Source: Isoptericola halotolerans
GTDB lineage: Bacteria; Actinomycetota; Actinomycetes; Actinomycetales; Cellulomonadaceae
Direction: 5' to 3'
DNA: 64,000 bases
Assembly: GCF_013149785.1 (NCBI RefSeq)
Contig: NZ_JABEZU010000002.1
Span: 744,001 to 808,000, forward strand
Positions within the stretch are counted from its first letter, which is position 1; every line of letters starts with the position of its first letter. The translations under genes and the position numbers were made by a program. This document shows, piece by piece, positions 1 to 64,000 of the stretch. The notes beneath the pieces are model-generated. The model ran no database searches, had not been told where the DNA came from, and was given only the letters and a program-made list of their open reading frames with translations.

Positions 1-191
1 TTCATGGCCGAGATCTCCCGCTCGTCCGGGCCGCCGTCGTCGATCACCAGGGTGTAGCGGCCCCGGTCGACGCCGACGACGAGGCCCGTCACGGCGTCGG
101 CGTGCTCGGGCCGCTGCTTGGTGCGGGGGCGTGACCCGTGCTTCGAGGGGCGTGCGAACCGTGCGTGCTCGTCACGGACCCGGCGCGCCAT
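1..191 (-). CDS. rsgA: RsgA, ribosome small subunit-dependent GTPase, N-terminal part (runs off window)
   Basis: About 63 N-terminal residues are visible, beginning [12 protein letters not shown] and rich in Arg/Lys, then a segment (VVGVDRGRYTLVIDD) that reads as the first strands of the OB fold that precedes the circularly permuted GTPase domain in RsgA. RsgA uses GTP hydrolysis to check and mature the 30S subunit. The ATG overlaps the stop of aroA by one base (TGATG), so the two are co-transcribed; aroA-rsgA adjacency is common in actinobacteria. The GTPase motifs themselves lie outside the window, so the name rests on the N-terminus and the neighbour. Confidence 0.72.
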   Translation of the reverse strand, partial: MARRVRDEHARFARPSKHGSRPRTKQRPEHADAVTGLVVGVDRGRYTLVIDDGGPDEREISAM

Positions 192-1513
192 CAGGCCTCC
201 TGTGCCGTCCGGCCCAGCATGCGCAGCCACATCGCGTCGAACCCGGGAAGGGTCTTGGCGGTGGTGGCGACGTCCTCGACCTGCAGGCCGGGCACGCGCA
301 GCCCGAGCAGCGCTGCGGACGTCGCCATCCGGTGGTCGGCATAGGTGCGGAACACCTCGCCGTGCAGCGGGCGGGGAGTGATCACCAGGCCGTCGCGGGT
401 CTCCTCGCAGCGCCCGCCGAGGCGGGTGATCTCCGTGGCGAGCGCGGCCAGGCGGTCGGTCTCGTGCCCCCGCAGGTGGGCGATGCCGCGCAGTCGGCTG
501 GGGGAGTCGGCGAGTGCCGCCAGGGCGGCGAAGGTCGGGGCGAGCTCCCCGCCGGCGCGCAGGTCGAGGTCGACCCCGTGGATCTCGCCGGTTCCCGTCA
601 CGGTGAGGACGCCGTCGGTCACGGAGGCGCTGCCGCCCATCTGCTCGAGCAGGCCGGGCACCATCGCGCCGGGCTGCGTGGTGCTGGACGGCCACCCGGG
701 CACGCGCACGGTCCCGCCGGCGACCAGGGCCGCGGCCAGGAACGGCGCGGCGTTCGACAGGTCGGGCTCGACGCGCACGTCGCGCGCGGCGACGGGGCCC
801 GGGGTGACCTGCCAGATGCCGTCGCGGGAGTCGTCGACGTGCACGCCGACCTCGCGCAGCGTGGCGACGGTCATCTCGATGTGCGGCAGGCTCGGCAGGG
901 TGGTGCCGATGTGCCGCAGCGTCAGCGGCCGCTCGAAGCGAGGCGCGGCGAGCAGCAGCGCCGAGACGAACTGTGACGACCCGGAGGCGTCCAGGTCGAC
1001 GGCGCCGCCGGCGACCCGCCCGCGCCCGTGCACCGTGAACGGCAGGTGCGTCGGCAGGTCCGGCCCGTCGCCGGAGACCTGCACCCCGAGGGCGTGCAGG
1101 CCGGCGAGCACCGGGAGCATCGGGCGGACACGGGCCTCGGGATCGCCGTCGAACCGGACCTCGCCGTCGGCCAGCGCGGCCACGGGGGGCAGGAACCGCA
1201 TGACCGTCCCGGCCAGGCCGCAGTCGACGTCGGTGTCGCCGGTGAGCCGACCCGGCGTGACGTGCAGCGTGCTGGGTGCTTCGCCCTCCGTGACGGTCGT
1301 GCCCAGGGCGCGCAGGGCGCCGATCATGAGATCGGCGTCGCGTGAGCGCAGCGCGCCCCTCAGGGTGCCCGGGCCCCCGGCGAGCGCGGCGAGGACGAGC
1401 AGCCGGTTGGTGAGCGACTTGCTGCCCGGGACCTCGACCGTCGCGTCCAGGAGGCCGTCGGCCACGGGGGCGTCCCAGAGCGGCGCGGTGGTCTGGTCGG
1501 GCGTTGTCGTCAT
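191..1513 (-). CDS. aroA: 3-phosphoshikimate 1-carboxyvinyltransferase (EPSP synthase)
   Basis: Cytosolic enzyme that joins PEP to shikimate-3-phosphate in the aromatic amino acid pathway. About 440 residues, normal for the family. Family blocks in order: [17 protein letters not shown] near the N-terminus (phosphate-binding Lys/Ser), [10 protein letters not shown] (PEP site), [30 protein letters not shown] and the C-terminal [16 protein letters not shown] chose the ATG at 1513 (MTTTPDQ); an in-frame start ten codons upstream at 1543 is possible but adds an unusual leader. It is followed directly by rsgA with a one-base overlap. Confidence 0.95.
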
Positions 1514-1563
1514 GGGTCCGAGCCTAGTTGACGTCGGTCGCACGCCCTGGCCCGGTCCGGCGG

Positions 1564-2088
1564 TCAGGACAGCTTGGCCTTCACCTTGGCAGTGGTCACC
1601 TTGGCGTCCTTGGCCGCGGACTCCACGGCGTGCTGGGCCGACCTCGACGCCGACGCGCGGCGCTGCCCGATCCGGTAGCCCACGCCGGGCCTGCCCTCCA
1701 GGTCGATGCCGGCGATCACGGCCGCGCCGACGGCGCCGAGGTTGCGGACGAACCGGCCGGTCTTCTCGCGGCGCTCGTCCCCGCGGGACGAGAACGGCTG
1801 GTTGACCACGGCCAACGGCGCGCTGAGCGCTGCGAGCGTCAGCGCCGCGGTCCGGGGGGCGCGGCCGACGGCGAGCAGGACGGCCGCGCCGACGGTGGCG
1901 GCACCGTGGGCTCGCACCAGGAGCGAGACCTGCGTGTCGTCGAGCGGGTCGACCCCGAGTGCCTGCGTGACGCGGTCGGCACCCTCCCGGGCGGCGTCGG
2001 TGTGCTCGGCCGGGTGCAGCGCGGCCGAGAGCCCGTCATGGACGAACGGGACGGCCAGCAGGGGGCGGGCGAGGCGTCGCAACAGCAT
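1564..2088 (-). CDS. DoxX family membrane protein
   Basis: About 174 residues with several hydrophobic helices. The opening [21 protein letters not shown] and the later [24 protein letters not shown] match the usual DoxX pattern of a short helix, a G-x-x-x-L segment and four membrane spans. DoxX proteins are inner-membrane proteins sometimes linked to oxidative stress; the substrate is unknown. The start at 2088 gives the usual DoxX N-terminus; a start at 2109 adds seven residues. The C-terminus is a charged Ala/Lys tail ([15 protein letters not shown]) that probably lies in the cytoplasm. It ends 51 bases from the aroA start, so it may share its transcript. Confidence 0.8.
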
Positions 2089-2159
2089 GGGCCCACTGTG
2101 GCAGAGCATGCGCCATCTTGCCTACCGGCGGCTGCTCGGGGGGGCCGCCTCGGACCTGT

Positions 2160-2306
2160 TCAGGACAGTCCGGCTCCTTCCCACCACTCGCGGTGGGAGC
2201 GGGGAGGGCGCCGTGTGCCGAGGCCGTCGCGTCGGACGGCACGGCGCAGGGCGAGCACTCCGGCGAGGACGGCCATGGCGGTGAGGAGCAGCAGGAGAGT
2301 GGTCAT
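2160..2306 (-). CDS. 48-residue single-span membrane peptide
   Basis: A short reading frame starting ATG at 2306. Residues 3-20 form one hydrophobic helix (TLLLLLTAMAVLAGVLAL), followed by a basic stretch RRAVRRDG and a cytoplasmic tail GLGTRRPPRSHREWWEG. The RRPPRSH-type tail recalls short conserved actinobacterial peptides of unknown function; that likeness is from memory and was not searched. It lies in the gap between the DoxX gene and the divergent SDR gene, transcribed leftward toward DoxX. Too short for most gene callers. Confidence 0.55.
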   Translation of the reverse strand: MTTLLLLLTAMAVLAGVLALRRAVRRDGLGTRRPPRSHREWWEGAGLS

Positions 2307-2480
2307 GGCAGTAATGCTGCGGCAGTCGATATCGAGACACGAGAGGGCTGGATGCCGAAGTCCGTCGACTTCCTGCCATCAGGTGCCCGGTGCCCGTGCG
2401 AACGACCCCGCGCCGGTGTCACGATGGCCGCGTCGGTGAAGCAGCCCGCCGCTCGCGCAGCAGCACTCGAGAGGAAGAGC

Positions 2481-3344
2481 ATGAGCGACGACACGAGAGC
2501 CTTTCCCGCCCAGCAGCAGGAGCCACCGGGATGGACCGGCCAGATGACGCCGCGACCGGACCACGGCGAGGAGAGCTATCGCGGCTCGGGGCGCATGGTC
2601 GGCCTGCGCGCCCTGGTCACGGGCGGCGACTCGGGGATCGGGCGCGCGACCGCGATCGCGTTCGCCCGGGAGGGCGCCGACGTCGCGATCGGCTACCTGC
2701 CCGAGGAGCAGCAGGACGCCGAGGAGACGGCGCGCTGGGTGCGTGAGGCCGGCCGTCAGGCCGAGCTGCTGCCCGGGGACCTCACCGACGAGGCCGCGGC
2801 GCGGGCCCTCCCGGGCGACGCCGCGAAGGCGCTCGGTGGTCTCGACGTCCTGGTGAACAACGCCGGGTTCCAGATGGCGCGCCGCGAGTCGATCGAGGAC
2901 GTGACCACCGAGGAGTTCGACCGCGTGCTCAAGACGAACCTGTATGCCCTGCTCTGGGTGACGCAGGCCGCGCTGGAGCACCTGTCGGACGGGTCGAGCA
3001 TCATCAACAACTCGTCGATCCAGGCCTTCCAGCCGTCGACGTCCCTGCTGGACTACGCCTCGACGAAGGCGGCGATCAACAACCTGACCGTCAACCTCGC
3101 CGCAGAGCTGGGCCCGCGCGGCATCCGTGTCAACGCGGTCGCGCCCGGGCCGATCTGGACACCGTTGCAGCCCGCCACGCAGCCCGAGGAGAAGCTTGCC
3201 TCCTTCGGGCAGGACACTCCGCTGGGACGCGCGGGCCAGCCGGCGGAGGTGGCGCCGGCCTTCGTCTTCCTCGCCTCGCCCGCGGACGCGAGCTACGTCT
3301 CCGGCACCGTCCTGGGCGTCACCGGGGGCAAGCCGGTCTTCTGA
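2481..3344 (+). CDS. SDR family oxidoreductase (YghA/GsiB-like)
   Basis: NAD(P)-dependent short-chain dehydrogenase/reductase of 287 residues. The cofactor loop TGGDSGIG is at residues 47-54, the NNAG motif near 130, the catalytic Tyr192 and Lys196 are in YASTK, and the C-terminus has the SGTVLGVTGG end typical of the family. The 35-residue N-terminal extension ending MTPRPDHGEESYRGSGRM is characteristic of the YghA-like branch, whose members act on small aldehydes or are general-stress proteins. The start is supported by the GAGGAAGAG ribosome site just upstream. Substrate is not known. Confidence 0.9.
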   Translation: MSDDTRAFPAQQQEPPGWTGQMTPRPDHGEESYRGSGRMVGLRALVTGGDSGIGRATAIAFAREGADVAIGYLPEEQQDAEETARWVREAGRQAELLPGDLTDEAAARALPGDAAKALGGLDVLVNNAGFQMARRESIEDVTTEEFDRVLKTNLYALLWVTQAALEHLSDGSSIINNSSIQAFQPSTSLLDYASTKAAINNLTVNLAAELGPRGIRVNAVAPGPIWTPLQPATQPEEKLASFGQDTPLGRAGQPAEVAPAFVFLASPADASYVSGTVLGVTGGKPVF

Positions 3345-3405
3345 GACGCCCGGCGACTTCTTGGTGTGCGTCGACTTCCGGCCACAACCGTGCCAGGCTG
3401 GCGGC

Positions 3406-4374
3406 ATGATCCGACAGGTCGCTGCCGTCGTCGTCCCCGGTGTCGCGCCGTTCGAGCTCGGCATCGCCTACGAGGTGTTCGGCATCGACCGGAGCGCCAC
3501 GGGCGGACCGAGCTTCGCCTTCACGCTCTGCACCCCCGAGCCCGGCCTCGTGCCGACCAAGGGCGGCTTCCCGATCGTGGTCGAGGCCGGGCTCGACGCG
3601 ACCGAGCAGGCCGACGTCGTCGTCGTGGTCGCCTACGACGTCCTCACCGACGCCGTCCGGCCCGACGTGCCCGCGGCCTACCTCGACGCCGTCCGCCGCG
3701 CCCACGCGCGCGGCGCCTGGATCCTCTCGCTGTGCTCCGGAGCGTTCGTGCTGGCCGCGGCAGGCCTCCTCGACGGGCGCCGGTGCACCACCCACTGGAT
3801 GTTCGCCGACCGGCTGGCCGCCGCCGCGCCCCTGGCCTCCGTCGACCCGGACGTGCTCTACGTCGAGGACGACCGACTCATCACCAGCGCGGGCACCGCC
3901 GCAGGGATCGACGCCGCTCTGCACCTGGTGCGTACGGAGCTCGGCGGGGAGGCGGCGCGCGCCATCGCCCGCCGGATGGTCGTCCCGCCGCAGCGTGACG
4001 GCGGACAGGCCCAGTACGTCGTCGACCCGCTGCCGTGCGAGGCCGACTCGCTGTCCGACCTGCTGGCCTGGATGCGGGAGAACCTCGCCGAGCCGCACAC
4101 CGTCGCCACGCTCGCTCGCCGCGCCATGCTCTCGGAACGGACCTTCGCCCGCCGGTTCCGCGACGAGACCGGGACCACCCCCGGCGCATGGCTCGCGCGC
4201 CAGCGCGTGGCGCGCGCCCAGGAGCTCCTCGAGTCGACGGACGCCTCGGTCGACGAGGTCGCCCGGCTCGTGGGCTTCGGTGGGGCCGCCGCCATGCGGC
4301 ACCACTTCGCGCGCCGCCTCGGGACCAGCCCGCTGGCCTACCGACGTCGGTTCGCGGCGGCCCTGGGGGCCTGA
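3406..4374 (+). CDS. GlxA-type transcriptional regulator (DJ-1/PfpI domain plus AraC HTH)
   Basis: 322 residues in two domains. Residues 1-190 are a class I glutamine amidotransferase-like (DJ-1/PfpI) sensor domain with the nucleophile-elbow [15 protein letters not shown], Cys110 in the elbow. Residues about 225-320 carry two AraC helix-turn-helix motifs ([20 protein letters not shown] and [20 protein letters not shown]). Such regulators usually control catabolic or stress genes nearby; no target can be named. A CAGGCT hexamer five bases before the ATG could give a leaderless transcript. It follows the SDR gene by 61 bases. Confidence 0.9.
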
Positions 4375-4402
4375 CCGGGCGCGGCGAGCCGGTGACCGTC
4401 AG

Positions 4403-4428
4403 GGAATGCGAACCGCGACCCGCTGGTT
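4403..4428 (+). promoter_or_regulatory. SigR-type promoter upstream of sigR
   Basis: GGAAT at 4403-4407 and GTT at 4426-4428 are separated by exactly 18 bases, matching the SigR/SigH consensus GGAAT-N18-GTT known from Streptomyces and Mycobacterium. The sigma factor itself starts at 4577, so this would make sigR-rsrA autoregulated, leaving a leader of about 140 nt. Position and spacing are seen directly; use by SigR is inferred. Confidence 0.7.
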
Positions 4429-4576
4429 GCACACGGATGTGACCGCCTGCCTGACCCGCGCCGCGCCCGCGGCCGACGTACCGCTGTTCAGCGTCCCCGC
4501 GACCGCCTTCGACCCGGCCGGGAACGTGGCGGACGCAACCCGCATGCACGGCCCTGCTGAACTACTCTCGACGGTG

Positions 4577-5239
4577 ATGACCGACGAGACCGAGCGCACG
4601 CCGGGTGCGCACACGACCGCGGACGAGATCGGCGAGGACACCGAGCGAGCCCCGGAGGAGACGACGGCGGACCGCGCCGCGCGCTTCGAGCGTGACGCGC
4701 TGCAGTACCTCGACCAGCTCTACTCGGCGGCGCTGCGCATGACGCGCAACCCGGCCGACGCCGAGGATCTCGTCCAGGAGACGTTCGCGAAGGCCTTCGC
4801 CGCCTTCCACCAGTACAAGCCGGGGACCAACCTCAAGGCCTGGCTGTACCGCATCCTCACGAACACCTTCATCAACAACTACCGCAAGAAGCAGCGTCAG
4901 CCGCAGCAGGCGCAGACCGACGACATCGAGGACTGGCAGATCGCCCGGGCCGCGACGCACACCTCGCAGGGGCTCCGCTCCGCCGAGGCCGAGGCGCTGG
5001 ACCGGTTGCCCGACTCCGACGTCAAGCGGGCGCTCGCCGAGCTGCCCGAGGACCGCCGCATGGTGGTGTACTACGCCGACGTCGAGGGGTTCCCGTACAA
5101 GGAGATCGCAGAGATCATGGGGACACCGATCGGGACGGTGATGTCCCGCCTGCACCGTGGCCGGCGCCAGCTGCGCGACCTGCTCGCGGACTACGCGGTC
5201 GATCGCGGCCTGACGGCAGCACCCGGAGGACAGTCATGA
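4577..5239 (+). CDS. sigR: SigR/SigH-type ECF RNA polymerase sigma factor (thiol-oxidative stress)
   Basis: 220 residues: an acidic, disordered N-terminus (1-35), sigma region 2 (about 40-110, with [26 protein letters not shown] and the SigR signature [23 protein letters not shown]) and region 4 (about 155-210, [43 protein letters not shown]). SigR directs genes for thioredoxin, mycothiol and protein quality control after disulfide stress. The next gene, overlapping by four bases, is its redox-sensing anti-sigma factor. GTG at 4574, one codon earlier, is an alternative start. In Streptomyces a longer unstable SigR form is made from an upstream start; the reading frame stays open upstream here, but I see no convincing second start. 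Confidence 0.93.
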
Positions 5240-5517
5240 CCAGCAACATCACCCCGGTGCCCCACGAGCCCGCCGAGGGCGAGAGCGACTGCGAGCACGT
5301 GCTCACGCACCTGTACGAGTACCTCGACTCCGAGATGACCGAGGCGGACGAGCACCGCATGCGTGCGCACGTCGCGCACTGCTCGCCGTGCCTGGCCGAG
5401 CTCAGCCTCGAGGAGCTCGTCAAGAAGCTCGTCAAGCGGTCCTGCGCCGAGCAGGCGCCCGAGACGTTGCGTCTGCGCATCCGTGAGCAGATCACGGTCA
5501 TGACCGTCGTCGACTGA
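5236..5517 (+). CDS. rsrA: RsrA-type zinc anti-sigma factor (mycothiol-system)
   Basis: 93-residue redox switch that holds SigR inactive until oxidation releases zinc. The zinc-binding anti-sigma motif is complete: Cys19, His45, Cys49 and Cys52 (HVAHCSPC). The downstream block [10 protein letters not shown] matches the S. coelicolor RsrA segment that ends in two cysteines, but here one of the pair is Ser69, leaving Cys70. ATG overlaps the sigR stop (ATGA), consistent with translational coupling and equal stoichiometry. Followed by a long perfect inverted repeat at 5534-5604. Confidence 0.92.
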
Positions 5518-5533
5518 CCGGTCCGGCGGCTGC

Positions 5534-5604
5534 ACGAGATCGACCCTGCCGGTTCGAGATCGACCCGTGGTGGGTCGATCTCGAACCGGCAGGGTCGATC
5601 TCGT
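5534..5604. repeat. 33-bp perfect inverted repeat (probable bidirectional terminator)
   Basis: Arms 5534-5566 and 5572-5604 are perfect reverse complements with a 5-base loop. Each arm contains the 12-mer CGAGATCGACCC twice, so the whole element holds four copies of one motif. It lies 17 bases after rsrA and 10 bases after the stop of the convergent bL37 gene, where a bidirectional terminator is expected. There is no T-tract. The internal repetition suggests a dispersed palindromic element recruited as a terminator. Confidence 0.75.
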
Positions 5605-5614
5605 GGCGGGGTCC

Positions 5615-5689
5615 TCAGGCGTTGGGACGCTTGCCGTGGTTGGCGGCCTTGCTCTTCCGGCCGCGTCGCTTGCTTCCGCGCTTGCTCAT
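5615..5689 (-). CDS. 50S ribosomal protein bL37
   Basis: A 24-residue very basic protein starting MSKRGSKRRGRKSK and ending NHGKRPNA. This is the signature of bL37, the small actinobacterial 50S protein first seen in mycobacterial ribosome structures. It is convergent with rsrA and separated from it by the 33-bp inverted repeat. GGAGA at 5698-5702 on the complementary strand (AGGAGACAGCCATG) provides a good ribosome site. Confidence 0.85.
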   Translation of the reverse strand: MSKRGSKRRGRKSKAANHGKRPNA

Positions 5690-5789
5690 GGCTGTCTCCT
5701 CAGGAGAAGGTTGACGTGGGGTCGTCCCATGATCCCACACGGCCGCCGCACCACGGCAGCCCGGCACCCCCTGGCACCACGGAGGCAGC

Positions 5790-6584
5790 ATGAGCACCGA
5801 GTCCTGGGCGGTCGCCGCCCCGCAGTCACTCGAGGTGGAGCAGGTCTCGGCCGTGTCGGTCCGTCTCCAGGACGGCCGTGCCGACGTCGTCGTCGACGCC
5901 ACGGCGGGCCGGACCACCCTCGAGGTGATCGAGGTCGGCGCCAAGCCGCTCCAGGTCGTGCGCGAGGGGGACCGGCTGAGGGTCGGGTACGAGCGGTCCA
6001 AGGTCGAGGCGTTCGTCGCCCGCGTCAGGGCGCTGGGCGACTCCGAGCGTGCCGTCGTGCGGCTCACCGTCCCGCCCGGCGTGAGCGTGGACGTGGGCAC
6101 CACGGAGGCCGACGTCGACGTCACCGGGACGGCGGGGACGGTCGTCAAGACGGTCACCGGCACCATCAGGACGACCGGCACCACCGGCTCGCTGTACGTG
6201 CGCTCGGTCTCCGGTGACGTCGCGGCCTGCGGGCACTCCGGCGACGTCTCCGCCCAGGTCGTCTCCGGGGCGCTCGCCCTGGACGGCGCGCTCGGTCGGG
6301 TCTCGGCCAGCACCGTCTCCGGGGCTGTCGCCGTCACCGCCGCCGGCACGTGCCCGATGGTGACCGCGAAGACGGTCTCGGGTGACGTGGCGCTGCGCCT
6401 CGACGCGGGCACGCCCGTCAGCCTCAAGGTGCGCGGGGCCGCCGGGCAGGTCGTGGTGGACGGCGAGGTCCAGCCCTCGGCCCTGCGGACGCTGGCGGTG
6501 GACCGGACGGAGACGGGCGCCGGGAGCGTCGCCTACCTGACGGCGAACGTGACGTCGGCCCGCGTGATCGTCTCGCGCGGGTGA
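5790..6584 (+). CDS. DUF4097 beta-strand repeat protein
   Basis: 264 residues made of repeating short beta strands with the recurring pattern V-S-G-D/A-V (SVSGDVAACGHSGDVSAQVVSGALALDGALGRVSASTVSGAVAV), typical of DUF4097 (adhesin-like, beta-helix). No signal peptide or membrane span is visible, so it is likely cytoplasmic. DUF4097 proteins often sit near sigma factors or membrane-stress genes; its role is unknown. ATG is preceded by GGAGG. Divergent from bL37. Confidence 0.8.
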   Translation: MSTESWAVAAPQSLEVEQVSAVSVRLQDGRADVVVDATAGRTTLEVIEVGAKPLQVVREGDRLRVGYERSKVEAFVARVRALGDSERAVVRLTVPPGVSVDVGTTEADVDVTGTAGTVVKTVTGTIRTTGTTGSLYVRSVSGDVAACGHSGDVSAQVVSGALALDGALGRVSASTVSGAVAVTAAGTCPMVTAKTVSGDVALRLDAGTPVSLKVRGAAGQVVVDGEVQPSALRTLAVDRTETGAGSVAYLTANVTSARVIVSRG

Positions 6585-6590
6585 CGCCGC

Positions 6591-7202
6591 TCAGGAACCG
6601 TCGGAGTCGCCGGGCAGGCCCAACCACGAGTGCCACCCCGTGTGCAGCACCAGCCAGGCCATGAGGCCGTAGCCGGCCTGGCCCGGGTACGTCGCCCCCG
6701 TGGTGGCGAGGTCGGCGAGCCACTGCTCGTGCTGGGCCAGCGGCGTGTACGTGTCCACGTAGGGCACACGGCGCCGGTTCGCGACGTCCGAGAACGCTGC
6801 CGAGAGCTCGGCGATGCGGTCCCCGTCCTCCGGACGCCCCGGTGGCGGGCCGACGACGAACGTCGCCAGCCGGCGCGAGTCGGCCACGTCGAGGATGTTC
6901 GCCAGGTTCAGCCGGGACCGCGCCACGGACAGCCCGGCAGCGAGGTCGTGCCGGCCCAGGGCGACGACGAGCCGGTTGTCGTGCGTCGACTCGGGGCCGA
7001 ACCGGGGCTCCGTCTCGGCCTCCCAGCGAGCGCCGAGCGCCGACGTCGTCTCGCCGGGCACGGCCAGGACGAAGGACATCGCGGGCCGGTCGAACCGGGT
7101 CCTGGCCAGCACGCGGCCGGTCCACCCCAGGGCACGGGCGTCACCGACGCCGACGCCGAGCTCGTCGCCCACCACACAGATGCGCACCTCGCGCTCCGTC
7201 AC
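6591..7202 (-). CDS. SGNH/GDSL-hydrolase-like protein lacking the usual catalytic serine
   Basis: 203 residues with an SGNH-like layout: block I reads ICVVGDELGVGVGDARALGW where the family has GDS, so the nucleophile Ser is replaced by Glu. A Gly block (LALGRHD region) and ANRRRVPYVDTYTPL follow, but no clear C-terminal DxxH is seen. The fold assignment is good while esterase activity is doubtful. GTG start at 7202 has GAAGG upstream. Convergent with the DUF4097 gene, six bases apart. Confidence 0.7.
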   Translation of the reverse strand: MTEREVRICVVGDELGVGVGDARALGWTGRVLARTRFDRPAMSFVLAVPGETTSALGARWEAETEPRFGPESTHDNRLVVALGRHDLAAGLSVARSRLNLANILDVADSRRLATFVVGPPPGRPEDGDRIAELSAAFSDVANRRRVPYVDTYTPLAQHEQWLADLATTGATYPGQAGYGLMAWLVLHTGWHSWLGLPGDSDGS

Positions 7203-7291
7203 GAACCTTCACCACCCTGCCGTTGCCGTTGCGCCGCCATTGTCCCGTGCTCGGACGCGGCATCGCATGATCCCACGCCGAGCCGGAGGGC

Positions 7292-8230
7292 TCAGCGCAG
7301 CGTGGCGCCCCAGCGCACCGTGTGCGCCTGTCCCGGTGCGAGAAGCACGAGCCGGTCGCCGGTGTTGAAGGCGTCGGCGTAGCAGCTCATCGGCTCGGCG
7401 GCGAGGCCGAACCGCCGGTGGCCGGCGATGTGGTCCGCGGAGCACACCTGCCAGCAGTCCATCGAGTCGTCCATCCAGACGGCCGGCGTCCGTCCGTCGG
7501 GGCAGCCGAGCAGGCACCAGGACAGGCCGTCGGCGTCGCGCGTCGCACCGACCCACGCGTCGTCCAGGTCGAGGCCCGCCAGCGATCGCGTCTCGCGCAG
7601 GTCGTGGTCGCCGGTGACGGGTTCGACGCCGGTGGGCAGCAGGCGGTCGTCGACCGTCACGTGCTCGGTCGCGTCGAGCCGGACGGTGCACTCGTCCAGG
7701 TCCGCGCCGCCGGAGGACAGCCACGGGTGGAATCCCACCCCGTAGGGGGCCGTGCCCTGGCCGACGTTGCGGGTCGTCACGCGGACCTCGAGACCGTGCG
7801 TGGCGTCGACCGAGTAGCGGACCTGGCTGGTGAGCTGGAACGGCCACCCCTTCTGGGCGGGCAGCGCGAGCTCCAGGGTCACGGCGTCGGCGGCGACGTC
7901 GACGGCGGTCCAGCGGTACCAGCAGCCGAGGCCGTGCAGCGCCGTCCCGCGGTCGGGCTCGCTGACGGCGAGCTGGTAGGTGGCGCCGTCGGCGTGGTAG
8001 CGGCCGTCCCGCAGCCGGTTGGGCCAGGGCAGCAGGACCGCGGCGTTGAAGACGGGTGCGGGTTCGTCCTCGGCGAAGGGGACGAAGACGTCGCGGTCGT
8101 CCACGGTGTACTCGCGCACCATCGCCCCGACCTCGGTGATCGTGGCGACGTGCGTCCCTGCGGTGATGCGGTACTGGGTGCCCGACGGCGCCACCGGCGC
8201 CGCGGGGTTCGAGGTCGTGTTCACGGTCAC
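7292..8230 (-). CDS. Aldose 1-epimerase family protein (galactose mutarotase-like)
   Basis: 312-residue beta-sandwich sugar epimerase. Recognisable blocks: the N-terminal YRITAGTHVATITEVGAMVREY, LLPWPNRLRDGRY (the P-N-R-I/L motif), ALHGLGCWYRW (catalytic His), GVGFHPWLS (second His) and the C-terminal AAEPMSCYADAFNTGDRLVLLAPGQ carrying the general-base region. It interconverts alpha and beta anomers of aldoses; the subfamily here usually acts on an unidentified hexose. GTG start. Divergent from the aldo/keto reductase at 8300, so the 69-bp gap holds both promoters. Confidence 0.9.
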   Translation of the reverse strand: MTVNTTSNPAAPVAPSGTQYRITAGTHVATITEVGAMVREYTVDDRDVFVPFAEDEPAPVFNAAVLLPWPNRLRDGRYHADGATYQLAVSEPDRGTALHGLGCWYRWTAVDVAADAVTLELALPAQKGWPFQLTSQVRYSVDATHGLEVRVTTRNVGQGTAPYGVGFHPWLSSGGADLDECTVRLDATEHVTVDDRLLPTGVEPVTGDHDLRETRSLAGLDLDDAWVGATRDADGLSWCLLGCPDGRTPAVWMDDSMDCWQVCSADHIAGHRRFGLAAEPMSCYADAFNTGDRLVLLAPGQAHTVRWGATLR

Positions 8231-8299
8231 ACCGTAGTCGCCGCGCCGTCGGGCGGCGGCACGCGTACCGTGTGGTGGTCACGTCAGAGGGAGAAACTC

Positions 8300-9295
8300 A
8301 TGGATCAGCGGGTGCTCGGCCGGACCGGAAAGATGGTCTCGGTGATCGGCCTGGGAACCTGGCAGCTCGGGGCCGACTGGGGCGAGGTGGGCGACGACGA
8401 GTCGCGCGCCGTGCTCGAGGCGTCGCTCGAGGCCGGCGTCAACTTCTACGACACCGCGGACGTCTACGGCGACGGTCGTAGCGAGCAGGCCCTCGGTCGC
8501 TTCCTCGCCGCCCACCCGGGCGAACGGATCACGGTGGCGACCAAGATGGGTCGCCGCGTGGACCAGGTGCCGGAGAACTACGTCCTGGCGAACTTCCGCG
8601 AGTGGGTCGACCGTTCGCGGCGCAACCTCGGTGTGGACCGGCTCGACCTGGTCCAGCTGCACTGCCCGCCGACCGCCGTGTACTCCAGCGACGAGGTGTA
8701 CGACGCGCTCGACACCCTGGTCGCGGACCAGGTGATCGCTGCCTACGGCGTCTCCGTGGAGACGGTCGAGGAGGCGCTGACCGCCGTCGGCCGCCCCGGG
8801 GTGGCGACGGTGCAGATCATCCTCAACGCCTTCCGCCACAAGCCGCTGGAGGAGGTCCTGCCGGCGGCCTCGGAGGCAGGTGTCGGGATCATCGCCCGTG
8901 TGCCGCTCGCCTCCGGGCTGCTCTCGGGCCGCTACACGAAGGACACGACGTTCGCGGCGGATGACCACCGGACGTTCAACAGGTCCGGTGAGGCGTTCGA
9001 CGTCGGCGAGACGTTCTCCGGGGTGCCCTTCGAGACGGGGGTCGAGGCCGCGACACGGTTCTCCGCGCTGGTGGACTCCGCGCTGCAGCAGGACCTCACC
9101 CCGGCCCAGGCCGCGCTGGCGTGGGTGTGGCAGCGTGCAGGCGTCTCCACGGTGATCCCCGGGGCTCGCAACCCGGAGCAGGCGCGTCTCAACGCCGCGG
9201 CGGGTGACGCCAACGTGCTGGGCCCGCTGTTCGTCGCGGGCGTGCGCGAGCTCTACGACGAGCTGGTCCGCGACCACGTCCACGATCGCTGGTGA
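8300..9295 (+). CDS. Aldo/keto reductase
   Basis: 331-residue NADPH-dependent reductase with a TIM-barrel fold. N-terminal MDQRVLGRTGKMVSVIGLGTWQLG, the active-site stretch NFYDTADVYGDGRSE with Tyr56, a barrel-core stretch HCPPTAVY, and the C-terminal TVIPGARNPEQ that binds the cofactor phosphate. GAGGGAGAAA provides the ribosome site. Physiological substrate unknown; general aldehyde detoxification is plausible. Convergent with kgd across a strong hairpin. Confidence 0.9.
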   Translation: MDQRVLGRTGKMVSVIGLGTWQLGADWGEVGDDESRAVLEASLEAGVNFYDTADVYGDGRSEQALGRFLAAHPGERITVATKMGRRVDQVPENYVLANFREWVDRSRRNLGVDRLDLVQLHCPPTAVYSSDEVYDALDTLVADQVIAAYGVSVETVEEALTAVGRPGVATVQIILNAFRHKPLEEVLPAASEAGVGIIARVPLASGLLSGRYTKDTTFAADDHRTFNRSGEAFDVGETFSGVPFETGVEAATRFSALVDSALQQDLTPAQAALAWVWQRAGVSTVIPGARNPEQARLNAAAGDANVLGPLFVAGVRELYDELVRDHVHDRW

Positions 9296-9319
9296 GCGCA
9301 CCCTCCGCGCACCGCTGAC

Positions 9320-9372
9320 GACGACGAAGGCCCTGGTCACACGCACTGCGTGCGACCAGGGCCTTCGTCGTC
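9320..9372. terminator. Bidirectional hairpin terminator between AKR gene and kgd
   Basis: Perfect 19-bp arms 9320-9338 and 9354-9372 (GACGACGAAGGCCCTGGTC and its complement), with an inner CACGCA/TGCGTG stem in the loop. Located between two convergent stop codons. Confidence 0.8.
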
Positions 9373-9380
9373 GCGGGACG

Positions 9381-12300
9381 TCAGCGGGTGAAGACCTGCT
9401 CCAGGAGCACTCGCTGCTCCTCCTTGTGACGCTTGGCGGTCCCCGCGGCCGTGGAGGCGGAGGCCGGCCGGGAGATCACGTCGACGCGCGGCAGGTCCTC
9501 GGGCAGCGCCAGGTGGAGGTACCACCAGGCCCCCTGGTTGCGGGGCTCGTCCTGCACCCACACGACCTCGGCGCCCTCGTACCGGGCGAGCTCGGCGCGC
9601 ACCTGCTCCTCGGGGAACGGGTAGAGCTGCTCGAGGCGGACGATCGCGGTCGCGGTGTCGCCGCGCTGCTCGCGCTCGGCGATCAGGTCGTAGTAGACGC
9701 GACCGGTGCACAGCACCACGCGCTCCACGGCCGAGGCCGAGATCGTGCCGTCCGCCACCGCCACGTCGCCCAGCACCGGCTCGAACGTGCCGGTGGTGAA
9801 GTCCTCGACGCTCGACGCCGCGGCCTTGAGCCGCAGCAGCTGCTTCGGTGTCAGGACCACCAGGGGGCGGCGTGGCCGTGCGTACGCCTGCTTGCGCAGC
9901 AGGTGGAAGTACGACGCCGGGGTGGAGGGCTGCGCCACGGTCATGTTCTCCTCCGCGGCGAGCTGCAGGAACCGCTCGATGCGTGCCGAGGAGTGGTCGG
10001 GGCCCTGGCCCTCGTAGCCGTGCGGCAGGAGCATGACCACCGAGGAGTTCTGCGCCCACTTCTGCTCGGCGGACGAGATGAACTCGTCGATCACCGTCTG
10101 CGCGCCGTTGACGAAGTCGCCGAACTGCGCCTCCCAGAGCACGAGGGCGTCCGGCCGCTCGACCGAGTAGCCGTACTCGAAGCCGAGCGCCGCGTACTCG
10201 CTCAGCGAGGAGTCGTACACCCAGAACTTCGCCTGGTCGCCCGACAGGTACAGCAGCGGCGTCCACTCGGCGCCCGTGTTGCGGTCGTGCAGGACGGCGT
10301 GGCGCTGGACGAAGGTCCCGCGGCGGGAGTCCTGCCCGGCCAGACGCACCGGGGTGCCCTCCATGAGCAGCGACCCGAAGGCGGCGAGCTCGCCGAAGCC
10401 CCAGTCGACGCCACCCTCCTTGGCCATGAGCTGGCGCTTCTCCAGCATCTTGGCCAGCTTGGGGTGGACGGTGAAGCCCTCCGGCGGGGAGACGTGGACG
10501 TCGCCGACGCGCTCGAGCACCGAGTGCGGCACCGACGTCTGCCAGCCGACCATCGTGCCGGCGTCCTCGCGCTGGGACTCGGGCCGCTCCAGACCGGCGA
10601 CCTCCTCGGCGCCGTCGGGGGCCGTGTACCCGCTGTCCTTGGTCTCGGTGAACACCCGCTCGAGCTGCGCCTGGTAGTCCTTGAGCGCCTGCTCGGCCTC
10701 CTCGACCGTGATGTCGCCGCGCGCCACGAGGTTCTTCGTGTACAGCTTGCGCACCGACTGCTTCGCCTCGATGAGGTTGTACATCAGCGGCTGGGTCATC
10801 GAGGGGTCGTCGCCCTCGTTGTGCCCGCGGCGGCGGTAGCACACCATGTCGATGATGACGTCGCGGTCGAACTGCTCGCGGTAGGCGAAGGCGAGCTCGG
10901 CCACGCGGACGCAGGCCTCGGGGTCGTCGCCGTTCACGTGCAGCACCGGGACCTGGTAGCCCTTGGCGACGTCCGTCGAGTAGGTCGTCGAACGGGACGA
11001 CGACGGGCCCGTGGTGAAGCCGACCTGGTTGTTGATGACCACGTGGATCGTGCCGCCGGTGCGGTAGCCGCGCAGCTGTGCCAGGTTCAGCACCTCCGGC
11101 ACCACGCCCTGGCCGGCGAACGCAGCGTCACCGTGGATGAGGATCGGCAGCACCGAGAAGCCGTCGCCACCGAGGTCGATGCGGTCCTGCTTGGCGCGCA
11201 CGATGCCCTCGAGCACCGGGTCCACGGCCTCCAGGTGGGAGGGGTTCGCCGCGAGGTAGACCTTGGTCGTCGCGCCCGACTCGGCAGTGAAGTTGCCCTC
11301 GGTGCCGAGGTGGTACTTGACGTCCCCGGAGCCCTGGACGGACTTGGGGTCGATCTGGCCCTCGAACTCCTTGAAGATCTGCCCGTAGCTCTTGCCGGCG
11401 ATGTTCGCGAGCACGTTGAGGCGCCCACGGTGCGCCATGCCGATGCCGACCTCGTCGAGCCCGTTCTCGGCGGCCTTCGACAGGATCGCGTCGAGCAGCG
11501 GGATGACGGACTCGCCGCCCTCCAGCGAGAAGCGCTTCTGCCCGACGTACTTGGTCTGCAGGAACGTCTCGAACGCCTCGGCGGAGTTCAGACGGCGCAG
11601 GATGCGCAGCTGGTCCTCGCGCGGGGTGCGGGCGTAGCCGTGCTCGAGCCGGTCCTGCAGCCACTTGCGCTGCGCCCGGTCGGCGATGTGCATGTACTCG
11701 ATGCCGATCGAGCGGCAGTACGAGTCGCGGAGCAGCCCGAGGGTGTCGCGCAGCGTGGCCTTCGGGGTGCCGCCGAAGCCGCCCGTCGGGAAGATGCGGT
11801 CGAGGTCCCACAACGTCAGCCCGTGCGTCTGGATGTCCAGGTCCGGGTGCTTGCGCTGACGGTAGGCCAGCGGGTCCGTGTCGGCCATCAGGTGACCGCG
11901 GGACCGGTAGGAGTGGATGAGCTCGGCGATCTTGGCGGGCTTGGCCGCCTCGACCTCGGCGTCGACGGTGTTGTCGCGCACCCAGCGCACCGGCTCGTAG
12001 GGGACCCGCAGAGCGGCGAACACACGGTCGTAGAAGCCGTCGAGCCCGAGCAGCTTGCCGGCGAGGATCTTGAGGAACTCGCCGGACTGCGCGCCCTGGA
12101 TGATGCGGTGGTCGTAGGTCGACGTGATCGTCATGACCTTCGACACGCCCAGGCGGGCCAGCCGCTCCTCGGAGGCCCCGGCGAACTCCGCCGGGTAGTC
12201 CATGGCGCCGACACCGATGATCGTGCCCTGTCCCTGCATGAGCCGAGGCACCGAGTGGACCGTGCCGATGCCGCCAGGGTTCGTCAGCGAGATCGTCGTC

Positions 12301-13208
12301 CCGGCGAAGTCGTCCATGCCGAGCTTGCCGCCGCGGGCCTTGCGCACGAGCTCCTCGTAGGCCGCCCAGAAGGCGGCGAAGTCCATCTCCTCGGCCTTCT
12401 TGATGCTGGGCACGAGCAGCTGGCGGGACCCGTCCGGCTTGGCCAGGTCGATCGCGAGGCCGAAGCCGACGTGCGCCGGCTGCACCACGTGGGGCTTGCC
12501 GTCGGTCTCCTGGTAGTGGGCGTTCATGACCGGCATGTCGGCCAGCGCCTCGACGAGCGCGAAGCCGATGAGGTGCGTGAAGGAGATCTTCCCGCCCCGG
12601 CCACGCTTGAGGTGGTTGTTGATGACGATCCGGTTGTCCACCATCAGCTTGGCGGGCACGGCACGGACCGACGTCGCGGTCGGTACCGCGATCGAGGCCT
12701 CCATGTTCGTCACGACGCGCGCGGCCGGGCCACGCAGCTTCTGGACGTCGTCGGTGGCCTCGGCGTCGTCGTCCTTCGGGGCGGACCGAGCGACCTCGGC
12801 GTACGGAGCGGTGGCGGGCAGGGCCTCGGCGACGGGGGCGTCCGCGGCGGAGACCTCGGGGTCGGCGGGGACCGGGGCCGGTTCGGCCGGCTGGGACGCC
12901 TCGGCGGCGGCCGTGCCGGACGCCGGTGAGGCGGTCGCGGACTCCTGGACGGGGTCCGAGGTCCGGGGCTCCTGGGTCGGCTCCGCGGGCGCAGGGCGCG
13001 AGGGTGGCTCCGCGGGGGACGCCGTGGGCTTCTGCGTGCCGTCCGCCGACTCCTCCGGGGTGTAGTCCGCGAAGAAGTCCCACCACGCGGGGTCGACCGC
13101 GTTCTTGTCCTTCAGGTACTGCTCGTAGAGCTCGTCCACGAGCCACTCGTTGGCTCCGAACGACGCACTCTCGGCGTTGATCGACTCTGACCCTGCCTTG
13201 GGGGACAC
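9381..13208 (-). CDS. kgd: Multifunctional 2-oxoglutarate decarboxylase/dehydrogenase E1-E2 (KGD)
   Basis: Very large TCA-cycle enzyme, about 1,275 residues from the GTG chosen here. Order of parts: an N-terminal E1 leader (ANEWLVDELYEQYLKDK), a Pro/Ala/Glu linker (about residues 45-150), an E2 succinyltransferase-like catalytic domain (ending in STYDHRIIQGAQSGEFL with the catalytic His), then the thiamine-diphosphate E1 (MAHRGRLNVLANIAGKSYGQ, GDAAFAGQGVVPEVLNL, HVVINNQVGF) and the transketolase-like C-terminus. This E2-E1 fusion without a lipoyl domain is the actinobacterial KGD, which works with a separate lipoyl E2 and is controlled by GarA-type FHA proteins. The exact start is uncertain: GTG at 13226 or ATG at 13292 are in frame. 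Confidence 0.95.
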   Translation of the reverse strand: MSPKAGSESINAESASFGANEWLVDELYEQYLKDKNAVDPAWWDFFADYTPEESADGTQKPTASPAEPPSRPAPAEPTQEPRTSDPVQESATASPASGTAAAEASQPAEPAPVPADPEVSAADAPVAEALPATAPYAEVARSAPKDDDAEATDDVQKLRGPAARVVTNMEASIAVPTATSVRAVPAKLMVDNRIVINNHLKRGRGGKISFTHLIGFALVEALADMPVMNAHYQETDGKPHVVQPAHVGFGLAIDLAKPDGSRQLLVPSIKKAEEMDFAAFWAAYEELVRKARGGKLGMDDFAGTTISLTNPGGIGTVHSVPRLMQGQGTIIGVGAMDYPAEFAGASEERLARLGVSKVMTITSTYDHRIIQGAQSGEFLKILAGKLLGLDGFYDRVFAALRVPYEPVRWVRDNTVDAEVEAAKPAKIAELIHSYRSRGHLMADTDPLAYRQRKHPDLDIQTHGLTLWDLDRIFPTGGFGGTPKATLRDTLGLLRDSYCRSIGIEYMHIADRAQRKWLQDRLEHGYARTPREDQLRILRRLNSAEAFETFLQTKYVGQKRFSLEGGESVIPLLDAILSKAAENGLDEVGIGMAHRGRLNVLANIAGKSYGQIFKEFEGQIDPKSVQGSGDVKYHLGTEGNFTAESGATTKVYLAANPSHLEAVDPVLEGIVRAKQDRIDLGGDGFSVLPILIHGDAAFAGQGVVPEVLNLAQLRGYRTGGTIHVVINNQVGFTTGPSSSRSTTYSTDVAKGYQVPVLHVNGDDPEACVRVAELAFAYREQFDRDVIIDMVCYRRRGHNEGDDPSMTQPLMYNLIEAKQSVRKLYTKNLVARGDITVEEAEQALKDYQAQLERVFTETKDSGYTAPDGAEEVAGLERPESQREDAGTMVGWQTSVPHSVLERVGDVHVSPPEGFTVHPKLAKMLEKRQLMAKEGGVDWGFGELAAFGSLLMEGTPVRLAGQDSRRGTFVQRHAVLHDRNTGAEWTPLLYLSGDQAKFWVYDSSLSEYAALGFEYGYSVERPDALVLWEAQFGDFVNGAQTVIDEFISSAEQKWAQNSSVVMLLPHGYEGQGPDHSSARIERFLQLAAEENMTVAQPSTPASYFHLLRKQAYARPRRPLVVLTPKQLLRLKAAASSVEDFTTGTFEPVLGDVAVADGTISASAVERVVLCTGRVYYDLIAEREQRGDTATAIVRLEQLYPFPEEQVRAELARYEGAEVVWVQDEPRNQGAWWYLHLALPEDLPRVDVISRPASASTAAGTAKRHKEEQRVLLEQVFTR

Positions 13209-13482
13209 CACGCCCGGATCGCCCACTTTCCCACATTGCTCGACTGCTTGGTCGGACGGCTCGGTCGAGCCGGTCCTCCTTGGACCCTGCACCCGGTCTC
13301 GGGCGCCTCCAGCCTATGCCCTCGACGCGCTCTGCGGAGCCTGCGCGACGGCGGTCCCTCGCGGTTGACGGCCCAGTCCCACCCTCGCGTGGTGCCTCGG
13401 TAATAGAGCAGGAAAGCGATGGCCGGGGTTGCTTCCTCCGGCGTCATGCGTGCCTCACGAAGGCGATGGTGGCACCAACGGG

Positions 13483-13498
13483 TGTGATCGATGTCACG
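13483..13498. promoter_or_regulatory. Candidate Crp/GlxR-type operator upstream of kgd
   Basis: TGTGATCGATGTCACG matches TGTGA-N6-TCACA with one mismatch. It lies about 280 bases upstream of the kgd start and just 4 bases beyond the stop of the histidine kinase gene, in the intergenic region feeding kgd. Crp/GlxR control of central metabolism is well known in corynebacteria and mycobacteria; use here is inferred. Confidence 0.4.
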
Positions 13499-13501
13499 GG
13501 G

Positions 13502-14605
13502 TCATGCGGCAGACTCCGTGGTGACGCCGGGAGCCGGTCGTGCCAGCGCCGGGAGCGCCACCCGCATCGTCGCCCCCGACTCGGTGTCCGCGACCTCGAC
13601 GTGCCCGCCGTGCAGGTCCACGGCCCACCGCACGATCGCGAGACCGATCCCCGTGCCGCCGCTCGCGCTCGGCTGCGGACGGACGTCGGAGGTGCCGCGG
13701 GCGAACCGTTCGAAGACCCGGTCACGGTCCTCGGGGGCGATGCCGGGTCCTTCGTCCCCGACCTCGACGATCACGTGCTCGCCGTCCGGATAGGCGTCCA
13801 GGCTGACGGTACCGCCGTGCGGGGAGTGCCGGATCGCGTTCTGCAGCAGGTTGGTCACCACCTGGCGCAACCGTTCCACGTCGGCCTCGAGCGTCAGGTC
13901 CTCCGGGGTGACGTCCACGACGTAGGTGAGTCCCTTGGCGGCCTCGACCATGGACATCGCCTCGGCGCACTCCTCGAGGAAGTCACCCACCGAGAACTCG
14001 GTCAGCATCAGCGCCGACGCCCCGGCCTCGACCCGCGAGAGGTCGAGCAGGTACGTCACCAGCCGGCTGAGCCGCTCGGTCTGCTCCAGGGAGAGCTCGA
14101 GGGACGACGGCGTCGGTTCCGTGACGCCGTCGACCATGTTCTCGAGCTGGGCCTGCAGGGCTGCCACCGGGGTGCGCAGCTCGTGCGACACGTTCGCGAT
14201 GAGGTCGCGGCGGACGTGGTCGGAGGCCTCGAGGTCCCCGGCCATGGTGTTGAAGGCCTCGGCGAGCTGGCCGACCTCGTCCTGGCTCGTCGACCGCACC
14301 CGGATGGAGTAGTCGCCGTCGGCCATCGCCTGCGCGGCGGCGGTCATCTGTCGCAGCGGCGAGGTCATGCCGCGGGCGAGGACCTGGGTGAGCAGCAACG
14401 AGACGATGATCGCCAACGGGAACGTGCGACTGGGTCCCAGCTCGTTGCGCAGGCCCACCCACGTGATGACGACGGCGACCGTGACGCTCGCGACGACCAG
14501 CAGCCCCAGCTTGACCTTCAGCGAGTGGACCGGGTCGAGCGGACGGACGTCCGGGATCCGGTGGTGGTCACGCCACCGCGTCCCGTCGTCGTGCGCAGCG
14601 GCCAC
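13502..14605 (-). CDS. Sensor histidine kinase (HAMP, HisKA, HATPase)
   Basis: 367 residues. Two membrane spans (about 31-52 and 61-78) are separated by only about nine residues, so there is almost no extracellular sensor domain and the signal is probably sensed in or at the membrane. HAMP about 79-131, HisKA with phospho-acceptor His141 (ANVSHELRTP), then the ATPase N box NLLQNAIRHSPHGG, G1 DEGPGIAPEDR, F box FERF and G2 GGTGIGLAIV. It starts one base after the response regulator stop. Signal and targets are unknown. Confidence 0.93.
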   Translation of the reverse strand: MAAAHDDGTRWRDHHRIPDVRPLDPVHSLKVKLGLLVVASVTVAVVITWVGLRNELGPSRTFPLAIIVSLLLTQVLARGMTSPLRQMTAAAQAMADGDYSIRVRSTSQDEVGQLAEAFNTMAGDLEASDHVRRDLIANVSHELRTPVAALQAQLENMVDGVTEPTPSSLELSLEQTERLSRLVTYLLDLSRVEAGASALMLTEFSVGDFLEECAEAMSMVEAAKGLTYVVDVTPEDLTLEADVERLRQVVTNLLQNAIRHSPHGGTVSLDAYPDGEHVIVEVGDEGPGIAPEDRDRVFERFARGTSDVRPQPSASGGTGIGLAIVRWAVDLHGGHVEVADTESGATMRVALPALARPAPGVTTESAA

Positions 14606-14606
14606 G

Positions 14607-15335
14607 TCAGCCGGCCGGGGGCTCGAAGGCGTAGCCGACGCCGTGGACCGTCCGGATCAGGTCCGGCCCGAGCTTGCGGCGCAGTGCCTTGATGTGCGAG
14701 TCCACGGTCCGGGTGCCGCTCGCGTCGGCCCAGTCCCACACCTCGGCCAGGAGCTTCTCGCGCGTCTGCACCGTCTTGGGGGCGCTGGCGAGCATCACCA
14801 GCAGCTCGAACTCGGTCGGCGTGAGGTGGACCTCGTCGCCCGCCCGGTGCACACGCCGCTGGGCGCGGTCGATGGTGACGTCCCCGGCCACGAGCGGGGG
14901 GTCGGCGGGTGCGGCGGCGGCGGCCTGCGCGGCGCGCTCCACCCGTCGCAGCAGCGCCTTGACGCGGGCCACGAGCTCGCGCATCGAGAACGGTTTGGTC
15001 ATGTAGTCGTCGGCGCCGACGCCGAGCCCGATGAGCATGTCGGTCTCGTCGTCGCGGGCGGTCAGCATGAGGATGGGCGTGGGGTGGTCGGCCTGGATCC
15101 GTCGGCACACCTCCAGCCCGTCGATGCCCGGCAGCATCACGTCGAGCACCACGGCGTCGGGGTGGAGCCGGGAGGCGGCCTCGACGCCGGACGTCCCGTC
15201 GCGCGCGACCTCGACGCGCCATCCTTCTGCGGAGAGCCGCTGGGCGATCGCCGTGGCGATCGCCGGCTCGTCCTCGACGACGAGGACCGTGGCGTTCTGC
15301 TGGCCCTGCCCCGGGTTGGTCGCGGTGGTGGTCAT
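14607..15335 (-). CDS. OmpR/PhoB-family response regulator
   Basis: 242 residues: receiver domain 15-130 with acidic pocket EDE, phospho-acceptor Asp65 (VVLDVMLPG) and conserved Lys114 (MTKPF), a short Ala-rich linker, and a winged-helix DNA-binding domain (about 145-240, VHLTPTEFELLVMLASAPKTV and RTVDSHIKALRRKLG). Partner of the kinase directly downstream. ATG at 15335 was preferred over 15350 because the receiver starts close behind it. Divergent from the CNNM gene, with a 139-bp shared promoter region. Confidence 0.94.
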   Translation of the reverse strand: MTTTATNPGQGQQNATVLVVEDEPAIATAIAQRLSAEGWRVEVARDGTSGVEAASRLHPDAVVLDVMLPGIDGLEVCRRIQADHPTPILMLTARDDETDMLIGLGVGADDYMTKPFSMRELVARVKALLRRVERAAQAAAAAPADPPLVAGDVTIDRAQRRVHRAGDEVHLTPTEFELLVMLASAPKTVQTREKLLAEVWDWADASGTRTVDSHIKALRRKLGPDLIRTVHGVGYAFEPPAG

Positions 15336-15474
15336 GGTCCCATCTTGCACGCAAGACCTGGGTGTGCGCTGGGGATGCGCTGGCGTGGCGGATCAGCGCG
15401 ACGGAGCGCGGCTCGCGGGGATAGCATCGGGCCACGATGGACGACAGTCGAGATACCGGCCTGCGGGGCCTGCC

Positions 15475-16815
15475 GTGCTGAACGAGACGATCATGATCGC
15501 CGTCGGCGTCCTGCTCACCGCCGGGACCGCGATCTTCGTGGCGAGCGAGTTCTCGCTGGTCACCCTGGACCCTGCCGTCGTCGGTGGCGACGACGAGGAG
15601 GGCGACAGTCCGAGGCCCGGCCGACGGGCGCCCGACCGCCGGGACCGCATCGTCCGGTCCGGGCTGAAGCACCTGTCCACGGAGCTCAGCTCCGCGCAGG
15701 TCGGGATCACCGTCACCACGATCCTGCTCGGGTACACGGCCCAGCCGGCCCTGCTGAGCATGTTCGGCGCAGGGCTCGCCGCGACACCGCTCGGCGTGAC
15801 GGCGGCCACCGTGCTGGCCGCCGTCCTGGCGCTGGTGGTCGTCAACGCCTTCTCGATGTTGTTCGGGGAGCTCATCCCCAAGAACTTCGCGCTGTCGGCA
15901 CCGCACCCCACGGCACGGGCGGTCGTGCCGCTGCAGCGGGTGTTCACCATCGTGTGCGGCCCGCTCATCGGCGTGCTCAACGGGTCGGCCAACGCCATCC
16001 TGCGGCGGCTCGGGATCGAGCCGCGCGAGGAGCTCTCGGGGGCGCGTTCCGCGACCGAGCTGCTCTCGCTCGTGCGCCGCTCGGCCCAGGAGGGCACGCT
16101 CGAGAAGGGCACGGCGACGCTCCTGGCCAACTCGCTCGAGCTCGACGAGCTCGTGGCACGGGACGTCATGACCGACCGCACGCGCATGTCGGTCGTCCGT
16201 CGGGACACCAGCGCCGCGGAGGTCGTGGCCCTGGCGCACCGGACGGGCCACTCCCGCTTCCCGGTCATCGGCGACGACCGGGACGACATCGTCGGGCTCG
16301 TGCACCTCCGCCGCGCCGTCGGTGTCCCGTTCGCGAAGCGGGGCGAGGTGCCGGCGGGTGCCCTCATGACCGACGCCCCGCGGGTCCCCGACACCGTCAG
16401 CCTGGGACCGCTGCTCGTCGAGCTGCGCGGTCTCGGGCTGCAGATGGCCGTCGTCGTGGACGAGTACGGGGGCACCTCGGGCGTCGTGACGCTGGAGGAC
16501 GTGGTCGAGGAGCTCGTGGGCGACGTCGCGGACGAGCACGACCGCCGGCGCGGCGGCGTCGCCCGGGCCGCCGACGGGACGTGGAGCGTCCCCGGGGTGC
16601 TGCGCCCGGACGAGCTGGCCGAGACCACCGGTCTGCAGGTGCCGGAGGGCCCCGCCTACGAGACGCTCGGAGGGCTCGTCATGGCTCGGCTGGGCCGGCT
16701 GCCCGAGGCGGGTGACACCGTCGAGGTCGACGACGTCAGGCTGCGCGTCGAGCTCGTCGACGGGCGTCGCGTCGAACGCCTGCGCGTACAGCTGGTGCAG
16801 GAGGTGCCGCGATGA
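15475..16815 (+). CDS. CNNM/HlyC-type membrane protein (DUF21, CBS pair, CorC domain)
   Basis: 446 residues. N-terminal DUF21 membrane domain with about four helices (residues 3-200; ASEFSLVTLDP and LFGELIPKNFALS are family markers), two CBS domains (about 220-345, RDVMTDRTRMSV and ALMTDAPRVPDTV, followed by VVDEYGGTSGVVTLEDVVEELVGD) and a C-terminal CorC/HlyC transporter-associated domain. Family members export or regulate Mg2+/Co2+; the old name hemolysin is misleading. Start is GTG at 15475; ATG at 15493 is possible. Overlaps the next, related gene by four bases. Confidence 0.9.
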   Translation: MLNETIMIAVGVLLTAGTAIFVASEFSLVTLDPAVVGGDDEEGDSPRPGRRAPDRRDRIVRSGLKHLSTELSSAQVGITVTTILLGYTAQPALLSMFGAGLAATPLGVTAATVLAAVLALVVVNAFSMLFGELIPKNFALSAPHPTARAVVPLQRVFTIVCGPLIGVLNGSANAILRRLGIEPREELSGARSATELLSLVRRSAQEGTLEKGTATLLANSLELDELVARDVMTDRTRMSVVRRDTSAAEVVALAHRTGHSRFPVIGDDRDDIVGLVHLRRAVGVPFAKRGEVPAGALMTDAPRVPDTVSLGPLLVELRGLGLQMAVVVDEYGGTSGVVTLEDVVEELVGDVADEHDRRRGGVARAADGTWSVPGVLRPDELAETTGLQVPEGPAYETLGGLVMARLGRLPEAGDTVEVDDVRLRVELVDGRRVERLRVQLVQEVPR

Positions 16816-17876
16816 GCAACGCGACCGCTCTGTGGGTCGGGCTGCTGCTGCTCGTCGGCAACGCGTTCTTCGTCGGGGCCGAGTTCGCCGTCCTGTCGGT
16901 GCGGCGCAGCGCGATCGAGCCGCGGGCCCAGGCGGGGGAGAAGCGTGCCCAGGTCGTGCTGTGGGCGATGGAGCACGTCTCGCTGATGCTCGCGTGCGCC
17001 CAGCTCGGGATCACGGTCTGCTCGACAGGGCTCGGCATCATCGCCGAGCCGGCGCTCGCGCACCTGCTGGAGGGTCCGTTCGCGGCGCTCGGCGTCCCGG
17101 AGCAGCTCGTCCACCCGGTCGCTCTCGTCATCGCGCTGGGGATCGTGGTCTACCTGCACGTGGTGCTCGGCGAGATGGTCCCCAAGAACCTCGCGGTGAC
17201 GGGCCCGGAGACGGCCGCGCTCTGGTTCGCGCCGCCGCTGGTCGTGATCGCCCGGCTGGTCAAGCCTGTGATCGTGGCGCTGAACTGGGTCGCGAACCAC
17301 GCGGTCCGGGCGTTGGGCGTGGAGCCCAAGGACGAGGTGGCCTCCGCCTTCACGGCCCAGGAGGTGCAGTCGATCGTCGAGCGCTCGCGGGCGGAGGGTG
17401 TGCTGGCCGACGAGCAGGGCCTGCTCTCGGGAGCGCTGGGGTTCTCCGCGCGCACGGCACGGGACGTCATGGTGCCGCTCGGTTCGCTCGTCACGCTCAC
17501 CCCGGGGGCGACGCCGGACGACGTCGAGCGGCTGGTCTCGCGGACCGGGTACAGCCGCTTCCCGGTCGTCGAGCCGGCTGCGGACCAGCCCGGGGGTGAC
17601 GTGCCCGGTGCCCTGATCGGCTACCTGCACCTGAAGGACGTCCTCTACGCGACGAACGGTGACCGGGAGCGTCCGGTGCCCGCGTGGCGCGTGCGTGCCA
17701 CGGCGCAGGTCGGTCCCGACGACGAGGTCGAGGACGCCCTGCGGGCCATGCAACGGTCGGGCGCGCACCTGGCGCGGGTGGACGACGGCGGCCGGACGGT
17801 CGGGGTCGTGTTCCTCGAGGACATCCTCGAAGAGCTCGTGGGCGAGGTCCGTGACGCGATGCAGCGGCGGCACTGA
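16812..17876 (+). CDS. Second CNNM-family membrane protein (DUF21 plus CBS pair)
   Basis: 354 residues, a paralogue of the preceding gene with about the same domain order but lacking the C-terminal CorC domain. N-terminal helices carry FVGAEFAVLSVRRSAIE, AQLGITVCSTGLGIIAEPA and VLGEMVPKNLAVTGPE; the CBS pair spans about 215-345 (RDVMVPLGSLVTL; VGVVFLEDILEELVGEV). Start ATG is in the ATGA overlap, so the two are translated together, perhaps as a heterodimer. This tandem arrangement of a long and a short CNNM gene is common in actinobacteria. Confidence 0.9.
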   Translation: MSNATALWVGLLLLVGNAFFVGAEFAVLSVRRSAIEPRAQAGEKRAQVVLWAMEHVSLMLACAQLGITVCSTGLGIIAEPALAHLLEGPFAALGVPEQLVHPVALVIALGIVVYLHVVLGEMVPKNLAVTGPETAALWFAPPLVVIARLVKPVIVALNWVANHAVRALGVEPKDEVASAFTAQEVQSIVERSRAEGVLADEQGLLSGALGFSARTARDVMVPLGSLVTLTPGATPDDVERLVSRTGYSRFPVVEPAADQPGGDVPGALIGYLHLKDVLYATNGDRERPVPAWRVRATAQVGPDDEVEDALRAMQRSGAHLARVDDGGRTVGVVFLEDILEELVGEVRDAMQRRH

Positions 17877-18043
17877 ACAGGTCTTGAACAACGGGGGACT
17901 TGGCGGTGCGCCACGTCACCGCTAGGGTGCGGGCACGGAATGATCACACGGTGGGGCACAGTCGTGCCGTGAGATCGCACGAGCTCGGATCGACGGGTTG
18001 ACCAGGGGTCGCGCGAGCGCGCGACGTGAGGCACGGAGGTGGC

Positions 18044-18895
18044 GTGGACACGACGTCGCAGGGCGGCGACGCCCCCGTCCCCCGGTCGCGACGTGAGATG
18101 CGTGAGGCTGCCGAGGCGCGCACCGGCCGCACGCCGCGTCGGCGCAGCCCCGGGCAGACCCGCAAGGGCGGTCGCGGTGCCCACGCGGCACCGGCCGGTC
18201 ACACCTGGGTCACCCGCGTCACCGTCCTGGGTTCGCTGGCCGCCGCGACCATCGCGGTCCCCCTGACGGGCACGGCGGACGCGGACGACGGTTCCCCGTT
18301 CGACCTCGAGTCCCGTCCGACCGGTCCGAGCACCCTGGCGCTGCTGGAGTCGGGTGCGGACACCCCGGGCACGGCGGCCGCCATCGCGGCAGCCCCGCGC
18401 GAGCGCAGCGTGGCCGCCGCGAGCCGGTCCAGCGACCGCAACCCGCTGCCGGACTGCGACATGGACGCCCCGGTGGACGGTGGCAACGGTCAGCTCGCGG
18501 ACCACTCGCTGTGCGACCTGTGGCAGAGCGGGGAGCAGCTGCGGCCCGACGCCGCCGTGTCGCTGAGCGCGCTCAACGAGGCGTTCCGTGCCCGGTTCGG
18601 CCGGGACCTGTGCCTCGTGGACAGCTACCGGTCGCTTTCGTCGCAGTACTCGGTCAAGGCGAGCCGCGGCTTCCTCGCGGCGACACCGGGGACCTCGATG
18701 CACGGGTGGGGCCTGGCGATCGACCTGTGCTCCAAGGAGACCGGCAGCGCCGAGGTCTACAAGTGGTTGTGGGACAACGCCCCGGCCTTCGGGTGGGAGA
18801 ACCCTCCGTGGGCGCAGCGCGGCGGCTCGGGGAAGTACGAGCCCTGGCACTTCGAGTACCGGGCCGGCGTCGAAGAGGTCTCCACCTGGCACTGA
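18044..18895 (+). CDS. M15-family D,D-carboxypeptidase (VanY-like), membrane-anchored
   Basis: About 283 residues. An Arg-rich cytoplasmic N-terminus (1-50), one membrane helix (about 55-77, TVLGSLAAATIAVPL), a Ser/Ala-rich linker, then a zinc peptidase domain with the ligand motif HGWGLAID (His and Asp) and the last ligand in EPWHFEY. It trims D-Ala from cell-wall stem peptides outside the membrane. GTG at 18044 was chosen because GGAGG lies four bases upstream; an in-frame ATG at 18026 is the alternative. Convergent with the CYTH gene, 13 bases apart. Confidence 0.88.
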   Translation: MDTTSQGGDAPVPRSRREMREAAEARTGRTPRRRSPGQTRKGGRGAHAAPAGHTWVTRVTVLGSLAAATIAVPLTGTADADDGSPFDLESRPTGPSTLALLESGADTPGTAAAIAAAPRERSVAAASRSSDRNPLPDCDMDAPVDGGNGQLADHSLCDLWQSGEQLRPDAAVSLSALNEAFRARFGRDLCLVDSYRSLSSQYSVKASRGFLAATPGTSMHGWGLAIDLCSKETGSAEVYKWLWDNAPAFGWENPPWAQRGGSGKYEPWHFEYRAGVEEVSTWH

Positions 18896-18908
18896 CGGTG
18901 ACGGCAGG

Positions 18909-19538
18909 TCACGGGGACTCCAGCCGTTCGTTCTCCCCGAAGTCCTCCCGGAACCGCGGTCCCGTGCGTGCGAGCTCGTGGGCGTGGGCGGCGAACCACT
19001 CCGCGTAGGGCTCCACGGCGAGGGACTCGTTGGAGAACCGGCGGTCGTCGGTGATCTCGGTGACGCAGAAGTCGGGGATCTGCAGGCCGGTGACCGGGCC
19101 CGAGCGTTCGCACTCGGCGACGACGAGCGGGTGGTTGGCCCCTCCGAAGACGTCGATCGACCAGCCGTCCGCACCCAGCCAGACGGCGTAGCGGGTCTTG
19201 ACGACGCGTGCCCCGCCGCGTCGGACCAGCTCGACCCCCACCAGCGGGTCGAGCTGGCGTTCCGCCTCGTACCGGGTCCCGCCCGCCGACGGCCCCTTGA
19301 CGGTGACCGCGGCGAAGTCGAACCGGTCCTGGTGGGTGTCGAGGACGTCGCGCGGGTCGCTGTCGCCGTCCACCCGGGCGTCGACCCCTCCTGCCTGGAC
19401 CCGCACGCGCAGCGCGTACCCGCCGTCGGACAGGTAGTAGGACTGGACGATGAGGGACGGGGCGTCCCGGAGCACGTCCGGGAGGTCGCGCACGAGGAAG
19501 CGGCGTTCGAACTCGAAGTCGGAGTAGCTCGTGGACAT
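18909..19538 (-). CDS. CYTH-domain (triphosphate tunnel) protein
   Basis: 209 residues. The N-terminal EFERRFLV is the ExExK-type signature (with Arg/Phe in place of the Lys position), followed by alternating basic/acidic beta strands YYLSDGGYALRVRVQ, TVKGPSAGGTRYEAERQL and VVKTRYAV that line the tunnel in this superfamily. Members hydrolyse tripolyphosphate or thiamine triphosphate, or act as class IV adenylyl cyclases; the exact activity cannot be told from sequence. It follows prpC by ten bases and may be at the end of the same transcript. Confidence 0.8.
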   Translation of the reverse strand: MSTSYSDFEFERRFLVRDLPDVLRDAPSLIVQSYYLSDGGYALRVRVQAGGVDARVDGDSDPRDVLDTHQDRFDFAAVTVKGPSAGGTRYEAERQLDPLVGVELVRRGGARVVKTRYAVWLGADGWSIDVFGGANHPLVVAECERSGPVTGLQIPDFCVTEITDDRRFSNESLAVEPYAEWFAAHAHELARTGPRFREDFGENERLESP

Positions 19539-19548
19539 GCCTCCGACA

Positions 19549-20691
19549 CTACTCGGAGGGAACCTCGCGGCGTTCGGGCCCGACGTACTGCGACAGCGGC
19601 CGGATGAGGGAGTTGGCGCCGTGCTGCTCGGCGACGTGCGCCGTCCAGCCCGTCACCCGTGCGGCGACGAAGATCGGTGTGAACGTCGGGGTGTCGAACC
19701 CCATGAGGTGGTAGGCAGGGCCGGCGGGGTAGTCGAGGTTCGGGTAGATGCCCTTGCGCTCGACGAACGCGGACTCCAGGGCGTCGTACAGCTCGCCGAG
19801 GTCCGGACGGTCGTAGTACGCCACGAGGGAGTCCAGTGCGGCCTTCATCGACGGCACCCGTGAGTCGCCGTGGCGGTAGACCCGGTGGCCGAAGCCCATG
19901 ACCTTGCGCTTGGCGGCGAGGGCTTCGTCCAACCACGGCTCGGCCCGGTCGGCAGAGCCGATCTCGGCGAAGGCGTGCATGACGGCCTCGTTCGCGCCGC
20001 CGTGCAGCGGCCCCTTGAGCGCGCCGATCGCACCCGTGACGGCGGAGTACACGTCGGACAGCGTCGAGGCGATCACCCGGGCGGTGAAGGTCGAGGCGTT
20101 GAAGGAGTGCTCGGCGTAGAGCACGAGGGAGACGCGGAACGCGTCGACGACGGCGTCGTCGGGCACCTCGCCGAAGGTCTGCCACAGGAAGTTGCGGGCG
20201 TGGTCGAGGTCGTCGCGCGGGGCGACGGGCTCCAGGCCGTGCCGGCGTCGCTGGCTGTACGCGACGATGCCGGGCAGCTGGGCGAAGAGGTGGACGGCGC
20301 GGCCACGGTTCAGCTCCGGGTCCAGCACACCGTCCTCGCGGCCGAGGGTGTCGTCCAGGCCGCCGAGCTGGCTGACGGCGGTGCGCAGCACGTCCATCGG
20401 GTGCGCCTCGAGCGGCAGGTCGTCGATCGCGCGGCGGGTGCGCTCGTCCATCGGGCGCAGGGAACGCTCCAGGGCCTCCAGCTCGGCGAGCTCCGTGGCG
20501 GTGGGCAGCTCCCCGTGCCACAGCAGGTGCGCCACGGCCTCGAACGGCTGGGTGGCGGCGAGGTCCTGTACCGGGTACCCGCGGTACAGCAGGGAGTTGG
20601 TCTCGGGGTCGACCTTCGAGATCGCCGTGGTGTCGGCGACCACGCCGGCGAGGCCCTTGCGGACCTCGGGTGCGGGACGGGCCTCGGTCAT
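19549..20691 (-). CDS. prpC: Bifunctional 2-methylcitrate synthase/citrate synthase
   Basis: 380 residues, the usual size for the short type-I-like methylcitrate synthases. N-terminal VVADTTAISKVDPETNSLLYRGYPVQDLA, catalytic His in KGPLHGGANEAV and GFGHRVYRHGDSR, and the Asp region GFDTPTFTPIFVAARVTGW. Condenses propionyl-CoA with oxaloacetate. Last of three genes prpD-prpB-prpC transcribed leftward; 48 bases after prpB, with GGAGCACCG before ATG. Confidence 0.94.
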   Translation of the reverse strand: MTEARPAPEVRKGLAGVVADTTAISKVDPETNSLLYRGYPVQDLAATQPFEAVAHLLWHGELPTATELAELEALERSLRPMDERTRRAIDDLPLEAHPMDVLRTAVSQLGGLDDTLGREDGVLDPELNRGRAVHLFAQLPGIVAYSQRRRHGLEPVAPRDDLDHARNFLWQTFGEVPDDAVVDAFRVSLVLYAEHSFNASTFTARVIASTLSDVYSAVTGAIGALKGPLHGGANEAVMHAFAEIGSADRAEPWLDEALAAKRKVMGFGHRVYRHGDSRVPSMKAALDSLVAYYDRPDLGELYDALESAFVERKGIYPNLDYPAGPAYHLMGFDTPTFTPIFVAARVTGWTAHVAEQHGANSLIRPLSQYVGPERREVPSE

Positions 20692-20739
20692 CGGTGCTCC
20701 TTTGCTCTCAACGACGCGCGACGCCGGGTGGGCGCCGCC

Positions 20740-21660
20740 TCAGGTGGTGCGGTGGCGGTGGTGGTCCACCAGGGAGAAGTCGTACACGCCGGTGTCGAAG
20801 GTGTTGTACGCCGGGTAGTCGAGGAGCTCGTAGAGCTCGGCGCGGGTCTGCATGTGCTCCACCTGCGAGGTGAGGGAGCCCTCGGCCCGCAGGGTGTCGA
20901 GGGCCCGGTCGGCGGCGCCCATCGCGAGACGCAGCAGGGAGACCGGGTAGATCACCATCGCGACGCCGGCGTCGCGCAGCCGCGCGGCGGTGAACAGCTC
21001 GGACTTGCCGAACTCGGTCATGTTCGCCAGCACCGGGACGTCCAGCGCGTCGGCCATCACCTCGAACTCGTCGAGGTGCTGCATCGCCTCGGGGAAGACG
21101 GCGTCGGCGCCGGCGTCGACGAGGGCCTGGGCGCGCTCCACCGCCGCGTCGAGCCCTGCGCCGGCGCGGATGTCCGTGCGGGCCATGATCAGCAGGTTCT
21201 CGTCACGACGGGCCGTGACGGCCGCGCGGATGCGTTGCAGCGCGGTGGCCTCGTCGACCACCTGCTTGCCGTCGAGGTGGCCGCACCGCTTGGGGTTCAC
21301 CTGGTCCTCGACGTGCAGGCCCGCGACCCCGGCGTCCTCCATCGTCTGCACGGTCCGAGCGACGTTCATCGCCTCGCCGAAGCCGGTGTCGGCGTCGACC
21401 AGCGTCGGCAGGTCGGTCATCCGGGCGACCTGCCCTGCGCGTCCGGCGACCTCGCTCAGCGTGGTCAGGCCGACGTCCGGCAGGCCGAGGTCGGCCGCGA
21501 CGACCGCCCCGGAGACGTAGACGCCGTCGAAGCCCTTGGCCTCGATCAGCCGGGCGGACAACGGGTTGAACGCGCCCGGGAGCTGCAGCAGCTCGCCGGA
21601 GCCCAGGCGCTCGCGGAACGCCGCGCGCTTGGCGGCGGGGGTGAGGGTGGAGTACAGCAT
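20740..21660 (-). CDS. prpB: Methylisocitrate lyase
   Basis: 306 residues of the isocitrate-lyase/PEP-mutase superfamily. Markers: QLPGAFNPLSARLIEAKGFDGVYVSG, the Mg2+ site in LVDADTGFGEAMNV, and HVEDQVNPKRCGHLDGK with the catalytic Cys in the KRCGH loop. Splits 2-methylisocitrate into pyruvate and succinate. The ATG shares a base with the prpD stop (TGATG), so the two are coupled. Confidence 0.94.
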   Translation of the reverse strand: MLYSTLTPAAKRAAFRERLGSGELLQLPGAFNPLSARLIEAKGFDGVYVSGAVVAADLGLPDVGLTTLSEVAGRAGQVARMTDLPTLVDADTGFGEAMNVARTVQTMEDAGVAGLHVEDQVNPKRCGHLDGKQVVDEATALQRIRAAVTARRDENLLIMARTDIRAGAGLDAAVERAQALVDAGADAVFPEAMQHLDEFEVMADALDVPVLANMTEFGKSELFTAARLRDAGVAMVIYPVSLLRLAMGAADRALDTLRAEGSLTSQVEHMQTRAELYELLDYPAYNTFDTGVYDFSLVDHHRHRTT

Positions 21661-23177
21661 CAGAAGATCCCGGGGACGACGGCGGCACCGGCGGCCGGGT
21701 CGTCGGCCGGCGTCACGGTGAGCCCGGCCAGCTCGTCGGGGGTGAGCTCGGGCAGGCGCTGGGCGACGTCCAGGAACCGCTCGGCCTCCTCCGTGGTGAG
21801 CACGCCGTCCGCCAGGGTGCGGAACTTGTGCACGTACTGCTCGCGGCCGAACGGGCGGGCGCCCAGGGGGTGGGCGTCGGCCACGGAGATCTCCTCGACG
21901 ACCCGCCCGCCGTCGACCAGCTCGATCTCGACGCGGCCACCGAAGGACTTCTCGTCCGGGTCGGACGAGTGGTACCGCCGCGTCCACTCCGGGTCCTCGG
22001 CCGTGGTGACCGTGCGCCACAGCTCGATCGTGTCGGGACGTCCGGCCCGCTGGGGCGCGTAGCTGTCGACGTGGTCCCAGGCGCCGTCCTGGAGAGCGAC
22101 GGTGAAGATGTAGGGGATGGAGTGGTCGAGCGTCTCGCGGCTGGCCGTGGGGTCGTACTTCTGCGGGTCGCCGGAGCCGGAGCCGATCACGAAGTGCGTG
22201 TGGTGCGAGGTGTGCAGCACGATCGAACGCACCGAGCCCGGCTCGCGCAGCTCGGGGCGCTCTGTCCCGAGACGCCGCGCGAGGTCGATCCACGCCTGGG
22301 CCTGGTACTCCGCGGAGTGCTCCTTGGTGTACGTGTCGAGGATGGCGGTGCGCGGCTCGCCCTGCTCGGGCAGCGGGACCGTGTAGCGCGCCTCGGGCCC
22401 GGACAGGAGCCAGGCGATGAACCCGTCGGAGCCCTCGTAGATCGGGCTGGGGGAGGTCTGGCCACGCATGGCCCGGTCGACGGCCTCGATCGCCATCTTG
22501 CCCGCGAAGGCCGGCGCGTGGGCCTTCCAGGTGGAGATCTCGCCCTTGCGCGACTGCCGGGTGGCGGTGGTGGTGTGCAGGGCCTGCCCGACCGCCTGGT
22601 AGACGGTCTCCGTGGTCAGCCCCAGGAGGGTGCCGATCCCTGCGGCGGCGCTGGGACCGAGGTGGGCGACGTGGTCGATCTTGTGCTCGTGCAGGCAGAT
22701 GCCCTTGACCAGGTCGACCTGGATCTCGTACCCGGTGACGATCCCGCGCAGCAGGTCCGCGCCGTCCCGACCCAGGTGCTGGGCGACCGCGAGGATCGGC
22801 GGGATGTTGTCGCCGGGGTGCGAGTAGTCCGCGGCCAGGAAGGTGTCGTGGTAGTCGAGCTCGCGGACCGCGACGCCGTTGGCCCAGGCGGCCCACTCGG
22901 GGCTGGTGCGCTCGCGGCTCCCGACGATCGTGGCCCCGGCGCCTCCTCGTGGCACCGGGTGCGCCTCGGCCTGGGCGCGGGCCGCGAGGATCGGCGCCCT
23001 GCCCAGCGAGGCGGTGGCGACCGCGGCGTTGTCGATCACGCGGTTGATCACCATGTCGGTGACCGCCTCGGTGGGCTCCGGTGCCGAGGTCGCCACGTCG
23101 GCGATCTTCCAGGCGAGCTGGTCGGTCCGGGCCAGAGGCTCGCCGGCCCCGTAGGTGCGCACGGTGTGGTCGATCAT
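21660..23177 (-). CDS. prpD: 2-methylcitrate dehydratase (MmgE/PrpD family)
   Basis: 505 residues, typical for PrpD. N-terminal helical domain with [13 protein letters not shown], the substrate loop [17 protein letters not shown] and [27 protein letters not shown], the C-terminal lid domain with [23 protein letters not shown]. Dehydrates 2-methylcitrate to 2-methylaconitate in propionate detoxification. First gene of the prpDBC operon; the 142-bp region before it (23178-23319) must hold the promoter, but no regulator gene is adjacent and no clear operator was seen. Confidence 0.93.
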
Positions 23178-23319
23178 GGGTCCTCCGGATCGCGGGGGCT
23201 GGTGGCCGCGCGGGCAGCTGGGTCGTGCGGACCACGCGTCGTCGTCGACTGCTGCTTGGAACCTAACGCCTGGGCCCGACGGCGTCCAAGCCGGACGGGG
23301 GCGCCTCTGACTTCCTGCC

Positions 23320-24536
23320 GTGGCGGAGCAGGCCCCGGACGGCGAACCGGTGACGGTCTTCCTCTACGACTTCGGGACGGACAAGCCCTTCACCGCCGCG
23401 AGCCAGGTCCCGCCGAACGACATCATCGAGCTCTCCGGCGGGGTGAACGTCTTCGGCGACGTCGAGGCCCGCTGGACCGAGGTGACGTGGGAGGCCGTGG
23501 TCGACGCGGAGCCCGAGGTGATCATGATCCTCGAGTACAACGACCAGCCGGCGCAGGACAAGATCGACTTCCTGCGCTCGAACCCGACCACCGCCGGGCT
23601 GCCCGCCGTCGTCGGGCTCCTGCCGTTCACGGTCTTCTCGACGTTCCTCGTCGCGATCGCGGGGGACGCCTCGGCCGACGAGGCGTTCGTCGGGACGTTG
23701 CGAGGGCTGGGCGGGGTGGCGGCGCTGGTGACGGGCCTCGCCGTCGCCCCGCTGCTGGCCCGTTGGCGGTCTCCCCGCACCGCGGCGGTCGGTTTGGTCC
23801 TGCTGTCCGTCGCGGCGCTCGCCGGCTGCGTCGCCACCGTCCCGGCGCTCGTCGTCTTCTGTCTCGGTGTCGGTGCGGCGACCGCCGTGCTGACCCCGGC
23901 GCTCCTGCACGTCGCCACGGCGAGCTTCGCGGCTCGCGCCGACGGCGCCCGGGCGGCGACCCTCGTGACGGCCTTCCAGTCGCTCGGAGCGGTCCTCGCC
24001 GGTCCGGTGATCGGCGCGCTGGCCTGGTGGCTGGGATGGCGGGGAGTCCTGCTGATGACGTCGGTGCTGGCGCTCGTGCTGGCGGCGGGTCTGCTCCGTT
24101 CCTCCTCGGTGACGACTGCCGCACGGGCGCCGGCGGCCGGCTACCGGCAGGCCTGGTCCCGTCTGAGGTCACGCCCGGACCTGGTGGGGGAGGCATTCAC
24201 ACTGGTCTGGACCCTCAGCGGGACGTCGTTCTGGTCTTCACCGCGACCGGGCTCGTCGTCGCCCTGACCGCCACCGTCGTCATGGGCTTCAGCCACGCAA
24301 TCGTCGCGGCGCAGGTGACCGCGGCCATCGCGCAGCGTGGCGGGGACGACACCGTCACGGCGTTCGGCCTCAACGCCGCGGGGATGAGCGCCGGGGTCTT
24401 CGTCGGTGCGCTGCTCGGCGGCGCCGGGCTCGCCGTGGCCGGTCCTGCGGGTCTTGCCGTGGTCCTCGCCCTGCCGGTGGCGGTGGCCGGGGCTCTCGTC
24501 CCGTGGGCCACCCGGCAGGTCGTCGGCGCCGAGTGA
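23320..24536 (+). pseudogene. Decayed chimera of a FecB-type siderophore-binding protein and an MFS transporter
   Basis: The open frame 23320-24267 begins inside a FecB/BtuF-like substrate-binding protein ([53 protein letters not shown]) lacking about 200 N-terminal residues and any signal peptide. Near 23610 it switches without a stop into the first half of an MFS permease (about six helices, LLPFTVFSTFLVAIAG to VLALVLAAGLL). Around 24200-24215 the MFS reading continues in another frame (VVLVFTATGLVVALTATVV to PWATRQVVGAE, stop at 24536) with the helices between missing. So at least two deletions and a frameshift are visible. It is unlikely to make a working protein. Confidence 0.75.
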
Positions 24537-24557
24537 CGAGCGAGGGCGAGGGATCGT

Positions 24558-25058
24558 TCACCGCTGTCGAAACCCTTGCTCCGCATGGTCGGCGAAGGCA
24601 CGGATCACCCGTCCTGGTGTCGCCGCCATCCAGGTGGCGTCCAGGACGACCGGCGTGCCCCACCTCCGCAGCGACTGCTCGGTCCCTCGCAGCCCGGCGG
24701 ACTGCCAGCGGGCCGTGACCTCGGCGGTGTCCGTCACGGCGACGACGATCACGCGGCCCCGCCGGTACACGTGCGGCGTCCGGTAGCCGCGGACCTCCGT
24801 CCATGCCACCCGCAGGCCGCGGTACGTGAAGCCGTCGGCATCGAGCCGCAGGACCACCCGTGACGGGCGGAGCGCTGCTGCCAGGAGACAGATCGCGGCG
24901 AGGGCGCATGCTGCGGCGATCACCGCGACGACGCGGCCGTCCGGTCGGGTCGGGTCGTGCACGAGCAGAGCGGACCCGGCGGCGGAGAGCAGCGCGCTGA
25001 CGAGCGCGGTGCCGACGAGCCGGAGCCGTGAGGAACGGAGCTCGACGGGCGGGACCAC
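24558..25058 (-). CDS. Membrane protein with PH-like domain
   Basis: 166 residues: two hydrophobic helices (about 12-34 and 40-62) followed by a small all-beta region VVLRLDADGFTYRGLRVAWTEVRGYRT and a C-terminal helix, the layout of bacterial PH-domain membrane proteins (STM3941/PF14470-like). GTG start. Located nine bases after a gene of the same general design, so the two are likely one operon. Function unknown. Confidence 0.65.
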   Translation of the reverse strand: MVPPVELRSSRLRLVGTALVSALLSAAGSALLVHDPTRPDGRVVAVIAAACALAAICLLAAALRPSRVVLRLDADGFTYRGLRVAWTEVRGYRTPHVYRRGRVIVVAVTDTAEVTARWQSAGLRGTEQSLRRWGTPVVLDATWMAATPGRVIRAFADHAEQGFRQR

Positions 25059-25067
25059 GGTCGCACC

Positions 25068-25673
25068 CTAGCGTTGCGCTGACACGATGAGCAGGAGGAC
25101 GCCGGCCAGGGCGGCCCCGGCCAGCGGGACGCCGAGGAAGAACGCGGTGTGCAGGCGTCTGCGGGTGCGGTGGTTCGCGACGGCCTCGTGCTCGCCGTCA
25201 TGGAGCTCACCGAGGGGCCCCTCGGTGAGCCAGCGGTTGATCGCACGCGCCGACCCGCCGTGCGTGCGCGAGGTGGACGGCACGTGCAGGACAAGACGGA
25301 GCGGCCGGGCGCGCCGACGGTCGACGACGAGAGTCTGGAGCGGCTGGAGGTAGTACCAGGCGGTGACGTCGTCGAGGTGGATGCGGTGTCGTCGCGTGCG
25401 ACCCCAGGCGCTGCGCGCGACCTCCACCGTCCGGGCTCCGGCGTCGTGCGTGATCAGCAGCTCGTAGGTGCAGGCCCGCAGCAGCACGAGGGCGAGCCCG
25501 CAGGTGAGGGCGGCGAACGCCATCGCGGCCGCCAGCGCCGTGACCAGGTGGTCCATCCCCGCGAAGACCAGGTAGGCGGCCGCCGACATCGCCGGGACGA
25601 CGAGCGTGACGAACGGACCCACGGCATAGCCGCGAACCCCGGGCGGCGAGCGAAGGGCGGCGGGTGTGCGCAC
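25068..25673 (-). CDS. Membrane protein, PH-like, unknown function
   Basis: 201 residues with helices at about 20-42, 45-67 and 175-197 around a beta-rich middle (YELLITHDAGARTVEVARSAWGRTRRHRIHLDDVTAWYYLQ) that resembles a PH-like sheet. GTG start at 25673. It precedes the shorter gene at 24558-25058. I do not recognise a named family with certainty. Confidence 0.6.
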   Translation of the reverse strand: MRTPAALRSPPGVRGYAVGPFVTLVVPAMSAAAYLVFAGMDHLVTALAAAMAFAALTCGLALVLLRACTYELLITHDAGARTVEVARSAWGRTRRHRIHLDDVTAWYYLQPLQTLVVDRRRARPLRLVLHVPSTSRTHGGSARAINRWLTEGPLGELHDGEHEAVANHRTRRRLHTAFFLGVPLAGAALAGVLLLIVSAQR

Positions 25674-25721
25674 GGCTCGATGCTACGCAGGGCTTCTCGG
25701 GTATGGGACTCCTTCTCAACA

Positions 25722-25749
25722 ATATAAGTGTATTGCAAGATGTTTATAT
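25722..25749. promoter_or_regulatory. ArsR-type operator (28-bp dyad)
   Basis: ATATAA at 25722-25727 and TTATAT at 25744-25749 are inverted about the same centre (25735.5) as an inner palindrome TTGCAA at 25733-25738. This AT-rich island in a GC-rich genome lies 19 bases before the arsR start, as expected for a self-repressing SmtB/ArsR operator that overlaps the promoter. Confidence 0.65.
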
Positions 25750-25767
25750 GTGTGGTCTGATCGAGAC

Positions 25768-26112
25768 ATGGACACGGAGCCAGGACTGGCCGCAGCGGCA
25801 GAGCTCTTCAAGGTGCTCGGCAACGAGTCGAGGCTCCGCCTGCTGCACCTGATCGGGCAGGAGCCGCGTGCGGTGGGGGCGTTGGCGGACGTGACAGGCA
25901 TGTCGCAGCCGCTGGTCTCGCAGCACCTGCGCACCCTGCGCCAGGCGGACCTGGTCACCGCAGATCGCCGGGGCAGGGCGCTGATCTACCAGGTGGCCGA
26001 CCTGCACGTCACCCATGTCATCTCCGACGCGCTCGTCCATGTCCGAGAACCGGCCGCAGCCGTCAGTGCTGCGGACGAGGAGTCCCACCCAGCACAGGAG
26101 GAACCAGCATGA
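25768..26112 (+). CDS. ArsR/SmtB-family metalloregulator
   Basis: 114 residues. Winged helix: AELFKVLGNESRLRLLHLIGQ (N-terminal helices), recognition helix MSQPLVSQHLRTLRQADLV and the wing ADRRGRALIYQVAD. The C-terminal helix DLHVTHVISDALVHVRE provides His/Asp/Glu residues in the place of the alpha-5 metal site of SmtB/CzrA-type zinc or nickel sensors; there is no CVC arsenic motif. Overlaps the histidine-rich gene by ATGA, so it most likely represses that gene and itself until metal binds. Confidence 0.88.
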   Translation: MDTEPGLAAAAELFKVLGNESRLRLLHLIGQEPRAVGALADVTGMSQPLVSQHLRTLRQADLVTADRRGRALIYQVADLHVTHVISDALVHVREPAAAVSAADEESHPAQEEPA

Positions 26113-26405
26113 CTGTCACCGACGTCCACGCCGAGCACACCACGTCCGAGCACGAGCACGGGGCCGACTGCGGCCACGAGGCCGTCCAGCACGGCGACCA
26201 CGTGGACTACGTCCACGGCACCCATCGGCACGCCCTGCACGGCGACCACTACGACGAGCACGAGTCGGTCGCGGAGCACTCCGTCTCCGACCACACCCAC
26301 GGCACGGACTGCGGCCACGAGGCCGTCGAGCACGACGACCACGTCGACTACGTCCACGACGGCCACCGGCACGCGGCCCACGCCGACCACTACGACGAGC
26401 ACTGA
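26109..26405 (+). CDS. Histidine-rich tandem-repeat metal-binding protein
   Basis: 98 residues, of which 25 are His, with many Asp/Glu. It is built of two about 38-residue repeats of the form H-x-HGxDCGHEAVxHxDHVDYV then HxHRHAxHxDHYDEH, each with a single Cys. No signal peptide or membrane span. The composition and the metal-sensor gene in front of it point to a cytoplasmic zinc/nickel buffer or metallochaperone. Similar short proteins occur beside CDF exporters or ArsR genes in actinobacteria, but I know of no assigned activity. Confidence 0.75.
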   Translation: MTVTDVHAEHTTSEHEHGADCGHEAVQHGDHVDYVHGTHRHALHGDHYDEHESVAEHSVSDHTHGTDCGHEAVEHDDHVDYVHDGHRHAAHADHYDEH

Positions 26406-26466
26406 GGATCGCCCGGGGCGTCGAGAGCGACCGCACCCCTGGGCACGACGGGTTCGAGCAACGACG

Positions 26467-26551
26467 AAGGGCGGCCTCGCATCAACGAGGCCGCCCTCTT
26501 TCGTGACGGTGCGCCTGAAGGGACTCGAACCCCCGACCTTCTGCTCCGGAG
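26467..26551 (-). repeat. attL: 85-bp direct repeat carrying 3' half of tRNA-Arg and its terminator
   Basis: Identical over 85 bases to 34779-34863. It contains a terminator hairpin (GGGCGGCCTCG at 26469-26479 with its complement at 26486-26496) and the tRNA-Arg 3' end through the T arm to the anticodon stem-loop, ending at CTCCGGAG. After 26551 the sequence departs from the tRNA, so this is a displaced fragment, not a working tRNA gene. Confidence 0.92.
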
Positions 26552-26640
26552 TTCGACGGCTCATCCAGCAACCGCGTGAACGTGCCGCCCGAGTCGCCCG
26601 AGACGCCCGAGTAAGGGCACGTCGAGGGGACGGGCCGGGA

Positions 26641-26666
26641 CGTTTGGCGGGCACCGTGGCGGGCAC
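26641..26666 (+). repeat. Left arm-type repeat of the element
   Basis: A 26-bp sequence of two TGGCGGGCAC copies 12 bases apart, matched at 34698-34723 with one mismatch and the same orientation. It sits 90 bases inside attL. Paired short repeats just inside both ends fit integrase or excisionase arm-binding sites. Confidence 0.6.
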
Positions 26667-26725
26667 TGCCGCACCTGAGAAAGCCCCGGCTGCGCTGGAA
26701 CGCACCGGGGCGGGACAGGTGCAGT

Positions 26726-28336
26726 GTGAGTACACCCGTCAGTTCCGAGAGTATCGCTGGGGGCAGGTCCGGCGCGACTGGTCTGGCCGCACTTGGCCGG
26801 AGCCGCAAGCAGTTGGCGGAGTTGGTCGATGCGGTGGGGGTCGCGCAGCCGTGTCAGCGGCCGGTGGTCAAGAAGTGCAGGACGGCGTCGGGCGAGGCGC
26901 GGGAGGTGTCGATCCGGTGTGGTACCCGGTTTCGTCGCCGCTGCCCGAGTTGCGCGCATCTCTACCGCGGTGATGTGCGAGCCGTGATGTACGACGGCCT
27001 GAACGTGATTCGTGATGCGGCGGAGGGTGTGGGCGACGCACTGTTTTTCTTGACCTTCACGGCGCCGTCCTTCGGCCGGACGCATCGTGCGGCCAAGGGC
27101 TACGAGAAGGGTGGTCGGCGGTGTGGGTGCGGGCGTCGGCACGAGCCGGGCAGCGCGTGGCGCGGGGTACCGCTGCGCTTCTCCGAGTACGACTACGTGT
27201 CCCAGGTCCCGTGGAACTACTGCGCGGGCCGACTGCTGTCGCGGACGATGGACGAGGTGGGAAGACTCCTTGAACTGGACGGCCGGCCGACCTACATCAC
27301 GGTGGCGGAGTACCAACAGCGCGGCGCTATCCACTTCCACACGCTGCTGCGGGTAAATCGACATCTGGTGCCGCAGATCAAGGCGGCGGTGCTGAAGGCC
27401 ACCGAGGCGACGAAGGTTTACGCGGGAGCGGGTACTACGGGCGACAAGATCGGGCGGGGCGAGCAGATCGACGTGAAGCACGTCGAGATGAAGACCGGTG
27501 CTGAGGCGTACAAGACGGCGGGGTACCTCGCGAAGCTCGTGGGGTACAGCGCGAAGGATCTGGGCCGGGATCTGCTGGACGAGTCGGCTGCGGCGGATGC
27601 TCTCGGGGTGGCGGAGCGTGCCCGCGCGGTCCACGTGGGCTTCATGCGGGGTGCTGTGTCAGACGCCATGTACGGCCTGGATGATGTGGGCGGTCTGCCA
27701 GCACCGAAGAAGGTCGGGGAGTCCCGTCAGTTCGCCACCCCGGCGGCTGACCTGCTGGATGGTCCGCCGTCCGCGATCTGGGCTCAGGTCCGCAAGAGCG
27801 TCGAAGGGCTTCGGGCGCATGCTGTCGAAGTCGGTCGGCGTGATCTAGTGCCGATGCCGAGCGTTGATGCCCTGGGCGGACTGGATGACGCCACTCTGGG
27901 TGCTTCGGCCGGGGTGGCTCCGTGGGATCGTGAGTCGGTCCCACCCGGTCGTGATGGTGCCGGACCAGGGCAGGGCGTGCTGGTCGAGGTCATCCGTGAC
28001 CGGGGACTGCGCTACGACCTTGTGGACCAGGACGTGGCTGACGACGTGGCGGCTGTGCCTGCTGAAGATGTGGGAGAGGTGGCACACCCTGCTGCCACGG
28101 GTCGGGTCCTGGAGCAGTGGGGGTGGCGGGGCCACGTGGTGAGGAAGAGTCGTCGGTGGGGCATGACGATGACGGAGTGTCGTGAGCGGCGCCGTCGTCA
28201 TGCTGCCGAGCAGCGCGAGACGATGGGATGCGTTGAGGCCGTCGAGTGGCTGCCTGGCACGAGGGTGATGGAGCGCACCGAGTGGGAGGACCTGATCGCA
28301 GCGGCCAGTGCTGCGGTTCCCAGACCACACGGTTAA
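26726..28336 (+). CDS. Replication initiator, RepSA-like HUH endonuclease
   Basis: 536 residues, GTG start. A Cys-rich zinc-binding segment (CGTRFRRRCPSCAHLYRGD), motif 1 FFLTFTAPSFG, the metal-binding HUH motif IHFHTLL (His203, His205) and the catalytic tyrosine region EAYKTAGYLAKLVGY (Tyr262, Tyr267). These make it a rolling-circle initiator of the type carried by AICEs and actinobacterial plasmids, nicking one strand at the element's origin after excision. The C-terminal 200 residues are less conserved and mostly polar. It opens the left side of the element; 137 bases without a clear gene follow (28337-28474). Confidence 0.88.
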   Translation: MSTPVSSESIAGGRSGATGLAALGRSRKQLAELVDAVGVAQPCQRPVVKKCRTASGEAREVSIRCGTRFRRRCPSCAHLYRGDVRAVMYDGLNVIRDAAEGVGDALFFLTFTAPSFGRTHRAAKGYEKGGRRCGCGRRHEPGSAWRGVPLRFSEYDYVSQVPWNYCAGRLLSRTMDEVGRLLELDGRPTYITVAEYQQRGAIHFHTLLRVNRHLVPQIKAAVLKATEATKVYAGAGTTGDKIGRGEQIDVKHVEMKTGAEAYKTAGYLAKLVGYSAKDLGRDLLDESAAADALGVAERARAVHVGFMRGAVSDAMYGLDDVGGLPAPKKVGESRQFATPAADLLDGPPSAIWAQVRKSVEGLRAHAVEVGRRDLVPMPSVDALGGLDDATLGASAGVAPWDRESVPPGRDGAGPGQGVLVEVIRDRGLRYDLVDQDVADDVAAVPAEDVGEVAHPAATGRVLEQWGWRGHVVRKSRRWGMTMTECRERRRRHAAEQRETMGCVEAVEWLPGTRVMERTEWEDLIAAASAAVPRPHG

Positions 28337-28474
28337 GCGAGTAGTCGGCCTGGTGGCAACCCCCGCGCGGAGCGAAGGGAAGCGGGTGCGGACCCGGCGC
28401 AGTGGGCGCCTAGTGTAGGCCGTTGCGCGGGTATCCGGGCAGAGATAGTCCACCACGGGAAAGAGCAGCCGAAG

Positions 28475-28687
28475 TTGCTTTCCGACGGTTTCTACTCGCT
28501 TGAGGAGATGGTTCGCCTTTTGCTTCGCCACCGGCTAGGTGTCGCCTCCGAAGCGTGGCCGCTGGACATTCAAGAGACCAACCTAAAGCGTCCGCTTGGG
28601 AAGGTCGCCGAGCGGCTTAGGGGAAAGGCGAAGGTCACGATGCGCCTACTGCACGATCGAGACGCGGCAGAGTCGCCCGACGGCTGA
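28475..28687 (+). CDS. Small hypothetical protein of the element
   Basis: 70 residues from a TTG start, basic and helical in its second half (ERLRGKAKVTMRLLHDR). ATG at 28508 (MVRLLLRH) is an alternative start. Its stop overlaps the next small gene by one base (TGATG). No family recognised; the overlap is the main reason to believe it. Confidence 0.4.
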   Translation: MLSDGFYSLEEMVRLLLRHRLGVASEAWPLDIQETNLKRPLGKVAERLRGKAKVTMRLLHDRDAAESPDG

Positions 28688-28950
28688 TGGAGCGCCCCGC
28701 GTACTGGCCCGCCCCTGAGCATCTGATGCGCCGCGAGGGATCGATCATCGGCCCGCACAGGGACGACGCGGACCAGGTTCTGGCGGCCGCTGCGTTCCGC
28801 CGTTCGCTGCTCCGGGGCCCGACCCCGGCCGCGGTCGACAGCGACGGCTTGCCGTCGCTGAACGCGCACGACATCATCCGGGGTGTGTTCAACCCCGTAT
28901 CGAAAGATCCGCCTGCAACCTGGGGCGCGACTAGAGTCCACGGCCTGTGA
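28687..28950 (+). CDS. Small hypothetical protein of the element
   Basis: 87 residues (MERPAYWPAPEHLMRREG). Coupled to the preceding gene by a one-base overlap. The middle (DADQVLAAAAFRRSLLRG, then NAHDIIRGVFNP) is helical. Its 3' end overlaps the convergent HAD gene by 20 bases. No family recognised. Confidence 0.45.
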   Translation: MERPAYWPAPEHLMRREGSIIGPHRDDADQVLAAAAFRRSLLRGPTPAAVDSDGLPSLNAHDIIRGVFNPVSKDPPATWGATRVHGL

Positions 28951-29422
28951 GGAACCGGTGGGCCTTGTCGAGCAGTGGGGCGGTGAGGCCGACACGGGGT
29001 GGTACTTGCAGGAGCATCGGTTGGCCCTGGGCGTAGTGCTCGGTCACGTAGTGCTGTCGCTCCTGAGTGAGGTCGTCGTCGATCCACGCGAACCGGGTTC
29101 CGCCTGCGAGGCAGCGTTGAACGGTCTTCAGCTTAGGCCAGGTGTCGTGTGGCTCGTCGCTGATCGGGACCTCGCCGAGCAGGGGGAAGTCGTCGAGCCC
29201 GAGAACGGGGGAGACCGTGCGTGCATCCTGCCCCCAGGACGTCAGCCATCGCAGTTCCACCAGCCCACGACGGCTGATGCCGTTCAGGTGCGCGATGACG
29301 TCGGGTCGGTACAGGAGCCGGTATCTCCCGACATGTGCCAGGGCCAGGTCATCGGTGGGCTCATCGCCGTACGGGCTGACGACACCGTCGAAGTCGAGGA
29401 GCAACATAGGTGGGCTGCTCAT
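28931..29422 (-). CDS. HAD-superfamily protein (Swiss-Army-Knife RNA-repair-like HAD domain)
   Basis: 163 residues. HAD motif I is LLLDFDGVVSPYG (nucleophile and general acid Asp), a Ser/Thr motif II may be WLTSWGQDA, motif III Lys is in DTWPKLKTVQ, and motif IV is FAWIDDDLT. No large cap domain. Stand-alone proteins of this shape are usually annotated as HAD domain in Swiss Army Knife RNA repair proteins. Cargo of the element, transcribed against the transfer operon. It could be a small phosphatase or nucleic-acid end-processing enzyme; substrate unknown. Confidence 0.75.
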   Translation of the reverse strand: MSSPPMLLLDFDGVVSPYGDEPTDDLALAHVGRYRLLYRPDVIAHLNGISRRGLVELRWLTSWGQDARTVSPVLGLDDFPLLGEVPISDEPHDTWPKLKTVQRCLAGGTRFAWIDDDLTQERQHYVTEHYAQGQPMLLQVPPRVGLTAPLLDKAHRFLTGRGL

Positions 29423-29481
29423 CGGAGCCTCCCGGGCCCATGCGTCGATGATGCGCCTGGAGGTGTCACGGGCTGTGGACT

Positions 29482-29907
29482 CTAGTCGCGGTTGGTGCTA
29501 GTACGGCGGACTTCGAGCGTGATGGGGTCGCGGAGTCTCGTGCCGTGCAGGACGGATAGGACGCGGGAGAGGGCCCGCTCGATGGTGGGTTCGTCGAGCG
29601 TGGCGACCACTTCGGTGTGCCCGAGCGGGTGCTCGCTGATCGTGGCGTGGTAGTCGCCGATCGCGACGGCAAGGGTGTCGTCCTCGGGGTCCGGGGATCC
29701 GGTGTAGGTGACGGTGACGGTGTACGTCGTGCTGGTACGGCCCACCAGGTCGTCGCCGCGGGTCCTAGCGTCGTCGGCGGACGCTACGTGACCTCGGGCG
29801 AGTGCCTTCAACCACTCGGGCGTACGCCGTCCCCGTCGCTGATCGATGGTGACGCGTGCTCGTGCGGCAGCGCGTAGTTCTCGTGGCGAGGTTGGACGTT
29901 CCGTCAT
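29482..29907 (-). CDS. Hypothetical protein of the element
   Basis: 141 residues from ATG at 29907 (MTERPTSPRELRAAARARV). Basic helical N-terminus, then a beta-rich region with STTYTVTVTYTGSPDPEDDTLAVAIGDYHATI. The frame stays open upstream through the 18-bp repeat array to 30102, coding PMGGWG repeats, but that extension is best read as non-coding. Same strand as the HAD gene, 59 bases apart, so the pair may form a cargo operon. No family recognised. Confidence 0.5.
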   Translation of the reverse strand: MTERPTSPRELRAAARARVTIDQRRGRRTPEWLKALARGHVASADDARTRGDDLVGRTSTTYTVTVTYTGSPDPEDDTLAVAIGDYHATISEHPLGHTEVVATLDEPTIERALSRVLSVLHGTRLRDPITLEVRRTSTNRD

Positions 29908-29975
29908 GCGATGACCGTAGGCATGCGATCCGGGCTGCGCGACCACATGTTCCACCCGAGTGCGTGTGGTCGGGG

Positions 29976-30078
29976 CCATGGGTCCACACCCACCCATGGG
30001 TCCCCACCCACCCATGGGTCCACACCCACCCATGGGTCCCCACCCACCCATGGGTCCCCACCCACCCATGGGTGGGTG
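29976..30078. repeat. Six 18-bp tandem repeats with ACCCATGGGT cores, ending in a 20-bp palindrome
   Basis: CCATGGGT recurs at exact 18-base intervals (ATG at 29978, 29996, 30014, 30032, 30050 and 30068). The unit is CCCATGGGTCCNCACCCA, and each core ACCCATGGGT is itself palindromic. The last copy extends to the perfect 20-bp palindrome CACCCACCCATGGGTGGGTG at 30059-30078. The array lies between the leftward cargo genes and the rightward transfer operon, the place for a replication iteron, a clt-type transfer site or a regulator-binding array. Confidence 0.85.
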
Positions 30079-30144
30079 ATGGGTACTCCAGTAGGCCGAC
30101 AATTAGCAATGTGGACAGTTAGTCACGTGTCTATGATGGGGCAT

Positions 30145-30164
30145 CACCCACCCATGGGTGGGTG
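30145..30164. repeat. Second 20-bp CACCCACCCATGGGTGGGTG palindrome
   Basis: A separate perfect copy of the 20-bp palindrome that ends the tandem array, 66 bases further on. Confidence 0.85.
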
Positions 30165-30206
30165 TGATTGATGGATGGTGCGGGTGCTCGTGGGAGGGCG
30201 CGTTAT

Positions 30207-30234
30207 GGGGGGGGGGGTGCCCACCCATGGGTGG
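30207..30234. repeat. G11 tract and third, shorter palindrome
   Basis: Eleven consecutive G at 30207-30217 are followed by the 14-bp palindrome CCACCCATGGGTGG at 30221-30234. The G-run may be variable in length or an assembly weak point. Confidence 0.75.
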
Positions 30235-30559
30235 TCTCTGGTCTATGGAGGTGCGCGACCTCAGTCGTCGTTTCCCCTGCCTCGCACCTGCTGTGCTTGC
30301 AGTGCTATGACCTGGGCTGTCGTGCGCGATGTGGAGATTCGGTGAGAAAATATCGACGTGATGCACGGGGCAACTAACTGTCCTGACCTGCACAGATGAT
30401 ATGACAATGCGTCGCAATGCCGTATTCACAAGCCTATTGCAGCAGGTCCCATCGCCGAGATCGTGGCATACGGGTGTGCGAGGGTCTGTGCGGAACCGAG
30501 AAACGGCTCGGTCTACGAGGTTCACGTGGATCTCGTGCACAGATGAGGAGGGACGCAGA
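30235..30559 (+). other. Intergenic leader before the transfer operon
   Basis: About 325 bases without a convincing gene and clearly less GC-rich than the flanks (for example GAGAAAATATCGACG near 30351 and GATGATATGACAATG near 30395). TATGAC or GATATG near 30398 could be a -10 element for the rightward operon. No stable hairpin or known riboswitch was recognised. Confidence 0.35.
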
Positions 30560-30949
30560 ATGCCGACGTACGCGGTGGATGGGAAGCGACAGGACATGGT
30601 CGCGACCGGTGTGGTGGAGCCGGAGATGGAGTGGTTCAAGAATGCTGAGGGGCAGTGGCGCTCCGGCGATGTGCAGGCTCGTCAGGAGGGCACGGGGCTG
30701 CCGCTCTGGGGTGTCGAGGTCGCCTATGCCTCCGAGGAGTGGGGGCGGGTGGAGACCGTCACGGCGATGGTGGTGGTGGGGTCGGCGACGCAGCCCGCTC
30801 CGTCGAAGTTCGCCCCGGTGACCTTTGGCGACCTGGTGGTGAGTGTGCGGGTCGACCGGAATAAGAAGCTGCGGGAGTCGTGGGTGGCGGGGAGCGTCGA
30901 CCTGCCAGCAGGAAAGGCGCCTCGGTCGGCGGGTGCCTCGGATGCCTGA
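30560..30949 (+). CDS. SCO3933-like small regulatory protein (tentative)
   Basis: 129 residues with GAGGAGGG before ATG. The pattern ATGVVEPEMEWFKNAEGQWRSGDVQARQEGTGLPLWGVEVAY followed by strands VETVTAMVVVGSA and FGDLVVSVRV resembles the SCO3933 family found next to tra genes on AICEs: a short beta-rich domain with a conserved G-x-P-L-W motif. First gene of a six-gene overlapping operon running to the integrase. Role unknown, probably in control of transfer or replication. Confidence 0.6.
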   Translation: MPTYAVDGKRQDMVATGVVEPEMEWFKNAEGQWRSGDVQARQEGTGLPLWGVEVAYASEEWGRVETVTAMVVVGSATQPAPSKFAPVTFGDLVVSVRVDRNKKLRESWVAGSVDLPAGKAPRSAGASDA

Positions 30950-31769
30950 GGCGCAGGTCCGGGCTGTCTGGATTGCCGTGGTTGCCGCACTGCTTGGTGC
31001 GCTGGTCGCCGTGCCCTTCGCCTATGGGGCGGGCCTGGACCGAGGTGGGGAAGGGGCGCAGGGGCAGGCCGAGGCTTTCGTTGCAGAGCAGGAACTTCCA
31101 GATGGCGTGGTGGTCAGCATCTCCCGCAACTGCGGGGCTGTAGGCCTCACAGGGGTCGATCGAGACAGCGGGCTGCTCGAAGCGTCCGCCTGGGGTGCGT
31201 ATGGGACCCCTGAGCGAATGGGAGCTACTGACACCTACGCGTACATCGAGGCGAGCCCAGACGTCACGAGTGATGGCTCGCACGTCGTGGTTGGAAGGCG
31301 CGGCTCACTGGAGTGGGGCGACGACCCGCTGGCCGAGGCGGTCGGCTTCGCGACGGACCTCGTTTCGTCGTCGTCGGGGGTGCCGATGGAAGCTGCGAGC
31401 TTTGACGCGTGGTGGGCCGTGTCTATGGGGGCTCCATTGATGGGTAGCTGGCCCCGTGTTCTGGTCGATCCAAACCGCCAGGAACGTGTCATGAGACCTG
31501 GCTCTGACGACGCTCACGTCTGCCACTGGGAGGCTGTAGCGGGAGACCGTGAGGTCACAGTCAACGGTCTCGTCGAGGGACGGGATCTGGACCTGATCCT
31601 GGTTAACGTGCAGGCCAAGCCGCTAAGGGACCGCTCCCTCTTCGGCCAACCGGCGGCCTTGCGGGCGCACCGGATGACGATGGTGGGCCAGAACGAGACG
31701 GGGTCGTGGGCATCCCTGCAGGAGTCCGGCCCGGATACTGCGCACCACTGGCGGGGGGTGGCCCAGTGA
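30942..31769 (+). CDS. Membrane-anchored hypothetical protein of the transfer operon
   Basis: 275 residues. One N-terminal helix (about 8-28, VWIAVVAALLGALVAVPFAYG) with the rest outside the membrane or in the cytoplasm; contains two Cys (about 64 and 189). The start overlaps the preceding gene by eight bases and its stop overlaps the FtsK-type gene (GTGA), so it is tied to the transfer machine. By position it could be a spread (Spd)-type or pore-accessory protein. I do not recognise the family. Confidence 0.65.
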   Translation: MPEAQVRAVWIAVVAALLGALVAVPFAYGAGLDRGGEGAQGQAEAFVAEQELPDGVVVSISRNCGAVGLTGVDRDSGLLEASAWGAYGTPERMGATDTYAYIEASPDVTSDGSHVVVGRRGSLEWGDDPLAEAVGFATDLVSSSSGVPMEAASFDAWWAVSMGAPLMGSWPRVLVDPNRQERVMRPGSDDAHVCHWEAVAGDREVTVNGLVEGRDLDLILVNVQAKPLRDRSLFGQPAALRAHRMTMVGQNETGSWASLQESGPDTAHHWRGVAQ

Positions 31770-33100
31770 GAACGATCGGACGTGTCGTGCTCGCCCTGCT
31801 CGCGCTCACATTGCTCTACAGGTGGGCGACGTCCATTCCTCGGGACATCGTGGCGGGCCTGCTCGGTCTGGTCGCGTTGTTGGTGCTGCTACGGCGCCTG
31901 CTGCGGCGAGGGCTCCGCCGCTTGCGTGTCGGGTTGACGCTGTGGCGCCGGTTCGGACGGCGTGGCGGACGCATCGTGAAGCTGGCCCTGAGGGACTGGC
32001 CGGAGGTCGCCGAGCGCTCCGGCCTGACGCGGCGTGCGCGCGACCAGCACGGCGCCAGCGTTAGAGAAGTGCCTCTGGTTCGACACGTGGACCTCAACAA
32101 CGGCAACGCGGTCCTGGAGGTCGAGCCAGTGGGTGGTTCCATCGCGGAGTACTCCGCGCGGGCTGCCGCGCTGGCGGGAGCGTTCGGCGCCGTGCGGGTG
32201 AGCATTGAGCCGGGTCGGTCACCTGGAATGGTGCGCCTGACAGTCGTCGACGCCGACCCCTTGTCCGACACGAGGGTGTCAACGAACCCGTACGTGGTGG
32301 GCGATGGCGTGCGCGTCGCGTTGGGGGTGTTCGAAGACGGTTCGCCATGGGAGCACGACTGGGTTGACGCCTCCCACGTGGCCCTCCAGGGTGCAACGCG
32401 CTCTGGGAAGAGTGTCATTACATACAGCTTGCTCGGGGGCGTCGCGGGCCGTGATGACGTGATCGTGACCGGCGTCGATCCTACGGGCGTCCTGTTTAGG
32501 CCCTGGCTGAATCACCCAGCTTCGGACCTGCGGGTCAGCGGGACGCGAGATATGTCAGCAGCAGCCGCAGTGCTTCACCGGCTGACCGAGATCGTGGACG
32601 CGCGAATTGCGGCGCTGGGTGACCGGGACAAGGTCGAGGCATTCTCGGCGGAGGAACCCTTGCTCTTGGTCGTGCTGGAGGAATACCCGGGGGTTCTCGC
32701 TGCTTCGATGGCGGAGGACGCAGGTCAGGCACGCAAGCCAGCTGAGCGGGTTCAACCCAGGATCAAGCGCAGTGTTCAGCGCCTCGTCCAGGAAGGGGCG
32801 AAGGTCGGGGTCAGAGTCCTCATCCTTGCGCAGCGCATGGACGCCGAGATCATCGGAGGCGCGGAGCGGTCGAACCTTGGTACACGCGTCTCGATGCGTG
32901 TGGATGCCCCGGAAGCGGTCCGAATGCTCCATCCGCAGGCACCGCAGGACGTGCCGGAGCGGATGACATATGCGAGCCCTGGCGTCGCATATGTGGATGT
33001 TCCTGGTCGTGGCGGTCGGTGGACGAAGGCGAATCTTATGGAGTACGGCGACTATCTCGCTGTCGTTCGGGGAGAGAACAAGAATGTGGTGCCGTCGTGA
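31766..33100 (+). CDS. FtsK/SpoIIIE-type DNA translocase (AICE Tra protein)
   Basis: 444 residues, GTG start in a GTGA overlap. Two membrane helices near the N-terminus (about 5-22 and 28-45), a basic linker, and a P-loop motor with Walker A GATRSGKS (209-216) and Walker B LLLVVLEEYPG (about 305). A later block, LILAQRMDAEIIGGAERSNLGTRVSMRV, is typical of FtsK-type transfer proteins. Such proteins assemble as hexamers and pump double-stranded DNA between mycelial or neighbouring cells without a relaxase. No C-terminal winged-helix gamma domain is obvious, so recognition of the transfer site may use another element-encoded factor or the short tail. Confidence 0.88.
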   Translation: MRTIGRVVLALLALTLLYRWATSIPRDIVAGLLGLVALLVLLRRLLRRGLRRLRVGLTLWRRFGRRGGRIVKLALRDWPEVAERSGLTRRARDQHGASVREVPLVRHVDLNNGNAVLEVEPVGGSIAEYSARAAALAGAFGAVRVSIEPGRSPGMVRLTVVDADPLSDTRVSTNPYVVGDGVRVALGVFEDGSPWEHDWVDASHVALQGATRSGKSVITYSLLGGVAGRDDVIVTGVDPTGVLFRPWLNHPASDLRVSGTRDMSAAAAVLHRLTEIVDARIAALGDRDKVEAFSAEEPLLLVVLEEYPGVLAASMAEDAGQARKPAERVQPRIKRSVQRLVQEGAKVGVRVLILAQRMDAEIIGGAERSNLGTRVSMRVDAPEAVRMLHPQAPQDVPERMTYASPGVAYVDVPGRGGRWTKANLMEYGDYLAVVRGENKNVVPS

Positions 33101-33306
33101 TCGAGAAGAGAGGCGAGAAGGACTGCGAGGGCATGCTCAAAGTGTCCGACGTCGCGGCGGTCTTGAACGTGTCGACGTGGCAGGTTCGTCACCTCGTTCG
33201 TGGGAGGGGCCTGCCTGCCTACCGGGTCGGCGACCAACTCCGAATCGCACCCGATGACCTGAAGGCGTGGTTGGAGAGCAACCAGGAAGGCGGTACTGAT
33301 GCCTGA
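33097..33306 (+). CDS. Excisionase-like helix-turn-helix protein 1
   Basis: 69 residues from GTG at 33097 (GTGA overlap with tra). MLKVSDVAAVLNVSTWQVRHLVRGRGLPAYRVGDQLRIAPDDLKAWLES is a MerR-like/Xis winged helix of the AlpA-excisionase type (HTH_17). Such proteins bend DNA at att arm sites and direct the integrase toward excision. Overlaps the next HTH gene by eight bases. Confidence 0.82.
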   Translation: MIEKRGEKDCEGMLKVSDVAAVLNVSTWQVRHLVRGRGLPAYRVGDQLRIAPDDLKAWLESNQEGGTDA

Positions 33307-33505
33307 TCTGCGAGAGCGGCAGGTTGTCCTGACCCAGGGCGAGGTCGCGACTCTGCTCCGCGTGCCGGAAGGGACGCTGCAGGACCTCGCGCGACGTGGA
33401 GATGACAGCATTCCGCGTCCGTGGAAGGTGGGGCGGGCTTGGCGCTGGGCGGCCGACGACGTGTACGCGTATGTCGAGTCCCGCGGGCGGGTGACCTCTG
33501 CGTGA
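33299..33505 (+). CDS. Excisionase-like helix-turn-helix protein 2
   Basis: 68 residues. A second HTH_17-type domain, VVLTQGEVATLLRVPEGTLQDLARRG, then a wing RPWKVGRAWRWAADDVYAYVESRG. Only distantly like its neighbour, so not a recent duplication. Its stop lies in the GTGA overlap with the integrase start. Two adjacent Xis-like genes on one small element are uncommon. Confidence 0.8.
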   Translation: MPDLRERQVVLTQGEVATLLRVPEGTLQDLARRGDDSIPRPWKVGRAWRWAADDVYAYVESRGRVTSA

Positions 33506-34680
33506 GCGTGACGAAGCGTACCCGCCTCGGAGTCGACGGTAGTGCCCGTGTCGTGTGGCGAGCGCGGGCCTGGACATATCCGCCTCATGGTGAGCGCAGG
33601 GAGGTCGAGAAGACGTTTAGAACGCGCCGTGAGGCCCTGGCCTGGGAGCGGGAGGCGGCCTTGTCGGCTCGTGGTCGAGACGTCGTGGTTGAACGGCTGC
33701 GGCTTGCGGACGCAGGGCTCTGGGAGCGGGCGGAGCCGGTGCTGCGGTCGCGTCTGTCTCCGAAGACTCTGGACCACTACCGCCGGGGGTACGCGGCGCG
33801 GGTGCTGCCGACACTCGGCGGGCTCGCGCTCGGTGACCTCGCGGTCGGGGACGTCGAGCGCGCGATGGCCTCGTGGGCTGCTGAGGGTGCGGGCCCGTCG
33901 ACGGTCCGGCAGGCGCGTCTTGCGCTCAGTGCTGTCCTCAACGTCGCGGTCCGGGACGGGCTGCTTCGGGCGAACCCGGCGCGCGACGCTCGTCGTCCGG
34001 TAGGGGACTTGGCGGCTCGTCGGGCTCGTCGGGTCGGTCAGACCCTCACGCCGAGCCAGGTGCGGGCCCTGGTGGCTACGATCCGCCGTGTGGCGGGCGA
34101 CCCGTACGCGACGATGGCGGATCTCGCGGCCGGGTCAGGGCTCCGGTATGGGGAACTCGCGGCGCTCCGGTGCGGGGACGTCGACACAGCGGCCGGGACG
34201 CTCCATGTTCGGCAGGCGGTCACGGAGGTGACGCGCGACGACGGTCCTGTGCCTGCGGGGCGCACCCGGGACGGCTCCCTCGTGTGGGGTGCACCGAAGG
34301 GTGGTCGGCAGCGTGTGACAGTCATCCCCGCGCACCTGCGGACGGTGTTGGCGTCGATGGTCGACGGCCGTCGATCGCATGAGCTGGTCTTCGTGTCGGT
34401 GCGCTCGGGGGAGGTGCCGCGTCCGATCCGGCGGAACACGTTCGCGCGGGCGACTCGCTGGACCGAGACGGTTCGAGGGCTCGGGTACCCGGGCTTTCGC
34501 ATCCACGACCTGCGGGCGTGCTTCATCACGAACAGCCTCGCGGCGGGTGTGCCCCCGCACGTCGTCCGGGAGATGGCTGGGCACCATGACCTGACCGTCA
34601 CGAACGGATACGCCCGGGCGCATGACGACGCGCTGACCAGGGCAGCCAAGCAGTTGGACGTGTGGTTCAAGACCGCGTGA
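33502..34680 (+). CDS. int: Tyrosine site-specific integrase
   Basis: 392 residues, GTG start overlapping the second HTH gene. An N-terminal arm-binding region (about 1-60), a SAM-like core-binding domain (about 60-175, SPKTLDHYRRGYAARVLPTLG) and the catalytic domain with the full residue set Arg215 (GLRYGEL), Lys266 (PKGGRQR), His335/Arg338 (HDLR), His361 (GHH) and Tyr370 (NGYAR). It recombines attP on the circle with the anticodon region of tRNA-Arg. The gene ends about 100 bases from attR, as usual for integrases adjacent to their site. Confidence 0.93.
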   Translation: MSVTKRTRLGVDGSARVVWRARAWTYPPHGERREVEKTFRTRREALAWEREAALSARGRDVVVERLRLADAGLWERAEPVLRSRLSPKTLDHYRRGYAARVLPTLGGLALGDLAVGDVERAMASWAAEGAGPSTVRQARLALSAVLNVAVRDGLLRANPARDARRPVGDLAARRARRVGQTLTPSQVRALVATIRRVAGDPYATMADLAAGSGLRYGELAALRCGDVDTAAGTLHVRQAVTEVTRDDGPVPAGRTRDGSLVWGAPKGGRQRVTVIPAHLRTVLASMVDGRRSHELVFVSVRSGEVPRPIRRNTFARATRWTETVRGLGYPGFRIHDLRACFITNSLAAGVPPHVVREMAGHHDLTVTNGYARAHDDALTRAAKQLDVWFKTA

Positions 34681-34697
34681 AGGACCCCCGCTCAGCA

Positions 34698-34723
34698 CGT
34701 CTGGCGGGCACCGTGGCGGGCAC
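34698..34723 (+). repeat. Right arm-type repeat of the element
   Basis: Matches 26641-26666 in 25 of 26 bases and in the same orientation; contains two copies of TGGCGGGCAC spaced 12 bases apart. Lies between the integrase stop and attR. Confidence 0.6.
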
Positions 34724-34778
34724 GAGGACGGGCCCGCAGTCAGAAATGAAGAGTGTGTGCGGCGATGTCAGCAACGAA

Positions 34779-34863
34779 AAGGGCGGCCTCGCATCAACGA
34801 GGCCGCCCTCTTTCGTGACGGTGCGCCTGAAGGGACTCGAACCCCCGACCTTCTGCTCCGGAG
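34779..34863 (-). repeat. attR: 85-bp direct repeat, part of the intact tRNA-Arg
   Basis: Perfect copy of 26467-26551. On this side the repeat continues into the native 5' half of the tRNA, so the element's copy restores a whole gene together with the terminator hairpin (34781-34791 with 34798-34808). Confidence 0.92.
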
Positions 34864-34894
34864 GCAGACGCTCTATCCACTGAGCTACAGGCGC
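34822..34894 (-). tRNA. tRNA-Arg, anticodon CCG
   Basis: 73 bases without encoded CCA. Acceptor GCGCCTG (34894-34888) pairs with CAGGCGC (34829-34823), discriminator A at 34822; D arm GCTCAGTGGATAGAGC; anticodon loop CTCCGGA reads CCG; T arm holds TTCGAGT. It is the target of the mobile element: the 3' part lies within attR, the 5' part is chromosomal. It diverges from argS, whose product charges it. A terminator hairpin follows. Confidence 0.95.
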
Positions 34895-34941
34895 GGGCGC
34901 CGACATCGACCGCAGAGCGATCGTTCGGCACGGTCACCGAG

Positions 34942-34970
34942 ACTATCACCGCGGGGCCTCAGGTCGGAAA
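34942..34970 (-). promoter_or_regulatory. Candidate promoter of the tRNA-Arg gene
   Basis: On the minus strand TTTCCG (34970-34965) and GATAGT (34947-34942) are 17 bases apart, 47 bases upstream of the mature tRNA 5' end. Consistent with a housekeeping sigma promoter that drives this stable RNA. Confidence 0.4.
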
Positions 34971-34999
34971 CAGGAGGCGGAGGGCCGTCGTCGGGCCGA

Positions 35000-35005
35000 T
35001 AGGAT
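35000..35005 (+). promoter_or_regulatory. -10 element giving a leaderless argS transcript
   Basis: TAGGAT ends six bases before the argS GTG, so transcription should begin at or within a base of the start codon. No ribosome-binding site is present. Leaderless messages are frequent in actinobacteria. Confidence 0.5.
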
Positions 35006-35011
35006 CGTCCG

Positions 35012-36679
35012 GTGACACCCGACGAGCTCTCCCGAGCACTCAGCGCTGCCCTCACCTCGGCCGTGGCCGACGGCTCCCTCGACCTGCCTGCCGACGCCGT
35101 GCCGGCGTCCGTGCACGTCGAGCGACCCCGGCAGCGCGAGCACGGCGACTGGGCGACGAACGTGGCGCTGCAGCTCGCCAAGAAGGCGGGTGTCGCACCG
35201 CGGGCGCTCGCCGAGGAGCTGGCGTCCCGGCTGGGCGCGACGCCGGGTGTCAAGGCGGTGGACGTCGCCGGGCCGGGCTTCCTGAACATCACGCTCGACG
35301 CCGCCGCCGCCGGCGAGCTCGCCCGCACGATCGTCGAGACCGGCGCCGTGTACGGCCGCACGGACGCGCTCGCCGACCAGACGATCAACCTCGAGTACAT
35401 CTCGGCGAACCCGACCGGCCCGCTGCACATCGGTCACACCCGGTGGGCGGCGCTCGGTGACGCGATGGTCCGTATCCTTCGTGCCGCCGGCGCCGACGTG
35501 ACGGCCGAGTACTACGTCAACGACGCCGGTGCGCAGATGGACCGCTTCGGCGGTTCGGTGCTCGCGCGGATCCGCGGCACCGAGGTGCCGGAGGGCGGCT
35601 ATCGGGGCGAGTACGTCGCCGAGCTGGGGGCGAAGGTCCTGGCGGAGCACCCCGAGATCGTCGACCTGCCCGACGACGACGCGCTCGCGCTGGCCCGGGA
35701 GTCCGGCTACCGGGTCCAGCTCGCGGAGATCCGCGAGGTGCTGGAGTCCTTCGGCGTGCACTTCGACGTGTGGTTCTCCGAGCGTTCGCTGCACGAGTCG
35801 GGCGCGGTGGAGCAGGCGGTCGAGCGGTTGCGCGAACAGGGCCACGTCGACGACCGCGAGGGTGCGGTCTGGCTGCGCACGACCGACTTCTCCGACGACA
35901 AGGACCGGGTGCTCATCCGGGCCAACGGCGAACCGACCTACTTCGCGGCCGACGCGGCGTACTACCTGTCCAAGAAGGACCGGGGATTCCCGGGGAAGAT
36001 CTACCTGCTCGGGGCCGACCACCACGGGTACATCAACCGCCTCAAGGCGATCTCCGCCGCGGCGGGGGACGACCCGGAGCGGAACATCGAGATCCTCATC
36101 GGGCAGCTCGTCTCCGTCGAGGGCGCCAAGCTCTCCAAGCGGGCGGGCAACATCGTCGAGCTGCGCGACCTCGTCGAGTGGATCGGTGCCGACGCGGTGC
36201 GCTACTCGCTGGCGCGCTACCCGGCGGACACCCCGTTGGAGCTTGCCGGCGAGGAGATGCTCAAGCAGTCCAACGACAACCCGGTCTTCTACGTGCAGTA
36301 CGCGCACTCGCGCACCTGCGCGGTGGACCGCAACGCCGCGGAGCGCCAGGTCCGTCGTCACCACGACGACGGCGCGGACGCGTTCGACCCGGCGCTGCTG
36401 GACCATCCGACCGAGGCCGCGCTGATCGGCCGCCTCACGGAGTTCCCACGGATCGTCGCGCAGGCCGCGGAGCTGCGCGAGCCGCACCGCGTCGCCCGCT
36501 ACCTGGAGGCGCTCGCCGCCGACTACCACAAGTGGTACGGCGAGTGCCGCGTCCTGCCGTACCCCGACGAGCCCGTCGAGGCGGTCCACCGCACCCGTCT
36601 GTGGCTCAACGACGCGGTGCGCCAGGTGCTCGCCAACGGCCTGGACCTGCTCGGCGTGTCCGCCCCGGAGCGGATGTGA
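35012..36679 (+). CDS. argS: Arginine--tRNA ligase
   Basis: 555-residue class I aminoacyl-tRNA synthetase. N-terminal Add-1 domain (about 1-100), HIGH signature NPTGPLHIGHTRW, the adapted KMSKS loop GAKLSKRAGN, and the C-terminal DALR anticodon-binding domain (about 440-555). Starts at GTG directly downstream of a -10 element. Divergent from a tRNA-Arg gene. Heads the run argS-lysA-hom-thrC-thrB; lysA overlaps it by four bases. Confidence 0.97.
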   Translation: MTPDELSRALSAALTSAVADGSLDLPADAVPASVHVERPRQREHGDWATNVALQLAKKAGVAPRALAEELASRLGATPGVKAVDVAGPGFLNITLDAAAAGELARTIVETGAVYGRTDALADQTINLEYISANPTGPLHIGHTRWAALGDAMVRILRAAGADVTAEYYVNDAGAQMDRFGGSVLARIRGTEVPEGGYRGEYVAELGAKVLAEHPEIVDLPDDDALALARESGYRVQLAEIREVLESFGVHFDVWFSERSLHESGAVEQAVERLREQGHVDDREGAVWLRTTDFSDDKDRVLIRANGEPTYFAADAAYYLSKKDRGFPGKIYLLGADHHGYINRLKAISAAAGDDPERNIEILIGQLVSVEGAKLSKRAGNIVELRDLVEWIGADAVRYSLARYPADTPLELAGEEMLKQSNDNPVFYVQYAHSRTCAVDRNAAERQVRRHHDDGADAFDPALLDHPTEAALIGRLTEFPRIVAQAAELREPHRVARYLEALAADYHKWYGECRVLPYPDEPVEAVHRTRLWLNDAVRQVLANGLDLLGVSAPERM

Positions 36680-38106
36680 GCGGCCTGGAACAGGCACCGA
36701 CGTCGGCGCTGCCGACCGGCGGGCAGGGTGCGGCGGGCACGCCCTGGCCGTCGGGCGCCCGGCGTCGGACCGACGGCGAGCTCGAGGTCGCGGGCGTCTC
36801 GGTGAGCGGGCTGGCTGCCGAGCACGGCACCCCCGCCTACGTGCTCGACGAGGCGGACTTCCGGGCGCGTGCCCGTGCCTATCGCACCGCGTTCGAGGCC
36901 GCCTTCGCCGAGGTGGGCGCCGGCGTCGACGTCTACTACGCCGGCAAGGCCCTGCTGACCGTGGCGGTCGCGCGGTGGGCCACCCAGGAGGGTCTGCGGG
37001 TCGACACCGCCTCGGGCGGCGAGCTCGCGGTGGCCCTGCGTGCCGGCGTGCCGGGCACGTCGATCGGGCTGCACGGCAACAACAAGTCCGACGCCGAGGT
37101 CCTCGCCGCGCTCGACGCCGGGGTGGGCCGCCTCATCGTCGACTCGCTCGTGGAGATCGAGCGGGTGGCGGACCTCGCGGCGTCCCGCGGCGTGACCGCA
37201 CCGGTGATGGTGCGCGTCACCACGGGCGTCCACGCGGGCGGGCACGAGTACATCTCGACGGCGCACGAGGACCAGAAGTTCGGTCTCGCGGTCGCCCCGG
37301 GGCCCGACGGCGGCACGTCCCCGGCGCTCGCGGCCCTGGAGGCCGTGGTGGCCCGCCCGGAGCTGGAGCTGCTGGGGATCCACTCGCACATCGGGTCCCA
37401 GATCCTCGACGCGTCGGGGTTCGAGGCGGCGGCGCGGGTCGTGCTGCAGCTCCGGGCGGACCTGGCTGCGCGGACGGGCGTGCTCGTCGGCGAGGTCGAC
37501 CTGGGCGGCGGGTACGGCATCGCCTACCTGCCGGGGGAGGTGCCGTTGGATCCTGCGCGGATCGCGAAGGACGTGGCGGGCACCGTCGCGGAGGTCTCGG
37601 ACGAGCTCGGTACGCCGCTGCCGCGGTTCTCGATCGAGCCCGGGCGGGCGATCGTCGGGCCCGCGGGTCTGACGCTGTACACCGTGGGGACGGTCAAGCC
37701 GGTCACCGTCTCGGAGTCGGACGCCGACGACGGCGGGACCACGTTCACCCGTCTGTACGTCTCGGTCGACGGCGGCATGAGCGACAACATCCGTCCCGCG
37801 CTGTACGGCGCCGACTACCACGCGGAGATCGTGGGGAGGGAGTCCGACGCCGGGCCGGTGCTCGCCCGCGTCGTCGGCAAGCACTGCGAGAGCGGCGACA
37901 TCGTCGTCCACCAGGTCATGCTCCCCGGCGACGTGCGTGCCGGGGACCTGCTGGCGGTCGCCGCGACGGGCGCCTACGGGCGGTCGATGGCCTCGAACTA
38001 CAACGCGCTGACCCGCCCGCCGGTGCTCGCCGTCGCCGACGGCGCCGCACGGGTCCTCGTACGGCGCGAGACCGTCGAGGACCTGCTCGCGCTCGACCAG
38101 GGCTGA
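36676..38106 (+). CDS. lysA: Diaminopimelate decarboxylase
   Basis: 476-residue PLP enzyme making L-lysine from meso-diaminopimelate. PLP Lys91 in VYYAGKALLT, the fold-III alanine-racemase barrel, the phosphate-binding GGGYGIAY, and the dimer active-site Cys in CESGD. GTG start overlaps the argS stop (GTGA). A 50-residue low-complexity N-terminal extension precedes the barrel. Confidence 0.95.
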   Translation: MSGLEQAPTSALPTGGQGAAGTPWPSGARRRTDGELEVAGVSVSGLAAEHGTPAYVLDEADFRARARAYRTAFEAAFAEVGAGVDVYYAGKALLTVAVARWATQEGLRVDTASGGELAVALRAGVPGTSIGLHGNNKSDAEVLAALDAGVGRLIVDSLVEIERVADLAASRGVTAPVMVRVTTGVHAGGHEYISTAHEDQKFGLAVAPGPDGGTSPALAALEAVVARPELELLGIHSHIGSQILDASGFEAAARVVLQLRADLAARTGVLVGEVDLGGGYGIAYLPGEVPLDPARIAKDVAGTVAEVSDELGTPLPRFSIEPGRAIVGPAGLTLYTVGTVKPVTVSESDADDGGTTFTRLYVSVDGGMSDNIRPALYGADYHAEIVGRESDAGPVLARVVGKHCESGDIVVHQVMLPGDVRAGDLLAVAATGAYGRSMASNYNALTRPPVLAVADGAARVLVRRETVEDLLALDQG

Positions 38107-38197
38107 TCCGTCCTCACCATCCGGGACGGTGGCCCGCGGCAGGTCGGCCGCGGCTATCCTGAGCCACGTCCTCCCCGACCTCGACCAAGGTGGTTTC

Positions 38198-39595
38198 GTG
38201 CCTGCTGCAGCTGACCCGCCCACCGTGCCTGCACCGTCGGGCACCCCACGCGCCGAGGATCGTCCCCTGCGCGTCGCCCTGCTGGGCTGCGGCGTGGTGG
38301 GGACCGAGGTGGCGCGGGGCCTGCTGGAGAACTCCGCCGAGCTGTCCGCCCGCGCCGGGGCACCGCTGGAGCTCGTCGGCATCGCGGTCCGTGACGCGTC
38401 CCGGGAGCGCGAGGGCATCCCGTCCGGGCTGCTCACCGAGGACGCCGAGGCCCTGGTGGCCGAGGCCGACGTCGTCGTCGAGCTGATGGGCGGTATCGAG
38501 CCGGCCCGCACGCTCATCCTGCGGGCCCTCGAGCGCGGCGCGAGCGTCGTCACCGCGAACAAGCAGCTGCTCGCCGAGCAGGGCCCCGTCCTGTTCGAGG
38601 CCGCGGACGCGGCCCGGGCCGACCTCTCCTTCGAGGCGGCCGTCGCCGGGGCCATCCCGATCGTGCGGCCCGTGCGCGAGTCCCTGGCCGGTGACCAGGT
38701 CCAGCGGGTGCTGGGCATCGTCAACGGCACCACGAACTACGTCCTGGACGAGATGACCAGCCAGGGCCTCGATCTCGAGGACGTCGTCAAGCGCGCCCAG
38801 GAGCTGGGTTACGCCGAGGCCGACCCGACCGCCGACGTCGACGGGTACGACGCCGCGGCCAAGGCCGCGATCCTGGCCTCGCTGGCGTTCCACACGCGGG
38901 TGTCGATCCACCAGGTCGCCCGGGAGGGGATCCGGGCGATCACGCGCGACGACGTCGACTGGGCGCGGCGCACCGGTTACGTGCTCAAGCTGCTCGCGAT
39001 CGCCGAGCGGACCTCGGAGGGCGTCGCGGCGCGGGTGCACCCCGCACTCGTGCCGACCGACCACCCGCTGGCGGCGGTGCGGGGGGCCTTCAACGCGGTG
39101 TTCGTCGAGGCCGAGTCCGCCGGTCCGCTGATGTTCTACGGCCAGGGTGCCGGTGGCCGGCCGACGTCGTCGGCGGTGCTCGGCGACCTGGTGTCCGCCG
39201 CGCGCGACCGGCTCGTCGGCGGCAAGGGACCGCGCGAGTCGGCCTATGCTTCCCTGCCGGTGCTGTCGGCGGACGCCGCCGTGACGCGGTACCAGATCCG
39301 CCTCGAGGTCGCGGACCGCACCGGCGTGCTGGCCCAGGTGGCCGGCGTGCTCGCCGACCACGGCGTCTCCATCGACACCGTGCGCCAGAGCGAGGCGCTG
39401 ACGGCGTCGTTCGAGGCGGAACCGGCGTCCGAGCCCTCGGCCGAGGTCGAGCCGGAGGAGACCGAGCCCGTCGCGCGCCTGGTCATCACCACCCACGCGG
39501 CGCGCGAGGCGTCGCTGGCCGCCACCGTCGCGGCCCTGGACGGGCTCGATCCCGTCCGCCAGATCACGTCCGTCCTGCGAGTCGAGGGAGTCTGA
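38198..39595 (+). CDS. hom: Homoserine dehydrogenase
   Basis: 465 residues from GTG at 38198, which has AAGG seven bases upstream; an earlier in-frame GTG at 38129 is less likely. NAD(P) fold [34 protein letters not shown], the catalytic stretch [14 protein letters not shown] and [14 protein letters not shown], and a C-terminal ACT domain (about 375-465) that gives threonine feedback control. Reduces aspartate semialdehyde to homoserine. The ACT domain is interrupted by a Glu/Ala-rich insert near 410-425. Confidence 0.94.
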
Positions 39596-39596
39596 G

Positions 39597-40703
39597 ATGC
39601 CGGCACACCAGTGGCGGGGTGTCATCACCGAGTACGCCGACCGCCTGCCGGCCCACGTCACCGAGAGGATCGTGACCCTGGGGGAGGGCGGTACCCCGCT
39701 CGTCCCCGCGCCCGCGCTCTCTGAGCGCACGGGTGCCGAGGTGTACGTCAAGGTCGAGGGCATGAACCCGACGGGTTCGTTCAAGGACCGGGGCATGACG
39801 ACGGCGATGTCCGCGGCGGCCGGCCGCGGGGCGAAGGTCGTCGTGTGCGCGTCCACGGGCAACACCTCCGCCTCGGCGGCGGCCTACGCGACCCGGGCGG
39901 GGATGACCTGCGCGGTGCTGGTGCCGGACGGCAAGATCGCGATGGGCAAGCTGAGCCAGGCGATCGCCCACGGCGCGAGGCTGCTCCAGGTCGACGGGAA
40001 CTTCGACGACTGCCTCGTGGTCGCGCGCAAGCTCGCCGAGGCCTACCCGGTCGAGCTCGTGAACTCGGTGAACCCGGACCGCATCGAGGGCCAGAAGACG
40101 GGTGCGTTCGAGGTCGTCGACGCCCTCGGGGACGCCCCGGACATCCATGCGCTGCCGGTGGGCAACGCCGGGAACATCACGGCCTACTGGAAGGGCTACC
40201 GCGAGTACGCGGGCGTGCCCACCAGCGACGAGGGCCCGGGCGCGGCGCCGCAGGCCGTCGCCACCCGCACCCCGGCGATGTGGGGCTTCCAGGCGGCGGG
40301 CGCGGCCCCGATCGTCAAGGGGCACCCCGTGGACCCGGAGACGATCGCCACGGCGATCCGGATCGGCAACCCGGCCTCCTGGGCGCAGGCCGAGGCGGCG
40401 CGCGACGACTCCGGCGGCGTCATCGAGGCGGTCTCCGACGACCAGATCCTCGCGGCGCACCGGGTGCTCTCGGCCGACGTCGGTGTCTTCGTCGAGCCGG
40501 CGTCCGCGGCCGGCGTCGCGGGCGTGCTCGCCCGTGCGGAGCGCGGCCTGGTGCCGGCGGGCGCACGGATCGTGATCACGGTGACGGGCCACGGCCTCAA
40601 GGACCCGCAGTGGGCGCTGCGCACGCTCGACGGCGGCGAGGTGACCCCGACCCGCGTCACGGCCGACGTCGTGTCGGTGGCCGACGCGCTCGGGCTGGAG
40701 TGA
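39597..40703 (+). CDS. thrC: Threonine synthase
   Basis: 368-residue fold-II PLP enzyme. PLP Lys63 in [10 protein letters not shown], the phosphate-binding loop [10 protein letters not shown], and Ser/Asn contacts in [14 protein letters not shown]. Converts O-phosphohomoserine to threonine. Starts one base after the hom stop and is followed by thrB after one base, forming one threonine operon. Confidence 0.95.
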
Positions 40704-40704
40704 G

Positions 40705-41649
40705 ATGAGGCTCGGCGCCGACCACGTGCTGGTCCGGGTCCCCGCCACCAGCGCGAACCTCGGCCCCGGCTTCGACGCGATGGGGCTCGCCCTGGGGTTG
40801 CACGACGAGATCGAGGTCCAGCTCGTCGCGAGCGACGACGTGCGGGTCGAGGTCGTGGGAGAAGGCGCCGGGGAGGTTCCCGACGGCGCCGAGCACCTCG
40901 TGGTGCGGGCACTTCAGCACACGCTCGAGGCAGCGGGCGCACCACTGACGGGCGTGCACCTGCGCTGCACGAACCGCATCCCCCACGGCCGTGGTCTGGG
41001 GTCGTCCGCCGCGGCCGTGGTGTCCGGGATCGTCGCCGCCCGCGGGCTGCTGGCCGACCCGCACGCCCTGGACGCGCGGGCCATGCTCAGCATCGCCACC
41101 GCGTTCGAGGGGCACCCGGACAACGCCGCCCCCGCGCTGCAGGGTGGTGCGACGCTCGCATGGTCCGGCGCCGACGGGCCGCGGGCGGTGAGTCTCGAGG
41201 TCGACCCTCGGATCCGTGCGACGGTGCTGGTCCCCGAGGCGCGGCTCGCCACGAGCCGCGCGCGCGGTGTGCTGCCGCAGCAGGTCCCGCACGCCGATGC
41301 GGCCTTCACGGCGGGTCGGGCGGCTCTCCTCGTCGAGGCGCTCGCACGACGGCCTGAGCTGTTGCTGGACGCGACGGAGGACAGGCTCCACCAGGACTAC
41401 CGCGCCGAGGTGATGGCGTCGACGACCGAGCTCGTGCGGGCCCTGCGGGCCGAGGGTCTGGCGGCCACCGTCTCCGGTGCGGGCCCGACGGTGCTGGTCC
41501 TGGCCACCGCCGAGCAGGAGCCGGCGCTCGACGCGTTGCTGGGTGAGCTGCTCGGCGGCGGGCGTGACGGCGCCACGGACGGTGGCTGGAAGGTCGGTCG
41601 CCCGGCGATCGATGCGACCGGAGCGACATGTCGCAGCGTCGGCCCGTAG
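40705..41649 (+). CDS. thrB: Homoserine kinase
   Basis: 314-residue GHMP kinase. N-terminal VPATSANLGPGFDAMGLALG, the ATP loop PHGRGLGSSAAAVVSG and the C-terminal motif TVSGAGPTVLVLA. Phosphorylates homoserine for ThrC. Last gene of the hom-thrC-thrB unit; the next gene, rho, has its own long leader. Confidence 0.95.
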   Translation: MRLGADHVLVRVPATSANLGPGFDAMGLALGLHDEIEVQLVASDDVRVEVVGEGAGEVPDGAEHLVVRALQHTLEAAGAPLTGVHLRCTNRIPHGRGLGSSAAAVVSGIVAARGLLADPHALDARAMLSIATAFEGHPDNAAPALQGGATLAWSGADGPRAVSLEVDPRIRATVLVPEARLATSRARGVLPQQVPHADAAFTAGRAALLVEALARRPELLLDATEDRLHQDYRAEVMASTTELVRALRAEGLAATVSGAGPTVLVLATAEQEPALDALLGELLGGGRDGATDGGWKVGRPAIDATGATCRSVGP

Positions 41650-41945
41650 CGGACCCTGAAAGTGATAGCATGAGGCAAGCCTTCGGGATCGACCACGACG
41701 GCACCCACCCCACACTGCTCCGCGCGAGTTCGCGCGTCGTGGCAGTCCGAGGAGTGTCAGGCCGCGGCGGCAGCGTCAACGTCACCGATATCCCGTGCAG
41801 AAGGCCGACAGCAACCTCGTCAGCCGACGTCGTCGTACCACTGACGTGAGGTTCCGCGTCCAGGCGCCCCCTGTGCCCGGACGCCCACCACCCCGGCCCG
41901 AGCGGTTCACCCCGCCGGACCGCATACGAGGGGGAAGGGTCCTTC
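41650..41945 (+). promoter_or_regulatory. rho promoter and long 5' leader
   Basis: 296 bases without a well-supported gene. TAGCAT at 41666-41671 (in TGATAGCAT) is a good -10 candidate, giving a leader of about 270 nt. Rho genes often carry long leaders used for autoregulation by Rho-dependent termination. The leader contains a long C-rich, unstructured 3' part around 41867-41925, compatible with a rut-like site. Confidence 0.4.
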
Positions 41946-43901
41946 GTGACGAACTCCAACGACAACCTGAGCTCGATGAAGCTTGCCGAGCTCCAGGCGC
42001 TCGCGTCCCAGATGGGCGTCAAGGGCACGAGCCGCATGCGCAAGGGCGACCTTGCCGAGACCATCCGGGCTCGACGCAGCGGTGGCGCCGGAGCTCCGGC
42101 GGCCGAGTCCCAGCGCTCGTCCCAGCGACAGCCCGCCACCGAGCGCCCCGCCACCGAGCGTCCCGCTGCTGCGACCGTCGAGCAGGCGCCGTCCGCCGCT
42201 CCGGTCGCCGCGGCGACCGCCGGCGCGACGGCGGTCCGGACCGACGCCCCGACCGAGTCCGGCCAGCGACGTCGTCGCGCCACCCGGCCGACCGGGTCCA
42301 CCGGAGAGGCGGGGGGCCGGTCGGGCGAGCAGACCGGCGAGAGCAGCGTCGACCGGGAGGCGCGGCTCGCCGAGCTCGCCGACGCCGTGGCTGCCCCTCG
42401 CGAGCGCGGTCAGCGTCAGCGCGGCGAGCGTCAGTCCGGCCAGAACGCCCACCAGGGTGGGCAGCAGCCGGCACAGGGCTCCGAGCAGTCGGGCCAGGCC
42501 GGCCAGTCGGCGCAGTCCGGGTCCGAGGACCGCGGTGCCGGCGGCCAGAACGACCGGCAGCGCGCCGACCAGCAGGACCGCAACGGGTCCCGTCGCCGTC
42601 GCGGGCGTGACCGTGGCCGCGACCGCAAGCGCGGCCGCACCGGTGGACGCGGACCCGGCGCTCCCGACCTGGGCCCGGAAGAGGTCGTCGACGTCCGCGA
42701 GGACGACGTCCTGCTGCCCGTGGCGGGCATCCTCGACATCCTCGACAGCTACGCCTTCGTGCGCACGAGCGGCTACCTGCCCGGCCCGAAGGACGTGTAC
42801 GTCTCGCTCAACCAGGTCCGCAAGGCGGGCCTGCGCCGCGGTGACGCCGTCGTCGGTGCGATCCGTCAGCCCCGCGACGGCGAGGAGCCGCCCGCCGGTG
42901 GCAGCCAGACGGGCAAGAACGTGCGCAGCAAGTTCGCGGCGCTCGTGCGCCTGGACACCGTCAACGGCATGACGCCGGACGAGGCGCGCCAGCGCCCGGA
43001 GTTCACCAAGCTGACGCCCCTGTACCCGCAGGACCGGCTCCGGCTCGAGAACCCCGAGGCGACCCGGCTCACCCCCCGCGTGATCGACATCGTCGCCCCG
43101 ATCGGCAAGGGTCAGCGAGGCCTCATCGTCTCGCCCCCCAAGGCCGGCAAGACGATCATCATGCAGCAGATCGCGAACGCGATCACGGCCAACAACCCTG
43201 AGGTCCACCTCATGGTCGTGCTCGTCGACGAGCGCCCCGAAGAGGTCACCGACATGGAGCGCACGGTCAAGGGCGAGGTCATCGCCTCGACCTTCGACCG
43301 CCCCGCCTCGGACCACACGATCGTCGCGGAGCTCGCGATCGAGCGCGCGAAGCGCCTCGTGGAGCTCGGCCAGGACGTCGTCGTGCTCCTCGACTCCATC
43401 ACGCGTCTCTCGCGGGCCTACAACCTGGCCGCGCCGGCGTCGGGCCGCATCCTGTCCGGTGGTGTCGACGCCGCGGCGCTCTACCCGCCGAAGAAGTTCT
43501 TCGGCGCTGCCCGCAACATCGAGGAGGGCGGTTCGCTGACGATCCTCGGTTCTGCGCTCGTCGAGACGGGCTCGAAGATGGACGAGGTGATCTTCGAGGA
43601 GTTCAAGGGCACCGGCAACATGGAGCTGCGCCTGTCCCGCAACCTCGCCGACAAGCGCATCTTCCCGGCCGTCGACGTCAACGGTTCCGGCACGCGGCGC
43701 GAGGAGATCCTGCTGTCGAAGGACGAGCTCGGGATCGTCTACAAGCTGCGTCGTGTCATGGGGGCGCTGGACCAGCAGCAGGCGATCGAGCTCCTGCTGG
43801 GTCAGCTCAAGAAGTCCAAGACCAACGTCGAGTTCCTCCTGCACGTGCAGAAGACGACGCCGGCAGGGCTCTCGGACGGGGACCCGGGCGAGACCATCTG
43901 A
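41946..43901 (+). CDS. rho: Transcription termination factor Rho
   Basis: 651 residues from a GTG start. N-terminal [17 protein letters not shown] helical domain, then an Arg/Gly/Gln/Asp-rich insertion (about 60-235) typical of actinobacterial Rho that extends RNA binding, the cold-shock-like RNA-binding domain (about 240-310), and the RecA-type motor with Walker A SPPKAGKT and Walker [16 protein letters not shown]. The hexamer translocates on RNA and releases polymerase. Followed by rpmE. Confidence 0.97.
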
Positions 43902-44019
43902 CGTCACACCGGGAACACGCCCTGGCGCGCACGCGTTCTGGCACAATGGTTCGTCGGTCGACCGGTTCACGGCTCGCGGTCCTGCGAGGCGACCCGGCGG
44001 CATCACACCAAGGAGCATC

Positions 44020-44226
44020 ATGAAGTCGGCTATCCACCCCGAGTACGTCACGACCGAGGTCACCTGCACCTGCGGCAACACGTTCACGACCCGCAGCACC
44101 GAGAAGTCGGGCAAGATCTCGGCCGACGTGTGCAGCGCCTGCCACCCGTTCTACACGGGCAAGCAGAAGATCCTGGACACCGGTGGCCGCGTGGCCCGGT
44201 TCCAGGCGCGCTACGGCAAGAAGTAG
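44020..44226 (+). CDS. rpmE: 50S ribosomal protein bL31 (zinc-binding form)
   Basis: 68 residues with AAGGAG before ATG. The four zinc ligands Cys16, Cys18, Cys38 and Cys41 are present, so this is the C+ form used in zinc-replete cells. Ends in [13 protein letters not shown]. Followed by a strong hairpin terminator. Confidence 0.96.
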
Positions 44227-44234
44227 CACCCCGC

Positions 44235-44299
44235 ACAGCGCCGGTGGTCCGCCCGACAACCTCTCCAGGGGCAGTCGGACGTCGGACCACCGGCGCTGT
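44235..44299 (+). terminator. Hairpin terminator after rpmE
   Basis: Perfect 17-bp arms at 44235-44251 and 44283-44299 with a 31-base loop that has an inner CCGAC/GTCGG stem. Followed by GTGTCTCCCC. Separates rho-rpmE from prfA. Confidence 0.7.
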
Positions 44300-44346
44300 C
44301 GTGTCTCCCCGCCCACCGGTCCCCACGACGAGAGAGAAGAGCCGAC

Positions 44347-45450
44347 GTGACCGAGGACTTCGCGGTGGCCGAGCCGTTGCTGGCCGAGCACGCCGACATC
44401 GAGCGCGCGCTCGCCGACCCTGCGGTGCACGCCGACGCCGCCCGGGCGCGGACGCTCGGCCGGCGGTACGCGGAGCTCAACCAGGTCGTCGGCGCCTACC
44501 GGGCGTGGGCGTCCGCGCGTGACGATGCCGCGACGGCCGCCGAGCTCATCGAGATGTCGGGCGACGACGCACCCGAGCTCACGGCCGAGCTGCCGGCACT
44601 GCGCGAGGCGGAGTCCGACGCCGCGGAGCTGCTGCGGCGCGTGCTGGTCCCGCGCGACCCCGACGACGGTCGCGACGTGATCCTCGAGATCAAGGCCGGC
44701 GAGGGTGGGGACGAGTCGGCGCTCTTCGCCGGCGACCTGCTGCGCATGTACCTGCGGTACGCCGAGCGCCGCGGCTGGAGCACCCAGGTCCTCGAGTCCA
44801 CGGGGACCGAGCTCGGCGGCTACAAGGACGTCCAGGTCGCCGTGAAGTCCAAGGGTGTGCTGCAGGACCCCGGCGACGGGGTGTGGGCCCACCTCAAGTA
44901 CGAGGGCGGCGTCCACCGCGTGCAGCGCGTGCCCGTCACGGAGTCGCAGGGACGCATCCACACCTCCGCAGCAGGCGTGCTCGTGTTTCCCGAGGTCGAC
45001 GACCCGGGCGAGGTCGAGATCGACCCGAACGACCTGCGCATCGACGTCTACCGTTCGTCCGGGCCGGGCGGGCAGTCGGTGAACACCACCGACTCGGCGG
45101 TGCGGATCACCCACCAGCCCACCGGGATCGTGGTGTCCATGCAGAACGAGAAGTCGCAGCTGCAGAACAAGGAGCAGGCGATGCGCGTGCTCCGGGCGCG
45201 GCTGCTGGCCGCCCGGCAGGAGGAGGCCGCCGCCGCCGCGGCCGACATCCGCCGGTCCCAGATCCGGACGGTCGACCGCTCGGAGCGCATCCGCACGTAC
45301 AACTTCCCGGAGAACCGGATCGCGGACCACCGCACGGGCTACAAGGCGTACAACCTCGACCACGTGCTCGCCGGGGACCTCGACCCCGTGGTGCGGTCGG
45401 CGATCGACGCCGACGAGGCGGCCCGGCTGGCCGCTGCCGGCGATGCCTGA
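44347..45450 (+). CDS. prfA: Peptide chain release factor 1
   Basis: 367 residues. Recognises UAA/UAG and triggers peptide release. The GGQ loop [18 protein letters not shown] is intact, and the codon-recognition PxT-type region lies about residues 190-210 (VPVTESQGR). GTG start with AGAGAAGAG upstream. Its GGQ glutamine is the substrate of the next gene product, which overlaps it by eight bases. Confidence 0.96.
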
Positions 45451-46435
45451 GGCGGGGCCGAGCAGGGCGGCGGTGGACCAGCGCCCCACGGCGCTGCTCC
45501 GTACGGCGTCTTCCACCCTCGCGGCCGCCGGCGTCCCGTCCCCGCGCGTCGACGCCGAGGTCCTCCTGGCGCACGTCCTCGGTGTCGACCGTGCGGAGCT
45601 CCGCCGTCTCGCCGTGCTCGACGACCCGGTCGGGAACAAGGGGTCCGACGGCGGCACCGGGGACAGTGCACCGGTCGCCGAGGTCTTCGCGCGCCTCGTC
45701 GAGCGGCGTGCCCGGCGAGAACCCCTGCAGCACCTGACGGGCCGCGCCGCCTTCCGGTACCTCGAGCTCCACGTCGGTCCCGGGGTCTTCGTGCCCCGGC
45801 CCGAGACGGAGGAGGTCGCCCAGGTCGCCGTCGACGCGGCCGTCGTCTCCGTGCGCGAGCGCGGCAGCGCCGTCGTCGTCGACCTGTGCGCCGGGTCGGG
45901 TGCTATCGCGCTGGCCGTCGCGACCGAGGTCCCGGGGGCGTCGGTGCACGCGGTCGAGCTCGACGAGCAGGCTCACTCCTGGGCCGCGCGCAACGTCGCG
46001 AGGCTGTCGCCCGGCGGAGCGGCGTCGGTCGTGCACCTGGTGCGCGGCGACGCGCGCACCGCGCTGGGTGCGCTCGACGGCACCGTCGACGTCGTCGTCT
46101 CCAACCCTCCGTACGTGCCCCCGGGTGCGGTGCCGCACGACCCCGAGGTCGCGGACCACGACCCGCCCGTCGCCCTGTACGGGCTGGGCGGCGACGGGCT
46201 CGAGGTGCCGCGCGGCGTGACGGCGGCGGCCGTCCGTCTCCTGCGTCCGGGCGGGCTCTACGTCATGGAGCACGCCGAGGTGCAGGCCGAGGCCGCCCGC
46301 TCGATGGTGGCGGCCGCGGGCTTCGCCGAGGTGCGGACCCGGCAGGACCTCACGGGGCGGCCGCGCATGGTGGTCGGCAGGGCCCCCGGGCGTGCGCCGG
46401 GCGACGTGCGAACCGTGACAGACTGGGGCGTGTGA
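45443..46435 (+). CDS. prmC: Release factor N5-glutamine methyltransferase
   Basis: 330 residues. N-terminal helical release-factor-binding domain (about 10-95), Rossmann SAM domain with [16 protein letters not shown] and the catalytic NPPY in [11 protein letters not shown]. Methylates the GGQ glutamine of release factors. Contains a short insertion around the first domain ([17 protein letters not shown]). Starts inside prfA. Confidence 0.94.
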
Positions 46436-47139
46436 GCAGCGTGCACGACGTCACCGACGCGAACACCTGGGGCCCCGGCATCGACGAGGCGGTCAACACG
46501 ATCTCCCGCGGTGGCCTGGTGGTCCTCCCGACCGACACCGTCTACGGGATCGGCGCCGACGCGTTCGACGCCGACGCCGTCGCCGCCCTCCTGGCGGCGA
46601 AGGGGCGCGGGCGCCAGATGCCGCCCCCGGTGCTGGTCCCGGACGTGCGGACCCTCGACGGGCTCGCGACCGAGGTGCCCGACGAGGCGCGCGCCCTGGT
46701 CGAGGAGTTCTGGCCCGGTGGCTTCACCATCATCCTGCGCGCACAGCCCTCCCTCCAGTGGGACCTGGGTGAGACGCACGGCACGGTGGCCCTGCGCATG
46801 CCCGACCACGAGGCCGCGCTCGCGCTGCTGCGTCGCACCGGTCCGCTCGCCGTCTCCAGCGCCAACCGGACCGGGCAGCAGGCCGCCCGCGAGGCGTCCG
46901 ACGCCGTCGAGCAGCTCGGAGACGCCGTGGGGTGCTACCTCGACGGCGGCACGGCGCCCGGCGGGGTCGCCTCCACGATCGTCGACGCGACGGGGGAGCA
47001 CCTGCGGGTGGTGCGCGAGGGTGCGGTGTCGCTGGACGAGCTCCGTGCGGTCACCCCCGTGCTCGGTCTCGGCGAGCAGCCGGACGAGCGGTCGGACGAG
47101 GAGCCCGGAGCGGGCCCGAGCGAGGTGCCCGCCGGGTGA
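46432..47139 (+). CDS. L-threonylcarbamoyladenylate synthase (Sua5/YrdC)
   Basis: 235 residues, GTG start in a GTGA overlap. The YrdC fold is marked by GGLVVLPTDTVYGIGADAF, KGRGRQMPPPVLV, EEFWPGGFTIIL and AVSSANRTGQQAA. Makes threonylcarbamoyl-AMP for the t6A modification of ANN-reading tRNAs. No C-terminal Sua5 domain; instead an acidic tail of about 25 residues. Confidence 0.94.
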   Translation: MSSVHDVTDANTWGPGIDEAVNTISRGGLVVLPTDTVYGIGADAFDADAVAALLAAKGRGRQMPPPVLVPDVRTLDGLATEVPDEARALVEEFWPGGFTIILRAQPSLQWDLGETHGTVALRMPDHEAALALLRRTGPLAVSSANRTGQQAAREASDAVEQLGDAVGCYLDGGTAPGGVASTIVDATGEHLRVVREGAVSLDELRAVTPVLGLGEQPDERSDEEPGAGPSEVPAG

Positions 47140-48371
47140 GGGCCTACCTCCTGGTCATGCTCATCGCCGCGGCGGTGACCTACCTGGCCACCCCTGGCGC
47201 TCGGTGGGTCGCCACCCGGACGAACGCCATCTCCGCGGTCCGGGCGCGCGACGTCCACGTGCTGCCGACGCCGCGCCTGGGAGGGCTGGCGATGCTGTTC
47301 GGCCTCGTGGTGGCCGTGCTCATCGCCGGACAGATGCCGTTCCTCGACGGGGTGGCCGACGAACCGCAGGTGCTCGGCATCCTCGGGGGAGCGGTGATCG
47401 TGTGCCTGCTGGGGTGGGCCGACGACGTCTGGGACCTCGACTGGATGACCAAGCTGGCCGGCCAGGTGCTCGCTGCCGGCTTCATGGCCTTCAACCAGGT
47501 CCAGCTCACGTCGTTGCCGACGCCCGGGGGCCTCACGATCCCGTCGGCGAGGTTGTCGCTGTTCGTCACGATCCTCGTGGTGGTCGTCGCGATGAACGCC
47601 GTGAACTTCGTCGACGGGCTCGACGGGCTCGCGGCCGGGATCGTGGCGATCGGCGGCTCGGCGTTCTTCCTGTACACCTACTCGCTCACCACGCAGGCGA
47701 GCCCGACGGACTTCTCGAGCCTCGCGGCGATGATGACGGCCGTTCTGGTCGGCGTGTGTCTCGGGTTCCTGCCGCACAACTTCTATCCCTCGCACATCTT
47801 CATGGGCGACTCGGGGTCGATGGTCCTCGGGCTCGTCTTCGCCGGGGCGGCCATCTCGGTGACGGGGCGGATCGACCCGACGATCACCGACGCGCTGTCC
47901 GGCGCCCAGCGCGCCCCGCTGTTCATCCCGCTGCTGCTCCCGCTGGCCGTGGTGGTGCTGCCGTTGCTGGACATGACGATGGCGGTGGTCCGGCGGCTCG
48001 CCGCCGGCAAGTCGCCGATGGCGCCCGACCGCATGCATCTGCACCACCGGATGCTCGCGCTCGGGCACTCGCATCGCCGGGCCGTCCTCATCCTCTACGT
48101 CTGGACGGCCGTCTTCGCCTTCGGCGCCGCGGCGTTCGTGCGCTGGCGCTGGCAGGTGGTCGTCGTCTGGCTGCTCGTCGCGATCGTCGTGGCGCTCGTC
48201 CTCACGTTGGGCCCGCTGCGGACGCGAGGGCGCTTCCTCGACGACGACGTCGCCTCGGGCGCGCTGCCCACGGCCCACATGGCGGCGCCACCCGTCGTCC
48301 CGCCCCCCTCGAACCCGCACCCCAAGGAGTCGGACCATGACCGCACAGCCTCCCGCCCCGGACAGCCCTGA
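47136..48371 (+). CDS. Undecaprenyl-phosphate GlcNAc-1-phosphate transferase (WecA/TagO type)
   Basis: 411 residues with about 11 membrane helices. MraY-family motifs are TPRLGGLAM, GWADDVWDLDWMTKLAGQ, NAVNFVDGLDGLAAG, FPHNFYPSHIFMGDSGS-like segment LPHNFYPSHIFMGDSG and the HLHHRML His triad. Transfers GlcNAc-1-P to the lipid carrier to begin a secondary wall polymer. GTG start overlaps the Sua5 gene. The hydrophilic C-terminal tail overlaps atpI by 35 bases. Confidence 0.92.
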   Translation: MRAYLLVMLIAAAVTYLATPGARWVATRTNAISAVRARDVHVLPTPRLGGLAMLFGLVVAVLIAGQMPFLDGVADEPQVLGILGGAVIVCLLGWADDVWDLDWMTKLAGQVLAAGFMAFNQVQLTSLPTPGGLTIPSARLSLFVTILVVVVAMNAVNFVDGLDGLAAGIVAIGGSAFFLYTYSLTTQASPTDFSSLAAMMTAVLVGVCLGFLPHNFYPSHIFMGDSGSMVLGLVFAGAAISVTGRIDPTITDALSGAQRAPLFIPLLLPLAVVVLPLLDMTMAVVRRLAAGKSPMAPDRMHLHHRMLALGHSHRRAVLILYVWTAVFAFGAAAFVRWRWQVVVVWLLVAIVVALVLTLGPLRTRGRFLDDDVASGALPTAHMAAPPVVPPPSNPHPKESDHDRTASRPGQP

Positions 48372-48822
48372 GGAGACGGGGCCGGACCCCGTCGCGACCG
48401 GGCGGTCGTTCGAGGAGGTCCATGCCGAGGAGCGCTTGATCCTGCGGCGTGCCATGCGCGACACCTTCGTCCTGGTCGTGTCGCTGCTGGTGCTCGGTGC
48501 CCTGGTCGGTGGCCTGGTCGTCGGTCCGGCCGGGGTGTGGGGCGCCGCGCTGGGTGCGGGTGTCGCCGCGTTCTTCTGCGGGACCACGATCTGGTCGATG
48601 CAGCGGACCGTGGGGGCGCCGCCGGCGCGGATGGCAGCGTTCGTGATGGGCGCGTGGCTGGCCAAGATCGTCGTGCTGCTCGTGGTGCTGGTGGTCCTGC
48701 GGGGCGCCGACTTCTACGACCCGTACGTCTTCGGTGCGGTGCTCCTGGTGGGTGTGATCGGCTCGGCGCTGCTCGACTACCGTGCGGTGGCGCGGGGGCG
48801 GATGCCGTACGTGCAGCCCTGA
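48337..48822 (+). CDS. AtpI-like membrane protein
   Basis: 161 residues with four helices (about 45-65, 68-88, 100-122, 128-148) after a hydrophilic N-terminus. Size, topology and position before atpB match the ATP synthase protein I family, an assembly aid for the c-ring. Begins inside the WecA-type gene with AAGGAG upstream. Confidence 0.75.
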   Translation: MTAQPPAPDSPEETGPDPVATGRSFEEVHAEERLILRRAMRDTFVLVVSLLVLGALVGGLVVGPAGVWGAALGAGVAAFFCGTTIWSMQRTVGAPPARMAAFVMGAWLAKIVVLLVVLVVLRGADFYDPYVFGAVLLVGVIGSALLDYRAVARGRMPYVQP

Positions 48823-48922
48823 TCGTCCCGGCGTGACCCGCGGTTTCGTGCTTTCTTTCACAAGTCGCAGGATCTTGCCGCTGATCGGCCCTCCGCGTGT
48901 CGGAGCACGGGTGATCATCCGG

Positions 48923-48928
48923 TAGGCT
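48923..48928 (+). promoter_or_regulatory. Candidate -10 element of the atp operon
   Basis: TAGGCT in the 189-bp gap between atpI and atpB fits the actinobacterial TANNNT -10 pattern; the upstream stretch is not clearly a -35. It would place transcription start about 80 bases before atpB. Confidence 0.35.
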
Positions 48929-49011
48929 GTGCCTGAATCCATGACGGCCAGGTCCGACGACGTGCCATCTCCTGCGGTGTGCACCGGACCTAACGACCAC
49001 CGGGAGTCCTC

Positions 49012-49827
49012 CTGTTCACGTCAGCGACCCCCACGTTGCTCGCCGCCTCTGACGAGGACGGCGGCTTCCACGCCCCATCGATCGCGGAGTTCTTCCCCGA
49101 GGCGATCCTGTTCGCGGGCACGCCCTTCGAGTTCAACCGGATCCACCTGATCCGGATCATCGCGGCCGTCGTCCTCCTGACGATCTTCGTGCTGGCGGCC
49201 CGTCGGGCCAAGCTGGTGCCCGGGCGGTTCCAGAACGTCATCGAGATGATCCTGGACTTCGTCCGCAAGAACATCGTCGAGGACATCATGGGCTCCGAGC
49301 GTGCGCGCCGGTACGTGCCGATGATCACGACGATCTTCGTGACGATCCTCGCGTTCAACCTCACGGGTGTGATCCCGTTCCTCAACCTGGCGGGCACCTC
49401 GGTGGCCGGTGTGGCGATCCTCCTGGCGCTGTGGGTCTTCGTGGCCTACTGGGCCGCGGGCATCCGTCAGCACGGGTTCTTCGGCTACCTGCGGGCCAAC
49501 ATGTTCCCGCCCGGTGTGCCGGCGCCGATCTACGTGATCCTCGCGCCGATCGAGCTGCTGCAGATCCTCATCATCCGACCGGCCTCGCTGGTCCTGCGTC
49601 TCACGGCCAACATGGTGGCCGGGCACATCATCCTCGTGCTCTGCTTCGCCGCGACGCACTACCTGCTGCTCGAGGCGACACCGGCGCTCAAGCCCATCGC
49701 GGCGCTGACCTTCGTCGGTGCCATCGCCGTCACCCTCTTCGAGGTCTTCGTCGCGCTGCTCCAGGCCTACATCTTCGCCCTTCTCGCCTCCGTGTACATC
49801 AACATGTCGCTGGAGGAGGAGCACTGA
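49012..49827 (+). CDS. atpB: ATP synthase F0 subunit a
   Basis: About 263-271 residues with at least five helices. The conserved proton-channel Arg lies in the helix ASLVLRLTANMVAGHIIL, and PAPIYVILAPIELLQILI is typical. Start is unsettled: the only common start codon is TTG at 49036, without a ribosome site, whereas CTG at 49012 has GGGAG five bases upstream. First gene of atpBEFHAGDC. Confidence 0.93.
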   Translation: MFTSATPTLLAASDEDGGFHAPSIAEFFPEAILFAGTPFEFNRIHLIRIIAAVVLLTIFVLAARRAKLVPGRFQNVIEMILDFVRKNIVEDIMGSERARRYVPMITTIFVTILAFNLTGVIPFLNLAGTSVAGVAILLALWVFVAYWAAGIRQHGFFGYLRANMFPPGVPAPIYVILAPIELLQILIIRPASLVLRLTANMVAGHIILVLCFAATHYLLLEATPALKPIAALTFVGAIAVTLFEVFVALLQAYIFALLASVYINMSLEEEH

Positions 49828-50713
<886 letters not shown>

Positions 50714-50714
<1 letters not shown>

Positions 50715-51529
50715 TGCGAGGAACGAGCGGAGCATCGCTGGCCGCCGCTCAGGAGCGGTTCGAGCCGGTGCTGCGATCTGCGGCCGGCGAGGGCCTGGCA
50801 CTCGGCGAGCAGCTGTTCGCCGTGGTGACGGCGCTCGACGGGTCCGGTGCGCTGCGCCGCTCGCTCGCGGATCCGTCGCGGGACGGCGAGGACAAGGCTC
50901 GCGTGGTGTCGGCCGTGCTCGCCGGCCGTTTCGACGAGCGTGTCGTCGACCTCGTGTCGGGCCTGGCCCGGTCGCGCTGGTCGCACGACGCCGACCTGGT
51001 CGACGCCGTGGAACGGCTCGCCCTGGACGCGACGCTCGCAGCGGCCGAGTCGCGGGGCGTCCTCGAGACGGTGGAGGACGAGCTGTTCCGCCTCACGCGG
51101 TCCCTGGTGGGGCAGCGTGAGGCCAAGCAGGCGTTGTCCGACGAGTCGTCGGCGCCGGCCCGCCGGGTGGCGCTGGCCGACGCCCTGGTCGAGGGCAAGG
51201 TCGACGAGGTCACGCTGGTGCTCGTCCGCCGTGCGGCGACCTCGCTGCGTGGCCGCCGGTTCGTGCCGACGCTCACGTGGTACGGGTCGGTGGCGGCGGA
51301 GCGTCGTCATCGCCTGGTGGCCTCGGTCACCAGCGGCTCGGTGCTGACCGAGGCGCAGGAGCAGCGCCTCGGCGCGATCCTCGAGCGGGCCTACGGCCGG
51401 CCCGTGCAGCTCAACGTGTCGGTCGACCCGGCCGTCGTGGGTGGGCTGCGTATCCAGGTCGGCGCTGACGTCGTCGACTCCACCGTGCTGTCCCGCCTGG
51501 CTGACGCCCGTCGCCGGCTGGCCGGCTGA
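50714..51529 (+). CDS. atpH: ATP synthase F1 subunit delta
   Basis: 271 residues, the long actinobacterial form. Helical N-terminus and the C-terminal VTSGSVLTEAQEQRLGAILERAYGRPVQLNVSVDPAVVGGLRIQVG characteristic of delta. Overlaps atpF by one base. Links the stalk to F1. Confidence 0.95.
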
Positions 51530-51608
51530 TCCATTCGACGCCCAGCCGGCCACCGGTCGGCGCAGATGAACGTTCGGTCGCTGCGGCGGCCACGACAGGA
51601 GAAGAGCA

Positions 51609-53237
51609 ATGGCTGAGCTGACGATCAGGCCGGAGGAGATCCGCGCCGCTCTGGACAGCTTCGTGAAGTCCTACGAGCCCGAGGGCGCGGTGACCGAGGA
51701 GGTCGGTCGCGTCACCTTCGCCGCCGACGGTATCGCCCGTGTCGAGGGCCTGCCCGGCGCGATGGCGAACGAGCTGCTTCGTTTCGAGGACGGCACGCTC
51801 GGCCTCGCGCTGAACCTGGACGTGCGCGAGATCGGTGTCGTCGTCCTGGGCGAGTTCACCGGCATCGAGGAGGGCCAGGAGGTCCGCCGCACCGGTGAGG
51901 TCCTGTCCGTCCCGGTCGGTGAGGGGTACCTCGGTCGCGTCGTCGACCCGCTGGGCAACCCCATCGACGGACTCGGCGAGATCGAGACCGACGGGCGCCG
52001 TGCGCTCGAGCTGCAGGCGCCGGGCGTGATGCAGCGCAAGTCGGTGCACGAGCCGCTGCAGACCGGCATCAAGGCGATCGACTCGATGATCCCCGTGGGC
52101 CGCGGTCAGCGGCAGCTCATCATCGGTGACCGCCAGACCGGCAAGACGGCGATCGCGGTCGACACGATCATCAACCAGAAGGCCAACTGGGAGTCGGGCG
52201 ACCCGACGAAGCAGGTCCGCTGCATCTACGTCGCGATCGGCCAGAAGGGTTCGACGATCGCCTCGGTGCGCGGCGCGCTCGAGGAGGCCGGCGCGCTGGA
52301 CTACACCACGATCGTGGCGGCCCCGGCGTCCGACCCTGCCGGCTTCAAGTACCTGGCGCCGTACACCGGCTCGGCCATCGGCCAGCACTGGATGTACGAC
52401 GGCAAGCACGTCCTGATCATCTTCGACGACCTGTCGAAGCAGGCCGACGCCTACCGTGCGGTCTCGCTCCTGCTGCGCCGCCCGCCGGGCCGCGAGGCCT
52501 ACCCGGGTGACGTGTTCTACCTGCACTCCCGTCTGCTCGAGCGTTGCGCCAAGCTCTCGGACGAGCTCGGAGCGGGCTCGATGACCGGTCTGCCGATCAT
52601 CGAGACCAAGGCGAACGACGTGTCCGCCTTCATCCCGACCAACGTCATCTCCATCACGGACGGGCAGATCTTCCTGCAGTCCGACCTCTTCAACGCCGAC
52701 CAGCGTCCGGCGGTCGACGTCGGTATCTCCGTCTCCCGAGTCGGTGGTGACGCGCAGGTCAAGGCGATGAAGAAGGTCTCCGGCACGCTGAAGCTCGAGC
52801 TGGCGCAGTACCGGTCGCTCGAGGCCTTCGCGATGTTCGCGTCCGACCTCGACGCCGCGTCGCGCGGCCAGCTCGCCCGTGGTGCGGTGCTCATGGAGCT
52901 GCTCAAGCAGCCCCAGTACACCCCGTACCCGGTCGAGGAGCAGGTGGCGTCGATCTGGGCCGGGACGAAGGGCCGCCTCGACGACGTCCCCGTCCCGGAC
53001 GTCAAGCGGTTCGAGTCCGAGCTCATCGACCACCTGCGCCGCAACACGGACGTCTTCGAGACGATCGTCGCGTCGGGCAAGCTGGAGCAGGAGACCGAGG
53101 ACGCCCTCGCGGCCGCGGTGGACGACTTCCGCAACGGCTTCCTCAAGGGCGACGGCACCCCGCTCGTCGGCGGCGAGGACGCGGTGGCGGAGTCCGAGGT
53201 CGAGCAGGAGCAGCTCGTCGTGAAGAAGAAGGCCTGA
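51609..53237 (+). CDS. atpA: ATP synthase F1 subunit alpha
   Basis: 542 residues. Walker A GDRQTGKT, the alpha-specific [13 protein letters not shown]-like segment [15 protein letters not shown], and the [20 protein letters not shown] motif. The C-terminal charged tail ([13 protein letters not shown]) is a feature seen in mycobacterial-type alpha subunits. AGGAGAAGAG precedes ATG. Confidence 0.98.
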
Positions 53238-53241
53238 TCGT

Positions 53242-55687
<2,446 letters not shown>

Positions 55688-55709
55688 GGTCCCGTCCGCG
55701 GACGCCCAC

Positions 55710-55751
55710 GCACCGTCCCGCCGGCACCCTCGGTGACCGGCGGGACGGTGC
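55710..55751 (+). terminator. Hairpin between atpD and atpC
   Basis: Perfect 15-bp arms 55710-55724 and 55737-55751, 12-base loop, no T tract. Within the operon, 33 bases before atpC. More likely an RNA-processing or attenuation signal than a full stop. Confidence 0.55.
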
Positions 55752-55784
55752 CCCACCCTTGACTGAAGAACTCTGGAGCCCGAC

Positions 55785-56072
55785 ATGGCAGAGCTGAACG
55801 TCGATCTCGTCGCTGCCGACCGCAAGGTCTGGTCCGGTGGTGCGCGTGAGGTCAGCGCCCCGTCCGCCGACGGTCAGATCGGCATCCTCGCCGGACACAC
55901 GCCGCTGCTCGCCGTGCTGCGGCCCGGCATCGTCAAGGTCTCCACGGCCCCTGGCCAGGTGGCGGTCGAGGCGCAGGTCAGCGGTGGCTTCGTCTCGGTG
56001 GACGCCGACGTCGTGACGATCGTCGTCGACGAGATCACCGAGGTCACCGGCCGCGAGAGCTCCCTGGCCTGA
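55785..56072 (+). CDS. atpC: ATP synthase F1 subunit epsilon
   Basis: 95 residues, shorter than the 130-residue E. coli form: the N-terminal beta-sandwich (LNVDLVAADRKVWSGGAREVSAPSADGQIGIL to SGGFVSVDADVVTIVVDEI) is whole but the C-terminal inhibitory helices are nearly absent. Short epsilon subunits are normal in actinobacteria. Confidence 0.96.
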   Translation: MAELNVDLVAADRKVWSGGAREVSAPSADGQIGILAGHTPLLAVLRPGIVKVSTAPGQVAVEAQVSGGFVSVDADVVTIVVDEITEVTGRESSLA

Positions 56073-56084
56073 GGCGGGGCTCTC

Positions 56085-56501
56085 GTGGGGTATGCGCTCG
56101 GGGTCGTCATCGCGGTCGCGGTGGTGCTCGCCCTGGTGCTGGTACTGGGGGCGTCCCGCCTGCGGACGCTCTCGCGCCGCGTCGGCTCGTTCCAGTGCGG
56201 TGCGCGACCGGCGCGACCTCAGGCACCGTGGTCCGCAGGGATCGCCCAGTACGGGGTCGGGAGGATCGACTGGTGGCGCTGCTGGTCGCTCGCGCCCAGG
56301 CCCGCCCGTACCTGGCACCGGGACCGGCTGACGGTGACGGGCCGCGCGCCGCTCGACCAGGCCGGTCAGGTTGATCAGTACCTGGTCCGCTGCCGGTACG
56401 ACGACGTCGACTTCGAGCTGACGATGTCGTCCGGCGCGTACGCGGGTCTCGCGTCCTGGCTCGAGTCCGCTCCGCCAGGGCGACGGGGTCTCGTCGTCTG
56501 A
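56085..56501 (+). CDS. DUF2550 family protein
   Basis: 138 residues, GTG start. One N-terminal membrane helix (4-24) then a basic stretch RLRTLSRRVGSFQCG and a compact domain with WHRDRLTVTGRAPLDQAG. DUF2550 proteins are conserved directly downstream of atpC in actinobacteria; function unknown. Confidence 0.85.
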   Translation: MGYALGVVIAVAVVLALVLVLGASRLRTLSRRVGSFQCGARPARPQAPWSAGIAQYGVGRIDWWRCWSLAPRPARTWHRDRLTVTGRAPLDQAGQVDQYLVRCRYDDVDFELTMSSGAYAGLASWLESAPPGRRGLVV

Positions 56502-56525
56502 CCGACCAGCCCACGAAGGAGGACC

Positions 56526-57221
56526 GTGCGACTCGTCGTCGCTCGATGCTCGGCCCGGTACACGGGCCGGTTGACCGCCCATCTCCCGCTCGCCGTCCGG
56601 CTCCTGGTCGTCAAGAGCGACGGGAGCGTCCTGCTGCACTCCGACGGCGGTTCGTACAAGCCGTTGAACTGGATGAGCCCGCCGTGCTCGATGGCGGTGG
56701 CGGAGCCGGAGCCGGCGGCCGTCGACCGCGGCGTGACCGAGGTCTGGACCGTCCAGCACCAGAAGTCGGACGATCGCCTCGAGATCGAGCTCCATGAGGT
56801 GCACCACGACTCCACGCACGATCTCGGCGTCGACCCGGGGCTGGTGAAGGACGGTGTGGAGGCTCATCTGCAGGAGCTGCTCGCCGCGCAGATCGAGCTG
56901 CTCGGAGCAGGGCACACCCTGGTGCGCCGGGAGTACATGACCGCGATCGGTCCCGTCGACATCCTGGCCCGGGACGGCGACGGCGGTACGGTCGCCGTCG
57001 AGCTGAAGCGACGGGGTGACATCGACGGTGTGGAGCAGCTGACGCGGTACCTGGAGCTGCTCAACCGGGACCCGCTGCTGGCACCCGTGCGCGGGGTGTT
57101 CGCCGCGCAGGAGATCAAGCCGCAGGCGAGGGTGCTCGCGACGGACCGGGGGATCGGCTGCCTCGTGCTGGACTACGACGCGATGCGCGGCGTCGACGAC
57201 CCGGGGTCACGTCTCTTCTGA
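56526..57221 (+). CDS. nucS: Mismatch-specific endonuclease NucS (EndoMS)
   Basis: 231 residues. N-terminal DNA-binding half ([34 protein letters not shown]) and the RecB-like nuclease half with Asp145 (VDILARD), Glu159 and Lys161 (VAVELKRRG). The C-terminus GSRLF fits the sliding-clamp-binding motif. NucS performs mismatch repair in actinobacteria, which lack MutS/MutL. GTG start after GAAGGAGG. Confidence 0.95.
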
Positions 57222-57226
57222 CCACC

Positions 57227-57243
57227 GCCTCACTTTGTGAGGC
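57227..57243. promoter_or_regulatory. GCCTCAC-TTT-GTGAGGC inverted repeat
   Basis: Perfect 7-bp arms around TTT, between nucS and nagA, 40 bases before the nagA start. Could be an operator for nagA or a weak nucS terminator. Confidence 0.35.
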
Positions 57244-57282
57244 AAGCTTCGTTATTGCTCGCTCGTGGTGCAGGATGGACAC

Positions 57283-58554
57283 ATGGCCCACTCCGCACCG
57301 CCTGCCGAGCCACCGGAGGCTCCCAGCGCCCCCGAGGTCTTCGCCGTCCGGGGCGACGTCGTCACGCCGACGGCTCTCGTCCCTGACGGCGCGGTGGTCG
57401 TCGCCGGGGACAGGATCGTCTGGGCAGGCCCGCTCGAGGACGCCCCCGCGGCGGGTGTCGGCGACGCCGTGCGTGCTGCGCCGGAGCCCGCGCCCGGCAC
57501 CCACGTCCTCCCGGGGCTCGTGGACCTCCACGACCACGGCGGTGGTGGCGCGAGCTTCCCGGACGCCACCACCTACGCCGAGGCGTTGATCGCCGTCCGG
57601 CAGCACCGCAGCCAGGGAACGACCACGCTGCTCGCGTCCCTCGTCACGGCCGACCGTGCCGTCCTCCTCGAACGTGCCGCGCTCCTGGCCGACCTGGCCG
57701 ACGACGGCGAGATCGCCGGCATCCACGCCGAAGGCCCGTTCCTCGCTCCGGAGCGACGGGGTGCGCACGACCCGGCCCACCTGCTGACGGGCGACGTGAC
57801 CCTCGTGCGCGAGCTGGTCGAGGTCTCCCGCGGGCACCTGCGCACCATGACCGTCGCGCCGGACGTCGAGGGCGTGCGCGGCCCGGGTGGCGTCGCTGAC
57901 GCCCTCGTGCGGGCGGGGGTGATCCCCTCGATCGGCCACACGGACGCCAGCACCGACCAGGCAGAAGAGCTGATCGCGCAGGTCGTCGCGGCGTTGGCCG
58001 CGGCTCCTGGGCCCTCACGCAGGATGACGGCGACCCATCTCTTCAACGCCATGAAGCCGCTCCACCACCGGGACGCCGGACCCATCCCGGCCTGCCTGGC
58101 GGCAGCCCGTCGTGGCGACCTGGTCGTCGAGCTGATCGGCGACGGCGTCCACCTCGATCCCGCCGTGGTGCGGACCGTGGTGCAGACCGTCGGCGTCGAC
58201 CAGACGGTGCTGGTGACGGACGCGATGGCCGCTGCCGGGATGTCGGACGGGGCCTACGACCTCGGGCCGATGTCCGTCGCGGTGACGGACGGTGTCGCAC
58301 GCGTCGTGGACGCGGCGCACCCCGAGGGCGGGCCCATCGCCGGTGGCACCGCGCACCTCGTCGACGTGGTGCGCTCGACCGTCGCGGCGGGGGTCCCGCT
58401 CGTGGCCGCCGTGCGCAGCGCGTCGTGGGTGCCGGCAGGGGTGCTGGGGCTCGACGACGTCGGGGGCATCGTCGCCGGCCGACGGGCCGACCTCGTGGTC
58501 ACCGATCGCGGCCTGGTGGTGCACGAGGTGTGGCGCGGCGGTCGGCGGGTCTGA
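57283..58554 (+). CDS. nagA: N-acetylglucosamine-6-phosphate deacetylase
   Basis: 423 residues of the amidohydrolase superfamily. Metal motif LPGLVDLHDHGGGGASF, the catalytic-site segments GIHAEGPFLAPERRGAHD, SIGHTDA, TATHLFNAMKPLHHRDAG and the catalytic Asp in LVTDAMAAAG. Removes acetate from GlcNAc-6-P in amino-sugar use and wall recycling. ATG at 57283 has AGGATGGA upstream. No nagB is adjacent. Confidence 0.95.
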   Translation: MAHSAPPAEPPEAPSAPEVFAVRGDVVTPTALVPDGAVVVAGDRIVWAGPLEDAPAAGVGDAVRAAPEPAPGTHVLPGLVDLHDHGGGGASFPDATTYAEALIAVRQHRSQGTTTLLASLVTADRAVLLERAALLADLADDGEIAGIHAEGPFLAPERRGAHDPAHLLTGDVTLVRELVEVSRGHLRTMTVAPDVEGVRGPGGVADALVRAGVIPSIGHTDASTDQAEELIAQVVAALAAAPGPSRRMTATHLFNAMKPLHHRDAGPIPACLAAARRGDLVVELIGDGVHLDPAVVRTVVQTVGVDQTVLVTDAMAAAGMSDGAYDLGPMSVAVTDGVARVVDAAHPEGGPIAGGTAHLVDVVRSTVAAGVPLVAAVRSASWVPAGVLGLDDVGGIVAGRRADLVVTDRGLVVHEVWRGGRRV

Positions 58555-58601
58555 GCGGCCGCGCGGCACGTTGCCCGGAGCCCACCGACATCGGTAGCGT
58601 A

Positions 58602-58619
58602 CGTCGAAGCGCTTCGACG
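58602..58619. promoter_or_regulatory. LacI-type operator before the GH3 gene
   Basis: CGTCGAAGCGCTTCGACG is a perfect 18-bp palindrome with the central GCGC and flanks expected for LacI-family sugar repressors (CebR-like). It lies 46 bases before the GH3 start. Confidence 0.6.
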
Positions 58620-58665
58620 CGCCGAGACACCGATCAGGCCGCACCGCTGCGGCTGGAGGAGACCC

Positions 58666-61182
58666 ATGGACGTGCCACCGTTCCGCGACCACCGGCTGCC
58701 GGCACCGGAGCGTGCCCGCGACCTGCTCTCCCGGCTGACCCCCGACGAGCGCGTGGCGATGCTGCACCAGCGCATGCCCGCCGTCGACCGGCTGGGCCTC
58801 GCCGCCTTCCACACGGGCTGCGAGGCCCTGCACGGCGTCGCCTGGCTCGGCCGGGCCACCGTGTTCCCCCAGCCCGTCGGCCTCGCCACGACCTGGGACC
58901 CGGACCTGCTGCGGCGCATCGGCGACGCGGTGGCCACGGAGGTGCGGGCGAAGCACGCGGCCGACCCGACGGTCAGCCTCAACGTGTGGGCGCCCGTCGT
59001 CAACACCCTGCGCCACCCGGGATGGGGCAGGAACGAGGAGGGCTACTCCGAGGACCCGCACCTCACCGCCCACCTGGCCACGGCCTACTGCCGGGGGCTG
59101 CGCGGTGACCACGACCGGGTCTGGAAGACCGCCCCGACGCTGAAGCACTTCCTGGCGTACAACAACGAGACCGACCGGTCCTCCACCAGCTCCGACCTGA
59201 GCGCGCGGACCCTGCACGAGGAGGAGCTCCCCGCGTTCCGCGAGCCGGTCGTCTCGGGCGCGGTCGCGGCCGTGATGCTCGCCTACAACAAGGTCGACGA
59301 GGTGCCGGCGCACCTGCGGGCGGACCTGCTCGCGGAGCTGAGGTCCTGGACGGACCGGTCGCTCGCCGTGGTCTCCGACGCAGCGGCCCCGACCTTCGTC
59401 GTCACCGTGCAGCACGCGTTCCCGGACCGTGCGAGCGGCAACGCGGCCGTGCTGCGCGCCGGTGTGGACTCCTTCACCGACGACGACGCCGACCCCGCCC
59501 CGACGATCGCGCGGGCCGAGGAGGCGCTGGCACGGGGGTTGATGAGCAGGGAGGACGTCGACCGCGCCGTCCTCCGGCTGCTCGAGCTGCGGGTGCTCAC
59601 CGGCGAGCTCGACGGCGACGACGACCCGTACGCCACCGTCGACGCGGACGCGATCGACCTGCCGGAGCACCGGTCCCTCGCCCGCGAGGCCGCGACCCGG
59701 TCCGTGGTGGTGCTGCGCAACGACGCGGGGCTCCTGCCCCTGGCTCCCACGGGATCCGTGGCCGTCGTGGGCCCGCTCGCCGGCGCCGTGCTCACCGACT
59801 GGTACTCCGGCACGCCGCCGTACGGCGTCGGCGTCGCGGACGCCCTGCGGGAGCGCTTCGGGGCGTCCTCCGTGGTGGAGGCGTCCGGTGCCGACGTCGT
59901 CGCGCTGCGTTCGGTCGGCGCAGCACGCTACGTGACGGTCTCCGGGAGCGGCGACCGTGTGGTCGCCGACGGGGTCGAGGTGGAGCAGAGCTGCCTGTTC
60001 GAGGTCACCGACTGGGGCGACGGCGTGCTCACCCTGCGGTCGCGGCGCACCGGTCGACTGCTCACCGGCGGGTCGTGGCCCGTGCGCGCCGACGCCGAAC
60101 GCGTCGGCGGCTGGGTGGCCCAGGAGGCCTTCCGGCGGCACGTCCACCCCGACGGCACCTGGTCGCTGCTGCACCTCGGGTCGGGCCGGTGGCTGCGCAC
60201 CCAGCGGGGGACCGGCGTGCTGTGCGCCGAAGGCGTCACCACCGTGGACGCCGACCGGTTCGTCCCCCGTCTGCTGGAGTCCGGCACGGCCGTGGTGGCG
60301 GACGCCGCGTCCCGGTGCGACGCCGTCGTCGTCGCCGTCGGGAACGACCCGCACCTCAACGGGCGCGAGACGCAGGACCGACCCGACCTGTTCCTGCCCG
60401 ACGCCGCCGTCGAGATCTGGCAGGCGGCCGTCGAGGCCAACCCTCGTGCCGTGCTCGCCCTCGTCTCGAGCTACCCGTACGTCCTCGGTCCCGTGGCCGG
60501 GCGCGCCGAGACGGTCGTCTGGAGCAGCCACGGTGGCCAGGAGCTGGGCCACGGCGTCGCCGACGTCCTGGTCGGCGCCGTGGAGCCGACGGGGCGGCTG
60601 GCGCAGACCTGGCCGGCCCGGCCGGAGCAGGCCGGTGACCTCTTCGACTACGACGTCCGCGAGCAGCAGGTGACGTACCGTCACCTGCCGTCGACGGACC
60701 CCGGGAGGCCGGCGTTCCCGTTCGGGCACGGTCTGACCTACGGGGACGTGGCCTACGACGGACTGGCGCTCTCGGCGAGCGTCGTCGAGGCCCCGGCCGC
60801 CACCCGGGCCCACCCACCGCTGCACCCCGAGGACCTCGAGTCCCCGAGCGTCGTCACCGCGCGGGTGCGCGTGCGCAACGACGGGGCGCGCCCGGCGGAG
60901 GAGCTCGTCCAGGTCTACTCGCTGGGCTGCCCGGACGTGCCGGAGCCGACGCCGGTGCGGTTGCTGCTGGGGTTCCGGCGGGTCCGGATCGAGCCGGCGC
61001 AGGAGAGGGTGGTCGAGGTGCCGGTCGACGTCGCTCGCCTCGCCGTCTGGCGCGCCGCAGGCCCCGGACAGCTCGACGGGGCCCTGGAGGTCCAGCGCGG
61101 GACCTACCTGCTCGCCGCCGGGGCGTCGAGCGTCGAGCTGCCCGCGCGGGCCGAGCTGAGCGTCGTGGAGCCGGTGCGATGA
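58666..61182 (+). CDS. Glycoside hydrolase family 3 enzyme with inserted beta-trefoil-like domain
   Basis: 838 residues, no signal peptide, so intracellular. N-terminal barrel with LNVWAPVVNTLRHPGWGRNEEGYSEDP and TLKHFLAYNNE; the usual nucleophile Asp is at 238 in VVSDAAAP (family: SDW). An inserted segment (about 405-535: RYVTVSGSGDRVVADG, GVLTLRSRRTGRLL, GTWSLLHLGSGRWLRTQRGTG) looks like a fascin/ricin beta-trefoil where many GH3 enzymes carry PA14. Then the second GH3 domain and a fibronectin-like C-terminus. Likely a beta-xylosidase or beta-glucosidase on imported oligosaccharides. GGAGGAG precedes ATG. Confidence 0.88.
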   Translation: MDVPPFRDHRLPAPERARDLLSRLTPDERVAMLHQRMPAVDRLGLAAFHTGCEALHGVAWLGRATVFPQPVGLATTWDPDLLRRIGDAVATEVRAKHAADPTVSLNVWAPVVNTLRHPGWGRNEEGYSEDPHLTAHLATAYCRGLRGDHDRVWKTAPTLKHFLAYNNETDRSSTSSDLSARTLHEEELPAFREPVVSGAVAAVMLAYNKVDEVPAHLRADLLAELRSWTDRSLAVVSDAAAPTFVVTVQHAFPDRASGNAAVLRAGVDSFTDDDADPAPTIARAEEALARGLMSREDVDRAVLRLLELRVLTGELDGDDDPYATVDADAIDLPEHRSLAREAATRSVVVLRNDAGLLPLAPTGSVAVVGPLAGAVLTDWYSGTPPYGVGVADALRERFGASSVVEASGADVVALRSVGAARYVTVSGSGDRVVADGVEVEQSCLFEVTDWGDGVLTLRSRRTGRLLTGGSWPVRADAERVGGWVAQEAFRRHVHPDGTWSLLHLGSGRWLRTQRGTGVLCAEGVTTVDADRFVPRLLESGTAVVADAASRCDAVVVAVGNDPHLNGRETQDRPDLFLPDAAVEIWQAAVEANPRAVLALVSSYPYVLGPVAGRAETVVWSSHGGQELGHGVADVLVGAVEPTGRLAQTWPARPEQAGDLFDYDVREQQVTYRHLPSTDPGRPAFPFGHGLTYGDVAYDGLALSASVVEAPAATRAHPPLHPEDLESPSVVTARVRVRNDGARPAEELVQVYSLGCPDVPEPTPVRLLLGFRRVRIEPAQERVVEVPVDVARLAVWRAAGPGQLDGALEVQRGTYLLAAGASSVELPARAELSVVEPVR

Positions 61183-61826
61183 GGATCGACCCGGAGGGCC
61201 GCAACGCCCAGGGGATCACGACGTTCGTCCTGTTCGTGGTCCTCAACGTCCTGTACATCGTGACGTGCCTGCCGCTCGTGACGATCGGCGCGGCCACCAG
61301 CGCGCTGTACGAGGTGACGTTGCGGTACGCGGACGAGGAGCGGGGCGACCTGATCCGCGGGTACTTCCGTGCCCTGCGGAAGACCTGGTGGAGAGCCACC
61401 CTCGTCCAGCTCCTCCTGGGCGTTCCCACCGCGATGCTGGCCTTCAGCGCCGTGTTCTGGCTGACCATGGACGGGGTGGTGACGGCGGTGGCCGGCCTGC
61501 TCGCCGCGCTCGGCTCGCTGCTCGGTGCAGCGGCCCTGCTGTACGGGTTCGCGCTGGTCGCCTGGTTCGACGCCCCCTTGCGCCGCACTCTGCACAACGC
61601 CGTCCTGCTGCCCCTCGTGGAGCCGGCCCGGACCATGGGGCTCGTGCTCCTGCCGGTCACGGCGGGATGCCTGGTGTTCGTGATGCCGCAGGCCGTCGTC
61701 GTCGTGGCGACGATCGGGTTCTCCGTCGGTGCCTACGTCAGTGCTCTCGTGCTGCACGACGTCTTCCGCCGGCGGCAGGCCGACCCCTCCGAGCTGGAGC
61801 CGATCAGCCCGCACTCGGGGCAGTGA
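61179..61826 (+). CDS. YesL-like (DUF624) membrane protein
   Basis: 215 residues, five or six helices. LYIVTCLPLVTIGAATSALYEVTLRY is the DUF624 signature. YesL proteins sit with LplA/LplB/LplC-type sugar ABC transporters and glycosidases; role unknown. ATG overlaps the GH3 stop by four bases. Confidence 0.88.
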   Translation: MRIDPEGRNAQGITTFVLFVVLNVLYIVTCLPLVTIGAATSALYEVTLRYADEERGDLIRGYFRALRKTWWRATLVQLLLGVPTAMLAFSAVFWLTMDGVVTAVAGLLAALGSLLGAAALLYGFALVAWFDAPLRRTLHNAVLLPLVEPARTMGLVLLPVTAGCLVFVMPQAVVVVATIGFSVGAYVSALVLHDVFRRRQADPSELEPISPHSGQ

Positions 61827-61869
61827 TCGGGCGACGTCACCGACGTCCACGGCGCGGGGCGGTGCACGA

Positions 61870-61903
61870 CGGAGGGCCTGGGCACCGGTGCCCAGGCCCT
61901 CCG
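61870..61903. terminator. 34-bp perfect palindrome, bidirectional terminator
   Basis: 17-bp arms meeting at ACCGGT, between the convergent YesL-like gene and the sugar-binding lipoprotein gene. Confidence 0.7.
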
Positions 61904-61949
61904 TGCGATGCCGCCTCGCGGTGTCCGGTTCAGCGGACGACGGCGCAGC

Positions 61950-63707
61950 TCACCCGAACTCTGCCGCGACGGCCTCGCGGGACTCGTTCTGTGCCTGGGC
62001 GTTGGCCATGTCGAACTCGAGGACGGCCTCGTAGCCGAGACCGTTGGCGGTGTTCTGCATCGAGGTGAGCAGGCTCTCGAACTCGGCCTCGTCCTTGGCG
62101 AAGACCATCTTCCAGGAGTGCTCGATGATGGCGGCCTTGGCCTGGTTGCGGTTCGCCTCGATCTCGCTGCCGTCCGGGGGTGCGACGTAGCTCGCGCCCG
62201 GTGCGACGATCAGCTCGCCGGCGGTCTCGAGGTACTCCATGGCGGTCGTCGCACCACCCACGCGAGAGCTCCAGTCCTCGGTGAGCGGGTTCGCCACCGA
62301 CTCCTGGTAGCTCGGCCAGTAGGTGTAGCTGTAGGGGGAGTCGATCTCCGGGTTCACGTCCTTGGGCAGGACGGTGTTGATGTTGAGCGCCGACACGCCG
62401 TCCTCGTAGGCGCCGCCACCCCACTCGGCGGGCACGTCGGCGCCGCCCTCGAGGAAGACCTGCCGGCCGAAGTCGGTCAGCGCCGGCTCGCCGTCGTCGC
62501 CGAGCTCCCAGGTCAGGCCCTCCGGGCCGGCGGAGCCCATGGTCTGCGAGGAGTTGGCCATGACACCCTCGGGCGAGTACAGCCAGTCGATGAACGCCGC
62601 GAGGCGCTCGGGGTCCTCCGCGCCGGACCCGATGCCCAGGATCTGCTGACCACCGTAGACCTCGGCACCGTAGGAGAAGACCTTCTGGTCGTCCAGGGGG
62701 AGGAGCTCGAATCCCTTGCCCTCGGCCATGCGCTCCTCGGTGTTGTACGCGGACTGGCCGAGCCAGGGCCACCAGGCGAGGAGCACCTGCCCGTTCTGGT
62801 ACTTGGAGAACATCGTGTCGTAGTTCTGCGTGGTCGACTCGGGGTCGACGAGGCCCATCTGGTTGGCGTCGAAGTAGAACCTCAGCGCGCGGACGTACTC
62901 CGAGTCGGAGTCGATGATGCTCTGGTAGTCGGAGCCGTCGGCCGCTGCCAGGACGAATCCGAGCTCGTCGTACCCGTAGAGCGTGGCGGGCTGCTTGGCG
63001 GTGACCATCATGTTGCCGTCCCAGTCCCCGAAGAGCGAGATCGCATAGGTCGGCTGGCCGTTCTCGGCCTCCGGCTGCGCCCGCTGCATCTCCTGCAGGA
63101 CGGGCAGGAGGTCCTCGAGCGTCGAGACGTCCGGGTAGCCGATCTCACCGTAGAGGTCCCACCGCAGGTAGGCGCCGAACGTGGGCTCGAGGCCCTCGGA
63201 CGGCTCGGTGGGCAGCAGGGTCGAGACCGCCGTGGGGAACCCGTAGACGCCGTCGGAGCCCTCGTTGAGCTTCTCGACCGCAGGGTCGAACGGGGCGACG
63301 TTCTCCATCGACTCGTAGTAGCGCGACGCGTCGAGCAGGAGCCCGCCCTGGATGAGCTCGTCCATCTGCTGGCCCTTGTCGACGATGACGAGGTCGCCCA
63401 GGTCGCCGCCCGAGACGCGGGTGTTGTACAGCGTGTCACCCCCGCCGGCGACGTTGGGAGCGATGATGTTGAGCTCCATGTTGAACTTGTCCTCGACGAT
63501 CTTGCCGAACCACCCGGACTGGATCCCCATGTAGTTGGCCAGCCCGGAGAAGACGTCGACCGTGATGGGGTCGGCCTGCGACCAGTCCTGGTCGATGCTC
63601 ACCGCCTCGGTGGACTCGTTCTCACCTCCCGGCCCGGAGCAGGCGGTCAGGGAGAGAGCCCCGACCAGTGGTGCGACCAGGATCGCCGCTGCCTTTCTCG
63701 ACTTCAT
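61950..63707 (-). CDS. Extracellular solute-binding lipoprotein of a carbohydrate ABC transporter
   Basis: 585 residues. Signal peptide with lipobox LTAC, Cys23 the lipidated residue; acidic linker; large family-1 (LplA-like) binding protein. VSGGDLGDLVIVDKGQQMDELIQGG and FIDWLYSPEGVMANSS are typical of oligosaccharide binders of the YtcQ/LplA group. Anchored outside the membrane, it feeds the permease encoded just downstream (63738 on). Confidence 0.9.
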   Translation of the reverse strand: MKSRKAAAILVAPLVGALSLTACSGPGGENESTEAVSIDQDWSQADPITVDVFSGLANYMGIQSGWFGKIVEDKFNMELNIIAPNVAGGGDTLYNTRVSGGDLGDLVIVDKGQQMDELIQGGLLLDASRYYESMENVAPFDPAVEKLNEGSDGVYGFPTAVSTLLPTEPSEGLEPTFGAYLRWDLYGEIGYPDVSTLEDLLPVLQEMQRAQPEAENGQPTYAISLFGDWDGNMMVTAKQPATLYGYDELGFVLAAADGSDYQSIIDSDSEYVRALRFYFDANQMGLVDPESTTQNYDTMFSKYQNGQVLLAWWPWLGQSAYNTEERMAEGKGFELLPLDDQKVFSYGAEVYGGQQILGIGSGAEDPERLAAFIDWLYSPEGVMANSSQTMGSAGPEGLTWELGDDGEPALTDFGRQVFLEGGADVPAEWGGGAYEDGVSALNINTVLPKDVNPEIDSPYSYTYWPSYQESVANPLTEDWSSRVGGATTAMEYLETAGELIVAPGASYVAPPDGSEIEANRNQAKAAIIEHSWKMVFAKDEAEFESLLTSMQNTANGLGYEAVLEFDMANAQAQNESREAVAAEFG

Positions 63708-63737
63708 GACACCCCTTCGTGTTGCGTTGGCGCGCGG

Positions 63738-64000
63738 TCAGCCCTTGACCGCGCCGAGCATGATGCCCTTGACGAAATACCGTTGGAAGAGCGGATAGAT
63801 GAAGATGATCGGCAGCACCACGATCACGGCGACGGTCATCCGTATCGACGTCGGCGTCTGGGAGGTCGCTGCCGACACGATGGAGCCGAGGTTTCCCTGC
63901 GCGTTCTGAGCGGCCTGCGCCAGGCTGCTCGCCTGGTTGGTGTAGGTGTAGAGCAGGTACTGCAGCGAGTACAGGCTCTGGTCGGTGACGTAGAGCAGCG
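63738..64000 (-). CDS. Carbohydrate ABC transporter permease (LplC/MalG type), C-terminal part
   Basis: About 87 C-terminal residues are visible, ending PLFQRYFVKGIMLGAVKG, the almost invariant end of the LplC-type permeases. The helix MTVAVIVVLPIIFIYP lies before it. Stop at 63738-63740; the gene starts beyond the window. It is transcribed ahead of the binding-protein gene, 30 bases apart. Confidence 0.85.
   Translation of the reverse strand, partial: LLYVTDQSLYSLQYLLYTYTNQASSLAQAAQNAQGNLGSIVSAATSQTPTSIRMTVAVIVVLPIIFIYPLFQRYFVKGIMLGAVKG

Follow-up and report, generated by a model that had tools for sequence, protein, structure and literature searches.

Seven sites built on one palindromic core are clustered between the divergent genes orf141 and pra of an integrated element of about 8.4 kb, and this array probably serves either on/off control or loading for DNA transfer. 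We tentatively read it as the operator (control) region of the element's central switch. Actinomycete integrative and conjugative elements (AICEs) of the pSAM2 type move double-stranded DNA with one FtsK-like protein, and a single fragment taken from the present 8.4-kb element would allow a direct test both of what loads this protein (Tra) and of what replaces the regulator KorSA.

The repeat array and the element that carries it

The array is confirmed as real. The 10-mer ACCCATGGGT is present in seven exact copies (starts 29992, 30010, 30028, 30046, 30064, 30150 and 30223; span 29992-30232, 241 bp), against 0.02 copies expected in 64 kb; seven copies were reached in none of 100 shuffles, and there is no other copy in the window, that is, the whole 64-kb stretch of DNA analysed (the genome measures 3.97 Mb and lies in six contigs). 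The 13-mer CCCACCCATGGGT is common to the seven sites and points the same way in each. In the window, one 8-mer reaches a maximum of eight copies in a 300-bp span. Tandem Repeats Finder delimits the tandem part (29976-30073, period 18, 5.4 copies, 96% matches), which is composed of five full units and a degenerate first unit (29976), with a single variable position (CCCC/CCAC). The 18-bp period of the original prediction therefore stands, and its count of six exact periods was slightly generous, because the first unit is degenerate and the units vary at one position. The rest of that description was borne out: a perfect palindrome closes the tandem run, a second full copy follows at 30145 and a shorter one at 30221, and all lie in one large non-coding region between divergent genes (Table 1).

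Full 20-bp palindromes are confined to two of the seven sites. Extended into their mirrored flanks, these two palindromes (the first as 30059-30081) pair as 23-bp inverted repeats separated by 60 bp. A G run at 30209-30217 immediately precedes the third palindrome. The non-coding stretch that holds the array (29908-30559, 652 bp) is the largest of the element, and the array occupies positions -326 to -584 relative to pra. Between the -10-like hexamer TATGAT and the second palindrome there is a gap of 7 bp; TATCAT, with an equal score, lies at 30401 on the minus strand, and a consensus promoter scan of the region found no promoter.

Judged from its predicted genes, the element is an AICE of the pSAM2 type. 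It is bounded by exact 85-bp direct repeats at a tRNA-Arg gene, and its integrase matches PF00589. The replication protein matches PF20199 (8.2e-49), with 102 bits against the NCBIfam RepSA equivalog, far under its cut-off of 700, and the single FtsK/TraB-type Tra matches PF01580 above the cut-off, with 44.7 bits against NCBIfam TraB, below its cut-off of 800. The 129-residue protein encoded by the gene to the right of the array has no direct match to any library family (Pfam, NCBIfam). We identify it as Pra by homology: it shares 34% identity with the Pra-like proteins encoded upstream of tra in the relatives L013 and L014, and for the Pra homologue of L024 the match is a protein of pDYM4.3k whose annotation reads 'plasmid replication, integration and excision activator'. 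The 'Pra' of L012 is 16% identical to that of the window, was not found by tblastn and is assigned by position and size.

The probable GTG start of tra lies inside the orf275 stop, and GTGA overlaps join orf275 to tra and tra to hth1. A homologue of hth1 precedes int, between rep and int, in L024 and L015, and from this arrangement it seems that in the present element rep has been shifted to the left end. The HAD_SAK_2 protein (28931-29422) adjoining orf141 is apparent cargo. Directly left of attL (window 25666-26405) lie an HTH gene, ArsR-like by eye, and then a gene for a histidine-rich 98-residue protein.

Table 1. Features of the repeat array and of its host element in the window
Feature	Coordinates	Strand	Basis or remark
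attL, 85-bp direct repeat	26467..26551		exact 85-bp match to 34779-34863
rep, RepSA-type replication initiator	26726..28336	+	PF20199 RepSA 8.2e-49
HAD-like protein (HAD_SAK_2)	28931..29422	-	PF18143 1.8e-07
orf141, divergent to pra	29482..29907	-	no recognised domain
tandem array of 18-bp unit (CACCCACCCATGGGTCCM), 5.4 copies	29976..30073	+	repeat scans
perfect 20-bp dyad CACCCACCCATGGGTGGGTG, closes tandem array	30059..30078		dyad scan
TATGAT, -10-like hexamer (5 of 6)	30132..30137	+	best plus-strand match of region; no good -35
second perfect 20-bp dyad	30145..30164		dyad scan
third, shorter 14-bp dyad, after G-tract	30221..30234		dyad scan
pra homologue (129-residue protein)	30560..30949	+	similarity to Pra-like proteins of relatives
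orf275, predicted, no family	30942..31769	+	Pfam and NCBIfam scans
tra, FtsK/SpoIIIE-type (TraB-like)	31766..33100	+	PF01580; NF041214 profile positions 171-447 of 639
hth1, HTH_17/excisionase-like	33097..33306	+	domain matches; GTG start overlaps tra stop
hth2, second HTH_17/excisionase-like protein	33299..33505	+	domain matches
int, tyrosine integrase	33502..34680	+	PF00589 8.3e-18
attR, 85-bp direct repeat	34779..34863		overlaps tRNA-Arg(CCG) 34820-34894 (-)

A candidate operator region for the pra switch

In pSAM2, Pra activates repSA, xis and int, and KorSA is a GntR repressor acting through pra; in S. coelicolor, the KorSA homologue SCO3932 has been footprinted at two sites between its own gene and the pra homologue (PMC8584621). 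The array of the window resembles this KorSA/pra region in that it also lies upstream of a pra homologue, beside a divergent gene, with repeated dyads, at an element switch (PMC8584621). It differs in having seven sites, as opposed to the two of the SCO3932-SCO3933 footprints (PMC8584621) and to two or three in related elements, and in its 18-bp tandem units, its distance of 326 bp from pra and the lack of a GntR match. Pfam scans of ten element proteins found no GntR domain, and orf141, encoded beside pra where KorSA-type systems carry a GntR regulator, has no Pfam match above the cut-off and no NCBIfam or PHROGs match. Its N-terminus is basic, and its C-terminal part is predicted, at low confidence, as beta-alpha-beta-beta-alpha-beta (AlphaFold2 pLDDT 58.8). 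The element is of an ordinary kind with an unusual control locus.

The neighbours of pra in other elements were surveyed with a Pra profile built from five proteins, that of the window included, which gave more than 100 matches in 65 of 266 class genomes, the own genome included. Thirty loci among the matches listed were analysed (29 relatives and the own locus), with match starts taken as pra starts and upstream ORFs picked from a simple codon-composition list. Among these listed matches, the presumed upstream neighbour of pra is of a regulator type (GntR, HTH or UTRA) in 23 of the 29 relatives: GntR in 17, an Xre-type HTH protein in three (L060, L065 and L070), an HTH/DUF5919 protein in two (L067, with all matches below Pfam cut-offs, and L071) and UTRA alone in L074. 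At L056, L061 and L074 another ORF call lies between the presumed neighbour and pra. No match was obtained for the presumed neighbour in six relatives among the matches listed (L048, L051, L053, L055 (Pfam), L058 and L068), and the ORF picks at L058 and L068 may be wrong. In five further elements with Pra, the neighbour is GntR (L013 and L014), UTRA (pMR2) or has sub-threshold HTH matches only (L012 and pDYM4.3k). In Frankia AICEs, the genes of small XRE proteins mostly lie close to pra (PMC3218068). The regulator adjoining pra in L014 (L014:1616-2443) is a fusion of GntR and P-loop kinase-like (AAA_33) domains.

Dyads before pra were compared with shuffled sequences, first in the 250 bp just before the gene, where a result was called significant if at most 5 of 100 shuffles reached it. 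Dyad repeats were significant in nine of the 29 relatives among the matches listed versus two of 30 pra-internal controls, one of these two coming from L073, itself a positive locus. In five of the nine positives (L045, L056, L059, L061 and L064) every dyad starts between -29 and -94, and the dyad letters differ between some of the five; at L024, a locus identical with L045, the region that separates the divergent GntR gene from pra contains three dyads of the type CTGGCTTAAGCCAG. The window scores zero here because its array ends 326 bp before pra, its dyads not being close to the pra start as in these relatives; the window does have repeated dyads in the interval that separates pra from its neighbour. 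When whole control regions were tested with 200 shuffles, the window, L012 and L024 exceeded all of them, and pDYM4.3k was reached by three shuffles. L013 was reached by one, with a control region pieced together after its sequence had been viewed (another L013 piece scored zero). L014 (no pair found, a score of zero) and pMR2 (60 of 200 shuffles) failed this test.

Since regulator-type neighbours (23 of 29) and significant dyads (nine of 29) both recur in the relatives among the matches listed, we favour the operator reading. Three functions had originally been proposed for the array, and operators for an element regulator are the best supported of them, through the kor-pra synteny, with the binding protein named only as a candidate. 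The facts observed are the array itself, the divergent layout, Pra by homology, the rule that a regulator adjoins pra in relatives and the lack of a GntR match in the ten element proteins scanned. The perfect dyads suit a dimeric regulator, and the -10-like TATGAT just before the second palindrome also supports the reading. Against it, orf141 is without a recognised DNA-binding domain, and the array ends well before pra.

In the proposed mechanism, an element-encoded DNA-binding protein, for which orf141 and hth2 are the likeliest candidates, would bind the CCCACCCATGGGT sites cooperatively, occupying the two perfect palindromes as a dimer and extending over the 18-bp tandem units. The bound array would set transcription of the divergent orf141 and pra genes, and the Pra product, by analogy with Pra in pSAM2, may activate excision and replication. 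The array and its binder would then stand in for KorSA and the operators of pSAM2-type AICEs, with seven sites and a different, non-GntR protein.

Some likeness also exists to the sps palindromes of pIJ101, short palindromes present two to three times and bound by the small element protein SpdA2 (PMC4170104); the likeness is drawn from description and not from a comparison of letters. The sps palindromes differ in being 12 bp long and in lying inside spdA, or before or at the spdA start in pSVH1 and pEN2701, and they act on stability and not on transfer (PMC4170104).

The clt reading and the Tra protein

Second to the operator reading we place the possibility, which we consider rather unlikely, that the array is a clt. 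In the known clt loci (pJV1, pIJ101, pWTY27 and pSVH1), short direct repeats are grouped together with inverted repeats in an element that has one FtsK-like Tra; examples are nine 9-bp repeats in pJV1, four 7-bp repeats in pWTY27 and about 54 bp in pIJ101 (PMC3583192). The present array shares this anatomy: its short repeats are clustered in a non-coding stretch, the element encodes one FtsK-like Tra, the seven CCCACCCATGGGT sites have a single orientation, and the array is the sole 8-mer cluster seen in the element. It differs in that its motif is unlike those quoted in PMC3583192 and its repeat core is palindromic. No clt motif has been described for pSAM2 (PMC9513070), and a pSAM2-type clt could therefore look like the array.

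In TraB, a winged helix reads 8-bp repeats (PMC3583192). However, no C-terminal winged helix was found in the Tra of the element, whose match to the TraB profile stops at position 447 of 639. A search for HTH domains at E up to 0.1 found none in the complete Tra proteins of the window element, pMR2, pDYM4.3k, L006 and L024 (the L045 copy is the L024 gene, cut short); none of the five shows any sign of the clt-reading domain known from TraB plasmids. The Tra of pIJ101, used as a positive control, gave a C-terminal MarR_2-like match at 594-631 of 648, below the Pfam cut-off, and its own record calls it an HTH protein. Also contrary to a clt is that no array occurs in the 1500 bp upstream of pra in the 29 relatives among the matches listed.

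Because no winged helix is detectable, the array, if it is a clt, must be read otherwise than in TraB plasmids; for the same reason the proposal of a clt read by the FtsK-like Tra keeps its fit of anatomy and loses direct reading in the known way. If the array is a clt, hth1 or hth2 could perhaps be an adaptor for Tra. We think it improbable that the array is at once the first clt of a TraSA/pMR2-type AICE and the switch operator, served by a split translocase in which an FtsK-type motor works with a separate hth1/hth2 reading head.

Relatives of Tra were found in 4 of 200 family genomes (E<=1e-20, own genome counted), in 5 of 396 genomes of the order and 2 of 394 of the class (E<=1e-25, own genome counted each time) and at seven loci in genome_contigs, three of them from the same MAG as G197, as shown by equal contig numbers and lengths; none was confirmed in viral_contigs. 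The refuting condition named originally, a motif lacking from related elements that share the tra gene, makes a weak test here: no repeated copy of the motif was found in the relatives examined, but the closest Tra is only about 50% identical.

Distribution of the motif and the remaining explanations

Throughout the 3.97-Mb genome the 10-mer ACCCATGGGT occurs eight times, seven of them within the array; the eighth is part of a terminator-like hairpin just past the end of a sigma-factor-like coding sequence (gene identity by eye). A host regulon is unlikely, because the motif occurs only this once elsewhere in the genome. The pair ACCCATGGGT-N8-ACCCATGGGT was found in the own genome only among 221 genomes of the family (220 others without), and a ACCCATGGGT pair with a spacing of 2-14 in the own genome only among 268 genomes of the order (267 others without), two sets that overlap. 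No copy of the N8 pair was found in viral_contigs. The 16-mer CCCACCCATGGGTGGG occurs in one viral contig, a match that was judged to be chance, as it consists of a single site in what looks by eye like a low-GC phage. In L012, CCCATGGG occurs once, within the pra-like gene. Comparison of 29960-30240 with plasmids and phages by blastn returned nothing, a search in which the low-complexity filter may mask such a query.

Upstream of pra (1500 bp), no comparable array was found in any of the 29 relatives among the matches listed, all of which have at most two or three copies of one 8-mer within 300 bp. This absence and the near identity of the five 18-bp units, which vary at one position, are as expected of a recent expansion, and the tandem part could accordingly be a neutral slippage product of an ordinary regulatory palindrome, with one to three sites that matter. 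However, slippage leaves unexplained why the 13-bp core is also intact in two sites about 70 and about 150 bp past the tandem run, and we regard this history as unlikely.

A replication-related site for the Rep of the element (a double- or single-strand origin, or iterons) would agree with tandem repeats and long palindromes in a large non-coding region, and with the two perfect palindromes as a 23-bp inverted pair around 60 nt. We give this explanation little credence: the Rep is of the RepSA type, described as a rolling-circle initiator (PMC3218068), and not an iteron binder, the end of rep is 1.6 kb distant, with other genes in the interval, and the 325 bp beside the array are no more structured than shuffles (z -0.18). 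The iteron (theta) origin of the original prediction is unlikely in particular; no iteron-binding Rep lies beside the array, and the type and distance of the Rep speak against it.

Finally, an 18-bp period corresponds to six codons, and no stop interrupts the orf141 frame across the array as far as 30102, but it is hardly credible that a longer orf141 carries an N-terminal GGWGPM hexapeptide repeat: the array is judged non-coding because codon-position GC is flat in the open extension (0.66, 0.71, 0.65) versus 0.68, 0.56, 0.79 in orf141, a position-2 dip seen also in the other nine element genes, and two sites outside the frame would be left unexplained.

Among 16 sequences scanned whole, only one other, L018, has an equally dense 8-mer cluster (CGCCGGAC/CAGTCCGG, L018:11525-11765), with a 12-bp tandem period and about 3.5 kb from its Tra match; it is possibly a coding repeat. 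A smaller array than that of the window is found at L015:6648-6740, past the integrase gene of a Micrococcales MAG locus that resembles an AICE; there, three tandem units of about 33 bp (around CCGCACGCCGTGCGG) each contain a long dyad.
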